Source of the DNA: Parafrankia irregularis | Lineage (GTDB): Bacteria; Actinomycetota; Actinomycetes; Frankiales; Frankiaceae | Length of the DNA stretch: 64,000 nt | Direction: 5' to 3' | Assembly: GCF_001536285.1 (NCBI RefSeq) | Contig: NZ_FAOZ01000007.1 | Coordinates: 13,360-77,359 of the forward strand | Part shown: positions 1 to 64,000 of the stretch, one piece after another | Layout of the letters: every line of letters begins with the position of its first letter | Position numbering within the stretch: position 1 is the stretch's first letter | Translations under genes and position numbers: made by a program | Notes under the pieces: generated by a model | Told to the model about the DNA's origin: nothing | The model's database searches: none | The model's input: the letters and a program-made list of their open reading frames with translations, nothing else

Positions 1-1
1 G

Positions 2-3000
2 GTGGGGGGTGTGGAGGTGGTGCGGGAGTCGGTGGCGTGGCCTGAGGTGGTGGGTCGGGTGCGGCGGGCGGGGGTGTCGTCGTTCGGGATGTCGGGGACG
101 AACGCGCACGTCATCCTCGAAGAGCCCCCGGCGGAAGCGGCGCCCGCGGATTCCGGCTCGGAGCCGAGCGCTGCGGGCACCTCCGGCGGCGACTCGGCGA
201 AAAGCGCCGTCGTGGCCGGTGGCTTCGGGGTCGTGCCCTGGGTTCTGTCGGCGCGGACGGCGACGGCTCTTCGGGCCCAGGCCGAGCGGCTGGCGGCCTG
301 CCTGGCGGGCACCGGCGTCGGTGCGCCACCGCACGGTGACGGTGCTCCGTCCGCGCTGGACGTCGGCTGGTCCCTGGCCCGCGGGCGGGCGGCGCTCGAC
401 CACCGAGCGGTGGTGGTACGGGCTCTCGCGGACGGCGACGAGAACGGGCACTCCGAAGCCCTGCGGATCCTGGCCGCCGGTGACGGCGAGCCGGTGACGA
501 ACCTGGTCCGCGGGGCCGTGCGCGGTGGTGATGACCGGGTGGTGTGGGTGTTTCCGGGGCAGGGGGCGCAGTGGGCGGGGATGGGCGTGGAGCTGCTGGA
601 GTCGTCGGCGGTGTTCGCGCGGCGGGTGGCGGAGTGTGATCAGGCGTTGCGGCCGCTGGTGGGCTGGTCGGTGGTGGATGTGCTGCGGGATGTGGCGGGG
701 GCGCCGTCGCTCGAGCGGGTGGACGTGGTGCAGCCGGTGTCGTGGGCGGTGATGGTGGGTCTGGCGGCGGTGTGGGAGTCGTGGGGGGTACGGCCCGACG
801 TGGTCGTGGGGCATTCACAGGGGGAGATCGCGGCGGCGTGCGTCGCGGGCGTGCTGTCGGTGCAGGACGCGGCGCGGGTGGTGGCGGTCCGGTCGCGGGT
901 GATCGCACGGGTGCTGGCGGGTGCGGGCGGCATGGCGTCGGTGGCACTGCCGGCCGGTGAGGTCGAGGCGCTGCTGGCGGCCCAGGCCGGCGGGCTGGAG
1001 GTCGCGGCGGTGAACGGGCCGTCGGCGACCACGGTGGCCGGGCCGCCGGAGGCGCTGGCGGACCTGCTGGCCCGCTGGGAGCACGAGGGCGTACGGGCCC
1101 GGCGGCTGCCGGTGGACTACGCCTCCCACACCGCCCAGGTGGAGCGGGTCCGCGAGCCGCTCGCCGCGGAGCTCGCGGATCTGGTGCCCGCCGCGGGCAC
1201 GGTGCCGGTGTGGTCGACGGTGACCGGCGGCCCGCTGGACCCGGCCGTGATGGACGGTGACTACTGGTACCGGAACCTGCGGTCGACGGTGCGCTTCGGG
1301 ACCGTCATCGAGGGGCTTGTCGCGGACGGCTGCCGGGTCTTCCTGGAGGTCAGCCCGCATCCGGTGCTCACCGCGGCGGTCGCGGGCACGGCGGAGGCCG
1401 CCGGCGTCCACGACGCGGTCGTCGTCGGGTCGCTGCGGCGTGACGACGGTGGGCCGCGGCGGCTCGCCACCAGCGCGGCGGAACTGTGGGTCCGCGGCGT
1501 GGCGGTGGACTGGGGTCCGCTGGTGGCCGGGGGGCGGCTGGTCGACCTGCCCACCTACCCGTTCGAGCACCGGCGCTACTGGCTTTCGGCCACCGCCCCC
1601 ACCCGGTCCGCCGACCGCGGCGACGGGTCGGAGGCGGCGTTCTGGGACATGGTCGAACAGGCCGACGTCCCCGCGCTCGCCGGTGCCCTCGACCTGGGCC
1701 CCACCGCTTCGCTGCACGACATCCTGCCGGCGCTGTCCGCGTGGCGCCGCGGCCACCGACACCGGGCCGCCCTCGACGACCTGCGCTACCGCGTCGGCTG
1801 GCAGCCGATCAGCCTGCCCACGGGCGGCGAGGCCGCCGGTACCTGGCTGTTGCTCGTTCCGTCGGCGGCGCCCGGCGAGGTCACCGCCGTGTGTGCGGAC
1901 GTGGCACGTGCCCTGGCCGAGGACGGCTCCGACGTGGTGAGCCTGCCGGTCGGCGCCGAGGACGTCTCGCGGGACGCGTTCGCCAGCCGCCTGCGCTCGG
2001 CCGGGGCGGGCCGTGACGGTGCCGTCCGCGGCGTGGTCTCGCTGCTCGCGCTGACGGACGCCGCACATCCCGAGCTGCCCGGCCTGGGAGTCGGGGTGGC
2101 CGCGACGCTGGCGCTCACGCAGGCGATGGGCGACCTGGGGACCGACACGCCGTTGTGGTGCCTCACCCGCGGTGCGGTGTCCACCGGAGCCGCCGATGCC
2201 GATGCCGATGGCCCTGTGGTTGACCCGAGCCAGGCGCAGATCTGGGGCCTGGCCCGGGTGGCGGCGCTGGAGCACCCGGCCAGCTGGGGCGGACTGGTCG
2301 ACCTGCCCGCGTCACTCGACGAAGGCGCACGGGGGCGGCTGAGGGACATCCTGCGAGGAAGCTCCGGCGAGGACCAGCTCGCGATCCGGGCCCAGGCCGT
2401 GTTCGCCCGCAGGCTGTCACGGGCTCCGCTCGGTGCTGTCGCGCCCCGTCGGTGGCGTCCGCGAGGGACGGTCCTGGTCACGAGCGGTGGTGGCCCGCTC
2501 GGCCCGTATCTGGTCAGCTGGCTGTTCGACCACGGCGCCGACAATGTCGTGCTCGTCGGGCCGCACCGGGCCGACGACCCCGACCTCGCCCCGCTGCATG
2601 GGCGGTCCCAGCATCCGCGGCCTGAGCAGCACCCGCGGCAGCTGACACGACTGACCGTCGCCACCTGTGACCCGGCCGATCCCGACGCGCTGGCCGCGGT
2701 CGTCGGCGCGCACGGCACCGCTGACGAGCCGATCCGCGCGGTCGTGCACGCCGCCGCGCTGCTGGGGCTGCGCCCCCTGGACGACGTCACTCCCGGCGAG
2801 CTCGCCGCTGTCCTCGCCACGAAGGCGGGTGCCGCGCAGGTCCTCGACGAGCTGTTCGACACCGACACGCTCGACGCGTTCGTGCTGTTCTCCTCGGTCA
2901 CCGGAGTGTGGGGCAGCGCGGATCACGCGGCCTACGCCGCCGCGAACGCCTACCTGGACGCGCTGGCGCAGCGGCGCCGGGCCCGGGGCCTGCCCGCGAC

Positions 3001-6000
3001 CTCGATCGCCTGGGGCCTGTGGCGACCGCTGCGGGCGGACGGCACCGCGCCCGCCACCGATTCCGTCGGCGTCGCGCCTGGCGGCAGCGACAACGACGGT
3101 TACGGCGACAACGACAGTTACGGCGACAACGACAGTTACGGCGACGGCGACGGCGCCGGCGACGATCCGACGGCACGGCGGCAGCGGGCGCGCGGACTGG
3201 GCTTTCTCGACCCGGACCTGGCGCTGGAAGCCATGGGGCAGGCACTCGACCACGACGAGACCGAGGTGGTGGTCGCCGAGATCGACTGGAGTCGTTTCAT
3301 CCCCGTCTTCACCTCGGCCGGCCCCCGTCCGCTGCTCGACACGCTGCCCGAGGCACGTGAGCTGGCCGATCGTCGCACCGGGGGCGGGACGACGTCAGCG
3401 CAGGAGATGCCGCCGCTGGTCCGCCGGCTCGCCGCCCTGCCCGACGGCGAGCGTGACCGCGCGCTTGTCGACGAGGTCCGGGCCAGGGCCGCGGCCGTGC
3501 TCGGGCACGCCGACGCGGCGACGGTGGGTGCGCAGCGTGCCTTCCGGGACCTCGGCTTCGACTCACTCACCTCCGTCGACCTGCGGAACCGGATCGGCGA
3601 GGTGTTCGGCCTGCGGCTGCCGGCCACGCTGGTGTTCGACTATCCGACCCCGGCCGCGCTCGCGGAGTTCCTCGGCACGGAGCTCGCCGCGAGCCTCGGC
3701 ACGAGCACCGACGCGAACCCGGTCCCCGGCCCTACCGCCGGCGGGGCGGTCGCGGGCCTCGGCGCTCTCTCCGAGGCCGAACCGGTCGCGATCGTCGCCA
3801 TGGCCTGCCGGCTGCCCGGCGGGGTCCGCTCACCCGAGGACCTGTGGCGGCTGGTGGCCGACGGACAGGACGCGATCACCGAGTTCCCGGCCGACCGGGG
3901 CTGGAACCTCGATGACCTCTACGACCCGGACCCCGAGCGCCCCGGCACCTCCTATGTGCGCCACGGCGGCTTCCTCGCCGACGTCGCGGAGTTCGACGCC
4001 GAGTTCTTCGGTATCGGCCCCCGCGAGGCCTTGGCGATGGACCCCCAGCAGCGCCTGCTGCTCGAGGTGTCCTGGGAGGCGCTCGAACGCGCCGGCATCG
4101 ACCCGGCCAGTCTGCACGGAACCTCCGGGGGCGTGTTCGTCGGCACCAACGTCCAGGACTACGGACCGCGGGCGATGGCCGCCGCCGAGCCGATGGAGGG
4201 CTACATCGGCATCGGCAACGCCGCCAGCGTGATGTCCGGCCGCATCTCCTACGCCCTCGGACTGCAGGGGCCGGCCGTCACGGTGGACACCGCCTGTTCG
4301 TCCTCGCTGGTGGCCCTGCACCAGGCGGTCGCGGCACTGCGGCAGGGGGAGTGCTCACTGGCCCTGGCCGGAGCCGCGGTGGTGATGTCCTCGCCGCTGA
4401 TGTACGTCGAGTTCAGCCGGCAGCGCGCGCTGTCGCCGGACGGTCGCTGTCAGGCCTTCGGCGCGGGCGGCAACGGAACGGGGCTGTCCGAGGGCGTCGG
4501 GATCCTGGTCCTGGAACGGCTCGGTGACGCCCGCCGCAACGGTCATCCGGTGCTCGCCCTGGTCGAGGGCAGCGCGGTCAACTCCGACGGCGCGTCGAAC
4601 GGGCTCAGCGCGCCGAACGGCCCGGCGCAGCAACGGGTGATCCGCCAGGCGCTCGCCGCCGCCGGGCTGTCCGCGTCCGACGTCGACGCGGTGGAGGCAC
4701 ACGGAACCGGGACGAAGCTGGGTGATCCCATCGAGGCCCAGGCGCTCATCGCCACCTACGGCCGGGACCGGCCGGCGCGGCAACCGCTGTGGCTGGGATC
4801 GCTGAAGTCCAACATCGGGCACACCCAGGCCGCCGCCGGGGTCGCCGGAGTGATCAAAATGGTCCTGGCGATGCGGCACGGCCAGCTGCCGCGCACACTG
4901 CACGCCACCGAGCCCACCCCGCACGTCGACTGGGACGCGGGCACCGTCCGGCTGCTGACCGAACGGATCCCCTGGCCGGACCGCCCCGCCGGCGCGGACC
5001 CGCGGAACGGGCCCGGCCCGGACGGACCCGACTCGAACGGGCGAGGCCCGCGCCGGGCCGGGGTCTCCGCCTTCGGGATCAGCGGCACCAACGCTCACGT
5101 GATCGTCCGTGAGGCACCCGACGACCCGGTGGAGGGCGACCCCGCGGCAGACGACCCCGCGGCTGGCGGGCCGGACGTCCCGACCGGGGCCGACGGTGGC
5201 CAGGCGCCCCGGGCGGAGCCACTCCCGGTGCCGTTGCTCGTCTCGGCGCGCAGCGAGCGGGCTCTGCGTGCCCAGGCTCGGCGACTGGCCGCCCATCTCG
5301 CCGACCATCCCGACGCGGCCGTGCCGGATGTCGGCCTGGCCACGGTGACCACACGCGGCACGTTCGACCACCGGGCCGTCGTCGTCGGCGCGGACCGCGC
5401 GGGGCTGGGCGCCGGGCTCGCGCGGCTCGCCGCCGAGCCGGGTCCCGCCGACGGGCTCGTCGCCGACCCCGCGATCACCTCCGTCACCTTCACCGACGAC
5501 CCGGCGGGTGCGCTGGTCGCGCGGGGTCTGGCGCGACCTGACCCACGGGTCGCCTTCGTCTTCCCCGGGCAGGGCTCCCAGTGGGCCGGCATGGGCCGGG
5601 AGCTGCTCAGGTCCTGCCCACCGTTCCGCGAGCGGATGACCGCCTGCGCCGAGGCGTTCGCCCCCTACTTCGGCTGGTCCCTGCTGGACGTTGTCAGCGG
5701 TGCCGAGCACGCTCCCGGGCTCGACGACATCGAGGTGATCCAGCCCGCCCTGATGTCGATGATGGTGTCGCTCGCGGCGGCCTGGGAGGCCTACGGAGTG
5801 ACCCCGGCCGCGGTGGTCGGGACCAGCCAGGGCGAGGTCGCCGCCGCGCACGTCGCCGGGATCCTCTCCCTCGCCGACGCCGCCCGGGTCATCGCGCTGC
5901 GCAGCCGGCTGCTGGCCGAGCGCCTGCGCGGCCGCGGAGCGTTGGCCTCCGTCGCACTGCCCGCCGCCGACGTGCGGGCCCGGCTCGCCCGCTTCGGCGG

Positions 6001-9000
6001 CCGGCTCGCCATCGGCGGTGTCAACGGTCCACGCCAGGTCACCGTCGCGGGGGAGACCGCCGCCCTGACGGAGCTGCTCGCCGAACTCACCGACGAGGGC
6101 GTTCGCGCGCGGAGTGTGGCGGCGTCGGTCGCGACGCACTGCGCCCAGGTGGACGGCATCCGTCCCGAGCTGATGGAGATCCTCCGGCCGGTGACGGGCA
6201 GCCGGGCGCGGATCCCGTTCTACTCGACGGTGACCGGCGGGCTGCTGGACGGGACGCCGCCCGGCGCCGAGTACTGGTACTCCAACACCCGCGAACCGGT
6301 GCTGCTCGAAGCGGCCACCACCGCGCTGCTGGCAGCCGGCTTCGACACGTTCGTCGAGGTCAGCCCGCACCCGGTGGTCGGGTTCGCGCTCGCGGAGACG
6401 GTGGAGCAGGCCGGTCGCGACGCCGCCGTCGTCGGCACGCTGCAACGAGGCGGGGGAGGGGCGGACCGCCTGCTCCACGCGCTCGCGCAGCTGCATGTCC
6501 GCGGCGTCGACGTCGACTGGCGGGCGGCGTTCGCCGGCACCCCGGCCCGCCCGGCCGCGCTGCCGACCTACGCCTTCCAACGCCGACGATTCTGGCCACG
6601 GGCCGCCGCGCCGCGCCCCGCGAGCGGCGTGACCGCGGCTGGTGAGGCGCTGGACCATCCGCTGCTCACCGAGGTGGTGCCGCTCGCCGACGGCGGCCAG
6701 CTGTTGACGGGCCGGATCGCCATCGCGACGCAGCCGTGGCTGGTCGGGCGCACCCTCGCCGGGATCCCGGTCGCGCCGGACTCCGTTCTGGTGGAACTGG
6801 CCATCCGCGCCGGTGACGAGGTCGGCGCGACGACGGTGACCGAGCTTGCCGTGACCGAACCGCTGGTTCTGCCCGAATCCGGTGGGCTTCGCATCCAGGC
6901 GCGGATCGGCCCGCCGGACGGTACCGGGCGCCGTCCGCTGACGGTGCACGCCTGCCCGGACGACGCCCCGGCTGACGCGACCTGGACGGCCCACGCGACC
7001 GCGGTGCTGACCGGCACCCCTGCGGTGCTGGCCGACACGGCCGCGCCCACCGTCGACCTGGACGTCTGGCCTCCCGCGGGCGCCTCGCCGCTGGACATCG
7101 ACGTCCTCTACGCGGGCCTTCGCGCCGCGGGCCACGGAGATCCGCAGGAGGGGCCCCGGCTGACCTCCGTCTGGCGGGCACCGACCGGGCTGTTCGCCGA
7201 GATCACCCTCGGATCCGGTGCTCACGGGCCCGGCCATGACCACAGCCTCGACGCTGATCACGACGGTGGCGCCGACACGGACGCCGACACGGACGCCGAC
7301 GACGACGGGAGCCGGTTCGGGCTCCACCCGGCGCTGCTCGCGGCAGCCGGTCAGCTTGCTCTCTGGCACCATCTGGAGGCCGATGGGGCCGGGCAGGCCT
7401 CCCGACCAGGTCGTGGGTCGCCCGTTCCCGGGGCGGGAGGGCTCACCGGCTCGGTCCCGACGGCCGCCGGCGCACCGGTCGTCACCTCCGCCGAATATCA
7501 CGAGGTGTGCCTGCACGCGACCGGGGCGCGGACCCTCCGCGTCCACGCCGTCGGCGCCGGGCCGGACGCGGTCGCCGTGCGGATCGCCGACCATACCGGC
7601 GCGCCGGTGGCGTCGGTCGGCTCGATCGTGTTCCGGGAGGTGGAGCCCACTCGGCTGCGCGCGCGGCCCGGGCAGCTCACGGACGCGATGTTCGCGGTCG
7701 AATGGGTACCGGCGACGGGCCAGGCCCAGCCCGGGTCGGGCCAGGTGGTTCCGGCGCCGGCGGCACGGCGGTGGGCGGTCGTGGGGCCGGATCCGTTCGG
7801 GCTGCGCACCGCGCTCGCGCTGGCCGGCGTGGACATCCACGGCTGCGCCGATCTGGCCGAGGCGGCCGGGGACGGCACGGGGCATCCTGTTCCCGACGTC
7901 CTCCTGGTCACCTGCCCGCCGCGGCCGACGGAGGCCACCGAATCCGGTGGTGACATCGCGCTGGCGGCGCGCGCGGCCCTGCGGCGGATCCTGACACTGG
8001 CGCGGGACTGGCTCGCCGACGAGCGTTTCGCCGCCACCAGGTTCGTCGTCGTCACCAGAGACGCGGTCGCGGACGCGCCCGGCGATGGCGGTGTCGATCT
8101 CGTCACCGCACCGGTCTGGGGGCTCGTCGCCTCCGCCGCGTCCGAGAACCCGGATCGTTTCCTGCTCGTGGATGTCGATGCCGCCCCGGAGTCGTCCCGA
8201 GCTCTGCCGGCCGCGGTCAGCTGCCCGGAGCCCCGGGTCGTGATCCGGGCCGGTGCCGTGTTGGGCCAGCGGCTCGTCCGCGCGTCGACGGCCAGATCGA
8301 CAGCCAGAGCAACCGCCAGGTCGACGGCGACGTCGACGGGTGCCGAGGCGACGACGGAGGCGCCCGCCGGGTGGAGGCGCGACGGGACGACGCTGATCAC
8401 CGGAGGCACCGGAACGCTCGGCGGGCTGGTCGCGCGGCATCTGGTCACCACGCACGGAGTCCGGCACCTGTTGCTGGCCAGCCGCGGCGGCCCGCACGCC
8501 CCCGGCGCCACCGCGCTGGCCGACGAGCTGGCCGCGCTGGGCGCCCGGGTCACGGTGGCGGCCTGCGATGTCGCGGACCGGGCCGCGGTGGCCGACCTGC
8601 TGGCCGCGATCCCCGCCGATCATCCGCTGACCGCGGTCGTCCACACCGCCGGTGTGCTCGACGACGGCGTGCTCGGCTCCCTCACCCCTGACCGCCTGGA
8701 GCGCGTGCTGCGCCCGAAGATGGACGCCGCGCTGCACCTGCACGAGCTGACCCAGGGCCACGACCTGCACGCGTTCGTGATGTTCTCGTCGTCCGCGGCG
8801 ACGTTCGGCAGCCCCGGGCAGGGCAACTACGCCGCCGCCAACACCTTCCTGGAGGCGCTGGCCCGCCACCGCCGCCTCGCCGGGCTGCCCGCGGTCGCCC
8901 TCGGCTGGGGATACTGGGCTCCTCGCAGCGCGATGGCCGGCCATCTCGAGCCAGCCGCACTGGCGCGCCGGATGGCCGCGGGCGGACTGCTCCCGATCTC

Positions 9001-9673
9001 CGCGGCCGATGGGATGGCACTGCTGGACGCCGCGCTCGCCGACGATCGTCCCGTCCTGCTGCCGATGCGGCTGGATCCGCGCTCGCTGCCGGCCGACGCT
9101 GTCACGCCACTGCTGCGCGGCCTCGTCCGCCGTCCGGTCCGGCGGACGGTCGACAGCGCCACCGGGGTCTCGGCCCGCACCCTGACCCAGCGGCTGGCCG
9201 GGCTGAGCGCCACCGAGCGGGACAGGCTCCTGCTGGATGCCGTGTGCGCCACGGCCGCGGCGGCGCTGGGCCACGCGTCCGCCGACGAGGTGGCCCCACA
9301 CCGGCCGTTCAAGGAACTGGGGTTCGACTCACTGGCGTCACTGCAGTTCCGCAACCGACTGGCGGCCGCGACCGGGGTGCGTCTGCGGCCGACGCTCGTC
9401 TTCGACTTTCCGACGCCCGCCGCGATTGCCGGCCACCTGCGGGATCAGCTGCATGCCCCCGATCCAGCCACCGGGAGCGACGACACCTCGCCCCGCACCG
9501 CGCCCAGCTCGGGGCCCGGCTCGGGGCCCGGCTCGGGGCCCGGCGACGTGGCGGCGGGACCGCCGGTGGCCGTGGCCGCTCACGGCGGGGAACCGGACGA
9601 GCACATCGACACCGCGTTCGACGAGATGGATGCCGAGGCCCTGATCCGGCTGGCGCTCGGCGACGACTCCTGA
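2..9673 (+). CDS. Type I modular polyketide synthase, two modules, 5' truncated
   Basis: Left-truncated PKS of 3223 visible residues. Order seen: KS C-terminus (1-42); AT1 with GHSQGE (Ser about 272) and a YASH signature (about 373) typical of methylmalonyl-CoA; KR1 (about 820-1060) with catalytic Ser, Tyr and Asn, a Trp and a His before the Tyr suggesting A2-type stereochemistry, and an altered nucleotide loop (SGGGPLG); ACP1 (GFDSL, Ser about 1188); KS2 (Cys about 1431, HGTGT and NIGH present); AT2 with unusual GTSQGE and VATH in place of YASH/HAFH, so substrate unclear; a DH lacking its catalytic His (Arg 2250) and Asp (Ala 2447); KR2 with TGGTGTLG and LDD, B-type; ACP2 (Ser 3110); acidic C-terminal tail that looks like a docking domain. 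Linkers carry in-frame repeats. The next PKS protein starts 40 bp downstream and begins with a docking helix, so the chain probably passes to it. Confidence 0.95.
3089..3142 (+). repeat. Three 18-bp in-frame tandem repeats in the KR1-ACP1 linker
   Basis: Three near-identical 18-bp units encode [12 protein letters not shown]-type hexapeptides between KR1 and ACP1. The unit length preserves the frame. They make a flexible acidic linker and are probably a replication-slippage product. Confidence 0.8.
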
Positions 9674-9713
9674 TCGACCGACCTGTGTGCGACACCGACC
9701 GCCGGAGGCAAGG

Positions 9714-12116
9714 GTGACCAACACCGCCGACAGACTCGTCGAGGCGCTGCGGGCGACGATGAAGGAGAACGAGCGCCTGCGTCGGCAGCTCGCCGCGACG
9801 ACCGAACCCATCGCCGTGATCGGGATGGCCTGCCGTTTCCCGGGCGGTCTGCGTTCCCCGGACGAGCTGTGGCGGTTCGTCGCCGCCGGCGGCGACGCGA
9901 TCTCCCCGTTCCCGTCGAACCGCGGGTGGGACACGTCCGCCCTGCCGTGCTTCGGTGGCGGGTTCCTGCACGACGCGGCCGACTTCGACCCGGAGTTCTT
10001 CGGCCTTACGGAGAACGAGGCGCTGGCGACCGACCCGCAGCAGCGCCTGCTGCTGGAGACCTCGTGGGAGGCGTTCGAGCACGCGGGCATCGACCCGCTC
10101 ACCGCCCGCGGCAGCAGTACCGGTGTGTTCTTCGGCGTGATCTTTCACGACTATGGTTACCGGTTGCGCCCGCCCCCTCCGGGAATCGACGGCTACACCT
10201 ACTTCGGCAGCGCAGGCAGCATCGCGTCCGGCCGGGTCGCCTACACCCTCGGCCTCGAAGGACCGTGCGTCACCCTGGACGCCGCCTGCGCCTCGTCGCT
10301 CGTCGGCCTGCACCTGGCCAGCCAGGCCCTGCGGCGTGGTGAGTGCTCCCTGGCGCTGGTCGGCGGGGTGTCCGTGCTCGCCACCACCGAGCTGTGGGAG
10401 GAGACCACCAGGACGGGCCAGGGCCTGGCCGCGGACAGCCGCTGCAAGTCGTTCGCCGCCGCCGCCGACGGCACCGGCATCTCCGAAGGCGTCGGCGTCC
10501 TGCTGGTGGAACGCCTCAGCGTCGCCCGGCGCAACGGTCACCCGGTGCTCGCGGTGGTGCGCGGCAGCGCGGTCGACCAGAGCGGTGCCACCAACGGCTT
10601 CACCGCGCCCAGCGCGGCATCCCAGGAACGGCTGATCACCCGCGCGCTCGCGGACGCCCGCCTCGAACCGGGCGACGTCGACGCGGTCGAGGGCCACGGC
10701 ACCGGCACCCCGGTCGGCGACCCGATCGAGCTCGCCGCGCTGCTCGCGACCTACGGCCGTGGCCGGCCCACCGGCCGGCCGCTGTGGCTCGGATCGCTGA
10801 AGTCGAACCTCGGGCACACCCAGGCCGCCGGCGGTGCCGGTGCCGTGATCAAGGCCGTGATGGCGATGCGGCACGGGGTTCTCCCGCGCACCCTGCACGT
10901 GGACGCGCCGACCCCGCACGCCGACTGGGCACACGGCGGTGTGGCGCTGTTGCGGGAATCCGTCCCCTGGCCGGCCACCGAAGGCCGCCCCAGGCGGATC
11001 GGTGTCTCCTCCTTCGGAGCCAACGGCACCCTGGCCCACGCCGTCCTCGAACAGGTTCCGCGGGAGAACGAGGAACCCACGGCCCGCCGCGCGGGCGAAG
11101 GCAGCGACGGGGGCCTTGCCGTCGTGCCCTGGCTGCTCTCGGCGCGATCCGCGGCCGGCCTGCGCGGTCAGGCCGAGCGACTGCTCGCGCACCTGAACGA
11201 AAACCCCGACCTCGCCCCGGCCGATGTCGCGTACACGCTGGCGACCGGCCGCTCCGCCTTCGAGCACCGGGCGGTACTCGTCGCCGCCGACGTCGCCCAG
11301 CTCAGTCGGGGACTCGCCGCCGTCGCCGCGGGAACCCACACAGCCGAGACGGAGGTCGCACCCGCCGACGGTTCGCGCGCCGTCGGTTCGGCGGAGCCGG
11401 TGACCGTGACGCGAGGTGTCGTCAGCGCGGGGCACGCCGACCGGGCCGCTCCGGTCGGCACGACATCCGGCTTCGCGGCTGCCGGCGTTCCGCTCGCCTT
11501 CGTCTTCCCCGACCGGCCCGGCAGGCTTCCGGGCCATGGCAGCGCGCTGGCGGAGCGCTTCGCCGCCTTCGCGGCCGCACTGCGGGCCATCGGCACTGCG
11601 TTCGACGAACCAGGGCTCGAACGCGCGGGCGGGAACACCGCCCCGGAGGCCTGGGCGGGTTTCGCCTCGCAGGTCGCGCTCTGCCGGCTGTTGGAATCCT
11701 GCGGAGTGCGCGCGGACATGGTTCTCGGCGTCGGCACGGGCGAACTGGCCGCCGCATATGTGAACGGCACCCTGACCGCCGACGACGTACGCGCTCTGAT
11801 CGCGACGCATCCGTCGTCGGTCCCGTCGTCCCCTGACGACCGCCGGGTTCCCTCCACCGCCACGGCGGTGGTCATCGGGACGTCCGCGGCGGATGGCGGC
11901 AGGTCGAACGGCGCAGCCGACCTGGTGTTGCTACCCGCTGGCCGCACAGCGGTCCGGGGCGTCACGGATCTGCTGGCCGCGCTGCACATCCGCGGCGTCG
12001 TGGTGAACTGGCAGGCATTCCTCACCGGAACCGGCGCCCGCAGGGTGGACCTGCCCACCTACGCCTTCCAGCGCAGACGTTTCTGGCTGGAGGCCGGTGC
12101 GGCGCGGAAGACCTGA
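9714..12116 (+). CDS. PKS protein with docking helix, KS and inactive AT; no ACP
   Basis: 800 aa. GTG start chosen because GGAGG lies 5 bp upstream and the protein then begins with the usual class-1 docking helix ([19 protein letters not shown]). KS follows with active-site Cys about 192 (DAACASS), HGTGT and NLGH, so it should condense. The AT-like region is degenerate: the usual FPGQG is FPDRPG, and GHSxGE is GVGTGE, with Gly 674 where the nucleophile Ser belongs. It keeps the post-[12 protein letters not shown] motif and then stops. No ACP, KR or thioesterase follows and no further PKS gene lies to the right. It is either a decayed last module or a KS-only condensing or transfer protein served by an ACP in trans. 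KS-AT identification is secure; the role is open. Confidence 0.92.
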
Positions 12117-12240
12117 GCACACACGGCCCGGCGGGTTGCCGGTGGAAGACAACGACTTACGCCCAACAGACGCCGGGTCGGGAGTCTCCGATCGTGACCA
12201 TCCCGCTGCGGGATGCACCAGGGTGTGCATGATGGTCAAC

Positions 12241-13038
12241 ATGGGTGCTGACGAGTTGGCGCAGAGCGCATGGTCCCGGGTGGACACGGATGTGCCGCAC
12301 TCCGCGCGGGTCTGGAACTACTGGCTCGGAGGCAAGGACAACTTTCCCGCCGACCGGGAGTTGGGCGACAAGGTCTACGAGGTCTACCCGGACATTGTCC
12401 GGGTCGCCCGCGCGCAGCGGGAGTTCCTGGTCCGCGCGGTCACGTTTCTCGCCGGCGAGGTCGGTATTCGCCAGTTCCTGGACATCGGCACCGGCCTGCC
12501 GACGGCGGACAACACCCATGAGGTCGCGCAGCGAATCGCCCCGGAGTCCCGCGTCGTCTATGTCGACAACGATCCGCTGGTGCTGGTGCATGCCCGCGCA
12601 CTGCTGACCAGCGCACCCGGCGGCGCCACCGCCTATGTCGACTCCGACGTTCGTGACCCCGCCGGAATTCTCACCGGGGCGGCCGAGCTCCTGGACTTCA
12701 CCAGGCCGGTCGCGCTCGTCATGTTCGGCATCATGGGGAATGTCGCCGACACCGATGAGGCACGGGCAATCGTGAGGCACCTGCTCGGCGAGGTGCCGTC
12801 GGGCAGCTATTTGGCGCTCAACGACGGCACCCACGGCGAGGACGTCGACAAGGCGATCGAGATCACCCAGGCCGACGGTCACCCCTACAACCTGCGCACC
12901 CCGGAGCAGGTCACATCCTTCTTCGACGGGCTCGAGATCGTCGAGCCGGGCGTGGTCTCGACGCCGTTCTGGCGGCCCGTGCCCGGGCAGGAGCCGCAGT
13001 CGCTCCACATCTTCGGTGGTGTTGGCCGCAAGCCGTAG
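12241..13038 (+). CDS. SAM-dependent methyltransferase, DUF574/Methyltransf_19 family
   Basis: 265 aa from ATG 12241; in-frame ATGs at 12229 and 12232 are alternatives. The N-terminus has the family hallmark ARVWNYWLGGKDNFPADR, followed by a SAM-binding loop FLDIGTGLPT (about 80) and an acidic loop VVYVDNDPLVL. These proteins are very abundant in actinomycetes and are usually single genes of unknown methyl acceptor. It begins about 125 bp after the last PKS gene on the same strand, so a tailoring role is possible, but the family is not typical of polyketide tailoring and the association may be chance. Confidence 0.88.
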   Translation: MGADELAQSAWSRVDTDVPHSARVWNYWLGGKDNFPADRELGDKVYEVYPDIVRVARAQREFLVRAVTFLAGEVGIRQFLDIGTGLPTADNTHEVAQRIAPESRVVYVDNDPLVLVHARALLTSAPGGATAYVDSDVRDPAGILTGAAELLDFTRPVALVMFGIMGNVADTDEARAIVRHLLGEVPSGSYLALNDGTHGEDVDKAIEITQADGHPYNLRTPEQVTSFFDGLEIVEPGVVSTPFWRPVPGQEPQSLHIFGGVGRKP

Positions 13039-13159
13039 CCCGCTCTCGGCGCGGATCGGCCGTGCGCGAGCTCCCCTGAACCCGAAGCTCGCCACGACAA
13101 CAACCCGCGTATCGCGAGCTCGGTGCGCGCCCGCTCCGTGGTCAGCACAGCATCACCAG

Positions 13160-13918
13160 TCAGCCCAGCTGCGCCTCGGCCAGTCCTCCGACGAGGGCGA
13201 CATCATGCCCGGGTGCGGCCCGGCAGTGCCAGGCCGGCCATCCCGAATCGCCCGGCCCCGAATCGCCCGGCCCCGAATCGCCCGGCCCCGAGTCCCGGTC
13301 GGGCAGATGCAGGCCGCGGCGATGAAGCGAACAGGTCGGCCAGTAGGACTGGAATGTTTCCATAATGCATTCCTGCGTGCTCGCCGCGATCGACCGGACC
13401 AGGTGGGGCAGGTCCGCTCCGCTCGAGAACTCCTGTGGGTCCGCGCACCACGAGCCCAGGAACGGCTCGTCGTCGAAGCCGACCTCAAGAATCGGATCGC
13501 CGTCGTCGTCGGATCGGCCCGACCAGAAGAGCGTCAGCCGGCCGACCCGGCTCTCGATCGGTGCCAGATCTCGCCGCACCACCGCCAGCGCCTGCTCGGC
13601 GCGGTGGACGAGATCGGGTGCGAGTTGCGTGCGCGCCGCGGCCCAGGGCACAACCTTGCTCCGGGGGTCAGCCGGATCCACCGCGAGATCTGGATCGCGG
13701 CCCAGTTCCTGCAACACCACCGGGAGCAGACGGCGTGCCTCGAGCTCATCTCGGAAACCGAGCCCGGCAAGCTCTCGCAGGCTCGGGCTGTCGAAACCGC
13801 TCGCCAATGCGTCCGCCGCGAGATGCGGCAGGCTGACACCGGGCTTCGAGGTTGTCCGCAGTTCACGCCAGGCAGCCTCAAGACCGTCCACCTCACCATT
13901 ATGTAGTGAGTCGGCCAA
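13160..13918 (-). CDS. Conserved hypothetical protein with WPTC-H / WHC motifs
   Basis: 252 aa if the TTG at 13918 is used; GTG 13891 is another possible start. No enzymatic domain recognised. The body is a mixed alpha/beta region containing ESRVGRLTLFWSGRSDDDGDPILEVGFDDEPF. The C-terminus carries SYWPTCSLH and WHC, resembling the Cys/His tail of a common small actinobacterial family in which WPxCxxH and WxC flank a short loop. Here that loop is expanded by repeated SGPGD units from a 15-bp tandem repeat (about 13245-13290). Convergent with the methyltransferase gene to its left. Confidence 0.6.
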   Translation of the reverse strand: MADSLHNGEVDGLEAAWRELRTTSKPGVSLPHLAADALASGFDSPSLRELAGLGFRDELEARRLLPVVLQELGRDPDLAVDPADPRSKVVPWAAARTQLAPDLVHRAEQALAVVRRDLAPIESRVGRLTLFWSGRSDDDGDPILEVGFDDEPFLGSWCADPQEFSSGADLPHLVRSIAASTQECIMETFQSYWPTCSLHRRGLHLPDRDSGPGDSGPGDSGPGDSGWPAWHCRAAPGHDVALVGGLAEAQLG

Positions 13919-14776
13919 TGAGGGGCGGCGCCGGGAATGCCTGGCTCGGCCGCTGGCCGGCCACAGATGGACGCCGGAACTGCTGAGCTCAGGGGCTCGG
14001 CCCGGACCGGCGGCGGGACAGCGACGCGCCCTGGGGTGGAGTGCCAGCCCGCGTGCGTCGCATCAGGTGCGTCCGCGGAGCAGGGGCGGGAGCGCGACCT
14101 CGTGCGCACACGCACCGGTCCAGCCGCGCGTCCGGCCTCCTGCCCTGGCTGCGTGCCCGGCCTCCCGCCCCGGCTGCCCGCCCGGCCCGGTTCGGAAGCC
14201 GATGACGGCCGCTTTCCGGGCATTGCGTCGGTGGGGCGGCGTCAGAATTACAGCGGCCTACCGCGAAACTGTTGACATCCGGGCCGCGGCGGCGCAGAGT
14301 CGTCGTATGTCGCGGCTGGGTTCGCCAACACTGGGTTCGCCAACAACCAGGGTTTTGCGTGCGACGCGCCTCGTGACCCGCTGCCACATCGACTTTCTGC
14401 TGGTTTCCTCCGCGGCCTGTTGACGGTCATCCGCGTACTGAGGTTGCCGGCCGTCGCTTGGGTCGCCCCGTTGCTCGCGGTGGCCTGATCATGGTGTTTT
14501 CCGTACCCGCCTGACAGTTTCTCCCACCGAGCGTTCCGGCCCTGGCTGGGGTGCTTTCCGTCGGGTGGACGACGCGCGGGCCCGGTGCAGTCACCGACAT
14601 CCTGAACGGTTTCCCGTACAGTTCTACGGCACTGTTGTGTCGACGTTTCCGTTGCCGGTTTTCCGGCGGTTCTCACACCGGTTTCCGAGCTCATTGGCGA
14701 AGAAACCGGGCCCGTCCCTCCCGTCCGGGACAAACGGCGTGTTCGGCGCCGGTGTCCCCGTTTCCAGGAGCAACAG
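13919..14776. other. Gene-poor intergenic region with a short tandem repeat
   Basis: About 860 bp with no convincing coding frame in either direction. It lies between two divergently oriented genes, so it should hold promoters for both. A 15-bp tandem duplication (ctgggttcgccaaca) sits at 14316-14345. Several stretches near 14240-14660 are less GC-rich than the surrounding genes, as expected for regulatory DNA. I see no convincing -10/-35 pair. Confidence 0.5.
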
Positions 14777-15619
14777 ATGTCCTCCGTCACTGACAGCCGA
14801 CAGACCCCGGCGCGCTCCAACCGCCATCTTCGCGGCTATCTCGGTCGCGCCGCTACCCGCTTCTGGCCCGCGATGGACGGGAACAGCCCGCCCCGCGCGT
14901 CGATCGTGCTCATGCCCGGCCGCGGCGAGGACGTCACCCACTTCGAACGGGTCGCGCTGCGGCTGGCTGTCGACGGCTACGACGTGACGTTCCTTGGGTC
15001 GGCCGAACATGCCGACGTCGCGCTTGCCGAAGCCCGGCGGCCCGGGGCCCCGTTCGTCCTGTTCGGTTCCGACACCGGGGCGTTGCGCGCGCTGGAGCTG
15101 GCTGGTTCACCGGCGCTGCGGCCGGACGCGCTCGTCCTGCTCGGCCTGCCGCTGCTGCACCGGGCGTTCGCGGGCGAGATGCCCGAGGGCCTGCCGCCGC
15201 GGGCGCTTCCCGATCTTCCCGCTCTGCTCATCCACGGCCGTCACGACGAGGTCAGCCCGCACCACCTCGCGCGGATCATCACCCGGACGGTGCGGACCGC
15301 CCGGCTGGAGTCGGTACCGGGTGGCCACCGGGTCCTGTCCGGGCCTGGTGCGCGGCTGGCCGCGGCGCTCACCGTGCTGTTCGTCGAGTCGCTGCTACAG
15401 GGCAATCATCCGGGGTCTCGGGGCGGCCTTCCGGCGGATCGCCTCGGTGCTGGTGATGGTGCTGGCGCCAGGGCTGGTGCCGGCGCGGGTTCGCGTGTCG
15501 GCGCCGGTGCCGCGGCCCGCTCCGACGCCGGTGTCGCGGGGATCGCCGGTACGGTGACGTGGGCCCCCGGCGTCCCACGGCAGATCAGCGGCACGATGCG
15601 GCGAGTGGGCGGTTCCTGA
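14777..15619 (+). CDS. Alpha/beta hydrolase-fold protein
   Basis: 280 aa, ATG with AGGAG 7 bp upstream. It shows the order of a small serine hydrolase: strand ASIVLMPGRGED, nucleophile elbow FGSDTGA (Ser about 97), acid HGRHDEVSP, and His in VPGGHRV. The elbow is GSDTG rather than GxSxG. The last about 70 residues are a Gly/Ala-rich low-complexity tail (repeated GAGAR-type units) not expected of the fold and probably a repeat expansion. No signal peptide. Substrate cannot be inferred. Confidence 0.7.
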   Translation: MSSVTDSRQTPARSNRHLRGYLGRAATRFWPAMDGNSPPRASIVLMPGRGEDVTHFERVALRLAVDGYDVTFLGSAEHADVALAEARRPGAPFVLFGSDTGALRALELAGSPALRPDALVLLGLPLLHRAFAGEMPEGLPPRALPDLPALLIHGRHDEVSPHHLARIITRTVRTARLESVPGGHRVLSGPGARLAAALTVLFVESLLQGNHPGSRGGLPADRLGAGDGAGARAGAGAGSRVGAGAAARSDAGVAGIAGTVTWAPGVPRQISGTMRRVGGS

Positions 15620-15696
15620 TACCCAAGGGGATCACCGCCGGCTCCGGGACAGTCACACGGCGGAGGAGACCGCGCACTCGCGCCGCTGACCGGTCG

Positions 15697-17556
15697 CTAG
15701 CCCTCGCAGCGCCTGCCGCGGTGGCGGCGGGGGAGCGGGAGGTGTTCCCGCCAGCGTGGCCAGACCAGGAACGCCTCGGCCTCGAGCATGGCCAGGGCGA
15801 TCCGGGGCAGGTCAACGGTGTTGGGATAACAGACATAGCGTGGCGACCAGGTCGGGGAGAACTTGGCGTTGAACCGGTAGAGGCTGTCGATCTGGAACCA
15901 GCGGGAAAGGAAGATCAGCAGCCCGCGCCACCAGCGGATCATCGGGCCGGCGCCGAGGCGTTCGCCGCGTTCGATCGCGGATCGGAAGACCGCGAAGTTC
16001 AGCGAGATCCGCCGTACACCGAGCTGCTGGGCCTGGCGCACGGCCTGGACGATGAGGAACTCGTTGACGCCGTTGTCGGCGGTGCGGTCGCGTGTCATGA
16101 CGTCCAGCGACAGCCCGTCGCGCCCCCAGGGAACGAAGTGGAGCACCGCGCGCGGTCTGGGCTCGGCGGTCTCGTCCGGCTTCGCCTCCTCCGGGGGCAG
16201 GGCCGCGTCCTGCGGTGCCGCGGTGCCGGGTGCTTCCCGGTCGGGCGGCGGTGCCCCGGCCGAGTAGGCCGTGACGACGACGCAGTTGCCATCGGCGGGA
16301 TCACCGATGCGGCCCAGCGCCATGGAGAACCCACGTTCGGTCTCACTGCCGCGCCAGCGGGCCACCTGGTTGCGCAGCAGTGCCAGATCCTGCGGGGTCA
16401 GTTCGCTGACCCGTTGGACGACCGCGGTGTAGCCGGCGCGCTCGACGCGGGCGACGGCCTGGCGGACGTTGCGCATCGACCGGCCTTCCAGGCTGAAGGC
16501 CGCGGTGTCGAGGATGGCCTCGTCCCCGATCTCCAACACCGACAGGCCGACGCGGGTCCAGGCCAGGCCGCCCGCCTCGGAGCATCCGATGACCGCGGGG
16601 ACCCAGGCATGATCGGCCGCCTCACGAAGGAACTCGGTGAGAGCCCCGGGCCAGGCCTCCCGGTCTCCGAGCGGGTCACCGCTGGCGAGCATCACACCTG
16701 AGACCACGCGGTAGGCCACGCAGGCCTTTCCGCTCGGCGACCAGACAACGGACTTGTCCGAGCGCAGGACGAAGTAGCCGAGCGAGTCGTCCGCTCCGCG
16801 CCGGGCCAGCAGGGCACGCACCCGGGCCACGTCCTCCTCGGTCAGCATCGGACGGGGCTCGGGCGGCCGCAGCGCGAGGTAGCCGGTGCTGACGATGGTC
16901 AGCACGCCCATGGTCAGCAGGATCCGGAAGACGAGATCGGCGAACCGGGCCGAGGCGAACGTCAGCGGGCCCTGGATTCCGACCATCCCCAGGACGACCT
17001 GTTCCAGCTGGGCCGACAGCGGATGCGGGCCGACGATCCGGTCGTGGCGCAGCCGCAGCAGAACCAGGCCGACCACGATGGAGACCACGGCGAGGAACGA
17101 CCCGACGCCGATCGCGCGCCAGCGTGTCGTCGGGTCACCCTTGGCGCGGAACTCCCCGCGGGTCACCACGAGGGCCGCCAGCAGGGCCGCCGACCCGGTG
17201 GCCTCCTCGTAGTCCAGGCCCTTGAGCACGTGCAGGACGACGCTGACGGCCAACAGGACCACCGTGGCCCGCCAGGCCCGCCGCTTCCGCCGGCGCAGCC
17301 CCGCGGAGAGCAGCACCAGCAGCATCCCGACGACGACGGTGAACGCAGACGCCTGCCGTGACACCGCCATGGGCAGCAGTGCCCTCAGGTCGTCGAGGCG
17401 CGAGCGCCACCCCGGGGTCACGGCCGAGGCCATGTCCAGCAGACCGATGGCGAGTGTCAGCAGAGCGGCGACACGCGGGATCCACCGCCGCTTCTCCCGG
17501 GCCGCCTGAGCGGACCCACGGCACTTCGGCAACAGCTCTCCCTGCTTCACGGACAT
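15697..17556 (-). CDS. MprF-like aminoacyl-phosphatidylglycerol synthase (DUF2156)
   Basis: 619 aa from ATG 17556. The N-terminal about 270 residues contain about six hydrophobic segments. The C-terminal half is the DUF2156/LPG-synthase GNAT-like domain, with GYFVLRSDKSVVWSP, GDPLGDREAW, LSLDVMTRDRTADNGVNEF and FSPTWSPRYVCYPN. This family moves an amino acid from aminoacyl-tRNA to phosphatidylglycerol, lowering negative surface charge. An insertion rich in Pro, Glu and Ala interrupts the domain at about residues 430-470. It starts 61 bp after the esterase gene on the same strand, so both are probably co-transcribed. The donor amino acid cannot be told from the sequence. Confidence 0.82.
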   Translation of the reverse strand: MSVKQGELLPKCRGSAQAAREKRRWIPRVAALLTLAIGLLDMASAVTPGWRSRLDDLRALLPMAVSRQASAFTVVVGMLLVLLSAGLRRRKRRAWRATVVLLAVSVVLHVLKGLDYEEATGSAALLAALVVTRGEFRAKGDPTTRWRAIGVGSFLAVVSIVVGLVLLRLRHDRIVGPHPLSAQLEQVVLGMVGIQGPLTFASARFADLVFRILLTMGVLTIVSTGYLALRPPEPRPMLTEEDVARVRALLARRGADDSLGYFVLRSDKSVVWSPSGKACVAYRVVSGVMLASGDPLGDREAWPGALTEFLREAADHAWVPAVIGCSEAGGLAWTRVGLSVLEIGDEAILDTAAFSLEGRSMRNVRQAVARVERAGYTAVVQRVSELTPQDLALLRNQVARWRGSETERGFSMALGRIGDPADGNCVVVTAYSAGAPPPDREAPGTAAPQDAALPPEEAKPDETAEPRPRAVLHFVPWGRDGLSLDVMTRDRTADNGVNEFLIVQAVRQAQQLGVRRISLNFAVFRSAIERGERLGAGPMIRWWRGLLIFLSRWFQIDSLYRFNAKFSPTWSPRYVCYPNTVDLPRIALAMLEAEAFLVWPRWREHLPLPRRHRGRRCEG

Positions 17557-17617
17557 GCCAGCCCGACGTGAACTCCCGAGTATGGAGGCCGTCGCGTTGC
17601 GTGCGGCACGAGGGCTG

Positions 17618-18760
17618 TCACATCGCCCAGTGCAGGGCGTCGCGCAGCGCCGGCCGCCACACGCCGAAGTCGTGCCCGCCCGGTCGCAACCACAGCGTGA
17701 CGGTGAAGCCGCGGCGCCCGGAGAGGACACGCGCCATCTCCCGGATGTCGCCCAGCGGCTCGTGATCATCGCGGCCGCAGTCGAGCCAGACCCGCATCGG
17801 CGGGTTGGGCGGCAGCGTCGAGGCGTAGCGCGCGGGTGTGTTCGCGGCGACGACCTGCGCGAGATCCGGACGAGGGCCGAAGAGCTTCGCCATTCCCGGG
17901 TCGAAGGTGGGTCTGGCCAGGCCGGAGAGGTCGATAATGGTCGCGACGAGGTCGCGGTGGCGCAGGCCGAGGTTCAGCGCGCAGAACCCGCCCGCCGACA
18001 TACCGGCCAGCACCCGGTCGGTCCGGTCCGGGATCGACCGCAGCCGGGTGTCGATCGCGGGGATCACATCCTGGATCACGTACGTCTCGACGTGCTCGGT
18101 GGCCCCGTCGACGCATTCGCTGTCATCCAGCCAGCCGCGGCTCACCCGCGGCGCGACGAGGATCGCGGGCCGGGGCACGCGCCCAGGCGAGCCGCCCGCC
18201 GCCTCATCCGCGCCGATCTGGGCGGCCTCGCCGCCGCGGAACCAGTCGGTGGGCACCCCCGGGGATCCATGCAGGAGGTAGACGACGGGGAAGCGGGCCC
18301 GCGGCTCGGTGAAGTACTGCGGCGGCAGGTAGACCATGGCGTCGCGGGTACCGAAACCGCTGCGCGTGCCGGCGATCGGCAGCTCGACGACAACCCCGTC
18401 GGGATAGCGCCGCCCCGATCCCGGGGCCAGGGCCTCGTCCGCCGGCGCCGTCGGCCAGGACTTCACCCCGAGGACGTCGTCGAGGCGCGGCAGGTAGCCG
18501 TAGTGGGCGTTGACGAGGTCACCGGCCGTCGCCACGGTGAGCAGGAACGCCAGGCACCCGGCCGCGATCGGGCCGGCCCGGCCGCGCCGGCGCACCGCGA
18601 GCAGGGCGCAGACCGCCCAGCAGATCACCGTCAGCGCCACCAGGGCCGACAGGAACCACCCGCTGATGATGACCACAGAGCCCACCGCACGAGCCCGTCC
18701 CACTCCCGGCGCGTGGGCTCCGGTACGTACGGCCCGCGCTCTGCCACCACTATGGCCCAC
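17618..18760 (-). CDS. Membrane-anchored antigen-85-like esterase
   Basis: 380 aa; GTG 18676, giving a protein that starts just before the first membrane segment, is an equally good start. Two N-terminal membrane segments (IISGWFLSALVALTVICWAV and a second one) put the catalytic domain outside. That domain is of the esterase-D/mycolyltransferase type: YLLHGSPG (oxyanion region), GMSAGGFCALNLGLRH (nucleophile Ser), DCGRDD (acid) and PGGHDFGVW (His). It is upstream of the MprF-like gene on the same strand. A plausible role is hydrolysis of aminoacyl-phosphatidylglycerol or transfer on envelope lipids; this is inference from context. Confidence 0.8.
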   Translation of the reverse strand: MGHSGGRARAVRTGAHAPGVGRARAVGSVVIISGWFLSALVALTVICWAVCALLAVRRRGRAGPIAAGCLAFLLTVATAGDLVNAHYGYLPRLDDVLGVKSWPTAPADEALAPGSGRRYPDGVVVELPIAGTRSGFGTRDAMVYLPPQYFTEPRARFPVVYLLHGSPGVPTDWFRGGEAAQIGADEAAGGSPGRVPRPAILVAPRVSRGWLDDSECVDGATEHVETYVIQDVIPAIDTRLRSIPDRTDRVLAGMSAGGFCALNLGLRHRDLVATIIDLSGLARPTFDPGMAKLFGPRPDLAQVVAANTPARYASTLPPNPPMRVWLDCGRDDHEPLGDIREMARVLSGRRGFTVTLWLRPGGHDFGVWRPALRDALHWAM

Positions 18761-18799
18761 GATGGCGCGTGGTTCCGGTCCGTTCCAGCGGATCCGGGT

Positions 18800-18832
18800 G
18801 GGTGTCCTCCCGGTGGGGGTGGGAGGACACCC
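18800..18832 (-). terminator. Perfect 12-bp stem-loop downstream of phoD
   Basis: Arms gggtgtcctccc (18800-18811) and its exact complement (18821-18832) with a 9-nt loop, about 55 bp past the phoD stop codon. No U-tract follows, which is common for actinomycete terminators. Confidence 0.6.
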
Positions 18833-18855
18833 TGGGCGTGATGCCGTCAGCGGGC

Positions 18856-18900
18856 TGTCAGCGCACGACCTGTCAGCGCACGACCGGTCAGCGCGTGACC
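18856..18900. repeat. Three 15-bp tandem repeats across the phoD stop
   Basis: Units of the form ctgtcagcgcacgac occur three times in tandem, the last diverged. The phoD stop codon (18888-18890) lies in the third unit, so copy-number change could alter the 3' end of the gene. Confidence 0.7.
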
Positions 18901-20534
18901 AGGCCGGGGTTGCCCGCCTCGGTGGTGAAGGAGCCGGCGGTCACAAGGGTGCCGTCGGGGGTGGTGACCCTACTGACGGTCTTCCAGTCGACGTCGGCGG
19001 ACTCGCGGCCGAGGTTGACAAGGACGTAACCGCGCAGGCCGTTGTAGAACTTCAGATGCGGGTTGCGGGCCAGGTAGTTGGCCCAGTTCGACGGCTGGGC
19101 GGAACCGTTGCCACCACTGGTGATCGAAGTGGCGACGATCTCGGTGCCGAGGACCTTCGACGCCGGGTCGGCCCAGTCGTCGAGGATGTCGAATCCGTAC
19201 GCCACGTGCACGTCACCGGTGAGGACCATCAGTTCCCTGCCGGAGTTCCCCCTGCCGGGCAGACTGTTCTTCCAGCCGTCGATCAGCCGCTGCCGCGACG
19301 CCGGGTAGCCGTCCCAGGAGTCCATCGACAGGGTCCCGTCGCCGTTGGGGTTCGCCCGGCGGGAGAAGGTGACCTGCTGAGCGACGACGTTCCACTGCGC
19401 CTTCGACCTCGCCCATCCGTCGGTGAGCCACTTCTCCTGGTCGAGGCCTGGCAGCGTCTGGGACTCGGCCTCGGACGCCGCGGTCGGCAGCTTCCAGCCG
19501 TCGCCGTTGGCCTGGTCGGTGCGGTACTGACGGGTGTCGAGGACGTCGAACTGCGCCAGCCTGCCCCAGTTGAGGCGCCGGTAGAGCTGCATGTCCGGCC
19601 CGTTCGGGAACTGCGGCCTGCGCAGCGGCTGGTTCTCCCAGTACGCGCGGTAGGCGGCGGCGCGCCGGAGCAGGAAGTCCGCCACCGGCCCGTTGGTCTC
19701 GGAGGTCTCGTCGGCGTAGTTGTTCTCGACCTCATGGTCGTCCCAGGTGACGACGAACGGGTGGGCGGCGTGCGCGGCCATCAGATCCGGGTCCGACTTG
19801 TACAGGCCGTAGCGGATCCGGTAGTCGTCCAGGGTGGCCGTCTCGAGGCTGACCGTGGCGGGCAGCACCCGGTCGGTGTAGGCACGGGCGCCACCGACGG
19901 CGCTGACCGCGTACTCGTAGAGGTAGTCGCCGGTGTGGAAGACGGCGTGCACGTCCTCCTGCGCCAGGTACCGGTGGGCGGTGTAGTAGCCCTGGTCGTA
20001 GCGCTGGCAGGAGACGTTCGCGAACCTCATCGAGCGCACCGGGGCGCCCGGGGCGGGCGCGGTCCGGGTCCGGCCGACCGGGCTCACCCAGGTGCCCACG
20101 CGGAACCGGTAGTAGTACTCACGGTCCGGCGACAGGCCCTGGACGTCCACGTGCACGGAGTGGCCGAACTCGGGGTGCGCCCATTCCTGGCCGCGGCGCA
20201 CGACGCGACGGAACTGTTCGTCGGAGGCGAGCTCCCAGCTGACGGAGATCCGGGCCGCGGGCAGCCCGCCGTCGGCGACGAGCGGTTCCGGTGCCAGCCG
20301 GGTCCACAGCAGCGTCGAGTTGTGCTGCGGGTCGCCGGAAGCCACGCCGAGCGTGAACGGGTTGCTCGTCACCTGGGTCGCCGCGAGCTCGGGCGCACTG
20401 GCCGAGGCCATGCCGGGAAGCCCGACGGTGAACGCGAGTGTCGCGGCCGCGCCGGACAGGGTGAGGAACCTACGCCGTTCCAGGCCACGAGCAGCTGCCC
20501 GCAGTTCGGCGGAGTACTCAGAACTCATCGTCAC
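18888..20534 (-). CDS. phoD: Tat-exported PhoD-type alkaline phosphatase
   Basis: 548 aa from GTG 20534; GAGGAAGG lies 6 bp upstream, favouring it over the ATG two codons later. N-terminus ERRRFLTLSG is a twin-arginine signal followed by a hydrophobic stretch ending ASASA. After a beta-sandwich region (SWELASDEQF, YYYRFRVG), metal and active-site motifs of PhoD appear: FANVSCQRYDQGYY, FHTGDYLYEY, TWDDHEVENNYADE and LTGDVHVAYGF. The enzyme releases phosphate from phosphodiesters and monoesters outside the cell, using Ca and Fe. Two GTTTCAY elements spaced 22 bp apart upstream could be a Pho box (weak). Confidence 0.93.
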   Translation of the reverse strand: MTMSSEYSAELRAAARGLERRRFLTLSGAAATLAFTVGLPGMASASAPELAATQVTSNPFTLGVASGDPQHNSTLLWTRLAPEPLVADGGLPAARISVSWELASDEQFRRVVRRGQEWAHPEFGHSVHVDVQGLSPDREYYYRFRVGTWVSPVGRTRTAPAPGAPVRSMRFANVSCQRYDQGYYTAHRYLAQEDVHAVFHTGDYLYEYAVSAVGGARAYTDRVLPATVSLETATLDDYRIRYGLYKSDPDLMAAHAAHPFVVTWDDHEVENNYADETSETNGPVADFLLRRAAAYRAYWENQPLRRPQFPNGPDMQLYRRLNWGRLAQFDVLDTRQYRTDQANGDGWKLPTAASEAESQTLPGLDQEKWLTDGWARSKAQWNVVAQQVTFSRRANPNGDGTLSMDSWDGYPASRQRLIDGWKNSLPGRGNSGRELMVLTGDVHVAYGFDILDDWADPASKVLGTEIVATSITSGGNGSAQPSNWANYLARNPHLKFYNGLRGYVLVNLGRESADVDWKTVSRVTTPDGTLVTAGSFTTEAGNPGLVTR

Positions 20535-21561
20535 GCGATGCCTTCCTCGTTGAGGGGCTGACGGCGTGTCAGCCTCTCAACGAGAGGTGGCCGCCTGGGA
20601 AACGCGGAACGTCCGACTGGAACCGATTTGTCAAAGCGAAAAATCGGGTGATCACGCTTCGCCGCGGGCATCCGGTGTGAAACTGCCTCGCCGAACAGAT
20701 GAAACTGCTGGTCAGTGGTCGTATTCGGTGCCGGGGTGATCCTGTCGTGCGTGCCCGCGAGAGGTCTCGGGCCCTCACTGCGCGTGCTGTGAGGAGCGAT
20801 CTGTGCCGGCCTGGAGGCAGGGTCGATCCCGCATCCTGACGTGCTGTCGAGGGACAACGTCCCGACGGTGCCGGGGCGTCCGGCCCGCCTATGGTGGGCA
20901 CAAAGAGTCATTATTTTCTCGACGGATCGTCATTACGTACTAGTGTCCAGTCTGGCTCCGCTACTGACGGTGCGATGGTGTAGCGGAACTCGCGGTGGGA
21001 CGCCGGATGGGATGGCGATGTCGGAGGCCGCGCCGGGGCGACGTCGAACCGTCCGCCGCGCCGGGTCGGCGATGTGGTGACGGACGCTGCTAGCAGGGCG
21101 GCCCGGTCGACGAGAGGAAGGAAGTCGGCGGAAGCCACCGTGAGACCACGGAAAAATTAATCAGACCAATGCTGGGTCGCCAGCTGGATCACTGTGGTCT
21201 CCGGTTTGGTTGGGCGGTGGAGAATCCTCACGGTCTGTGTTCGTAACAGGAAAAGGACAGGGCTAGGGGGGACCACGGTGGCGGGCCACTTCTGACTAAT
21301 TGTGCGAGCTTCCCGTATCCCGGATCGCCGGGATACGGGAAGCTCGCACTGCGCCCGACGGCGCGCCTTGAACTCGACCGGTGGTTTCCGCCGTCGAGCT
21401 GTACGACGGGGGAGTATCTGCGGTGATCCGCAGAAAAAATGCAGGGAATATTGCGCCGCTGGTACCCGTCTGTCCGGCTTGCGGTCCTCTGGTCGCCTGT
21501 TCGCCGATCCACCGCCCGTCCAGGGTGATCTTCCGCAGTCCACAGAGGGGTGATGCACGCC
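20535..21561. other. Divergent regulatory region between phoD and the encapsulin gene
   Basis: About 1 kb without a convincing gene and with AT-richer patches than the flanks. On the phoD side there is an imperfect inverted repeat (gagg-ctgac/gtcagcctc, about 20550-20577) and GTGAAAC/ATGAAAC direct repeats at 20677-20683 and 20699-20705. On the encapsulin side there is the perfect 22-bp hairpin at 21302-21349. Short open frames here show no recognisable sequence. Confidence 0.55.
21302..21349. promoter_or_regulatory. Perfect 22-bp inverted repeat with 4-nt loop upstream of the encapsulin gene
   Basis: Arms 21302-21323 and 21328-21349 are exact reverse complements; the loop is atcg. It lies about 210 bp before the encapsulin start. 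No U-tract is present, so it may be a leader-RNA hairpin, a read-through barrier for the upstream region, or a large operator. Confidence 0.75.
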
Positions 21562-22968
21562 ATGACCGAGCCGGTCAGCGTATCCGCTGATGTCGACCTT
21601 TCCGCGCAGCCGTTGAGTCTTGGCTCCGCCGCGGCGCGAAATCTCGCGACCACGACCAAGTCCGTCCCGCAGATGCAGGAGATCTCCTCCCGCTGGCTGC
21701 TGCGGATCCTGCCCTGGGTGCACACGGCCGGTGGCGTGTACCGGGTGAACCGGCGCCTCACGTACATCGCCGGCGACGGCCTGCTCACCTTCACCAGCAC
21801 CGGCTCGCAGATCCAGGTCGTCCCCGCGGAGCTCACCGAGCTCCCCCCGCTGCGGGGTTTCGAGGGTGACGAGCTCGCCGCGCTCGCCGACGGCTTCGTC
21901 CAGCGGGAGTACTCCGCGGGCGACGTCCTCGTCACCAGTGGAGACGCCGCGGACGCCGTCTTCCTCATCGCGCACGGCAAGGTCGGCAGGTTCGGGCCCG
22001 GAGCCTACGACGACGAGCGGTCGCTGGGAATCCTCAGCAGCGGCGAGTACTTCGGTGACGAGGTCCTGATCGAGGCGGACGCGACCTGGGGTTACACGGC
22101 CCGTGCCCTCACCGGCACGACGGTGCTCGTCCTGCCCCGCCAGCGGTACCAGCAGCTTCTGGACGCCTCCGACACGCTGCGGGCCTGGGTGGAGGACTAC
22201 CGCGCCCGTGTCGTGCCCGTGCAGAACCGGTACGGCGAGGCCGAGATCGCGATCTCGGCCGGCCACGTCGGCGAGCCGGTGCTGCCCGGCACGTTCGTCG
22301 ACTACGAGCTGGCGCCCCGCGAGTACGAGCTGAGCGTCGCCCAGACCGTGCTGCGGGTGCACAGCCGGGTCGTCGACCTCTACAACGAGCCGATGAACCA
22401 GCTCGAGCAGCAGCTGCGGCTGACCGTCGAGGCGTTGCGTGAGCGCCAGGAGCAGGAGCTGGTGAACAACGCCGACTTCGGCCTGCTGCACAACGCGGAC
22501 CTGCGCCAGCGCATTCACACCCGGACGGGGCCACCGACCCCGGACGACCTCGACGAACTGCTGAGCCGCCGGCGGAGCACGCATGTTCTGCTCGCCCATC
22601 CGCGCGCCATCGCGGCGTTCGGCCGGGAGTGCACGGCGCGCGGCATCTACCCGGCGACGGTGCTGTTCCATGACCAGCATGTGCCGGCCTGGCGTGGTGT
22701 TCCCCTGCTGCCGGTGAACAAGATCCCGGTCAGCGTGGCCGGGAAGACGTCGATCCTCGCGCTGCGCACCGGTGAGGAGAGCCAGGGCGTCATCGGGCTG
22801 CACCACGTCGGTCTTCCCGACGAGCTGGAGCCGGGGCTTTCCGTCCGGTTCATGGGGATCAGCGAGAAAGCAATCATCTCCTATCTGGTGACGACCTACT
22901 ACTCCGCCGCCGTTCTGGTGCCCGACGCCCTCGGGATCCTGGAGAACGTGGAGATCGGGCGGCACTAG
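21562..22968 (+). CDS. eshA: Family 2B encapsulin shell protein with cyclic-nucleotide-binding-like insertion (EshA-like)
   Basis: 468 aa from ATG 21562; ATG 21553 and GTG 21550 are alternatives (AGAGGGG at 21544). The HK97-fold encapsulin parts flank a CNB-like insertion (about residues 95-225, with [20 protein letters not shown] and [18 protein letters not shown]). The Arg that normally binds the cyclic-nucleotide phosphate is not at its usual place, so ligand binding is uncertain. C-terminal shell motifs include [19 protein letters not shown] and [20 protein letters not shown]. EshA-type proteins assemble nanocompartments that load a neighbouring enzyme, often a terpene cyclase. The adjacent gene 111 bp downstream is a terpene cyclase of the geosmin synthase type, making it the likely cargo. 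The assignment is from remembered EshA features, not a search. Confidence 0.87.
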
Positions 22969-25461
<2,493 letters not shown>

Positions 25462-25534
25462 CCACTGACAGCCCGGACGCCCCCTGACAGCCCGGACGCC
25501 CCCCTACCGCTCGGACGTCCGGTGCACGCCCTGG

Positions 25535-27109
25535 TCAGGCCACTTTCGCGGGGCCGGGAGCAGGCGTCGGAACCGACGGTGTGGCGACCGTTGCGCGGGG
25601 GAGGACGAGCGAGCCGAGGAAGGCGACGGCGACCGAGACCAGGCCGACGAGGACGGTGGCGAGCAGTCCGGCGTCCGGGCCGTGCCGGGCGCTCTGCGCG
25701 AAGAAGAGCGCGCCGCCGCCGGAGACCCCCAGCGCCGAAGCGAACTGCTGGGTGGTGGTGAGGACGCCGCTGACCGTCCCGCTGATGTCCGCCGGGGCGG
25801 CGGCCATCACGGTCGCCGCCAACGCCGGGATCACCAGACCGTTGCCGAGACCGGCGACCATCAGCAGCGGGGTCAGTTCCCAGGCCGAGACACCGGTGCC
25901 CTCCACCGCGACCGCCACCGCGAAGCCGACCAGCGACAACGAGGTGGCCAGCGCACCGGCACTGAGCACGCGAGGCCCGAACCGGCCGGCCAGCGGCCGG
26001 GCGCACAGCGACGCCAGCGCGAACACGACACCGAGCGGTGCGAACATCAGCCCGGCGTTCAACGGTGAGCGGTGCTGGCCGGCCTGCAGGAAGATCGTGA
26101 GCGAGAGCAGGAAACCGCCGAAGAACAGGAAGTAGCCCGCGCTCATCACCATGCCGCCGACCACCGGCCGGGACCGCACCACCGCCGGCGGGATGATCGG
26201 GTGTCCGCCGCCGCGGGCCAGGCGTGCCTCCCAGCCGGCGAACCCGCCGAGAACGAGAAGGCCGGCGGTGAGCGCGAGCCACGTCCACAGCGGCCATCCT
26301 TCGTCGCGGCCCAGGGTGAGCGGGACGAGCACCAGGCCGATACCGAGCGTCAACGCGCCGAGCCCCACCGGGTCGAGGCGCTCCGGGCGCGCGGCCCGCG
26401 ACTCGGTGACCAGCCGCCGCGCGCCGACCAGCGCCGCCAGCCCGATCGGGACGTTGACCAGGAAGATCGGACGCCAGCCGAGACCGAGGATGTCCAGGTC
26501 GAGCAGCACTCCGCCGAGGACCTGGCCGCAGACGCCGCCGAGCCCGATCGTGACGCCGAAGAAGGCGAAGGCCCGCGCCCGCTCCGCCGGCGGGAAGGTC
26601 ACGGTGATCAGCGCGAGGACCTGGGGGACCATGGCGGCCGCGCCGGCACCCTGCAGCAGCCGGCCACCGATGAGCGTCGCCTCGTTCGGCGCGACACCGC
26701 ACAGCGCCGACGCGGCCGTGAAGACGGCCATGCCGATCAGGTACAGGCGACGGCGTCCGAACCGGTCACCGAGCCGACCGCTGGTGACCAGACCGGCGGC
26801 GTAGGTGAACGAGTAGCCGCCCACGATGAGCTCGAGGCCGGCATTGGACGCGCCCAGGTCACTCTCGATGCTCGGTGCCGCCACGTTGACGACGAAGACG
26901 TCGAAAAGGCTCATGAAGCTGGCGATGAGGATCACCGGGAGCGCCCGCCACCGTCGCGAATCCACCACCGCGGCCGGTGGCCCGGGGTTGCCTGCGGCCC
27001 GGCTGACGCCGACGCCGACGCCGCCGTGTTTCCCGGCCCCGCCGTGTTCGCCGGCCCCGCCGTGTTCGCTCCCGGCCTGACGCGCCGCTGTGTCGACACC
27101 GCCCGACAT
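25535..27109 (-). CDS. MFS drug/metabolite exporter, DHA2 family
   Basis: 524 aa from ATG 27109, preceded by AAGGAG at 10 bp. About 35 N-terminal residues are a GGAGEH/GGAGKH-type repeat, cytoplasmic. Then come about 14 hydrophobic segments with MFS motifs: SFMSLFDVFVVNVAAPSI (TM1), GRLGDRFGRRRLYLIG (motif A, loop 2-3), GRLLQGAGAAAMVPQ (motif B) and GGVCGQVLGGVLLD (motif C, antiporter signature). This fits proton-driven efflux of small molecules. It is divergent from the neighbouring esterase gene, with about 395 bp between the starts. Convergent with the geosmin synthase locus. Substrate unknown. Confidence 0.9.
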   Translation of the reverse strand: MSGGVDTAARQAGSEHGGAGEHGGAGKHGGVGVGVSRAAGNPGPPAAVVDSRRWRALPVILIASFMSLFDVFVVNVAAPSIESDLGASNAGLELIVGGYSFTYAAGLVTSGRLGDRFGRRRLYLIGMAVFTAASALCGVAPNEATLIGGRLLQGAGAAAMVPQVLALITVTFPPAERARAFAFFGVTIGLGGVCGQVLGGVLLDLDILGLGWRPIFLVNVPIGLAALVGARRLVTESRAARPERLDPVGLGALTLGIGLVLVPLTLGRDEGWPLWTWLALTAGLLVLGGFAGWEARLARGGGHPIIPPAVVRSRPVVGGMVMSAGYFLFFGGFLLSLTIFLQAGQHRSPLNAGLMFAPLGVVFALASLCARPLAGRFGPRVLSAGALATSLSLVGFAVAVAVEGTGVSAWELTPLLMVAGLGNGLVIPALAATVMAAAPADISGTVSGVLTTTQQFASALGVSGGGALFFAQSARHGPDAGLLATVLVGLVSVAVAFLGSLVLPRATVATPSVPTPAPGPAKVA

Positions 27110-27503
27110 ACGCACCGGGCTCCTTCCACAACCGAGTCTGTAGAGCCGGACAGTCCCGCCTACCTGCGCCTTCGACGCGAGCGGGCCCACCAGCTGATCG
27201 ACACTGCCGGCCGATCGACACTGCAGAAGTCCACGCGCGGATTCGGAATTCCCGGCCGAGGCCGCCGCGTCGGGGCCAGCGGGCCCGTGACGCGCGGCGA
27301 GCCGTCCGATCGAAATCGCATATGTGCAGGTCAGCGGTACGAGCGAGACGGCCTTCCGGTGGGGAAGTGAGCCCGGACACACCCCCGGCGACTCCTCGCG
27401 GCACTTCTGGTGAAGCCCGTGGCCGGGCCCGGCCGCACCTGCACACGGTTCCGTGGCCGGTGTGGGCGAATGCGGGCTACCGTGGGTAAATGGGAGGACG
27501 CTG

Positions 27504-28430
27504 ATGACGTCCGGCGTGGTCGCGCCGCAGCTGCGTGCCGGGCTGCGCAGGTCACCGCGGGTACGCGTCGACCGTGCCTGGGTTCGCGGCCTGGTCCGGC
27601 TCGCGATCCGTCGGATGCCCACGGTGGCAACCACCGGTGTCACCGTGGAGACCGTGTCTGTCGCGGGCCACGATGCCCGGCTCTACCGCCCGGACGTCCG
27701 GCATTCGGGCGCCGCGCTGCTGTGGATCCACGGCGGTGGAATGATCATGGGGTCGGCGGTCCAGGATGATCGTCAATGTGGTCAGACCGCGCTCGAGCTC
27801 GGCATCGTCGTCCTGTCCGTCAACTACCGGCTCGCCCCGGCCTTTCCGTTTCCCGCGGCGCTCGACGACTGTCAGGCGGGGTGGGAATGGCTCGTACGGC
27901 AGGCCGGTGAGCTGGGCGTGGACCCGTCGCGAGTGGCGATCGGAGGCCAGAGCGCCGGTGGCGGGCTGGCTGCCTGCCTGGTCCAGCGGCTGTGCGACAC
28001 CGATGGGCCCGCGCCGGCCGCCCAGTGGTTGCACGCCCCGATGCTCGACGATCGCACCGCTGCGCGACGTGAGCTGGACGCGGCCCGTCACCCGGTGTGG
28101 GACAACCGGCTCAACCGCTTCGGCTGGCGTTCCTACCTGGCCACCGATCCCGGAGCCCCGGCCCTGCCGGAGTTCGCCGTCGCGGCCCGCCGCGCGGACC
28201 TGCGAGGACTTCCGCCCGCCTGGGTCGGGGTGGGCGATGTCGATCTCTTTCTCGACGAGAACAGGGACTACGCGCAGCGGCTGAGCGCCGCCGAAGTACC
28301 GACGACCTTCCACGTCGTGCCCGGCGCACCGCACGGATTCGAGACCTGGGCCCCGGACACCGACCTGAGCCGCGCCTATCTGGCCGCGGCGCGAGACTGG
28401 TTGCGCCACGTGCTCGGCGAAGAAGCCTGA
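27504..28430 (+). CDS. Alpha/beta hydrolase, hormone-sensitive-lipase family
   Basis: 308 aa; ATG 27504 has GGGAGG at 6 bp. Motifs: WIHGGGMIMGSA (HGGG oxyanion hole), GGQSAGGGLAACL (GxSxG nucleophile, Ser about 152), GVGDVDLFLDEN (catalytic Asp) and PGAPHGFETW (His). These define the HSL/acetyl-hydrolase group that cleaves short-chain esters. No signal peptide. Divergent from the MFS gene, so a shared promoter region is likely; a link between the two (for example unmasking or detoxifying an exported compound) is only inference. Confidence 0.9.
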   Translation: MTSGVVAPQLRAGLRRSPRVRVDRAWVRGLVRLAIRRMPTVATTGVTVETVSVAGHDARLYRPDVRHSGAALLWIHGGGMIMGSAVQDDRQCGQTALELGIVVLSVNYRLAPAFPFPAALDDCQAGWEWLVRQAGELGVDPSRVAIGGQSAGGGLAACLVQRLCDTDGPAPAAQWLHAPMLDDRTAARRELDAARHPVWDNRLNRFGWRSYLATDPGAPALPEFAVAARRADLRGLPPAWVGVGDVDLFLDENRDYAQRLSAAEVPTTFHVVPGAPHGFETWAPDTDLSRAYLAAARDWLRHVLGEEA

Positions 28431-28847
28431 GCGCGGAACGAGACAACCCACCGTGGCACGGTGACGCAGCCCGCAGAAAAGAGTGCCTTCTTCCTCAGAC
28501 TCCGCGCGGTCACAAGAATTTGATCCGGGCCAACGAGCCGCCGTGGTCGAGTGAGACCCTGCGTGAGTCCGGCATCCAGGCCGATATTGGCGAATCCGGA
28601 AAATATCAGTCTGTTCGTGCCGCGGAGCCGGCGCCGGGAACCGACGTCTACGCCACGATCCGGCTCGGTTGGGACGGTCATTCTTGTGCGGGAGACCATC
28701 GGTTTCTGATCCGGCACGGCCGGCTGTGGGCCGATCGCGGCCGGCCGGCCCGCGGGCCGGAGCGGGTGTTCTGGCGTCACCCATGAACGCTTATTTGTTC
28801 AAGTGGTGTTTCGTTTGTGTGTACCTTGTTGGGCGCAATCGTCCACA
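28431..28847. other. Intergenic region, no gene seen
   Basis: About 415 bp with no supported coding frame. It contains a weak inverted repeat GATATT/AATATC (28583-28588 and 28602-28607). An AT-richer patch at 28785-28835 precedes the exonuclease gene and may hold its promoter. Confidence 0.45.
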
Positions 28848-30812
28848 GTGCACCTTGTGACCGCTCCTACCATCTTGCCCACGGACCGTCCGGCAGCGCA
28901 CTCGCACCCGTTCGCGGTGGTCGATGTGGAGACGTCCGGGCTGGCCGCGGACCGGGACCGGATCCTGTCGATCGCAGTCGTGCAGGTCGGCACGGACGGT
29001 TCGGTCGGTGAGCGGTGGACCACGCTGTTGGACCCCGGCTGCGACCCCGGCCCGGTACACATCCACGGCCTCACCCGGGAGCTGCTGGCCGGAAGCCCCA
29101 CATTCGCCGACGTCGTCGACGAGCTGGCCTCCCGCCTCGCCGGGCGGGTGATGGTCGCGCACAACGCGTCCTTCGACTGGCGTTTCCTCACCGCGGAGGC
29201 CGCGCGGGCCGGCCGGGAGCTGCCGATCGAACGACGGATGTGCTCCTGTGTGCTGGCTCGGCGGCTGGACCTGCCGGTCCCCGACTTCAGGCTGGCGACC
29301 ATCGCCGACTTCTGGGCGGTGCCCTTCGAGCGCCAGCACGACGCACTGGCCGACGCCCTGGTGGTCGCCGAGGTCCTGCCGCGCATGCTCGCCCTGGCCG
29401 GGGAGCAGGACCTGGAGCTGCCCATCACTGCCGGTGACCGGACGCCCGCACCACGGCCGACCTCGGCGCCGCGAGCCCGCTGCGCGTTCGTCAACCCGGG
29501 CCCGCTCGCCGACGCCGGCCTGATCCAGGGCATGCGGATCGCCTTCACCGGGGAGACAGACACTCCCAGAGATCGTTTGGAACAGCTCGCCATCGACGCC
29601 GGACTCGCCGTCGCGACCTCGGTGAGCCGCCGCACGAGCGTGCTCGTGACGAACCACGTCGGCTCCGGCAGCGGCAAGGCGAAGGCTGCCCTGGCGCACG
29701 GCGTTCCCGTCATCGACGAGGCAACCTTCCTGCGGCTGGCCGCCAACGTCGCCGCTGGCAGCCCCCGCGACCTCCCCGCACCCGCGCTGGTTCGCGCTCC
29801 GGCGCTGGTTCCCACCCCTGCTCCCGTCGCGGCGCCCACGCCGACAGGTGAACCTGCGCCGGTCACTCAGCCCGTGTCGGCTGCTCCGGCTGCTCCCACG
29901 GCGACGTCGGCGACGTCGGCGACGTCGGCCGCGTCGGCGACGTCGGCTGGTCCCACGGCTGGGCACGTTCCGGCCGCGCGGGGCGGTGGCGGGCCGGCGG
30001 CGCGGCGACCGTTCGCCGTGCGGCGCGTCCTCGTCCTCGGCGGGCCGCACGCCGAGGCTGCCGCTCTGCGGGAACGGGTCATCACCGCCGGTGGCCTGGC
30101 GGCGGTGAACCTGACCGCCAGCGTGACGGACGTGGTGTGCCTTCCCGGCGGGGAAACTGACCGCAGGATGGCGCGGATCCATACCCTCGGACTCCCGGTG
30201 ACCACCGCCGACACGTTCCTGCGGCTGCTCGACGACCTGCTCGCCACCGGGCGCCGAGCGCCCGTCCAGTTGGGTGGCGGCGCGCCGAAGCCGCTGGCGC
30301 GGGGCGCCGTCGTGGACCTCCCGGTCGCGACGGCAGGCGCGCGCTGGACCGTCGCCGCCACCTGGGCCTGGGACAGCACGGCGGAGATCGACCTGGTCGC
30401 GTTCCTGGTGGGCGTGAACGAGCTGGTCGGTGACGACGACGACTTCGTCTTCTTCAACCAGCCGCACACCGACGACGGTGCCGCCAGCCTCAGCGTGGAC
30501 GGCCCGTCGGAGCAGGCGATCACTCTCGATCTCATGACCCTGCCAAGCTCGGTGCATCGGGTTGTCGTCGCGGCGGCACTCGGTGACGGCCGGACCTTCG
30601 GTGACATCGGGCCCGTCAACGTGGCGGCCCGCACCCCGGACGGGCAGCCGTGGCTGCACGCGACCCTGGACGCGGCGACCACCGAGCGAACCATGGTGCT
30701 TGCCGAGGTGTACCGCCGCAACGGCATGTGGCGGTTCCGCGCGGTCGGCCAGGGCCACAACCACGGCCTGGTCGACCTGGCCCGCGGCTACGGCGTCGAC
30801 GCCACCGACTGA
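28848..30812 (+). CDS. DnaQ-like 3'-5' exonuclease fused to BRCT and TerD domains
   Basis: 654 aa from GTG 28848; GTG 28857 is equally possible and no strong RBS is visible. Domains: DEDDh exonuclease (about 20-190) with VVDVETSG, VAHNASFDWRF and RQHDALADALV; BRCT (about 220-300) with IQGMRIAFTGETDTPRDRLE and SRRTSVLVTN; a repeat-rich linker (about 305-385); a second BRCT-like region (FAVRRVLVLGGPHAEAAALR); C-terminal TerD domain (about 500-650) with WAWDSTAEIDLVAFLV, FNQPHTDDGAASLSVDG and EVYRRNGMWRFRAVGQG. TerD proteins bind Ca and belong to tellurite/stress systems. The fusion suggests a DNA-end trimming enzyme linked to stress signalling. It stands alone, not in a ter operon. Confidence 0.87.
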   Translation: MHLVTAPTILPTDRPAAHSHPFAVVDVETSGLAADRDRILSIAVVQVGTDGSVGERWTTLLDPGCDPGPVHIHGLTRELLAGSPTFADVVDELASRLAGRVMVAHNASFDWRFLTAEAARAGRELPIERRMCSCVLARRLDLPVPDFRLATIADFWAVPFERQHDALADALVVAEVLPRMLALAGEQDLELPITAGDRTPAPRPTSAPRARCAFVNPGPLADAGLIQGMRIAFTGETDTPRDRLEQLAIDAGLAVATSVSRRTSVLVTNHVGSGSGKAKAALAHGVPVIDEATFLRLAANVAAGSPRDLPAPALVRAPALVPTPAPVAAPTPTGEPAPVTQPVSAAPAAPTATSATSATSAASATSAGPTAGHVPAARGGGGPAARRPFAVRRVLVLGGPHAEAAALRERVITAGGLAAVNLTASVTDVVCLPGGETDRRMARIHTLGLPVTTADTFLRLLDDLLATGRRAPVQLGGGAPKPLARGAVVDLPVATAGARWTVAATWAWDSTAEIDLVAFLVGVNELVGDDDDFVFFNQPHTDDGAASLSVDGPSEQAITLDLMTLPSSVHRVVVAAALGDGRTFGDIGPVNVAARTPDGQPWLHATLDAATTERTMVLAEVYRRNGMWRFRAVGQGHNHGLVDLARGYGVDATD

Positions 30813-30961
30813 GCCAGACGCCACCGCCTGAGCCACCGGCCGGGGTGATCAGGGGCGTCGGCGGCGGTGATGGTGGGACATCCCCGGCGACCGGTCCGTG
30901 GGAGAGTTACCGGTTGGCGGATCGTCGCAGGCTCCTCACCGTGGAAGTGGGTGCTGTTCTC

Positions 30962-31963
30962 GTGGAGTACGTGAAGCTGGGGTCGACCGGTCTGGAGGTC
31001 TCCCGTGTCTGCCTGGGCTGCATGAGCTATGGCACGCCTGGGCAGGGGACGCATCCGTGGTCGCTGGACGAGGAGGCGTCCCGGCCGTTCTTCGAGCGGG
31101 CGGTCGAGGCGGGCGTCACCTTCTTCGACACCGCGAACGTCTACTCGCTGGGCCGCAGCGAGGAGATCACCGGCCGAGCCCTGCGTGACTTCGCCCGGCG
31201 TGACGAGGTCGTGATCGCCACCAAGGTGCAGGGCCGGATGCGGCGCGGCGCCAACGGCGCGGGACTTTCCCGCAAGGTCATCATGACCGAGATCGACGCC
31301 AGCCTGCGTCGCCTCGGCACCGACTACATCGACCTGTACCAGATCCACCGCTGGGACGACTCGACGCCGATCGAGGAGACCCTGGAAGCGCTGCACGACG
31401 TCGTCCGCGCCGGCAAGGCCCGGTACATCGGCGCCTCGTCGATGGCCGCCTGGCAGTTCGCCAAGGCCCTGTTCGTCGCGGAACGCCACGGCTGGACACG
31501 CTTCGTCTCGATGCAGAACCACTACAACCTCCTCTATCGCGAGGAGGAGCGGGAGATGCTCCCGCTGTGCGCGGACCAGGGGATCGGTGTCATCCCGTGG
31601 AGCCCGCTCGCCCGCGGCCGCCTCACCCGGGACTGGGACACCACCACCACCCGCACCGAGACCGACGCCTTCGCCCGGAGCCTCTACCACGACGACGACC
31701 GGCTGATCGTCGACGAGGTCGCCAAGATCGCCGCGGAGCGCGGAGTCAGCCGGGCCCAGGTGGCACTGGCGTGGCTGGTACGTAATCCGGTCGTCGTCGC
31801 CCCGATTGTCGGCGCGACCAAGCCCGAGCATCTCGACGAGGCTGTCGCCGCGCTCGACCTGGTGCTCACCGACGACGAGGCCGCCCGCCTCGAAGCCCCC
31901 TACCGGACCCGCCCGGTCGCCGGCATCTCCGTCCCGCCCCGTCGCGCCGTGGCCAGCCGCTGA
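30962..31963 (+). CDS. Aldo/keto reductase
   Basis: 333 aa from GTG 30962, which gives the usual family start EYVKLGSTGLEVSRVCLG. GTG 30941 and 30971 are also in frame. The AKR catalytic tetrad is visible: Asp and Tyr in FFDTANVYSLG, Lys in VIATKVQG, His in YQIHRWD. C-terminal NADPH-site motifs are GIGVIPWSPLARGRLTRDW and PIVGATKPEHLDEAV. It reduces aldehydes or ketones with NADPH, in the cytoplasm. Member of the group often annotated as general AKR/potassium-channel beta-like; substrate unknown. Confidence 0.93.
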   Translation: MEYVKLGSTGLEVSRVCLGCMSYGTPGQGTHPWSLDEEASRPFFERAVEAGVTFFDTANVYSLGRSEEITGRALRDFARRDEVVIATKVQGRMRRGANGAGLSRKVIMTEIDASLRRLGTDYIDLYQIHRWDDSTPIEETLEALHDVVRAGKARYIGASSMAAWQFAKALFVAERHGWTRFVSMQNHYNLLYREEEREMLPLCADQGIGVIPWSPLARGRLTRDWDTTTTRTETDAFARSLYHDDDRLIVDEVAKIAAERGVSRAQVALAWLVRNPVVVAPIVGATKPEHLDEAVAALDLVLTDDEAARLEAPYRTRPVAGISVPPRRAVASR

Positions 31964-32060
31964 CACCGCGTCGTGGGATCGGCCCCGTGCCGGCCAGGTG
32001 TTCCAGAGCCGCGTACCTCGGCTCGTCAGCGGGTGTTCCTCCCGGAGAGGGGACTGAACG

Positions 32061-32576
32061 GTGGGTGTCAACCAGCGATCCCAGGTCGAGATGACGGCGG
32101 AGGAGGTCTCGGCCTACGTGGCGACGCGTCGCACCGCGACGCTCGTCTCGCTCGGCCCGGGCGGGCATCCACATGCCGTCGCGATGTGGTTCGCCGTCCT
32201 CGACGGGGTCCTGTGGTTCGAGACGAAGGCGAAGGCGCAGAAGGCGCAGAACATTCGCCGCGACCCGCGGGTGACCGTCCTGATGGAGGATGGCCTGACC
32301 TATGACGCGCTGCGCGGCGTGTCCCTGGAAGGCCGGGCCGAGATCGTCGATGACGCCGAGGCGCTGTGGAAGGTCGGGGTCAACGTCTGGGAGCGTTATC
32401 ACGGCCCGTACAGCGACGAGATGAAGCCGCTTGTGGAGAACATGCTGCACAAGCGGGTCGCCGTGCGGGTCGATGTCGAGCGCGTCCGTTCCTGGGATCA
32501 CCAGAAGCTCGGCCTGCCTCCGATCCCGATGGGCGGGACGACGGCACCCCACTACCCGCAGCCCCCGGCGCCCTAG
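32061..32576 (+). CDS. PPOX-fold (pyridoxamine 5'-phosphate oxidase-like) flavin/F420-dependent protein
   Basis: 171 aa, GTG start with GAGAGGGG about 9 bp upstream. Split-barrel fold motifs: EEVSAYVATRRTATLVSLGPGGHPHAVAMWF at the N-terminus (residues about 14-44), then LWFETKAKAQKAQNIRRDPRVTVL and GVSLEGRAEIVDD. In actinomycetes such proteins bind F420 or FMN and reduce small molecules, or act as haem or biliverdin reductases. The Lys-rich AKAQKAQN stretch is typical of the F420/FMN phosphate-binding site. It follows the aldo/keto reductase by 97 bp on the same strand. Confidence 0.85.
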   Translation: MGVNQRSQVEMTAEEVSAYVATRRTATLVSLGPGGHPHAVAMWFAVLDGVLWFETKAKAQKAQNIRRDPRVTVLMEDGLTYDALRGVSLEGRAEIVDDAEALWKVGVNVWERYHGPYSDEMKPLVENMLHKRVAVRVDVERVRSWDHQKLGLPPIPMGGTTAPHYPQPPAP

Positions 32577-32689
32577 GACCTCTGCGCCGGTGGCCTTTCT
32601 GCCAGTTCGGCCACGGGCCGGGCCTGGCCTGGCGTTTTCACCACGGGTGAGCACTATTGCCGTGGTCGAGGGCGCTGCTGCTCGCCTCC

Positions 32690-33544
32690 TCAGCCATGCA
32701 GGAGATCCGGGCCGCCGGTGAAATCGTCCGGGTGCGTCAGGGGGTGTTCGTCGAACGTGACGTCGTGCCCGAGAACCGAGTCGGCGGTCGGGTCGAGATG
32801 ATCGACGTGATCGCCATGATCGGCGGGACCTTTCCAGTCGTGGGTGTCGTCGGCGTGCTCCTTGGGCCCGTGGTCATCCAACCCGTCACCGAAGCCGCCT
32901 TCGTGTTCATGGGAGGCGTGCTGGAACTCGTGGGCGTCCGGCCCGACGACCTGCTTGGCGCCGGCCTGGTCGTCGTTGTGATCGGCTGCTGTGCGGCTGT
33001 CGGCCAGTGCCGCCGCGGCGTTGGACATCTCCGGCCGGCCGGCGTGCGGGTCGAGATCCCAGCCGGTGTCCCATCCATGGCCCCACTCGGCCTCACCACC
33101 GCCACCGCTTCCGGCAGCGGCACCGCTTCCGGCAGCGGCACCGTCACTGTCGTGACCGGTGAGCTGGAACCCGGAGGACTCGTCCGCGTGCTTGGCGAGG
33201 CTGTCGTCCTCCGGTGTCTTCGCTCCGCTATCGCCATCGCTGTCCGCGTGGGCCACACTGCCGTCGTGTTGGTCGGCTCGGCCGTCGTGGTGGGCCGTCG
33301 AGTCCGGGTCCAGTTCGTGGGCCGGCTCCTGGTCGTGTGGCGTGTCGTGGTCCAGGTCGTGGGTGTGGTGGTCCGTGTCGGCCACCGTGCCCGCAAGAAG
33401 CGCAGTGGCGACCACCGTGGCGCCGACGACCGCGCCGCCGGCGGCCGAGGCGAGCAGGGGCGGCAGACCTGGGTCGTTGTGTCGCCCGGCGTAGGTGGCG
33501 ACGTGGGGGCGTGTCCGGTCGAACTGGCTGCTGAAAAGGGGCAT
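32690..33544 (-). CDS. His/Asp-rich single-pass membrane protein, unknown function
   Basis: 284 aa. A short N-terminal segment and one membrane helix (LLASAAGGAVVGATVVATAL) precede about 230 residues dominated by His, Asp, Gly and Ala, with many HD, DH and HHD clusters, then EWGHGWDTGWDLDPHAG. The composition suggests metal binding or an intrinsically disordered acidic tail. It starts 18 bp after the 947-aa gene on the same strand and is probably co-transcribed with it. No family recognised; third-position GC bias supports coding. Confidence 0.65.
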   Translation of the reverse strand: MPLFSSQFDRTRPHVATYAGRHNDPGLPPLLASAAGGAVVGATVVATALLAGTVADTDHHTHDLDHDTPHDQEPAHELDPDSTAHHDGRADQHDGSVAHADSDGDSGAKTPEDDSLAKHADESSGFQLTGHDSDGAAAGSGAAAGSGGGGEAEWGHGWDTGWDLDPHAGRPEMSNAAAALADSRTAADHNDDQAGAKQVVGPDAHEFQHASHEHEGGFGDGLDDHGPKEHADDTHDWKGPADHGDHVDHLDPTADSVLGHDVTFDEHPLTHPDDFTGGPDLLHG

Positions 33545-33562
33545 ATCCGCGGCCTGCGCCTT

Positions 33563-36406
33563 TCAGAAGTCGGCGAACCGAGGGGTGCTGACGGCGTCCC
33601 GGGCTGCGCGCAGATGGTCGGCGATGGCGCCGCGACCCACCCGGATCCCGGAGTTCGCGGGATAGCGCCGCAGTACGTCCAGCCGGGCGAGGCGTCGCGC
33701 GACGGCCCGCAGCACCTCGTGGCGGGCGTCGACCGGCGCTCCGCGCAGTTCGAGGGCCATCTGACGAGTGGTCTCCCAGCGTGGCGCGAACAGGTTCTCG
33801 GTGAGTACATAGCCCAGCACCGGAAGCGTGGTGGTGACAAGAGTGTTCCACCGGTCGATCACCGTCGCCCAGCCGCGGGCGGACTGCGCCCCGACCGCCG
33901 CGACGCGCTTCTCGCCCTGGGCGTACCGGCTGTAGACCTGGCTCGCACCGGAGACGAGGAAGACCGGATTGAGCAACGCGGCGACCCCGAGAGACACGGC
34001 GGCGCTGGTGTAGTCCGGTCGTGGCAGAGCCGCCGGGTCGAGGTCGAGCAGCCGCGACACCTGCGCGGCGAGCTGACCGGTCTCGGCTGCGGCACGTTGC
34101 GCGGGAGCGAGCGCGGCCCGCAGCCGACCCTCCTGCGCTTTCAGCCAGGCCGGCTCGCGGCCCCCGGTGAGTGGCTCCAGCAGCCGTGCGTCGCGATGCC
34201 GGACGAACGCCGGCAGCACCGAACCGACCTGGTCCAGGTGGCGCTGCAGCTCGACCAGCCCCTCGGCGAGGGTCGCGGCGGTGCGCGCACGCCCCTCGTC
34301 ATCGCCCGGCAACGGCACCTGGCCGCCCAGCCTGGCGCCGATCCCGTCGCCGAGCAACACCGCATGTAGCTCGTAGAACGGACCGAAGATCGTATAGAGG
34401 AAGTAATCTTCCTCAAGGCCCGCGGCGGCGCGCAGCATGTCCGCGATGTGCCGAGGGTCGGTGAGCGCGTTGCGGCCGGCGACGATGTCGGTGTGCACCG
34501 CCCGCACCAGCTCGAGCTGCCCCACGATCGTCGCGTCAGCGGCCTCGGCCGCCTTGGCCGTTCCGGTCGCCGCGGCTGCCGCCGCGGTCACCCGCAGTTC
34601 CGCCCGCGCCTGGGTGGATGTCCCCGCCACCTCCCGCAGGGCGGAGAACGGCAGGTACAGGTCCACTCCAGGCCCACGGACCCGCAACGCGTCCGTGGAA
34701 ACGGCGCAGGCCACCGGACGTCCATCGGCGAGCTCGGCCGGGTAGGGGCCGGTGGCCAATGTCCGCTCGGCCGCGGTCCGCACGCCTGGATGCTCCTGTA
34801 GGCGCCGGCCGAACGCCGCCGACTCACACTGCACCGTAACCGGACCGTGCTCCGGGTCGAACAGAACGAACCGCTCGGCGGAACCGGCGACCCGAAGCCG
34901 CGAGTCCGTCAGATCGAAACGTGCCACGACCTGGGAGCTGTGTACTTCCTGCAGTTCAAGGGTGGTGTCATGAAGGACGCAGTCCAGCCGGGCGACGTCG
35001 GCGCTGCCTGCCACCCCCCGCGCGGCGACGGCAGCGGACGTCCCGAACTGTGCCGGTCCTGTCCGCAGTGGCGTGGGGTGTTCTCCGGAGTGGTCCCTGC
35101 CGGCTTCGTCCGCGGCTGTCGCACCGTCGCCGCGCGCCGCGGCGACACCTACTGCCTCCGGCGATCCCGCCGGCCTCGCCGCGCCGGCCACCCGGTGGGA
35201 CCCGGTGGCTGTGGCCGTGGCTGCCGCGGTGAGGAAAGCGTGCAGCACCTGCGGGGTGACAAGGTGCAGGATCACGCCGGTGAGGAAACGTCCCTCCAGG
35301 ACGGCGCCGCCTCGCAGCCGTGCGGCCGTCGGCCCCATGGCGGTCAGCTCGATCCGGTTGCGGGGCCAGTCGACGAGCGTGCGCCCACGGGAACGCAGCT
35401 CCAGCCGCCCTCCTCGCACCACGACATACGCGGTCAGCTCCGGAAGTGCCGGAGCCACCGGCGGTAACGGTGGTACCGGAGGTACTGGCGGTACCGGAGG
35501 TGCGGGAGCGGCCGGCGGCGCCGGCGCCGCGGGGAACGGGAACGTCGACGAGTGCGGTCTGCCGGCGCCCCCGATCCCCGGCGCGGTAGCACCTGCTTCC
35601 ACGGGCCCGATCCCCGCCGCCGAGCCACTCTGCGCCGTCGGATCGACGCCCGGGATGGCTGCTTCCGCTCCAGCCCCGCCGACAGCTCCGGACTCGGCAG
35701 CCCCGGCCGCCGGGTCGTCCTCGAACAGCAGCGTCACCGACACCGCGCACGGGCTGACGAACGAGGTCGAGGCGGCGTCCGCGAGCAGGCGGCCCTGCAA
35801 GCTGGTCAGCACCGCCAGAGCGTCGGGTGGCAGCGGCGCCACTGTGGACGCGCTCAGTGTCCGGTCGCCGGGCAGTCGCGCGTTGACGAAAAGGCGGGTG
35901 CTGCTCTCAACGAGCTCGACGGACGCATCCGGGTCGACGGCAGGTTCCAGGGCGGAGAAGACCCCGGCGCCGAGCACGTTCGTCTCGTGGACGTAGACAG
36001 CTGGACGGTCGGTCAGCAGCAGCCGGCGACTGCCCATCATGGAGAATCCGCTGGACCCGTGTTCGCGGATCGGGAACCACGCGCTGTCGAACACGATCCG
36101 GCCCTGGACCGGTCCGGGTACGGGCGCCGGACCGCCAGGTTGCCGGCCGGCCAGCCGCGCCGCCCTCCCGGCGAGCGCCCCCAGTCCCGCCTGTCCCTGC
36201 CCCGGACCGTGCCCTGGCTGTGCCTGCCCGTGACCCGCCGGACCCGCCGGACCCCGAGCCATCAGCCCTGGATCGCTCGGCCCCGGACCCGCTGGCGCAG
36301 GCCCCGGACCCGCTGGCGCAGGCCCCGGGCCTGGCTGCGATTGTCTCGGCGGCTGTCCGTCTCCCGGCCCCTGACTCCGCCCTGCCGGGCCCTGGAATCC
36401 CTGCAT
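33563..36406 (-). CDS. Large uncharacterised protein with PH-like beta regions and C-terminal hydrophobic segment
   Basis: 947 aa. Residues 1-100 are Gln/Gly/Pro-rich with a 21-bp repeat (PAPAGPG units, 36281-36322). Three segments look like beta-rich PH-like modules: VFDSAWFPIREHGSSGF (about 105), LTAYVVVRGGRLELRSRG (about 325) and LDCVLHDTTLELQEVHSSQV (about 470). A Pro-rich hinge sits at about 290-320. The last 300 residues are mostly helical, with LGVAALLNPVFLVSG as a possible membrane contact. No catalytic motif seen. Between the HAD gene and the His-rich gene on the same strand, so likely part of a three-gene operon. Function not inferred. Confidence 0.7.
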   Translation of the reverse strand: MQGFQGPAGRSQGPGDGQPPRQSQPGPGPAPAGPGPAPAGPGPSDPGLMARGPAGPAGHGQAQPGHGPGQGQAGLGALAGRAARLAGRQPGGPAPVPGPVQGRIVFDSAWFPIREHGSSGFSMMGSRRLLLTDRPAVYVHETNVLGAGVFSALEPAVDPDASVELVESSTRLFVNARLPGDRTLSASTVAPLPPDALAVLTSLQGRLLADAASTSFVSPCAVSVTLLFEDDPAAGAAESGAVGGAGAEAAIPGVDPTAQSGSAAGIGPVEAGATAPGIGGAGRPHSSTFPFPAAPAPPAAPAPPVPPVPPVPPLPPVAPALPELTAYVVVRGGRLELRSRGRTLVDWPRNRIELTAMGPTAARLRGGAVLEGRFLTGVILHLVTPQVLHAFLTAAATATATGSHRVAGAARPAGSPEAVGVAAARGDGATAADEAGRDHSGEHPTPLRTGPAQFGTSAAVAARGVAGSADVARLDCVLHDTTLELQEVHSSQVVARFDLTDSRLRVAGSAERFVLFDPEHGPVTVQCESAAFGRRLQEHPGVRTAAERTLATGPYPAELADGRPVACAVSTDALRVRGPGVDLYLPFSALREVAGTSTQARAELRVTAAAAAATGTAKAAEAADATIVGQLELVRAVHTDIVAGRNALTDPRHIADMLRAAAGLEEDYFLYTIFGPFYELHAVLLGDGIGARLGGQVPLPGDDEGRARTAATLAEGLVELQRHLDQVGSVLPAFVRHRDARLLEPLTGGREPAWLKAQEGRLRAALAPAQRAAAETGQLAAQVSRLLDLDPAALPRPDYTSAAVSLGVAALLNPVFLVSGASQVYSRYAQGEKRVAAVGAQSARGWATVIDRWNTLVTTTLPVLGYVLTENLFAPRWETTRQMALELRGAPVDARHEVLRAVARRLARLDVLRRYPANSGIRVGRGAIADHLRAARDAVSTPRFADF

Positions 36407-36496
36407 CTCCCTGTTCCTCTCAGGACGCCTGCTGCCCGTGCTGCCCGTGCCGGCCGCGCGGACCGTGCTGCCTGTGCTGCCTGTGCCGGCCGGGGC

Positions 36497-37216
36497 TCAG
36501 ACCGGCAGACCGCGGGTCTGGGCACCGCCGAACATCGCCTGCCACAGGGCGTCGAGGTCGGTCAGATCGGCGAGGACGGCGTCCGCACCCGCGGCGGCGA
36601 GATCCTCGGCTGTGGTCTCACCGCTCGCCACCGCAACCGCCCGCACGCCGACGTCCAATGCTCCCCGCACGTCATGCGGGGTGTCACCGATGACAATGAC
36701 GCGGGCGGGCGCGAACGTCCGGCCGTAGGCGGCCTGCGTGCGCTCGAGCGCGCGGCGGACGAGATCCGCACGATCCAGGCCGTCGTCTCCGTAGCCTCCG
36801 ACGGAGAGGTCGAGGTGGTCGGTCAGCCCGAGGGCGCGTAGCTTCGAGCCGGTCACCGACCGCAGGTTGCCGGTCACCACCGACTGGATCACCCCCGCGA
36901 CCGCGAGGCTCCCGATGGCTGCCGCCGCACCGGGCATCTGCCGGCCGAACTCCCGCATCCGGTCCTCGATCGTGACGGCCGCCCGCCCCATCGCCTCGAA
37001 CAGCGCGCTGATGGTGTCGTCGTCGGTGGGAGCGTCGTTGGCCCGCAGCGTGTCCCGCACGATGGCCTGCTCGGTGCGGCCCGTCGTCACGGCCCGTTCC
37101 CGCAGCGGACGTCCGATCGTCTCGGTGAAGGCCGCCGCATGGATCTCCCGGCCCAGCGGCCGGATCGTCAGCAGGGTCGCGTCGATGTCCCACAGGACGA
37201 GGGCAGGCTCAGGCAC
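36497..37216 (-). CDS. HAD-superfamily hydrolase, phosphoglycolate-phosphatase-like
   Basis: 239 aa from GTG 37216. HAD motif I is LWDIDATLL (Asp nucleophile and acid, Ala where Gly is usual); motif II SVVTGNLRSVTGSKL; motif III Lys in this region; motif IV VIVIGDTPHDVRGAL. A helical cap (about 20-95) marks subclass I, as in Gph/beta-phosphoglucomutase. Probably a small-molecule phosphatase or mutase. First gene of the minus-strand operon with the 947-aa protein (90 bp gap). Its upstream region holds the 52-nt palindromic element. Confidence 0.87.
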   Translation of the reverse strand: MPEPALVLWDIDATLLTIRPLGREIHAAAFTETIGRPLRERAVTTGRTEQAIVRDTLRANDAPTDDDTISALFEAMGRAAVTIEDRMREFGRQMPGAAAAIGSLAVAGVIQSVVTGNLRSVTGSKLRALGLTDHLDLSVGGYGDDGLDRADLVRRALERTQAAYGRTFAPARVIVIGDTPHDVRGALDVGVRAVAVASGETTAEDLAAAGADAVLADLTDLDALWQAMFGGAQTRGLPV

Positions 37217-37860
37217 CGCGCCATGATTCCACGCCGCCGCGGACGGACACCGGCAAGCCTGGCAGCCGTCACCGTGCGCACCCGGGACCGGAACTGCCGC
37301 AGAATGCCGAGCCCGGGCTTCCGCTGCCTCCCTCTTCGCCGCCGCCCCTGAGTAAGAAACGAGGATTTCCGCTCCTGCGGAGACTGTAGTAGAACCCGAT
37401 CCTCGGACTTTGGCTGTTGTCAAGCAAGAGTTGAGGATTTTGGTCGTTCCGGCAACAAAAATCCGCAACTCTTGCGGATCGTCAAACGACTTTACGCCCC
37501 CATTCTCTCTATTGAGGTGAATTGTCGAGGGTGGCGCGTCGGTGCCGGATCCCTTGGGTCGGGCGGCGACTGGGCACGGGCCGCTTGGCCCAGCCGGGGA
37601 CCCCGGATCCCCGCCGCTTTTCACGATTTTGATACACGCTCTGATGGCGCGGGATCCCCGGTGGGTCGGCGTTCGGCTAATGGGCACCCGGCCACCAGGT
37701 CAGTATCGGTGGTCTCGGATCCACCACATCTCGGGATCCTGCGATGCGATCTCCGTCGGACAAAACCGTCAGGGATTGCTCGCCGGCACTGGCAGTGGCA
37801 GTGGCAGCACGAAGCTCGGCATCTCGCTGCCCGTTCCAGCCCCCGCGGCCCGGCCCGAAA
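37217..37860. other. Intergenic region with palindromic elements
   Basis: About 640 bp between a methyltransferase stop and the HAD start, both on the minus strand. It is distinctly less GC-rich than the genes at 37350-37520. It contains the 52-nt palindrome at 37424-37475 and a diverged copy at about 37354-37406 (arms CGAGGAT/ATCCTCG). No coding frame is supported. Confidence 0.6.
37424..37475. repeat. 52-nt palindromic element, copy 1
   Basis: Arms of about 23 nt beginning GCAAGAGTTG and ending in its complement, three mismatches, loop about ttccgg. The same 52-nt length and arm consensus (GCAAGA-TTGAGGATTTTGG) recurs at 56220-56271. Intergenic, AT-richer than the surroundings: REP/MITE-like or a shared operator. 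Confidence 0.8.
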
Positions 37861-38640
37861 TCATCGCCGCGGGTCCGGCTTTCGCCAGACGGAGACATGG
37901 GTGGGGCTGGCGGCGGTGAAGGGCTGACCGGACCAGCCGCCCCACCGTTCGGTGAGCTCCAGGCCGGCGAGACGGCCCATCAGGTCCAGCTCGCTCGGCC
38001 AGGCGTAGCGCAGCTCGATCGGATAGGTACGCATTCCCTCCGGGCCGAGAGCCAGATGCCGGGCCTGTACCCGCTGCTCGACCGGGTCGTGGATGGCGAG
38101 GGTGAGCCTGACCGCATCCTCGGCCAGGCTGTCGACGAGGACATCCTGGCCGCGGTGGTACCGCGTCTGGTCTGGGACGAACGCCTCCAGAACGAACAGT
38201 CCACCCGGGCGCAGCGCCCCGGCGACGTTGGCGAAACAGCGCAGCTGGGTCTCCTGGTCGCGGAGCATGAAAAAGGTGTTGAACACGACGTAAACGAGGC
38301 TGAAGGGGCCGCCCGGAGCGGTGACGTCGGCGAAGTCGCCGACGACGACCTCGAGATCCTTCCCGCCGGGTTTCTCCGCCAGCTGGGCGAGCATTCGTGG
38401 CGAGGCGTCGATTCCGACGACGGTTGTTCCCCGCGCGGCGAGCGGCAATGCCATCCGGCCCGTCCCGACACCCAGTTCCAACGTCGGCCCGTGCCCGGCC
38501 CTCGTACCCAGGAAGTCGACGGCCGCAGCACTTTCCGGCCTGCCACCGGGAAGGGAAAACCAGTCGTCATAGACACCGGCGATCTGCTCACCGTAAAGCG
38601 CCGCGCCGAGAACAGCGTCCTCGGAACCTGTGCTGACCAT
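37861..38640 (-). CDS. Class I SAM-dependent methyltransferase
   Basis: 259 aa from ATG 38640 (an upstream extension to 38664 is possible). SAM-binding motif I is TLELGVGTGRMALPLA (about 55), motif II VVGIDASPRML, motif III VVVGDFADV, then LVYVVFNTFFMLRDQETQLRCF, typical of UbiE/BioC-like small-molecule methyltransferases that begin YDDWF. Cytoplasmic. Acceptor unknown. The next gene rightward is a remnant of another methyltransferase on the opposite strand. Confidence 0.88.
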   Translation of the reverse strand: MVSTGSEDAVLGAALYGEQIAGVYDDWFSLPGGRPESAAAVDFLGTRAGHGPTLELGVGTGRMALPLAARGTTVVGIDASPRMLAQLAEKPGGKDLEVVVGDFADVTAPGGPFSLVYVVFNTFFMLRDQETQLRCFANVAGALRPGGLFVLEAFVPDQTRYHRGQDVLVDSLAEDAVRLTLAIHDPVEQRVQARHLALGPEGMRTYPIELRYAWPSELDLMGRLAGLELTERWGGWSGQPFTAASPTHVSVWRKPDPRR

Positions 38641-38748
38641 GTCGTGATTCTGGCGCCGAGGCACTGTTCACGCATCCCATTTTTCCGGTGACCAGTTACC
38701 GTCCGAACGGGTCTCGGGTGGGCCGGGCAGGAGAGTCATATCGGTATA

Positions 38749-39086
38749 TGCTGCTCGGTGGGAGTGCCCGTAATGCCGTCCTGGGCGGTGCCACGACAGT
38801 GAGCCCGGTGCCCGTGCCCGCCGACTGCGTGGATGGGTTCACCGAGGCCTTCCACAACAGGCCTGAGCGATTTCTCGACCCGTCCATGCGGGGCTGTCAG
38901 TCCGCCTGGGGCTTCGTCGACCCGGTGGCGGTCGACCGGGGGCTCGCGCGGCTACGGTCGGATCTGGAGTCCGGTGCCTGGGAGGACCGGTACGGCGAGC
39001 TGCGCCGGCAACCGACCTTCGTCGGCGCACTCCGGCTGATCACTGCCCTTCCCGCCGGCATCGCTCGGGTTGACCTGGGCGGATAG
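38749..39086 (+). pseudogene. C-terminal fragment of a class I methyltransferase
   Basis: The frame carries VPADCVDGFTEAFHNRPERFLDP, then FVDPVAVDRGLARLRSDLESGAWEDRYGELR, recognisable as the C-terminal end of a UbiE-like methyltransferase family. The SAM-binding N-terminal two thirds is missing: upstream sequence shows no motif I in any frame. The exact left edge is uncertain; homology-like sequence starts near 38808. Probably a deletion remnant, though a small expressed ORF from ATG 38749 cannot be excluded. Confidence 0.6.
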
Positions 39087-39113
39087 CGGGCGCTGGCGGA
39101 CGGCGGACCAGCT

Positions 39114-39881
39114 TCAGACGGCGGACCAGCCGTTGTCGACCGGCAGGATGACGCCGCTGATGTTGCTGGCGGCATCCGACGCCAGGAAGACAATGGCCGC
39201 TGCCTGTTCCTCCGCCGTGGAGCAGCGACCGGCATTGGCCGCGTACCCGCGCACCACGGTCGGGCCGACGGCCCCGGCGGACTGGTCGACAGTGATTCCG
39301 GTGGCTGTGCCGCCGGGCGCGATCGCGTTCGCGCGGATGCCCCGGTCCCGGTACATCACGGCGAGGGATCTGGTCAGCCCGGCTATGCCGTGCTTGGAGA
39401 CGGTGTAGGCGGTGCCGGCGGCGCTGCCCCGCAACGACGCCTCGGACGCGGTGTTGACGATCGATCCCTTCCCGGCCGCCAGCATGTGCGGCAGGGCGGC
39501 GCGGCAGAGCAGGAAAGGCGCGGTCAGGTTGACCCGGATGACCCGCTCCCACTCGGCGTCGGAGGTTTCGCCCGCGGCGGACATGCGGTCCATGATTCCG
39601 GCGTTGTTGACCAGGACGTCGAGGCCGCCGAACGCGGAAAGAGCGGTGGTGGTCACCTCGTCGACCACGGGCTGCTCGCTGAGATCGCCGACCACCGCGA
39701 CAGCGGTGCCGCCGGCCGCGTCGATTTCGGCGACGACCCCCTCGGCCGCCTTCTCGTCGATGTCCGACACGACGACCTTGGCGTGCTCGGCCGCGAAGAG
39801 AAGGGCCGCGGCCCGCCCGATCCCCGAGCCGGCGCCGGTCACGATGACGCTCCTGTCCCGAAGCCCGGTGCTGTTGCTCAT
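39114..39881 (-). CDS. Short-chain dehydrogenase/reductase
   Basis: 255 aa; ATG 39881 preceded by AAGGAGG at 6 bp. Classical SDR motifs: VIVTGAGSGIGRAAA (NAD(P) binding), VVVSDIDEKAAEG (Asp after beta-2 suggests NAD preference), VNNAGIMD, Ser in NTASEAS and YTVSK (Tyr and Lys), APGGTATGI, ILPVDNGWSAV at the C-terminus. Oxidises or reduces an alcohol/ketone in the cytoplasm; substrate unknown. A 16-bp tandem direct repeat sits 28-59 bp upstream of the start (39909-39940). Confidence 0.93.
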   Translation of the reverse strand: MSNSTGLRDRSVIVTGAGSGIGRAAALLFAAEHAKVVVSDIDEKAAEGVVAEIDAAGGTAVAVVGDLSEQPVVDEVTTTALSAFGGLDVLVNNAGIMDRMSAAGETSDAEWERVIRVNLTAPFLLCRAALPHMLAAGKGSIVNTASEASLRGSAAGTAYTVSKHGIAGLTRSLAVMYRDRGIRANAIAPGGTATGITVDQSAGAVGPTVVRGYAANAGRCSTAEEQAAAIVFLASDAASNISGVILPVDNGWSAV

Positions 39882-40451
39882 GCGAGTCCTCCTTGCCTTG
39901 CGGTCGTCTGCCGTGCCGGTCGTGTGCCGTGCCGGTTGTGCGGCTTCGCGGGTCCGGACACAGCGTGGTGGTCCGCCGACGCGCTGTCCTGCCACGGTGC
40001 ACCTGGCCGGGCAGGTGCATGTGCTCAACGCGCCGTGCCCGGCGCGGCTGCGGTCTCCAACTGGTCCGCCTGGTCCGCGTCCGCAGCGGTGTCCGCGTCG
40101 GTGTCGGTGGCGGTGTCGTCGCCGGAGCGCGGCCTGGCGTCCGCCGGGCTGGGACTCGTCGCGGCGGGATGGCGTTCGGTCCGGTCCTCCTCGGCGCGGG
40201 AGCGGCCCGGCGCTGACGCGAGCCGCCCGCGCAGCCAGTCCGGACGGCGAGCCCGCCCGCGTCACCTGATCAACACATCGATCGAACGTGCGTCCGCGGT
40301 CGGCCCGGGTCCGGATGCGCCGACCCGCTGATCCGTCCGGCGCTGTGAGCGTAGGCGAGAGTGACCGTCAGGTCACTGCCCGGCGCCACCACTGCACGGC
40401 GGGAGGTGACACATCCGGAATGCCGGCCGGCCGACATGGCAGGCTGGAATC
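39882..40451. other. Divergent intergenic region with direct and inverted repeats
   Basis: About 570 bp between an SDR gene (left) and a sensor-kinase gene (right), both facing outward. No coding frame is supported. It contains the 16-bp direct repeat at 39909-39940 and a perfect inverted repeat AGTGAC-N6-GTCACT at 40360-40377, 75 bp before the kinase start. Both are candidate operators. Confidence 0.5.
39909..39940. repeat. 16-bp tandem direct repeat upstream of SDR gene
   Basis: tgccgtgccggtcgtg followed directly by the same sequence with one change. Its position 28 bp before the SDR start, close to the RBS, suits a regulator site. Confidence 0.6.
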
Positions 40452-43151
40452 ATGAGAGCACGCTACGGGGGCGTGGCTGACGGCCGGCATCCACTCGGCC
40501 CGGAGGCCGTCGACCGGCGCGCCGAGTCGTCGGGCTGCCTGCCGGTGCCGCGCCGGCGGGTGCTGGGGCAAGGCCTCGCGGGCCGTTCGGGCGCCATCGG
40601 GCGCCGGGTGCCGGAGGATCGGCTGCCCGGAGATCGGGTGCCAGGTGATCAGCCGCTCGCGTCGTCGTCACGGGCGGGCCAGGCTCTCGAACGATCGGTG
40701 CTCTGGGCGCTCGCGGTCCTGCGGATGGCCACCTGCGCCATCACCCTGATCTACGTCGTGCTGTGGTGGGACTGGTATCGCGACAAACCGGTCGCGCTGG
40801 GATTCGTCGCGTTCACGGCCGCGTGGGGTGCCTTCCTCGTGGTCCGGATCTACCGCCACGGAGCCGGGGCGCGGCTCGTGCTCGGCACCGTCGCGCTGGC
40901 CGTGGTGGCGGCGGCGCTGAGCCCGCACTGCCTGCCGCCCGAGTCGGTCGGTGACACCGGGAGCTGGGTGACGCTCAGCGTGCTGCACGGTGGCCTCACC
41001 GCGGCGTGGGTGCTGCCGCGGCGTGGCTTCGCGGTCGCCGAGGCCGCGCTGCTGGCCGCCGTCGCGATCGGCGGTCACCAGGGCCGTCCACAGGTTTTCA
41101 CGGCGGTGGTGCTGACCCTGGTGGTGCCGGTCCTGTTCGCGTTGGCCACAAGGCGGCTGCGGGCCACCGCCCGCCGGGCCGACGACCGTCTCACCTCGGC
41201 GATGCTCGGGCATCGGGCCCGGGTGCTCGTGCTCACCCTGGACCGTGACCGCCGTGAGCGGCAGCGGGTCCTTCACGACACGGTCCTGAACACGCTGACC
41301 GGGCTGGCCTGGGGCGGCGGTGAGGACCTGGTGCTCGCGCGGCGGCGCTGCGCGGCGGGCGCGGACGCCATCCGGCAGCTGCTCGCCCATGACATCGGCC
41401 CGCCGGCGGTCGGGTTGGACGCCGCCCTGACCGCGGCGGTGACGCAGGCTCGTGAACGTGGTCTTGTCGTGCACCTTCAGGGGATCGCGCCCCTCACTGA
41501 CCCACCGGCCACGGTCGCAGCGGGCGGCACGACGATCGCCGCGGGCGGCACGGCGATCGTCGCTGGTGACACGGGGACCGCTGCGGGTGACACGGCGACC
41601 AGCACGGCGACCGGCGACCCGCCGGCCGCCGTGGTCGCCGCGCTGACGGGAGCCACCGGTGAGGCCCTGGCCAACGTGGAGCGGCACGCCGGCACCGGTG
41701 AGGCCTGGGTCCGGCTGGAGCGGGCATCGGGGCAGCTGACGGTCCGGGTCCATGATCACGGTGGCGGGTTCCAGCCCGGCCGGTCCGCCCCCGACCGCCT
41801 GGGCGTGTGCCAGTCGGTGCTCGCCCGGGTCCGTGACGCGGGTGGCCTGGCGTCGGTCGACTCGGCGCCCGGCCGCGGGACCGTCGTCACGATGCGCTGG
41901 CCGGAGATCGCCCGGCCCCCGACGGAGCGGGCATCCGCTGACCGTGCCGCCCGGGACCGGGCGGTCCGCGGCGGAGCGGACCGGGACCGGGCCGATCGCG
42001 GGATTCGCACCGGAGCGGAGCTGGCACGGGAGGAGACCGCGGAGGATCTTCGCCGCGACTATGCCGCCGGCCTGCGGGTCGCTGTCGCGGGGGCGGCCCT
42101 GACCTGGCAGATCCTCATGGTGGTGCCGCTGCTGGTCACCCTCGGCCGGGTCCGCTCGCCGTTGGCTGCGGTGGGGGTGTGGTGCGCGCTCGGTGCCGCG
42201 ACGGTCCTCCTCGCGGCTGTGGTGCGGCGTCGGCCGCTGTCGGCCGCGGATGCCGCGGGCGTGACCATACTGACCGTCGGCGCGGTGCTGACCAGCGTCA
42301 ACGTCGACAACGCCGATCTGCTGCGGATCACGAACTGGCCCGTCATCGTCGTCGCGCTGCTGCTGGCCTTCGTGACCGCGTCCCGCCCGCCCGTGCAGGC
42401 GGTCGCCGCCGCCGGGGTGGGCCTCGCCGCGATCGTGGTGACCGTGATCGTCCGTCAGGCGACGGATCCGCTGACCCTCTCGCGGCTGCTGGCACTGGTC
42501 TACGGAATCGTCGGGCTTCAGCTCCTCGTCGCGATCATCGGCTCGCTGTTGCGGCGGACGGCCGACACGACCGCGCGGGCCACCCGCGCCGAGGCCGAGA
42601 CGCACGCCGGGCAGGACTCCGACGCGATGATCCGCCGTGAGCGGGCCCGGTGGCTCGGGGCCATCCGCGACGACGTGCTGCCCATGCTCGACACCCTGGC
42701 CGCGGGCGACGCCGATCCGCGGGACCAGGGCTGGCGCTGGCTCTGCGCCCGGCAGGCGGCCGGCATCCGGCGCAAGCTCGCCCAGGAGGACCAGAGCGCG
42801 ACTCTTGCCTCCCTGGCCGCCGACATCGAGGCCGTCGTCGCCGCTGCCGAAGGCCGTGGGCTGACGGTCGAGGTCCAGATCGCCACCGAAGTGGGCCAGG
42901 TGGGCTTCCCCGTCCCGCTCGACCTGCGCGCGGGACTGGTCGACCTGCTCGACCGGACGCTCGCGATGCTGCCGGAGAGCAGGGCGCTGCTCACCATGTG
43001 GAGCGACGCCGGTGGTGGCAGCGTGTTCGTCTCCGCCGCCTGGCCCGGGGACCGGGCGCCACCCACCCTGACCGGCGCCGTGGCCGCCCTGGTCGACGTC
43101 GACGACGGACGTCTCACCGTGGAGCTGCGCTGGGAGAACCGGGAAGACTGA
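40452..43151 (+). CDS. Twin sensor histidine kinase-like membrane protein
   Basis: 899 aa. First half: cytoplasmic basic N-terminus, about five membrane segments (about 85-235), then HisKA_3-type DHp RERQRVLHDTVLNTL (His 275) and an HATPase_c region (GEALANVERHAG as N box; DHGGGF and GRGTVVTMRW as G boxes) with an inserted AAGGT/AGDT repeat at about 358-390. Second half (about 530-899) repeats the plan: five to six membrane segments, then RRERARWLGAIRDDVLPML, where Arg 739 replaces the His, and a weak ATPase-like end. So one active and one degenerate kinase unit in tandem. No response regulator is adjacent. Start ATG 40452 has only a weak RBS. Confidence 0.82.
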   Translation: MRARYGGVADGRHPLGPEAVDRRAESSGCLPVPRRRVLGQGLAGRSGAIGRRVPEDRLPGDRVPGDQPLASSSRAGQALERSVLWALAVLRMATCAITLIYVVLWWDWYRDKPVALGFVAFTAAWGAFLVVRIYRHGAGARLVLGTVALAVVAAALSPHCLPPESVGDTGSWVTLSVLHGGLTAAWVLPRRGFAVAEAALLAAVAIGGHQGRPQVFTAVVLTLVVPVLFALATRRLRATARRADDRLTSAMLGHRARVLVLTLDRDRRERQRVLHDTVLNTLTGLAWGGGEDLVLARRRCAAGADAIRQLLAHDIGPPAVGLDAALTAAVTQARERGLVVHLQGIAPLTDPPATVAAGGTTIAAGGTAIVAGDTGTAAGDTATSTATGDPPAAVVAALTGATGEALANVERHAGTGEAWVRLERASGQLTVRVHDHGGGFQPGRSAPDRLGVCQSVLARVRDAGGLASVDSAPGRGTVVTMRWPEIARPPTERASADRAARDRAVRGGADRDRADRGIRTGAELAREETAEDLRRDYAAGLRVAVAGAALTWQILMVVPLLVTLGRVRSPLAAVGVWCALGAATVLLAAVVRRRPLSAADAAGVTILTVGAVLTSVNVDNADLLRITNWPVIVVALLLAFVTASRPPVQAVAAAGVGLAAIVVTVIVRQATDPLTLSRLLALVYGIVGLQLLVAIIGSLLRRTADTTARATRAEAETHAGQDSDAMIRRERARWLGAIRDDVLPMLDTLAAGDADPRDQGWRWLCARQAAGIRRKLAQEDQSATLASLAADIEAVVAAAEGRGLTVEVQIATEVGQVGFPVPLDLRAGLVDLLDRTLAMLPESRALLTMWSDAGGGSVFVSAAWPGDRAPPTLTGAVAALVDVDDGRLTVELRWENRED

Positions 43152-43216
43152 CCCGGCCGGCGCCCGCGGCGGCGCTCACTCCCCGAAGCGTTCACCCGGC
43201 GGTGCTCACCCCCCGG

Positions 43217-44398
43217 TCAGGGCAGGCGCGCGGCCCGGGCGGGGAACAGGCGCAGCGCGTTGCCACGGGCGATCGCCGCCCGGGTCCGTCCGTCCAATGC
43301 GGGGTCGGAGCGCAGGGCCGCGATCCCGTCGCCGAGGGTGGCGGCGGGGACCATGTTGTAGTCGGAGCCGAACAGGATCCGGTCCGCGCCGGCGGCAGCG
43401 AGCAGGCTCGGTGTCGAATAGGGGGACATCGGGCCGGCGGTGTCGTACCAGAACCTGCGCAGGGCGGAGCGGATGGTTCCCGGGTCCGCCCCGTAGCCGA
43501 GCGCGCGGCCGAGTGCGAGACGCCCGGCCAGGTAGGGGAAGACGCCGCCGCCGTGGGCGAGGATCCACTCGATGCGCGGGTGGCGGTCGAGGGCGCCGGA
43601 GACGACGAGCTGGATGGCCGCGCGCGCGGTGTCCGCCGCGTAGTCCACCAGGAAGGCGGGCACGGCGATCGGTGTGGCTCCGGGCAGGTCGTACGGATGG
43701 ACCAGCACCACCGCGGACCGCTCGTCCAACGCGGCCAGCACCGGTTCCCAGGCGGGATCGCCCAGGTAGCGGGTGCCGGCGTGGGTGGTCAGCAGCACCC
43801 CGTCGGCGCCGAGGTCGTCGTAGGCCCGGTTGATCTCGCTGACGGCGTCCGCCGCGTCCAGCAACGGGATCGTGGCGAGCCAGCCGAACCGCTGCGGATG
43901 CCCGTGCGCGATTTCGCTCAGGCTGTTGTTGACGACGGTGCTCAGCTCGACGGCGAGCGCCGGCGTGGGGGTGAACGCCGCGGGCACGGCGGCGGAGAGC
44001 AGCGCGAGCTGGATTCCATGGCCGTCCAGGGTGCTCAGTGTCGTCTCGACGTCCCACCGGGTGGGCAGGAAGCCGCCGGAGGCGGGAATCACGCCGTGAC
44101 CGACCAGCCAGTCACGGACCGCCGTCGGCATCATCGCGTGATGGTGGACGTCGATGAGCGGGGGAAGACCCGCTGCCGACCGGCCGACAGGAACCGGGCC
44201 GCCGGCCGGTTCGGTCGCCGCCGCGGCGGGGGCGGCGGTCGCGGCCACCACGGCTGCGCTGGAGAGGACCCCGGTCGCGGCCAGGAGCAGACCACGTCGG
44301 GATGCACCGGCAGACGAGCCGACGGGACCCTGGCTGTCGGAAGCCGGGCTGTCGGGGGTCGGTACGCCGCGGGTGAGCAGTGGCTGGTGGTCGGTCAT
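43217..44398 (-). CDS. Tat-exported amidohydrolase (ACMSD/amidohydrolase-2 family)
   Basis: 393 aa. N-terminus ASRRGLLLAATGVLSSAAVVAA is a twin-arginine signal (RR plus hydrophobic core ending AAAA). The TIM-barrel metal motifs of PF04909 follow: LIDVHHHAMM, LVHPYDLPG, EWILAHGGGVFPYLAGRL and RILFGSDYNM. The family hydrolyses or decarboxylates small carboxylated or aromatic molecules using Zn or Mn. Export is unusual for the family but seen in actinomycetes. RBS-like GAGAGGA precedes the ATG. Convergent with the twin sensor kinase (65 bp between stops). Confidence 0.9.
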   Translation of the reverse strand: MTDHQPLLTRGVPTPDSPASDSQGPVGSSAGASRRGLLLAATGVLSSAAVVAATAAPAAAATEPAGGPVPVGRSAAGLPPLIDVHHHAMMPTAVRDWLVGHGVIPASGGFLPTRWDVETTLSTLDGHGIQLALLSAAVPAAFTPTPALAVELSTVVNNSLSEIAHGHPQRFGWLATIPLLDAADAVSEINRAYDDLGADGVLLTTHAGTRYLGDPAWEPVLAALDERSAVVLVHPYDLPGATPIAVPAFLVDYAADTARAAIQLVVSGALDRHPRIEWILAHGGGVFPYLAGRLALGRALGYGADPGTIRSALRRFWYDTAGPMSPYSTPSLLAAAGADRILFGSDYNMVPAATLGDGIAALRSDPALDGRTRAAIARGNALRLFPARAARLP

Positions 44399-45218
44399 GG
44401 CGAGGTCCTCTCCGCGGGAACGCAGGTGGATGGATGGGCTGGACCGGGTAGGCGGCGCCTGGCGGCGCCGGGCCGTAGGGAAGCCGCGGCGGCGAGGGCC
44501 CGTTGGTGTTCGGGAAATTCGACGCGTCGGAACCGTCGCTCCTGACGGTGCAGAAGAGTTTGGTAACGGGCACCGGGAGATGCCGGACAGTTATTCCGGT
44601 GATGGATGGAAACGCGTCACCGCACCCGGCCGTCCCGATCCCGTAGAAATGCGGAAATGCGGCCGTGGAAGCCTGGTCTGATCCGTTCGCGGATTCAACG
44701 TCGCCGAATGTCCGGAAGGGTGGAGCCGAGAAAACGCGTCAAGGCGAGCTGACTGTCAGCGGATATCGGGCGGCCAGCTGGGCGCCGGCTCTCCGGCTTC
44801 GCCGTGGCGTGCGGCAGGCACGCGTCGTTCCCCGCCAACCGGTCAGACTGGCCCGGATCTGCGCAGGCCAGAGCCACTATGGCCGGGTGGGATGACGGGT
44901 GCGGGAACTGTGTGGACCCCGCCCGGGACCGCCGGAAGACGTCTTCGCCGGCAAGTGCCGGCGGACGCCCGGCCGCTGATTGTTCGCACGTTACCCCCCG
45001 GTGCGGCGTGAGTGGCCACCGTGCAGGAATGCGGTGGCCGACCCGGTCGGCGGCTGGGCCTGCTGATTGCGGCGCCATCACCCGCCGCTGTGATTCTAGA
45101 ACCGTCCCGGGAGTTGTGGAAGTATTGCGCGAAAGTTTTTTGGGTTGAGGAGTGGATTTCCTGTGCGCGCACGTGGCTCGGGCGCTGGATCGGCGAGATT
45201 TCGGCTGGGATTTTCCGG
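44399..45218. other. Gene-poor region with lower GC
   Basis: About 820 bp between the start of the amidohydrolase and the end of the MerR gene. No frame with recognisable sequence. Weak inverted repeat CCGGA/TCCGG at 44583-44599. The patch at 45110-45165 (poly-T run ttttttg) is locally AT-rich, about 60 bp beyond the MerR gene stop, and may include its terminator or another promoter. Confidence 0.45.
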
Positions 45219-46277
45219 TCAGGTGTCGGGATTTCCGGGCGGGCTGTCCCCGCGCGTTCGGTCCTCGGGGGTCCGCGCCTCGAGAACTCCGACGAAGGCC
45301 GAGGCGACGAGGGCGACGGCAGGGTCGTTGTCGTGGGCCAGCTGGCGCAGGATCTCCCGCACGGCCGCTCCCGGTAGCTCGACCAGGGCCTGGGCCAGGC
45401 GTATCCGGACCGCGGACTCCGCGGTGTGCGCGGCGAGCTCGTCGGCCAGGGCCGTGATGATCCGGCCCGCGCACTCGGGATCCCGGGCCAGTGTTCCCAG
45501 GGCCTCCGCTGCGTCGACGTCGTAGGAGCCCTCGACCACCATGCCGACGAGGGTCGGCACGGTCGCGGTCACACCACGCCGGCCCAACGCCAGAGCGGCG
45601 TGCCCGCGCACCGTCGGGTCGGGGTCCTCGAGGGCGTCCGTGAGCGCCGCGGTCACACCCGGGGCCTCGGACATCCCGGCGATCGCTCGCACGGCGCGCC
45701 GCCGGATGTCGACGTCCTCCGAGCGCACGCCGGCGGCCAGTGCCGTCACGCCGTCGCCGCCCGACCGGGCGAGCGCCCAGCGCAGCGCGCCCGCCACGTT
45801 GGGGTCGGACTCGGCCAGCACCGCACCGGCCAGCAGCTCGGCGGCCACCGGCACACTCTCCGGCCGGGCCAGGACGGCCTGCTGCCTGCGCGCGGCACTG
45901 GTCGAGGCAAGCTCCTGCATGAGCTCGACGATGCGCAGGACGTCCCGCCAGCCGGTGGGTGCCGACGCGTCGATGGTGCGGAGCCGCCCGAGTAGCTCCT
46001 GTTCCCGCTCCAGGCGGTCTTCCGCCCACCGGACGAGGTCACTGACCAGGGCGGAGGGCGTGAAGGACGGGTCCTCCAGCGCACGTCCGACCTGCCTGAG
46101 CGAAAGTCCGAGGGACCGCAGGCTCTCCACGTGGAAGATCCTGCGGATGTCCTCGTCGGAATAGTCGCGATAGCCGCCGACCGTGCGGCCGCTCGGTCGC
46201 ACCAGCCCGAGGGCGTCGTAGTGCCGAAGCATCCGGGTGCTCACCCCCGAATGACGGGCCACGTCCCCGATCAGCAA
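45219..46277 (-). CDS. MerR-family regulator fused to HEAT repeats
   Basis: 352 aa from TTG 46277, chosen because MerR proteins start right at LIGDVARHSGVSTRMLRHYD; it overlaps the upstream gene by 7 bp, suggesting translational coupling. Residues 1-75: winged HTH with YRDYSDEDIRRIFHVESLRSLGLSL. Residues 80-120: coiled coil DRLEREQELLGRLRTID. The remainder is alpha-helical HEAT repeats (ALRWALARSGGDGV, RRRAVRAIAGMSEAPGV, VRGHAALALGRRGV, SAVRIRLAQALVELPG). No metal-binding Cys cluster, so the signal is probably a protein or small molecule. Likely autoregulated through the 47021-47041 palindrome. Confidence 0.85.
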   Translation of the reverse strand: MLIGDVARHSGVSTRMLRHYDALGLVRPSGRTVGGYRDYSDEDIRRIFHVESLRSLGLSLRQVGRALEDPSFTPSALVSDLVRWAEDRLEREQELLGRLRTIDASAPTGWRDVLRIVELMQELASTSAARRQQAVLARPESVPVAAELLAGAVLAESDPNVAGALRWALARSGGDGVTALAAGVRSEDVDIRRRAVRAIAGMSEAPGVTAALTDALEDPDPTVRGHAALALGRRGVTATVPTLVGMVVEGSYDVDAAEALGTLARDPECAGRIITALADELAAHTAESAVRIRLAQALVELPGAAVREILRQLAHDNDPAVALVASAFVGVLEARTPEDRTRGDSPPGNPDT

Positions 46278-47002
46278 TCCGCGGCCCCCGTGGCTCCCGC
46301 CCCCTCGGCGGCCTTCGTGCCGGCGGTGGCAGCGGCTCCTTCGGGGCCGAGCGCGACCACGCGCTTCGCCTCGTCGATGGCCGCGTCGAATGCGGTCTCC
46401 GGGGCGCGCAGAAGAACCCCGGTGGCGCGGGCGTGCGCCGCCGCGGCCGGGTCGGGGCCGGCGGCGGCCTTCTCCAGAGCCGGCTCGATCACGTCGCCGA
46501 GCTCGACGAGCGCCCGGCTCAGGCTCCGCCGCAGGTCGCGGCCGCCGCGGCCGAGCTCCGTGATCAGTTCGTCGACCAGGCCGCTCCTGCTGTCCGCGGG
46601 AGCGAGGGCGACCGCGACGCGCCACGCGGTCCGCGCGACCTCGTCATCGGCATCGTGCAGCAACGCGGCTGTGATCCAGGCCCACGCACTCCTGTCGCCG
46701 ATCTTGCTGAGCGTGTGCAACGCCTGGCTGCGGGCCGCGGGGCGCTCGGAGCCGAGTTCCCGGCGGAGCCGGGGCAGCGTGGCCTCCGGCGGCAGGCGGG
46801 TCAGCGCCCAGGACAGCATGTCTCGCACAAAGAAGTCGGGCTCGACCGCGCACCGCTCGACGAGCGTCTCCAGAACGCCGGGGTCGGGATCAGAGCCGGC
46901 CGCCAGGGCCGCCTGAAGCCGGACCGACGAGTCCCGGGCGCCCAGCGCGTCGGCCACCCGGGTGCTTCGCGGGGTTCCGTCTGTCGCGTTGATCGGGACC
47001 AC
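46271..47002 (-). CDS. HEAT-repeat protein
   Basis: About 243 aa. The start is uncertain: GTG 47002 directly abuts an AGGAGG, so GTG 47011 or a leaderless start are alternatives. It consists of HEAT/PBS-lyase-type helical pairs: DSSVRLQAALAAGSDPDPGVLETLVERC at the N-terminus (residues about 19-46), FVRDMLSWALTRLPPEATLP, ARSQALHTLSKIGDRSAW and VARTAWRVAVALAP. It is the first gene of an operon with the MerR-HEAT gene (overlap TTGCTGA). The shared repeat type suggests the two proteins bind each other or the same partner. Ala/Gly-rich tail. Confidence 0.78.
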   Translation of the reverse strand: MVPINATDGTPRSTRVADALGARDSSVRLQAALAAGSDPDPGVLETLVERCAVEPDFFVRDMLSWALTRLPPEATLPRLRRELGSERPAARSQALHTLSKIGDRSAWAWITAALLHDADDEVARTAWRVAVALAPADSRSGLVDELITELGRGGRDLRRSLSRALVELGDVIEPALEKAAAGPDPAAAAHARATGVLLRAPETAFDAAIDEAKRVVALGPEGAAATAGTKAAEGAGATGAADC

Positions 47003-47020
47003 CTCCTGCACCCAGTGGAC

Positions 47021-47041
47021 ACCTTGACATGGTGTCAAGGT
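47021..47041. promoter_or_regulatory. MerR-type operator, perfect palindrome
   Basis: ACCTTGACA (47021-47029), TGG centre, TGTCAAGGT (47033-47041): perfect 9-bp arms. It lies 19 bp upstream of the HEAT-MerR operon and includes a TTGACA -35-like hexamer on both strands, as MerR operators do within their promoter spacer. It also faces the divergent thioesterase gene. Confidence 0.72.
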
Positions 47042-47219
47042 CAAGCTCGTGACCGGCGAACTGCGGTGTGTGCATACCGGCCCCGTCGCACCCGCGCCGC
47101 GGCGGCAACGTGAGGTAACCGGCACTCGCGGCGGGATGACTGGTCGAAGGTGCCTGGTGAGTGGTCTGATGACGAAGGCGCCAGGCTGACCCGCCTTGTC
47201 GCTGTTTGTCTCCGTCCAG

Positions 47220-47990
47220 ATGGTGGTGACCTTGACCGGCGACGTGGATCGGTGGATCCGGCGGTTCAACCGAGGTAACGAGTCCGGCCCACGGCTGGTC
47301 TGCTTCCCCCACGCGGGCGGCGCCTCGACCTACTTCCATCCGCTGTCGGTGGCCCTCGCCGACGTCGCCCAGGTCGTCGCCGTGCAGTACCCGGGCCGGC
47401 AGGACCGGCTCGGTGAGCCGCCGCTGACGAGCATCGCCGCGCTCGCGGACGAGGTCGTCGCCAGGGTGGCGCAGCTCGACGACCGTCCGACAGCCTTCCT
47501 CGGGCACAGCATGGGATCCATCGTGGCGTTCGAGGTGACCCGGCGGCTGGAGGCCGACCCCGCGGCGCCGAAGCCGCTGATCCTGTTCCCCTCCGCGCGG
47601 CCGGCGCCGTCCAGGGGGCGTCCTGGCAGCGTCCACCTCGGCGGCGACGAGGCCGTCATCGGCTCGATCGCGGCGCTGGGGGGCACCGACCCCCGTCTGC
47701 TGGGCGATCCGGAGCTCCTCGCGCTCATCCTGCCGGCGACCCGTGCGGACTACCGGGCCATCGAGACCTACCACCCCGAACCGGGCGCGACGGTCAGCGT
47801 GCCGATGTGGGTGACGATCGGCGCCAGCGATCCGGCGGTGACCGAGGACGAGGCGCTGGCCTGGCGGGAGCACACCACCGGCGACTTCGACCTGCTCGTT
47901 CTCCCGGGTGGGCACTTCTACCTCACCGAGCAGATCGAGGTCGTCGCCGATCGGATCCGCACGGGACTGCTCGGCGTCACCGCATCCTGA
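47220..47990 (+). CDS. Type II thioesterase (RifR/RedJ-like)
   Basis: 256 aa from ATG 47220; GTG 47226 and TTG 47196 are other in-frame starts. Family motifs: DRWIRRFNRG, RLVCFPHAGGASTYFHPL, VQYPGRQDRL, FLGHSMGSIVAFE (nucleophile Ser), ASDPAVTEDEA (acid region) and VLPGGHFYLTEQIE (His). These editing enzymes remove wrong or stalled acyl groups from PKS/NRPS carrier proteins. It lies 35 kb from the PKS here, so it may serve that cluster or another. Divergent from the HEAT-MerR operon, with the MerR operator between. Confidence 0.9.
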   Translation: MVVTLTGDVDRWIRRFNRGNESGPRLVCFPHAGGASTYFHPLSVALADVAQVVAVQYPGRQDRLGEPPLTSIAALADEVVARVAQLDDRPTAFLGHSMGSIVAFEVTRRLEADPAAPKPLILFPSARPAPSRGRPGSVHLGGDEAVIGSIAALGGTDPRLLGDPELLALILPATRADYRAIETYHPEPGATVSVPMWVTIGASDPAVTEDEALAWREHTTGDFDLLVLPGGHFYLTEQIEVVADRIRTGLLGVTAS

Positions 47991-48047
47991 GCGGCATCGA
48001 GTCGTCCTGAACCTCACCGCATCCTGAACGTCGCCGTGTCCTGATCG

Positions 48048-50414
48048 TCACGGCTGCGCCGGGGTGTGGCCGGCGAGCTGGTTGCGCCGGACCATGCCGA
48101 TGATCCTGGTCACCGGGCCGACGACGAGCAGCTCGTCGCCGGGCTGCAGGCGGGTGTGCCGCCCGGGGCGGTAGTCCGCCGTCGGGCCGGGGCCGCCATC
48201 CGCCGAGCCGGCGGCACCGGCCACGCCCGCGGTGCCGGATGAGCCGACGGCGCCCGCGCTGCCCGCGGTGTCCGTTGTGCCTGCTGCCGTGCCCTGGGCC
48301 TCGTCCTGGGGGCCCTCGCTGCTCTGGCACCGGGTCACCGCCAGGACCCGGGTGCCGGTGGCCAGCTCCGCGAGGGCCGGGCCGACCAGGCCGCCGCCGG
48401 CCCGGATCGTCAGGCGGGCCACCAGGAACGGCGTCCCCTCCACGTAGAACGCGCTGATCACCTCGTGGCCCATGGCCGCGGCGAGGAAGTGCGGGGCGGC
48501 CAGCGCCGTCGCGCTGCGGGCCGTGTGGATACCGAACCGGCGCTCGACCTCGTCGGCCATCGTGGCGTCGAAGACCCGCATGACGATGCGCAGCTGGGCA
48601 CCGGATCCCGCCACCTCGCCGCCGGCGTCGCCGGCGTCGCCGGCGTCGCCTGTGGTACCTGGGATGTCCGCGGTACCTGGGACGGCTGTGGTACCCGGGA
48701 CGGCCGCGGTGCCGGGGTCGCCTGCGGTGCCGTCGGCGTCGCCGGTGCCGTCGGCGTCGCCGGTGGCGCCGGTGGCGCCGGCCGTGCCGTTCATCCGCAG
48801 TGCCAGCCTTCTGCGGCCCTCCGTGCGCCTGGTACGGCGGCCCGGTCGCGGCCGGTGCGCACTGGCCCGGGTCTCCCGGGCGGACAGCACTGTCTCGAGG
48901 TTGGCGTGCCCGTCGCTCGTCATCGCCGCGATGGTGGCCGCGTGCGCGACGCCCGCCTCGAGCAGCGTCGAGCGCACCGTCGCATCCCCGACCACCACCG
49001 GGACCCCGCGTTCCCGCGCGACCGGCAGATAGCGGTTGTTCACATCCCGCTCGATGACGACGATCTGCTCGCCGGCACGCAGCAGCCCCTCCATCGTCGC
49101 CAGCCCGACCGAGCCGAGACCGCAGAGGATCACATGCTTGCGGACGGTGCTGGCCTGCCCGAGCCCGAACGACCGTTCCAGGCGGCGGCTGATGATGACG
49201 TTGGTGATGAAGGCGTAGACCACGGCGACGGACAGCGCCCCGAACAGCATCAGACAGACCCCGTAGGCCTGCAGCCAGGCGTCGGCCGCGCCGAAGTTGT
49301 AGTCCCCGAAGCCGACCGTCACCATTGTCTCGACGGTGAGGTAGAGCGCGTCGAGAGCGTCGAAGCTCTCCGGCGCGGCCGGGTTGTTGTCCTGGTACGT
49401 CAGGGTCAGCACGACGGTGCTCACCACCATCACAGTGGTGACGACGGCCAGCGCCCGGCGGAACGGCCGGTCGAGCTCGGCGCGCACGGTCGCGAACAGC
49501 TCGCGCAGCCGGCGCAGCCGTACCCGCCCGGCCCGGCGCAGCCGGGCCGCCCGCAGCCCCGACCACAACCCCGCGGGCGCTTCCACGGACGTCCCACCCG
49601 CTGCCGCGGCGGCGGCGCCGACGGGGGAGATGGTGGGCGTGGCGGCCGTGGAGGGCCGGCCGTCGGCGGTGAAGGAGGCGAACACGCGGGCGTCGTGCAC
49701 GTCGTCCACCGCCAGGCCGCCGGCGCGCAGCTCGGCGAGCCGGCCCATGACGACGAGACGGTCCCCGGGTGCCACGATGACGTCCCGGGGCGGGCACAGC
49801 TCGGCCAGCCGCTCACCGGCCCGGCGCAGCGCGACGGGCGTCAGGTCGCCGTAGAGGGCGCGGAAGGGCGCCTCGGTGGGAGCCTCCTCGTCCACCACCG
49901 CGAAGATCTCCCCGGCTCCGGCTCCGGTGCCGTCGGCTGGTGCGTCCAGGGTGAAGGCGTGGATCACCGTGGACCGCACGCACGCCTCGACGAAGCCCGG
50001 CCCGGCCAGGTCGCCGACGCTGCGGACCCGGACCTGGGCGAAGGCGTCCTGCAGCTGCTCACCGAGCCCGACGTTGCTGATGCTGGCGACGATCCTGGTC
50101 CGCGGCGCGCTGTCGGCGGCGACGAGACAGATCTGCAGGTTCTCCAGATCCCGGTCGTGGCAGGTGATCAGCGCCAGCGCGGTGCCGAGCCCGGCGTCGT
50201 GCAGCGACTCCGACAGCCGGCCGCTTTCGGGGACCAGCGTGACGCCCATCCGCTCCAGCCGCCGGCGCAGCCCAGGCGCTTCGTGGTCGTCGACGACGAC
50301 CGCCCGCACGCCGGCGGCGTCGAGCTGCTCGACGATGCTCAGCCCAAGGTCGTTGAGCCCACACACGATGACGTGGTCGGCGTGCGCCGATCCGGTGGCC
50401 CCCATACCCGTCAC
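48048..50414 (-). CDS. K+ channel-like protein with RCK (TrkA) domains on both sides of a two-helix pore
   Basis: 788 aa from GTG 50414 (ATG 50405 alternative). N-terminal TrkA-N Rossmann domain HVIVCGLNDLGLSIVEQL with TrkA-C-like region (about 200-290); basic segment; TM1 ALAVVTTVMVVSTVVLTLTY; pore loop LTVETMVTVGFGDY (filter VGFGD); TM2 VCLMLFGALSVAVVYAFI; then a second TrkA-N (HVILCGLGSVGLATMEGLLR) and TrkA-C (LQPGDELLVVGPV). GTAxVPGTT-type repeats and Ala/Gly repeats fill loops at about 545-600 and 700-740. The filter GFGD rather than GYGD occurs in some K+ channels. Probably ligand-gated K+ flux in the membrane. Divergent from the DUF2236 gene. Confidence 0.87.
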   Translation of the reverse strand: MTGMGATGSAHADHVIVCGLNDLGLSIVEQLDAAGVRAVVVDDHEAPGLRRRLERMGVTLVPESGRLSESLHDAGLGTALALITCHDRDLENLQICLVAADSAPRTRIVASISNVGLGEQLQDAFAQVRVRSVGDLAGPGFVEACVRSTVIHAFTLDAPADGTGAGAGEIFAVVDEEAPTEAPFRALYGDLTPVALRRAGERLAELCPPRDVIVAPGDRLVVMGRLAELRAGGLAVDDVHDARVFASFTADGRPSTAATPTISPVGAAAAAAGGTSVEAPAGLWSGLRAARLRRAGRVRLRRLRELFATVRAELDRPFRRALAVVTTVMVVSTVVLTLTYQDNNPAAPESFDALDALYLTVETMVTVGFGDYNFGAADAWLQAYGVCLMLFGALSVAVVYAFITNVIISRRLERSFGLGQASTVRKHVILCGLGSVGLATMEGLLRAGEQIVVIERDVNNRYLPVARERGVPVVVGDATVRSTLLEAGVAHAATIAAMTSDGHANLETVLSARETRASAHRPRPGRRTRRTEGRRRLALRMNGTAGATGATGDADGTGDADGTAGDPGTAAVPGTTAVPGTADIPGTTGDAGDAGDAGGEVAGSGAQLRIVMRVFDATMADEVERRFGIHTARSATALAAPHFLAAAMGHEVISAFYVEGTPFLVARLTIRAGGGLVGPALAELATGTRVLAVTRCQSSEGPQDEAQGTAAGTTDTAGSAGAVGSSGTAGVAGAAGSADGGPGPTADYRPGRHTRLQPGDELLVVGPVTRIIGMVRRNQLAGHTPAQP

Positions 50415-50532
50415 TGAAGCATGCTGCCGCGGCCGGCCTGACATCCGCCGTCGGGAAGGCGGCGGCAGCCGGCGGGTTGAGCGGTTCCACACGGTTGGTC
50501 CCGCCTGGCTTGCCGGGGCGCATGATGGACGG

Positions 50533-51456
50533 GTGGCGCCACTTAGGTCGCGGATCGGCACCGAATCCCTGCGCACCCGCGTGGCGGGCGAGGTCTTCAG
50601 CCGGGTCGCCGGCACCCGCGGCCCCGCGCGGCGGGAACGGATCCTGCGCGCCGAGGGGGAACGCTGGTTCGGTGAGGACCGCCCGATCCGGCGGGTACAC
50701 GGCGACACGGCGATGTTCGTGGGCGGGCTGCGCGCCCTGCTGCTGCAGTCTCTGCACCCACTGGCCATGGCGGGCGTGGCGGACCACTCCGACTATCGGC
50801 AGGATCCCTGGGGCCGACTGCAGCGGACCAGTTACTTCCTGGCCGTCACGACGTTCGGCTCGGCGCAGGATGCCGAGAAGGCCGTCGCCGCGGTGCAGGC
50901 GGTCCACCGGCGGGTCCACGGCACCGCGCCGGACGGCCGGCCCTACTCGGCGGCCGACCCGCATCTGCTGCGCTGGGTGCACGTGGCCGAGATCGACAGC
51001 TTCCTCACCGCCCACCAGCGGTACGGGGCCGCGCCACTGAGCCCGGCGGAGTGCGACGACTACGTCCTGGACGCCAGTCTCGTCGCGAGCAGGCTCGGCG
51101 TGCCCGACCCGCCGCGCACCCGCGCGGAGCTGGCCCACCAGCTCGCCGGCTTCCGGGACGAGCTGGAGGGGACCCCCGAGGCCCGCGCGGCGGCCCGCTA
51201 TCTGCTGTTGCGCGCCCCGCTGCCGGCGGTGGCCCGGGTGCCCTACGGTGCGCTCGTCGGCGCGGCGGTGGGGCTGATGCCGCGGTGGACCCGCTGGCCG
51301 CTGCGGCTGCCCTACCTACCCGTCACCGAGGCGACCTGGGGGCGCCTCGCCGGCAGGGGAGTCGTCTCGACGATCCGCTGGGCGACAGCCGCACGTGGCA
51401 CGACGGCTGGCGAGTCGGCTGGCGGGGCAGCTGGCGAGGCGGAGCCGGCAGCCTGA
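50533..51456 (+). CDS. DUF2236 (MpaB/latex-clearing-like) oxygenase-family protein
   Basis: 307 aa from GTG 50533. DUF2236 motifs: RRVHGDTAMFVGGLRALLLQSLHPLAMAGVADHSDY near the N-terminus (residues about 52-88), RLQRTSYFLAVTTFGS, HLLRWVHVAEIDSFL, GRGVVSTIRWAT at the end. The family includes haem oxygenases such as rubber oxygenase Lcp and MpaB; conserved His residues (HPLAM, WVHVAE) fit metal or haem ligation. C-terminal tail is Gly/Ala repeats. Substrate unknown. Confidence 0.85.
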   Translation: MAPLRSRIGTESLRTRVAGEVFSRVAGTRGPARRERILRAEGERWFGEDRPIRRVHGDTAMFVGGLRALLLQSLHPLAMAGVADHSDYRQDPWGRLQRTSYFLAVTTFGSAQDAEKAVAAVQAVHRRVHGTAPDGRPYSAADPHLLRWVHVAEIDSFLTAHQRYGAAPLSPAECDDYVLDASLVASRLGVPDPPRTRAELAHQLAGFRDELEGTPEARAAARYLLLRAPLPAVARVPYGALVGAAVGLMPRWTRWPLRLPYLPVTEATWGRLAGRGVVSTIRWATAARGTTAGESAGGAAGEAEPAA

Positions 51457-51651
51457 CATCCTCATCGGTGGGCAGGCGCGTCCCCCTCACGGACGCGCCT
51501 GCCCCCCGGACCTGGCGGGCCGTCCTCGGCGGGCAGCCACACCCGTGCCAGGACGTCCTCCTGAGAAGTACGCCGGGCTCCCGCCACACCCGCGACGATC
51601 TTTCCGGGCCTGCTCGGATAGGCGCATGATGGGCTGGGTAGGTGATCGACC

Positions 51652-51903
51652 ATGCTGAACTGGCTGCGGCGGCAGGCATCTGGCAGGCGTGCGGGCGAGC
51701 GGGTGGACAGCTCGGCGTGGAATCCGTCCGGGTGGTGGTGGTGCATGCAGCACCAGCGGGCGGAGAACCCGCCGGACGCCCCCGGGCACCGGCGCCTCGG
51801 CCCGTACCCGACCGCGGCGGCGGCCGAGAACTGGCGGGACGAGCTCGACCGCCGCAATGAGGACTGGGATGAGGAGAACCGCCGCTGGGCCGGCGACGAC
51901 TGA
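51652..51903 (+). CDS. Small actinobacterial protein with WWC-H and LGPYPT motifs
   Basis: 83 aa from ATG 51652. GWWWCMQHQRAE, RRLGPYPTAAAAENW and RNEDWDEENRRW match a widespread small actinobacterial family (usual form WYYCLKH...DRLGPYxTREEAE...RNExWD) of unknown function, sometimes called SPOR-like because of the LGPYxTxxEA pattern. Cytoplasmic, no signal. Separate from the preceding gene by 195 bp. Confidence 0.72.
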   Translation: MLNWLRRQASGRRAGERVDSSAWNPSGWWWCMQHQRAENPPDAPGHRRLGPYPTAAAAENWRDELDRRNEDWDEENRRWAGDD

Positions 51904-52141
51904 GCCCCGCGGTGGCGGCCCGGCCGCAGGCGACGGCAGCCAGGCGGTAGGTCACGCGGTGGCCCGGCCGTGGTGGGGCGGGGCGGGCGGCCTGACGGCG
52001 GCGTCCCGCCAGGTCGGGTCGTTCGTACTTCACCCCGGCGACAAAGGCCGGATGATGCCGGCCGCCCTGGATGACACCGTTCTGTAACGACAGAGTCGTG
52101 TGTCTTCACACAACGCCAGCCGCCAGGGGTGGGAGGGCCTG

Positions 52142-52579
52142 ATGAGCCGCCGTCCGATCGTGTCAGACGCCGTGACCTGGGAGTTCAACGCCACGTACCT
52201 GGCCGAGAGCGGTGAGCGGGTACCGCTGCCGACAAGCCTGCGCTACGACCCGACAGATCCGATCGCGATCACCATGAGCATGTGGGTCACCGACCAGCGG
52301 GCCGTCGTGTGGACGTTCGCCCGTCGGCTCTTCGTCGACGGCTCCCGCCGCTGCGCGGGCCTGGGCGACGTCCGGGTCCGGCCGATGGTGCGGGACCGCC
52401 GCCGGGTGCTGCTCGTCGAGCTTTCCAGCCCCGGCGGGCACGCGCTGATCGAGCTTCCCGCCAACCGGGTGAACGACTTCGTCAACCACACCTACGACCT
52501 GCTGCCCGTCTCGGCGGAGGACGCGGTGATCGAGCACGACCTGGAGCTGCGCGTCCTGCGTGGCCGCAGCCGCAGCTGA
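52142..52579 (+). CDS. SsgA-like sporulation/cell-division regulator (SALP)
   Basis: 145 aa; ATG 52142 with GGGAGG at about 6 bp. Matches the SsgA/SsgB fold: LPTSLRYDPTDPIAITMSMWV, VVWTFARRLFVDGSRRCAGLGDVRVRP (residues about 58-84), RRVLLVELSSPGGHALIELPANRVNDFVNHT (about 88-118). Such proteins help position division septa (SsgB recruits FtsZ in Streptomyces) and occur only in morphologically complex actinomycetes. The sequence is diverged and slightly longer than SsgB at the C-terminus. Confidence 0.87.
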   Translation: MSRRPIVSDAVTWEFNATYLAESGERVPLPTSLRYDPTDPIAITMSMWVTDQRAVVWTFARRLFVDGSRRCAGLGDVRVRPMVRDRRRVLLVELSSPGGHALIELPANRVNDFVNHTYDLLPVSAEDAVIEHDLELRVLRGRSRS

Positions 52580-52594
52580 CCCGCGGCGGCTGAT

Positions 52595-53119
52595 CTACCC
52601 GCCGGCAACCGGACGTCCGGGCCTTGTCTGGACGGACATCTGGGGCACAGAGGTCCGGCGCCGGCAGCGTGTCGGCGCCGATGTTCGGCGGATCTGCATG
52701 TTTGATGCCGGTGTCGCCGAGGCTGTTTCCTGGGTGACAGGGCATGCGGTGGAGGTGGTCGCCAGCGACCGTCTGCAGAGTCGTGGTGTTGGCGCGCGGG
52801 GTCTGGGTGAGGGTGAGGGCGCCGTCGGGGTAGATGCGCGGCTGGACGTGCACGAGGACGTCGGCGGCGGCGCGGGCGAGGATGGGGCCTGGTCGACGGG
52901 GAGGGCGTCGCGGACCGTGCGCTGCAGGAGCTGATGTACGCGGCCGGTGCGGGTGGGGATGTGGTCGGCGAAGCTGAGGCGGCGCAGGGCCCCGAGTGCG
53001 TCGCGGGCGTCGTCGGCGGGAGGCGGCGGCCTGATCTCGTCGACGCCCGTGCAGGTCGCGGTACCGGCGAGCCCCTGGTGCAGCAGCTCGGTCCCCGCGG
53101 TGCGCACACCGGTACACAC
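52595..53119 (-). pseudogene. Possible frameshifted gene remnant, family not recognised
   Basis: The minus-strand frame gives a protein-like sequence (VDEIRPPP, DALGALRRLSFADHIPTRTG, LLQRTVRDALPVDQAP) that turns into low-complexity Ser/Pro/Arg text at about 52885. There the +1-type frame continues as PILARAAADVLVHVQPRIYPDGALTLTQT and on to about 52620. The switch looks like one frameshift in an older gene. No family named. Low confidence: GC-rich DNA makes false frames easily. Confidence 0.35.
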
Positions 53120-53319
53120 CGATCATCGACCCACCGCCCACGCGACCGAACTGAACATGCAATCCTGAGCAGCTCTTCCTCGATTCCCCACGCGCCCGCC
53201 GCGCTCGCCTCGCGGTCAACGCCGCCCTCACTGGTGCCATCTCGTCCTCGACACCCTCTTCGGCTCCGAGGCCCCTGGCACAAAGAACCCCCGGCCATCA
53301 CACTCCGCGGCGCTCCCGG

Positions 53320-53776
53320 TCAGAAAGGCGGCTCGTCGCTGTAACGACTGGCTCCAGGGTCCTCGACGGCACGCCGGTAACCAGAGCCGGGTGTCGGCAG
53401 CGGCGGTGTGATGGGTTCGGTGTCGATCGCGTCGTTCCACAGCTGTCGGGCGACTCGAGGCCGGTTTCATCGTCGTCCCTGTCCGGGAAGCGGTACTCGC
53501 CCAGGTTTCGGCCCGCCAGGTCGGCGAGCGCAGCGACGACGACGTTCACCCACCGCGGCGGCACGGCCCTACCCGGGAGCATCGGGCGGAATCGTCTCCC
53601 GACTCGCCGTGCCTGCCTGGCCGGGGTCGTCCTCCAGCCGCTCGCAGATCTGCCGCAGCGTGGCGCGGCCGGACGTCTCGGAACAGGAAGAGCAACTTCC
53701 CGGCGAAATAGTGGCGGGGCCCTTGAGAAAATTCCTTCTCAGGGGGCATCCGGCGGTTTCCGGTACCCGCAACCAT
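53320..53776 (-). pseudogene. Decayed HTH-domain protein with three frameshifts
   Basis: Three reading frames in turn carry one recognisable actinobacterial N-terminal HTH module: FAGKLLFLFRDVRP (to about 53675), then GRATLRQICERLEDDPGQAGTASRETI (to about 53590), then MLPGRAVPPRWVNVVVAALADLAG (to about 53510), then VARQLWNDAIDTEPI ending at a TGA at 53322-53320. In intact members these join as ATLRQICERLExD...SRETIRRML...VPPRWxxVxAVxxALxDLAG...LW. At least three frameshifts separate them, so the gene is dead. The family assignment is from memory of that pattern. Confidence 0.62.
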
Positions 53777-53842
53777 CTGACCTCAACCAGAGATCGGAAA
53801 ATTATCCGAGCAGTTTCGGCTCTAGGCCGTCTTCGTCTCCTC

Positions 53843-53879
53843 TAGTGTTTTTGCTTGACTCGTATGGGAACACTATATG
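53843..53879 (+). promoter_or_regulatory. Sigma70-like promoter framed by a 7-bp inverted repeat
   Basis: TTGCTT (53851-53856) and TATATG (53874-53879) are spaced 17 bp. TAGTGTT (53843-53849) and AACACTA (53869-53875) form a perfect inverted repeat around the spacer, suggesting an operator. It drives the repeat-protein gene starting at 53924. Confidence 0.6.
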
Positions 53880-53923
53880 CAGCCCTGATCATGCGGATCC
53901 GCCAAGCGGTGAAGGGGATGGTA

Positions 53924-54325
53924 ATGGCTGTAAAGAAGAGGTCTGCGCGTACGTTGGCTGTGGCGGCGGTTTCCGCTTCGGCATTTTTTGGTTCCGCGAT
54001 GGTTGCGCAAGACCAGGCGATGGCCGCGCCAAGATCGAAAATTGTATGCGGGTGCTTCCCCGTCACCCAACCCGCTGGTGGCGGCGCGAGCAAGAACACG
54101 AACATCAACATCAACATCAACCAGAACCCGCCCAAGCCGAAGCCGGATCCGAACAAGCCGGATCCGAACAAGCCGGATCCGACCAAGACGGATCCGACCA
54201 AGACGGATCCGACCAAGACGGATCCGACCAAGACGGATCCGACCAAGACGGATCCGACCAAGACGGATCCGACCAAGACGGATCCGACCAAGCCGAAGCA
54301 GCTGGCTCCTGGCGAGACGGGATGA
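53924..54325 (+). CDS. Secreted DPTKT-repeat protein
   Basis: 133 aa from ATG 53924 (AAGGGG at 6 bp; ATG 53918 also in frame). Signal peptide: KKRSARTLAVAAVSASAFFGSAMVAQDQAMA, with cleavage probably after AMA. Mature part begins APRSKIVCGCFPVTQPAGG, an Asn/Ile stretch NTNINININQN, then ten pentapeptides (DPNKP twice, DPTKT seven times, DPTKP) and a short tail. The repeat resembles extended Pro/Thr linkers of wall-associated proteins; CxC could bind metal or form a disulfide. Lower GC than neighbours. Unknown function. Confidence 0.8.
   Translation: MAVKKRSARTLAVAAVSASAFFGSAMVAQDQAMAAPRSKIVCGCFPVTQPAGGGASKNTNINININQNPPKPKPDPNKPDPNKPDPTKTDPTKTDPTKTDPTKTDPTKTDPTKTDPTKTDPTKPKQLAPGETG
54146..54295 (+). 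repeat. Ten 15-bp tandem repeats (DPTKT/DPNKP)
   Basis: Units gatccgaccaagacg (seven identical copies) with variant end units. Identical copies at the DNA level imply recent expansion and likely length polymorphism between strains. Confidence 0.92.
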
Positions 54326-54562
54326 CCTCGGCTCTCCCCCGGTGGCACTGGAGGGCCTGCCAGAAAGACTTGGTCAGGCGTTGATCGGCTGGTTGCGGGC
54401 GAGAGAAGCAGGCTCCAGTGGAAGATTGATGATCTGACTCGCGGGCACGCACACGTGCAGCGATTCCGCAACTCGTCGCTGCGTGGATGCCGTACGTGCC
54501 CCCCAGCGGAGGTCGGCGTCCGCGGATGACGAAGCACCCGTTCAGGCAGGTGCGACAGTCGC

Positions 54563-54600
54563 CTATCGATATTCGATAGAATACTATCGTAGCTCGATAG
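54563..54600. promoter_or_regulatory. Two 17-bp palindromic operators upstream of the DUF2975-XRE operon
   Basis: CTATCGATATTCGATAG (54563-54579) and CTATCGTAGCTCGATAG (54584-54600) share CTATCG/CGATAG arms and are centred 21 bp apart, two helical turns. The second abuts the GGAAGG RBS of the 54613 gene. This fits repression by the downstream XRE protein or a PadR-like factor. Confidence 0.72.
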
Positions 54601-54612
54601 GAAGGCTGGGCC

Positions 54613-55104
54613 ATGGGAAAGCTGACCGTTCGCGCGCTGCGTGCCGTGCTCGTGATCGTGCTCGCCGGAACCGTGTTCGTGCAGGCGGGGCTGCTGTGGG
54701 CGTTGGTCGGCGGGAGCGACCCTGAGGTCGGGTCGCTCCCGCTGGCCCCGCTGCGCGTGATCACGATCCTGGGCATGGTGTCGGTCCAGGTCGTCCTGGT
54801 CTGCGTGGGGCGGCTGGTGACGATGGTGCGCCGCGGGACCGTGTTCTCCCACGCCGCCTTCAGGTACGTGGACGGCGTGATCGCCGCGATCGTGGCAGCT
54901 GCCCTCCTGTGGTTCGTGGTCACGGGCCTCAACGCGCCGGGCCAGCGGGACGATCCAGGCGTCACCGTCATCATGGGCGGGGTCGGCCTGGCCATCCTGG
55001 GAGTCGCGCTCATCGTGCTCGTGCTGCGGATGCTGCTTGCTCAGGCCGTCGCGCGTGACGTCGAGGCGTCGCGGCTGCAGGCCGAGCTGGACACGGTGAT
55101 CTGA
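54613..55104 (+). CDS. DUF2975 membrane protein
   Basis: 163 aa; ATG with GGAAGG at 7 bp. Four membrane segments (LRAVLVIVLAGTVFVQAGLL; ITILGMVSVQVVLVCVGRL; GVIAAIVAAALLWFVV; VGLAILGVALIVLVLRMLL) and the family motif RLVTMVRRGTVFSHAAFRYVD. DUF2975 genes are typically paired with a small XRE regulator, as here (stop and start overlap TGATG at 55102-55106). Role unknown; possibly a membrane partner that holds or releases the regulator. Confidence 0.88.
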   Translation: MGKLTVRALRAVLVIVLAGTVFVQAGLLWALVGGSDPEVGSLPLAPLRVITILGMVSVQVVLVCVGRLVTMVRRGTVFSHAAFRYVDGVIAAIVAAALLWFVVTGLNAPGQRDDPGVTVIMGGVGLAILGVALIVLVLRMLLAQAVARDVEASRLQAELDTVI

Positions 55105-55388
55105 TGCCGATCGCCGTCGACATCGACGTGATGCTGGCCAGGCGGAAGATGTCCGTGGGCGAGCTCGCGGACCGCGTCGGGATCACTCCCGCCAACCTGG
55201 CGGTACTCAAGAACGGCCGCGCCAGGGCGGTGCGCTTCGCGACCCTCGCGGCGCTCTGCGAGGCGCTCGACTGCCAGCCGGGTGACCTGCTGCGCTGGGA
55301 GCCTGAGGACGCCCCGGGCGGATGTAGGACGCGCGACTTGGATGGCAAGCCTGAGCTGCGCACTGCTGCAACCGCGCCGGAGTCCTGA
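55104..55388 (+). CDS. XRE-family transcriptional regulator (HTH_26)
   Basis: 94 aa. HTH: DIDVMLARRKMSVGELADRVGITPANLAVLKNGRARAVRFATLAALCEALDCQPGDLLRWE (residues about 6-66), the short Cro/C1-type domain of HTH_26. It overlaps the DUF2975 stop by 1 bp (TGATG), so translation is coupled. Likely represses its own operon at the 54563-54600 palindromes. C-terminal tail is short and Ala-rich. Confidence 0.9.
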   Translation: MPIAVDIDVMLARRKMSVGELADRVGITPANLAVLKNGRARAVRFATLAALCEALDCQPGDLLRWEPEDAPGGCRTRDLDGKPELRTAATAPES

Positions 55389-55451
55389 TCCACCCACTGC
55401 ACATCTGGCCCGTCCGAGGTCGCTGTGGCCGTTCCCGCGCATGGTGGCACC

Positions 55452-56033
55452 ATGACCGCCATGCGTCTGGGCACCGCCGATCATCTCGGCTGGGCTGTGG
55501 CCGTCACGGCGACGGAGGACCATCAGGTCGTGGACCGCCGGCGGATCGAGCTGATCGAACCAGGCCTGCCGGTGGCGCCGATCCACCACTGCGGTGGTCC
55601 GCACCAGCTCCATCGGTCGGGGGAGCCGCTGCGCGACGCCGAACTCGCGGCCCTGGTGGCCGAGGTCCGAGCCTCGGCGCTCCGGGCCGCTTCGGCGGCC
55701 TTGGACGAGCTGGTCGCGGCGTTGCCCGCACCGATCGTCTCGCTCTCGCTGCGGACCTGGCCGGCCAGCTTCCCGGCCGACATCGCCGTGCAACGACGCG
55801 TCCCGTACGAGAGCCGTGCCGACGCCGTCATGTACCGACAGGTGCTCGCCGACGTGGCGCGAAACCGCGGCTGGGTGATCCATTCCTATGACCCGAGGAC
55901 CGTTGAGGCTGAAGCGGTCCGTGGGCTGGGCGAGCGCACGGATGAGGTGCTGCGCGGACCACGGGCAACGCTGGGGCCACCCTGGGGGAAGGATCACCGA
56001 GTCGCCTTCGCGGCAACGATCGTGGCCGCGTGA
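55452..56033 (+). CDS. Conserved hypothetical actinobacterial protein
   Basis: 193 aa from ATG 55452 (ATG 55461 alternative). GTADHLGWAVAVTATEDHQVVDRRRIELIEPGLPVAPIHH (about residues 6-46), ALPAPIVSLSLRTWPASFPADIAVQ and YRQVLADVARNRGWVIHSYDP match an actinobacterial hypothetical family I have seen but cannot name. The DHLGW...VVDRR start recalls ribonuclease-H-like folds, tentative. No signal or membrane segment. Convergent with the sensor kinase beyond the 56.2-kb hairpins. Confidence 0.7.
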   Translation: MTAMRLGTADHLGWAVAVTATEDHQVVDRRRIELIEPGLPVAPIHHCGGPHQLHRSGEPLRDAELAALVAEVRASALRAASAALDELVAALPAPIVSLSLRTWPASFPADIAVQRRVPYESRADAVMYRQVLADVARNRGWVIHSYDPRTVEAEAVRGLGERTDEVLRGPRATLGPPWGKDHRVAFAATIVAA

Positions 56034-56370
56034 TCTCATCTGTGGTCTGAGGCTCCGTTGGCTCCGGGCGATGCCGGCGGAGCCTGCGATTCTGGCGAAC
56101 TCGGCGGGAATGTGGGTTTACCCCGCGTGCGGCGACCCACCGGGGATTCCGCGCCGCCGCACGGCGCCGGCCATTCTTGCCAATAGGGGCGAATAGGGCA
56201 CAGTACCGATTGGCAAACCGCAAGAAGTAAGGATTTCGGTCGCTGTAGCAGCCAAAATCCTCAATTCTTGCTCGGGAGCAGTGGTGGCGGCGGACGCCCG
56301 AAGCTTGGGAGTCTGGGGCGACGAAAATCCTCAACACTTCGGATGGCTGCGCCCAGGGCCGTGCGCGACG
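56034..56370. other. Convergent intergenic region with nested hairpins
   Basis: 336 bp between converging genes. It holds an inverted repeat TTGCCAAT (56177-56184) / ATTGGCAA (56209-56216), flanked by TTCTTG/CAAGAA; the 52-nt palindrome 56220-56271; and a half-copy near 56319-56341. It probably ends transcription from both sides. No gene. Confidence 0.6.
56220..56271. repeat. 52-nt palindromic element, copy 2
   Basis: Left arm GCAAGAAGTAAGGATTTCGG pairs with a right arm whose reverse complement reads GCAAGAATTGAGGATTTTGG (17 of 20 match). Same length and consensus as the element at 37424-37475. Confidence 0.8.
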
Positions 56371-58149
56371 TCACAGAGGCGCGGTCCAGCGTAGGTGGGT
56401 TCCGCCGCCGGGCGGGGTCGAGAGGGAGAAGCTGCCGCCGACGATCTCCGCCCGGGTGCGCAGGTTGTCGAGGCCGCTGCGGCGGGTCGAGCTGCCGAGG
56501 CCGACGCCGTCGTCGATCGCGTCGAGGGTCACGCTGTCGCCCTGCACGGCGAGTCGCAGCTCGGCGGCGCCGGCGCGGGCGTGGCGGGCGGTGTTGGTCA
56601 GGGCCTCCCGGGCGGCGGCGATGAGATGGTCGGTGAGGCGGTCGTCCACCAGCGACTCCAGAGGGCCGGTCAGCGTGATCGTCGGGGTGAAGCCGAGCGC
56701 CGGCCGGATGTCGTCGCAGATCTCCTCCAGCGCGCCGCGCAGCCGGGCGACCCTTGTCGGGTGAGCGCTGCGGAGCTCGAAGATCGTGCGCCGGATGTCC
56801 TTGATGGTGGCGTCGATGTCCTCGATGTAGCTGGTGATGCGGTCGGAGTTGGACGGGTTCTCGTACTGCGCGAGGTCCTGCATGCCGAGCGCGACGGCGA
56901 ACAGCCGCTGGATGACATGGTCGTGCAGGTCGCGCGCGATGCGTCCGCGGTCGGCGAGGACGAGCAGGCGTTCCTGGTCGGCCTTGGCGTGGCCGAGCTC
57001 GAGGGCGATCGCGATGTGGCCGGCGAAGCTGGTGGCCAGGGTGAGATCGGTGTCGGTGAAGGCCGGCGCGCCATGGTCACGCCCGACGAGCAGGGCTCCG
57101 TCGCACTGGTCGAGGCCGGCGACGAGCGGGACGACCATCAGCGGCCCGGTACCTGCGGTGCGTTCGTCGGGAAGGGCGTCGAGCTGGGCGTTGTCGACCC
57201 GTAGTGCCTGGCGCTCGGTGAGGACCCGGCCGGTCAGGGTGTGCTCCAGCGGGATGCGCCGACCCGCCCGGCCGGCGACGCCGCCACCGCCACCGCCACC
57301 GCCACCGGTGCCGCCACCGGTGCCGTTGCCGGCCCCGGAACCGGCCGCTCCGGGTGCACCGGCGGCGGCGACGGCGATGCGGGCGTGGTCGTCCGGGCCG
57401 TTCTCGGCGCGCAGCGCCAGCGCGACGAACGAGGCGTCGGCGACTTCGAGCACACGCTGGGCCAGCGCGTCGAGCGCGTCGTCGGCCCCGGCCATGAACA
57501 GCCTGGTGATCTCGGCCGAGGCGGTCATCCACAGATGCCGCTGCTGCGATTCGTGGTAGAGCCGGGCGTTCTCGATGGCCACCCCGGCGTTGGCCGCCAG
57601 GGCGAGGGCGAGCTCCTCGTCCTCGGCGGTGAACGGCATGCCGTCGTGCTTGTCGGTCAGATACAGGTTCCCGAACACGGCGCCGCGCACCATGATCGGG
57701 ACACCGAGGAACGTCCGCATCGGTGGGTGGCCCGGCGGGAAGCCGTAGGCGCTGGGGTCCTCGGCGATGTCGTCGACGCGCCGCGGCCGCTGGTCGTCGA
57801 TCAGCAGCCCGAGGATGCCCTGCCCGGTGGGCAGGTACCGGATCCGGGCGACCTCGGCGTCGGTCATGCCCGCGTGGACGAACTCCTCCAGCGTGCGGTC
57901 GGGAGCGATCACACCGAGGGCACCGTAGCGGGCCCCGAGCAGGTCCGTCGCGGCCTCGACGATGTGCCGGAGCAGCACCGGAAGCCGCAGGTCCGTGGCG
58001 ATGAGCCGGTTCGCCTGCAGCAGGCCGCGCAGCCGGCTCTGGGTCGCCAGGACGTCCTGGGCCCGCTCGACGAGCTGGGTCAGCAGGTCGTCGAGCTCGA
58101 GCCGGGCAACCGTCGGAAACATCAGGCCGTCGCCGGGTCCGCCGGTCAT
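56371..58149 (-). CDS. DevS/DosT-like GAF-domain sensor histidine kinase
   Basis: 592 aa from ATG 58149 (a longer frame exists; ATG near 58122 is also possible). Two GAF domains (about 45-185: LLGARYGALGVIAPDRTLEEFVH, GVPIMVRGAVFGNLYLTDK; about 205-370, interrupted by a poly-Gly stretch). Then HisKA_3 DHp ADRGRIARDLHDHVIQRLFAVAL (His about 407) and HATPase (REALTNTARHARA, DDGVGL, GGSFSLSTPPGGGTHLRW). In mycobacteria the relatives DevS/DosT sense hypoxia, NO or CO through haem in GAF-A. No DevR partner in the window. Located 232 bp after the APH/ATPase gene. Confidence 0.88.
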   Translation of the reverse strand: MTGGPGDGLMFPTVARLELDDLLTQLVERAQDVLATQSRLRGLLQANRLIATDLRLPVLLRHIVEAATDLLGARYGALGVIAPDRTLEEFVHAGMTDAEVARIRYLPTGQGILGLLIDDQRPRRVDDIAEDPSAYGFPPGHPPMRTFLGVPIMVRGAVFGNLYLTDKHDGMPFTAEDEELALALAANAGVAIENARLYHESQQRHLWMTASAEITRLFMAGADDALDALAQRVLEVADASFVALALRAENGPDDHARIAVAAAGAPGAAGSGAGNGTGGGTGGGGGGGGGVAGRAGRRIPLEHTLTGRVLTERQALRVDNAQLDALPDERTAGTGPLMVVPLVAGLDQCDGALLVGRDHGAPAFTDTDLTLATSFAGHIAIALELGHAKADQERLLVLADRGRIARDLHDHVIQRLFAVALGMQDLAQYENPSNSDRITSYIEDIDATIKDIRRTIFELRSAHPTRVARLRGALEEICDDIRPALGFTPTITLTGPLESLVDDRLTDHLIAAAREALTNTARHARAGAAELRLAVQGDSVTLDAIDDGVGLGSSTRRSGLDNLRTRAEIVGGSFSLSTPPGGGTHLRWTAPL

Positions 58150-58381
58150 GGCGACCGCGACGGGCGCGACGGGCGCCACTGGTGGCATTTGCCCGGCCTG
58201 CGGCAGCGGCGGTGTGAGTGAAGGGCCCGTGGTGCCCGTGGGGCGCGGGGCGGGGTGCCTGGCCGGAGGCGGGGACGCGGCGGACCGCGACGCGGCCGCG
58301 GGCGCGAGCGGGCCCGGGAGCGGGTGGGCGGTCGGTGCGGAGGCTGGGTGGGTGGCCTCCGGCGGGCGGGTGGACGGCGGT

Positions 58382-59947
58382 TCACCGGGCCGCCCGCCGC
58401 GCCGCCCGGTGGATGTCGGACGGCGTGGGTCCGTGTTCAAGGGTCTTCGCCTCCGGCCACGGGTCGGTGTGGAAGGTGTGCTCCGGACCGGCCGACGTCG
58501 ACCGGTCGAGGTGGGTGCCAGCGCCGGCGGTGGCGATTCCCGCTCCGGGCCCGGGGGGCGCGCAGCGGAGCTGGATGAGGTCGGTGAACGTCGCGCGGGC
58601 GAGGGCGGCGGCCTGCTCCCGGTCGTGGCGGCGGGCCCAGGACGCGTCGATGACCACCGTCTCACCGCGTTCGACGGCGGTCCTGGCCCGGCGCAGCAGC
58701 TCGTCGCGGACCGCCGTCGCGGTGGCGGCGGTCGCGGCGGTGTCGGGGGTCGTGGCGGTGGCGGTCGCGGTGGTCACAGTGGTCGCGGTGGTGGTCGCGG
58801 TGACCGCAGCGGTGGTCGGGGCGTCCGTCCAGCCGGCCGGGGCCAGGTGGGCGAGCTCGCGCTCGACCGACGCGGCCCGCAGCAGCGTCCAGCCCTCGCT
58901 CTCGGCGAGTCCGGCGGCCACCGCGGAACGTCCGGTGTCCGCCGCGCCGCCGACGATGATGAGCCGGATCCGCCCGCGGCGCAGGCTCGCCAGCGCCAGC
59001 GAGGCCAGCGCCCGGGCTTCCGCCGCGGCGGCGGTCGCGCCCTGCGCGTACTGCGTGCAGGCGATCCGGCACATGGTGAACGCTCGGTACGCGATGTAGA
59101 GGCTTTCCAGCGACAGCGGATGGGTCACCGCGGTGTAGGCGCGGTACTGGTCGAGCAGGAACCGGCTGAGGTCGGGCCGGCCGAGGCGCTCGAGGTCCAT
59201 CGCGAGGAAGGCGATGTCGGACAGGACGTCCCCGACCCGCAGGCGCCGGTCGAACTCCAGGCAGTCCAGGATGCGCGGACCGTCGTCGAGGCAGTAGATG
59301 TCGTCGGCGAGCAGATCGCCGTGCCCGTCGCGGATGCGTCCGTCGCGCTGCCGTTCGCGCAGCAGCGGTGCCCGGCCGTCGAGGTAGCGGTTCGCGAGGT
59401 GGCGGATGGCGTCGATGGTGGTCGTGTCGAGCACCGGTCCGAGGAACGGCTCGATGCTTTCGAGCACCTCGTCCCACAGCCAGCGCAGGTTCGCGGTGGA
59501 CCCGGCCTCGGTGATCTCCGGCGAGGTGGCGGCGCGGGCGTGGAAGTCGGCGAGCAGCCGGGCGACGGCCCGCAGCGGTCCGGTGACGTCGCTGCCGGCG
59601 GCGAGCAGGGCGGAGAGCCGGCGCTCCGCGGGCAGGCGGCGCATCACGACCATGTGGTCGAGCGCCGTACCGTCGGGGCCGAGAATGTCGGCGACGCCCA
59701 GATACACGTCGGGGGCGAGCCGGCGGTTGAGATTGACCTCGGCCTGGCAGGCGGCGAGACGTGCCTCACGCGTACGGAAATCGAGGAACCCGAGATCGGC
59801 CGTCTTCTTTATTTTGTAGACCCGGTCACCGAGGAACACGAGGACGGACGTCAGCGTCTCGGACAGAGCCGCGGGCAGGCCTGGCACAGCGCCGAGACCG
59901 TGTCCGGCGCCTACGGGGACCGCGATGCCGGTCGTCGCCATACCCAT
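58382..59947 (-). CDS. APH-like/AAA bifunctional protein (Rv2004c-like)
   Basis: 521 aa. N-terminal half is an aminoglycoside-phosphotransferase-like fold: SVLVFLGDRVYKIKKTADLGFLDF, MVVMRRLPAERRLSALL, DGHGDLLADDIYCLDDGPRILDCLEFDRRLRVGDVLSDIAF (about 208-250; catalytic-loop Asp and metal Asp). C-terminal half is a kinase-type P-loop domain: LIIVGGAADTGRSAVAAGLA, with Arg in place of the Walker-A Lys, and ETVVIDASWARRHDREQA. A Thr/Ala repeat (about 375-410) is inserted between. Similar to M. tuberculosis Rv2004c of the DosR regulon, fitting its DevS-like neighbour. Substrate unknown. Confidence 0.85.
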   Translation of the reverse strand: MGMATTGIAVPVGAGHGLGAVPGLPAALSETLTSVLVFLGDRVYKIKKTADLGFLDFRTREARLAACQAEVNLNRRLAPDVYLGVADILGPDGTALDHMVVMRRLPAERRLSALLAAGSDVTGPLRAVARLLADFHARAATSPEITEAGSTANLRWLWDEVLESIEPFLGPVLDTTTIDAIRHLANRYLDGRAPLLRERQRDGRIRDGHGDLLADDIYCLDDGPRILDCLEFDRRLRVGDVLSDIAFLAMDLERLGRPDLSRFLLDQYRAYTAVTHPLSLESLYIAYRAFTMCRIACTQYAQGATAAAAEARALASLALASLRRGRIRLIIVGGAADTGRSAVAAGLAESEGWTLLRAASVERELAHLAPAGWTDAPTTAAVTATTTATTVTTATATATTPDTAATAATATAVRDELLRRARTAVERGETVVIDASWARRHDREQAAALARATFTDLIQLRCAPPGPGAGIATAGAGTHLDRSTSAGPEHTFHTDPWPEAKTLEHGPTPSDIHRAARRAAR

Positions 59948-60291
59948 GGAATGAGACTGCCGGTCGACCCCCGGGAATCGCAGCGTGCGTGAGTCGGGCT
60001 GCGGGCGTCCGAAGGTCGCACCCTCGGGGGAGGAAGGTCACCCGGGCAGGCGGTGCCCGCGGGCGGGGTGATGGCGCGGGCACCGGCGGCGTCGGCGCTG
60101 GTCATGGCCCTGCCCTGACCGGTCGGCCCGGCCGGTGACCGTCGAACGCCGGGGACACCGGGCCGTGCGACCGGTCCGCCGCCCGGGCCTTTCGTCCCGA
60201 ATGCGGCCGGGGCGACGGACGGATGACGGACCGGCGGACATTCCCGGGCCGAGGTGGTTGCAATGACCGGTGGTGGCGATAGCGTCGCACG

Positions 60292-61353
60292 ATGGCGGCA
60301 GCGCAGTACGGCGAGCCCATCGAGCTGGACGTCTCCGGCCGGACGGTGCGGGTCAGCAATCCCGACCGGATCTACTTTCCCGAGGCGGGCGTCACGAAGA
60401 TCGACCTTGTCCGTTACTACCTCTCCGTCGGCGAAGGGATCGTCCGTGCGCTGAACCAGCGGCCGACGACGATGGAGCGATGGCCGAACGGCGTGATCGA
60501 GGGTGCTCGTCTCACCCAGCGCGACGGCACACCGGGTGACGCCTTTTACCAGAAACGCGTGCCCAGGAACGCGCCCGACTTCGTCCGGACCGCGCGCATC
60601 ACCTTCCCCAGCGGCCGCGCCGCCGACGAGATCTGCGTGACCGAGGCGGCGGTCGTCGCCTGGGCGGTGAACCTGGGCACCATCACCTTTCATCCGTGGC
60701 CGGTGCGTAGCTCCGACGTGGACCACCCCGACGAGCTGCGGATCGATCTCGACCCCCAGCCGGGCACCGACTTCGCCGACGCGGTCGTCGTCGCGGAGGA
60801 GGCCCACGCGCTGCTCGACGAGCTGGGCTGGACCGGCTGGCCGAAGACCAGCGGCGGCCGCGGCCTGCACGTCTACGTCCGGATCGAGCCGCGGTGGACG
60901 TTCACGCAGGTCCGCCAGGCCGCCATCGCGTTCGGCCGGGAGCTGGAACGCCGCCGCCCCGACCTGGTCACCACCAGCTGGTGGAAGGAGGAACGCGGCG
61001 CCAAGGTGTTCGTCGACTACAACCAGAATGCTCGAGACCGCACGATCGCGTCGGCGTACTCGGCACGGCCGCGGCCCTGGGCGCCGGTGTCCACCCCGGT
61101 GAGCTGGGAGGAGCTGCCCGACCTCGAACCGCGCGACTTCACCGTCATCACCGTGCCAGACCGCCTCGCCCGCCTCGGCGACCCGTGGGCGGGCATCGAC
61201 GACACCCGGCACGAGCTCACACCTCTGCTGCAGTGGTGGGAGCGGGACGTCGGTGAGCACGGCCTGACGGACCTGCCCTACCCGCCGGACCATCCCAAGA
61301 TGGCCGGCGAGCCCCGCCGCGTGCAGCCCAGCCGCGCGAAGAAGACCACCTGA
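60292..61353 (+). CDS. ligD: LigD polymerase domain (NHEJ primase-polymerase), stand-alone
   Basis: 353 aa. AEP/LigD-Pol motifs: VRVSNPDRIYFPEAGVTKIDLVRYYL, RVPRNAPDFVRTARI, LGTITFHPWPVRSSDVDHPDELRIDLDPQPG (two catalytic Asp in DLDP), TSGGRGLHVYVRI, VFVDYNQNARDRTIASAYSARPRPWAPVSTPVSWEEL (about 240-275). It adds ribonucleotides or dNTPs at broken DNA ends. No ligase or nuclease domain is attached, as usual for the split LigD of several actinomycetes, and no Ku is near. Divergent from the APH/ATPase gene. Confidence 0.93.
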   Translation: MAAAQYGEPIELDVSGRTVRVSNPDRIYFPEAGVTKIDLVRYYLSVGEGIVRALNQRPTTMERWPNGVIEGARLTQRDGTPGDAFYQKRVPRNAPDFVRTARITFPSGRAADEICVTEAAVVAWAVNLGTITFHPWPVRSSDVDHPDELRIDLDPQPGTDFADAVVVAEEAHALLDELGWTGWPKTSGGRGLHVYVRIEPRWTFTQVRQAAIAFGRELERRRPDLVTTSWWKEERGAKVFVDYNQNARDRTIASAYSARPRPWAPVSTPVSWEELPDLEPRDFTVITVPDRLARLGDPWAGIDDTRHELTPLLQWWERDVGEHGLTDLPYPPDHPKMAGEPRRVQPSRAKKTT

Positions 61354-61452
61354 CGACATCCCGTGGCAGGCGGTGGGCCGACCTTCGCGTACGCTGATCC
61401 ACATACCCGAGGTCCCGTTCCGGTTGCCGTCGGTCAGGGGGGAGTCGGCGCG

Positions 61453-64000
61453 GTGTGGATTGTTCTGGTTGACCATTCGGCGTCCATGGCGCGGCCGTTC
61501 GCCGTTGATTCTGCCCGCCCGCTGTTCGGGCGCCGTAGAGATGGCCGTGCGCGGGCCCGAACGCGGGCATTCCCCGCCGCCGGGCGTCGCCGGGTGCGGC
61601 TGGCCGAGGAACTCGCCAGATCCACGCAGTCCGCTGGCCGGCCCGATTCCGATAACCGGCCGCAGGGCCAGTCGGGAACCACGGAAGCGGACTCGAATCA
61701 GCACGGACGGTCCGGCCGCGGCAAGCTCGATGTCGCGGTCGAGAGCGTGTCGAACACACTGGCCGAGCTGCCGCCGGCCCTGCCCACGGTGCTGGTGGGC
61801 TTCACCGACTCCGCGGATGTCGTGTACGAGGGGCGCGCCGGCGATCGGGCCACCTTCGAACGGACGATGCGCACCGCCACCGCCACCGCGCCGGGCGCCG
61901 ACGCCGGAATCGGCGCGGGCGCAGGCAGCGCTGCTGCTGGGAGCGGCAGTGGTGAGGCGACCGTGGCCTCCGCGTTGGAACGGGCCTGGCGCCACCTGGC
62001 CGGGCTCGAGCAGCAGCCGGCCTTCGCCCGCCTGCTGCTGGTCACCGATGACCTCACCGCTCCCGGTGACCTGCTCCAGGCCGCCTACGACTGTGCGCAT
62101 GCGGGCATCACCGTCGACGTGGTCGTCCTCGACGGATCGCCGCGTGCTGCCGAGCTGGCCGAAGTGATCGTCAAGGTCACCGGCGGAACCTGGGAGGCGG
62201 CCCCGGGGGAGGAGGACCTCGGCCGCGCCATCTCCGCGGCCGGCCGCCGTGTCGCCCAGCAGTCGCTGCAGCGCGAAGCGGGCCCGGCCGGCGCGGTGCC
62301 AGGGCAGGCGCTGCCCAGCCCCACCGCACGGGCGTCGCGCCCGGATGCCCAGGCGGCGGTGGTCCAGCCGGATCCGGATCCGCAGCCCGAACCGCCGCTG
62401 GAACCACAGCCGAAGTCGGGTCCGCGGCCGGAGCTGGAGCTGGAGCCGGAACCGCAGCTGGAGCCGGAACCGCAGTCGCGGCCGGAGTCGGCTCCGGCCG
62501 CCGGGGAGTTCGTCGTCCGGCAGCCTGCCGCTGTCTCGGTCACCGGCTGGTATCCGGTCCTGGTCACCGTGCCGCCGGCGGCCGACGGGATCGCGTCCGG
62601 TACCTGGATCGAGATCGTTCCCAGCGCGTCCGGCCTGCGGTTCCGTCCCGCTCGCCGCGTTGTCGAGTGGGAGGGCACCGCGCAGACCGCGTCGTTCGAG
62701 GTCGCCGCGACGGCGGGTGGTGACGCGCGGCAACGGCGTATCGGGCAGGTGGAGGTCAGCGTGGGCGGGCTGCCGATCGCGCAGCTTCCGCTGGATCTCA
62801 CGGTCGAGGACAGCGAGGTGGCGGATTCCGCCGCGGCCGGCGAGCCGGCGGTGTCGTCGGGGCTGCCGCAGGTCGTCGTCCGGTCGGGCGCGATGTTCCG
62901 TGAAGTGTACGGATCGTATGCGTCGAGTGATGCCGAGATCGTGCGCCGCTTCCGCGAGAACTATCAGAGCCTGGGTATCACGCTCTTCCTCGACGGGTTC
63001 GACACGCCTGGTCCCCGGGAATGGAAGCCCGAGCTCGAAGCCGCCATCGAACGTGCTGATCTGTTCGGGCTTTTCTGGTCGGAGGCCAGCGCGGTGTCCG
63101 GCTATGTGGAGACCGAATGGCGCCGCGCGCTGGAGGTCGCGGGCTCCCGGGGTTCCCTCGACGCCTTCGTCTGCCCGATGAGCTGGACCCCGTCGGTGCC
63201 CGCCCCGCCGCCGCCGCTGGCCGAGCTTCGGCTGCGCCGGATGGATCCCTGGTCGTCCGCGCTGGTGGCGCGCCAGGGCCTGCGGCGCGAGTCCGGCGAG
63301 GCGGTGAGCGGCGAGGGTGAGGCCGGGGAGTTCGGTGTGGCGACAGGGGTCGATCTCGCGGAGTTCGGAGTGGCCGCGGGTTCCGAGCCGGAGGAGTTCG
63401 GGATGGAGACCGGTCCCGAGCTGGGCGATCTCGGTGTGGCCGCGGGTTCCGAGCCGGCGCAGCCAGGCCGGCCCGTCGGGGCCTCGGAGCAGACCGAGGT
63501 GCCCACCGCGGCCGAACCCGCCGGTTCCGGTCCTGTTGCTGGCCTTGGTCCCGTTGCTGGTTCCGGTCCCGCTGCGGGTTTCGGTCCCATGGCCGGATCT
63601 GGGCCCGCCGCCGGTCCACCGCCGGTGGGGCCTCGGCGTGTCGACGTCACCTTCCCGGTCTTCACGCTGGTGCCGACGCTGGCGAACGGCAACGTGGAAC
63701 GGATCGGGGAGTCGCTGCGCACGATCGTCCCGTTCCTGGAGGACCTCACCGGCCTGCGGTACTACCCGCCGCCGACCTACGTCACGGATGACACGACGGC
63801 CACCCGCCTGCGCCGCACCTGTGAACCGGACGCGCGTTTCCTGGCGGAGGAACAGGCCGGCGAGGTCGCGCCCGGGGTCCTCGATGCCGGTGAGGAGGAG
63901 CTGGTCGAACGGGTCCGTGAGCTCCTGCTGACGTTCGGGGCCCATGTCGTCGACGTCGGCCCCGACACCGATCTCGTGCATGTGCGGCGGGAGGCGATGG
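61453..64000 (+). CDS. VWA-TIR multidomain protein, 3' truncated by the window
   Basis: Open from GTG 61453 (AGGGGGGAG about 9 bp upstream) to the window edge: 849 codons, no stop when read base by base. Residues 1-250: von Willebrand A fold starting VWIVLVDHSASM (MIDAS DxSxS), VLVGFTDSADVV, RLLLVTDDLTAPGDL; a variable basic insert at about 15-90. Residues 275-355: Pro/Glu/Gln-rich linker. 355-460: beta-sandwich-like region (FVVRQPAAVSVTGWYPVLV, LPLDLTVED). 481-560: TIR domain, VYGSYASSDAEIVRRFREN, LGITLFLDGF, IERADLFGLFWSEAS, YVETEWRRALE (candidate catalytic Glu). 600-715: Glu/Gly/Pro/Ala repeats. From 717: conserved-looking RRVDVTFPVFTLVPTL, GLRYYPPPTYV, unrecognised. Probably a conflict/defence or signalling protein; TIR may cleave NAD+. 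LigD-Pol lies 99 bp upstream on the same strand. Confidence 0.8.
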   Translation, partial: MWIVLVDHSASMARPFAVDSARPLFGRRRDGRARARTRAFPAAGRRRVRLAEELARSTQSAGRPDSDNRPQGQSGTTEADSNQHGRSGRGKLDVAVESVSNTLAELPPALPTVLVGFTDSADVVYEGRAGDRATFERTMRTATATAPGADAGIGAGAGSAAAGSGSGEATVASALERAWRHLAGLEQQPAFARLLLVTDDLTAPGDLLQAAYDCAHAGITVDVVVLDGSPRAAELAEVIVKVTGGTWEAAPGEEDLGRAISAAGRRVAQQSLQREAGPAGAVPGQALPSPTARASRPDAQAAVVQPDPDPQPEPPLEPQPKSGPRPELELEPEPQLEPEPQSRPESAPAAGEFVVRQPAAVSVTGWYPVLVTVPPAADGIASGTWIEIVPSASGLRFRPARRVVEWEGTAQTASFEVAATAGGDARQRRIGQVEVSVGGLPIAQLPLDLTVEDSEVADSAAAGEPAVSSGLPQVVVRSGAMFREVYGSYASSDAEIVRRFRENYQSLGITLFLDGFDTPGPREWKPELEAAIERADLFGLFWSEASAVSGYVETEWRRALEVAGSRGSLDAFVCPMSWTPSVPAPPPPLAELRLRRMDPWSSALVARQGLRRESGEAVSGEGEAGEFGVATGVDLAEFGVAAGSEPEEFGMETGPELGDLGVAAGSEPAQPGRPVGASEQTEVPTAAEPAGSGPVAGLGPVAGSGPAAGFGPMAGSGPAAGPPPVGPRRVDVTFPVFTLVPTLANGNVERIGESLRTIVPFLEDLTGLRYYPPPTYVTDDTTATRLRRTCEPDARFLAEEQAGEVAPGVLDAGEEELVERVRELLLTFGAHVVDVGPDTDLVHVRREAM

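Follow-up and report, generated by a model that had tools for sequence, protein, structure and literature searches.

How does a modular polyketide synthase (PKS) set its chain free when its last protein consists of a ketosynthase (KS) and the remnant of an acyltransferase (AT)? The question is raised by gene D, which lies within a 64,000-nucleotide stretch of Parafrankia irregularis DNA (the window), corresponding to bases 13360-77359 of contig C7 in a 9.5-Mb draft genome. On the + strand, the gene starts with the GTG at 9714, preceded by GGAGG, and stops with the TGA at 12114-12116; residue numbers of its protein are counted from this GTG. A Pfam search of the protein returned a docking domain (2e-7), two KS domains (5e-77 and 4.6e-40), the KS-AT linker and an Acyl_transf_1 match of only 43 residues, under the Pfam cut-off, while no ACP and no thioesterase domain was found. 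The protein stops seven residues past the post-AT motif. An earlier note on this DNA had described a terminal protein of KS and dead AT whose translation ends right after that motif, and its coordinates, strand and frame hold, as does the absence of both domains in the Pfam search. An AlphaFold2 model based on 40 aligned sequences (mean pLDDT 81.8) keeps the KS-AT fold, and replaces a model from four sequences that was set aside (pLDDT 34.6). In a PDB search with this model, the Lsd14 and DEBS didomains scored best, with CalA3 of the calcimycin PKS in ninth place (TM 0.80). The closest named record to the protein is from Parafrankia sp. EUN1f (94% over the protein).

Table 1. Features of gene D and its PKS partners (window positions unless a locus is named)
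Feature	Position	Strand	Remarks
Gene C: (KS5)-AT-KR-ACP-KS6-AT-DH-KR-ACP6	2..9673	+	5' part across N gap, left of window
ACP6, presumed chain donor to KS7	9245..9439	+	
Gene C C-terminal docking tail	9611..9670	+	[A]FDEMDA[ED][AT]L[IV]RLALG, 5/5 orthologues
Gene D: docking helix - KS7 - linker - AT*	9714..12116	+	terminal PKS protein, 800 aa
Docking helix, gene D N-terminus	9723..9800	+	PF08990, 2e-7
KS7 domain	9804..11054	+	PF00109/PF02801
Cys192 active-site codon	10287..10289	+	neighbours T190A, S193A
Codon 290	10581..10583	+	Ser vs gate-loop-2 Asp of other KSs (FabF Asp265)
Catalytic His328 codon	10695..10697	+	HGTGT
Catalytic His368 codon	10815..10817	+	
Gate loop 1	11022..11033	+	N437-G-T-L440 vs S-G-T-N of other KSs (FabF Asn404 = L440)
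AT* remnant	11481..12047	+	about a third shorter than an AT; omega 0.33-0.81
Gly674 codon	11733..11735	+	replaces AT nucleophile Ser
Post-AT motif (15 residues)	12048..12092	+	last conserved segment of gene D
Gene A ACP* start	L010:5400-5726	-	on C38

Searches of 146 relatives and 393 genomes of the class, two overlapping sets, yielded gene D matches of at least 76% identity only in G000-G004 and G012, the next-best matches in one of these searches reaching at most 63%. In all five Parafrankia genomes, gene D closes the same four-gene PKS and its protein ends at the same motif; G012, from another genus of the same family, has the KS and the first part of the AT before the contig end cuts the protein. 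An assembly artefact or 3' truncation was ruled out, since five assemblies share the end motif. Nor was there any sign of the simple truncation among homologues that the earlier note had named as the outcome that would count against it, the end being common to five species, and purifying selection on the KS (KS7) also speaks against it. Among 160 + strand KS matches in 78 loci, excluding those cut by a locus end, which could not be judged, six had fewer than 1000 aa left before the stop. Three of these are gene D proteins, L105 ends in an ACP, L054 looks frame-broken and L074 is a KS-AT*-SnoaL protein of Streptomyces coffeae. A 979-aa KS-AT frame in G112 was dropped as a comparator because its AT motif and gate are intact and its tail looks frame-shifted.

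When the domains were mapped in the five genomes, one PKS layout emerged: ACP*-[KS-AT-KR-ACP]-[KS-AT-DH-ACP] in gene A, two KS-AT-KR-ACP modules in gene B, [KS-AT-KR-ACP]-[KS-AT-DH-KR-ACP] in gene C and KS-AT* in gene D. The assemblies of G002 and G003 contain an unbroken gene A and those of G003 and G004 an unbroken gene B, whereas none has gene C whole; for G001, only fragments of genes A and C could be mapped. The window's genome has gene A split across contigs C38 and C7, a broken KS4 frame near C7:9070 and ten N inside KS5. From the AT motifs, modules 1 and 4 would use malonyl and modules 2, 3 and 5 methylmalonyl units, module 6 being atypical. The AT of module 6 (window 3701-9673) reads GTSQG for GHSQG and VATH for YASH in the five species, and no HxxxG motif was found in the DH of this module in the window's genome, G003 and G004. 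Module 2 (L009:9-3218 and orthologues) has a DH without a KR in the four genomes that cover it (the window's, G002, G003 and G004). The N-terminal ACP-like domain of gene A (ACP*) carries Gly where the phosphopantetheine Ser is expected, in all five species (LGLGGG[SN]), as judged by ungapped alignment to other ACPs; the PKS therefore has dead domains at both ends.

The docking helix of gene D (DRL[VL]EALRA[TA]MKENERLR) is kept in all five Parafrankia orthologues, and the pair that it forms with the gene C tail is conserved and differs in sequence from the A-to-B and B-to-C docking pairs. These sequences support the earlier suggestion that gene D presumably still docks to the preceding module.

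In the AT* domain, the motif reads GVGTG where an AT has GHSxG, with Ser674 changed to Gly, confirming that the nucleophile is lost. The span from the end of the KS-AT linker to YAFQ is 258 aa, and 210-267 aa in the four other complete orthologues, compared with 371-420 aa for ordinary ATs (17 spans, one stretch of DNA being represented by two of them). Gene D has neither the working AT nor the ACP of an ordinary extension module, and AT* and the linker may serve only as a scaffold or lid. Nei-Gojobori estimates of omega over all ten species pairs were 0.127-0.182 for the docking helix and KS7, compared with 0.059-0.164 for KS6, and 0.332-0.807 for AT*, compared with 0.167-0.315 for AT6; ACP* gave 0.210-0.462. 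Constraint on KS7 is thus close to that on a condensing KS, while AT* is loosely held. That AT* evolves faster than AT6 and varies in length between lineages would suit a functionless, decaying remnant of a lost module; such an origin for the whole of gene D is extremely improbable given a KS7 omega near that of KS6, the end shared by five species and the preserved docking pair. In a tree of 155 KSs, built by a quick method, the six KS7s form a single clade (support 100, stem 0.47) placed among ordinary extension KSs.

The catalytic residues of KS7, C192, H328, K363 and H368, are all retained, as the earlier note had read them. Beyond what it had recorded, the gate residues and the residues around the active Cys are replaced. 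In elongating KSs, Asp265 and Asn404 (FabF numbering) hold two gate loops together (PMC7138838). Motif comparison suggests that Ser290 and Leu440 are their counterparts in KS7. Both members of the Asp-Asn pair are lost in all six KS7s, where position 290 is S, S, S, S, G or T and position 440 is L or I. The pair is present in 147 of 149 other aligned KSs, a sample that is neither random, its members being from Parafrankia or fetched by likeness to gene D, nor independent, some being neighbours in one PKS and at least one KS being present twice. The two exceptions are the frame-broken KS4, with a gap at the second gate position, and the S. coffeae terminal module, with Asn and Lys at the gate positions. 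A pattern scan over all loci found Asp and Asn in 171 of 179 distinct KS segments; the remaining eight comprise L074 and seven segments of KS7, among which one gene is counted twice. Sites 190, 193, 242, 373, 437 and 440 are altered in all five aligned KS7s and unaltered in 93-99% of up to 149 other KSs, and the KS7 of G012 has the changes at 193, 242, 373 and 437 in common with the others, T190 being kept.

The absence of the elongating-KS Asp and Asn sets KS7 apart from an ordinary extension module, and, lacking both an ACP and a functional AT and having an altered gate, KS7 cannot extend a chain in cis. Loss of the gate could also hinder loading, because the FabF D265A/N substitutions lowered crosslinking with long acyl-ACP in the experiments described in the same source (PMC7138838). 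Two other KSs in the sample are partly similar. The S. coffeae protein (L074:9765-12545) resembles gene D in its ACP-less end, in the Ser to Gly change of its AT (GHGLG) and in the loss of both gate residues, but it carries a SnoaL-like domain at its C-terminus, continues upstream into fused sequence and has a KS that falls outside the KS7 clade; no relatives of it stood out among the 393 class genomes. The single KSQ loading KS (L095) has A190 and A193 in common with KS7, which differs in keeping Cys192 (no Gln), in its docking helix and in its position after gene C.

The closest worked case is CalA3, an ACP-less protein whose KS amidates the chain with 3-hydroxyanthranilate or hydrolyses it, and whose AT has the same Ser to Gly change, as reported in PMC10006239. 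CalA3 (PDB 7wvz, 8i4y) and gene D are alike in sequence and fold: both are terminal PKS proteins without an ACP or a terminal thioesterase, with an N-terminal docking domain and an intact Cys-His-His-Lys set in the KS. The two differ in extent, CalA3 being KS-AT-DH-KR (1719 aa in 8i4y_A) and gene D KS-AT* alone. The inactive DH-KR of CalA3 pack on its KS-AT, and the KS-AT fragment could not be purified, according to the same source (PMC10006239); gene D ends after AT* and has no such packing. They also differ at the gate. CalA3 has changed SSFG to TCLT and kept GTN, whereas KS7 has kept SSFG, changed GTN to GTL and also changed the loop-2 Asp and T190/S193. The gate of CalA3, C436-L437-T438-L439, is described as positioning the aromatic amine, and KS7 has SSFGA there. 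A shared C-L-T-L gate was accordingly rejected, CalA3 reading RRAGLTCLTLSGTN and KS7 differing from it. Because the gate change of CalA3 is its own, gene D works like CalA3 at most. Gene D is, unlike CalA3, without a conserved acceptor-supply gene.

Flanking DNA was compared over about 33 kb downstream of gene D in the window and 11, 4, 19 and 10 kb in G001-G004, and over 25, 20, 16.5, 4 and 5.5 kb upstream of gene A in the five genomes. In these flanks, no ACP, thioesterase or hydrolase gene is common to the lineages, no ACP or thioesterase gene adjoins gene D in any of the five and none of the conserved neighbours of the PKS is an acceptor-supply gene. An ACP or thioesterase gene to the left of the window, acting in trans, had been considered in the earlier note; the PKS continues leftwards and neither gene was found there. 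A weak alpha/beta-hydrolase match (window 14777-15619) lies beside gene D only in the window's genome and G001. The only families common to lineages are a PF04672 methyltransferase and a presumably LOG-like gene, which lies about 14 kb upstream in the window's genome and 1 kb upstream in G002. The methyltransferase was rejected as a shared release gene: the neighbour in G003 and G004 is a different paralogue (59%), better copies lying elsewhere, and the closest relatives of the window's gene, in G002 and G005, are on contigs not seen with the PKS.

The make-up of gene D is that of NanA11 of nanchangmycin (a KS and an AT-like CR domain), a likeness that favours release of the KSX/KS-CR type, in which KS7 would hand the chain to a discrete carrier protein and thence to a thioesterase, as MonKSX does to MonACPX with MonCII in monensin. 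In these systems, as in gene D, a KS step follows the last module of a PKS without a terminal thioesterase, MonKSX being described as a transferase to a discrete ACP (PMC3943991). By that description, the monensin cluster encodes both the discrete ACP and a dedicated thioesterase, whereas neither was found for gene D: none of the genome's 56 PP-binding matches lies in C7:25.5-77 kb, the two on C38 belong to gene A and the flanks hold no conserved gene for an ACP partner. We therefore regard a route through a discrete ACP as unlikely.

A type II thioesterase is encoded 35 kb to the right of gene D (window 47196-47990; PF00975, 1.5e-51), with relatives at 52-98% in all six other genomes searched. 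It, or a housekeeping hydrolase, might release the chain in trans while gene D only caps or gates the line. Because the thioesterase is found on other contigs in G001-G004, and also in G005, which is without gene D, its distribution suits a genus-wide editing enzyme; purifying selection on the KS would not be needed for a mere cap, and CalG, the type II thioesterase of calcimycin, was found not to be the releaser (PMC10006239). Release in trans is, in our estimation, quite improbable.

The chain might instead be attacked on KS7 by its own hydroxyl or carbon, leaving as a lactone or pyrone. KRs in five of the six modules would make hydroxyls available, and TAS1 is cited as a case of cyclising release catalysed by a KS (PMC10006239). 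As presented there, however, CalA3 takes an external amine or water, and we consider intramolecular release rather unlikely.

Considering that the chain-lengthening parts are lost while the KS is under strong selection, gene D most likely cuts the finished chain loose. We favour, with some reserve, the reading that it is a dedicated chain-release module, transferring the chain from ACP6 to water or a small nucleophile. Judging from the docking sequences and the intact Cys-His-His-Lys set, the chain on ACP6 would pass through the private docking pair to Cys192 of KS7. A small nucleophile (water, amine or alcohol) would then enter KS7 and free the chain as an acid, amide or ester, with His328 and His368 acting, by analogy with CalA3, as base and helpers. 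How KS7 came to this role can be proposed only tentatively: independently of CalA3, breaking of the Asp-Asn link between the gate loops may have opened the acyl-Cys to a small nucleophile.

The earlier note had considered KS transfer to a non-ACP acceptor to be new chemistry. The acceptor part stands, in that KS7, as far as its sequence can tell, probably acts on a non-ACP acceptor; the claim of novelty fails because release by an ACP-less KS is already known from CalA3, by amidation or hydrolysis (PMC10006239). The same source names NonJ/NonK, CerJ and BomK as further KSs whose products are C-O or C-N bonds. What is new here is the KS7 family and its route of reprogramming by gate change, the chemistry being of a known kind; no description of the family, the gate change or so small a release module was found in searches of open-access literature.

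Few KSs are known to form bonds other than C-C. If the proposal is true, joint loss of Asp and Asn, a dead AT and no ACP would form a signature of cryptic chain-releasing KSs, leading also to their acceptors across actinobacterial PKSs. With the gate signature, other release KSs could be recognised by a simple check of their sequence, and the engineering of chain release would gain a handle. Since gene D is small (a KS and an AT remnant), conserved genus-wide and part of a PKS without a conserved release partner, a single expression experiment would suffice to tell whether the KS frees the chain by itself, and which acceptor it uses.

Two further genes of the window lie to the right of the PKS. 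An SrpI-like encapsulin with a cyclic-nucleotide-binding domain (PF19307, PF00027; window 21553-22965) directly precedes a terpene synthase reading frame (window 23032-25461). The latter is split by an in-frame TAA at 23752-23754, a place at which the frame is open in the EUN1f-like genome G001.
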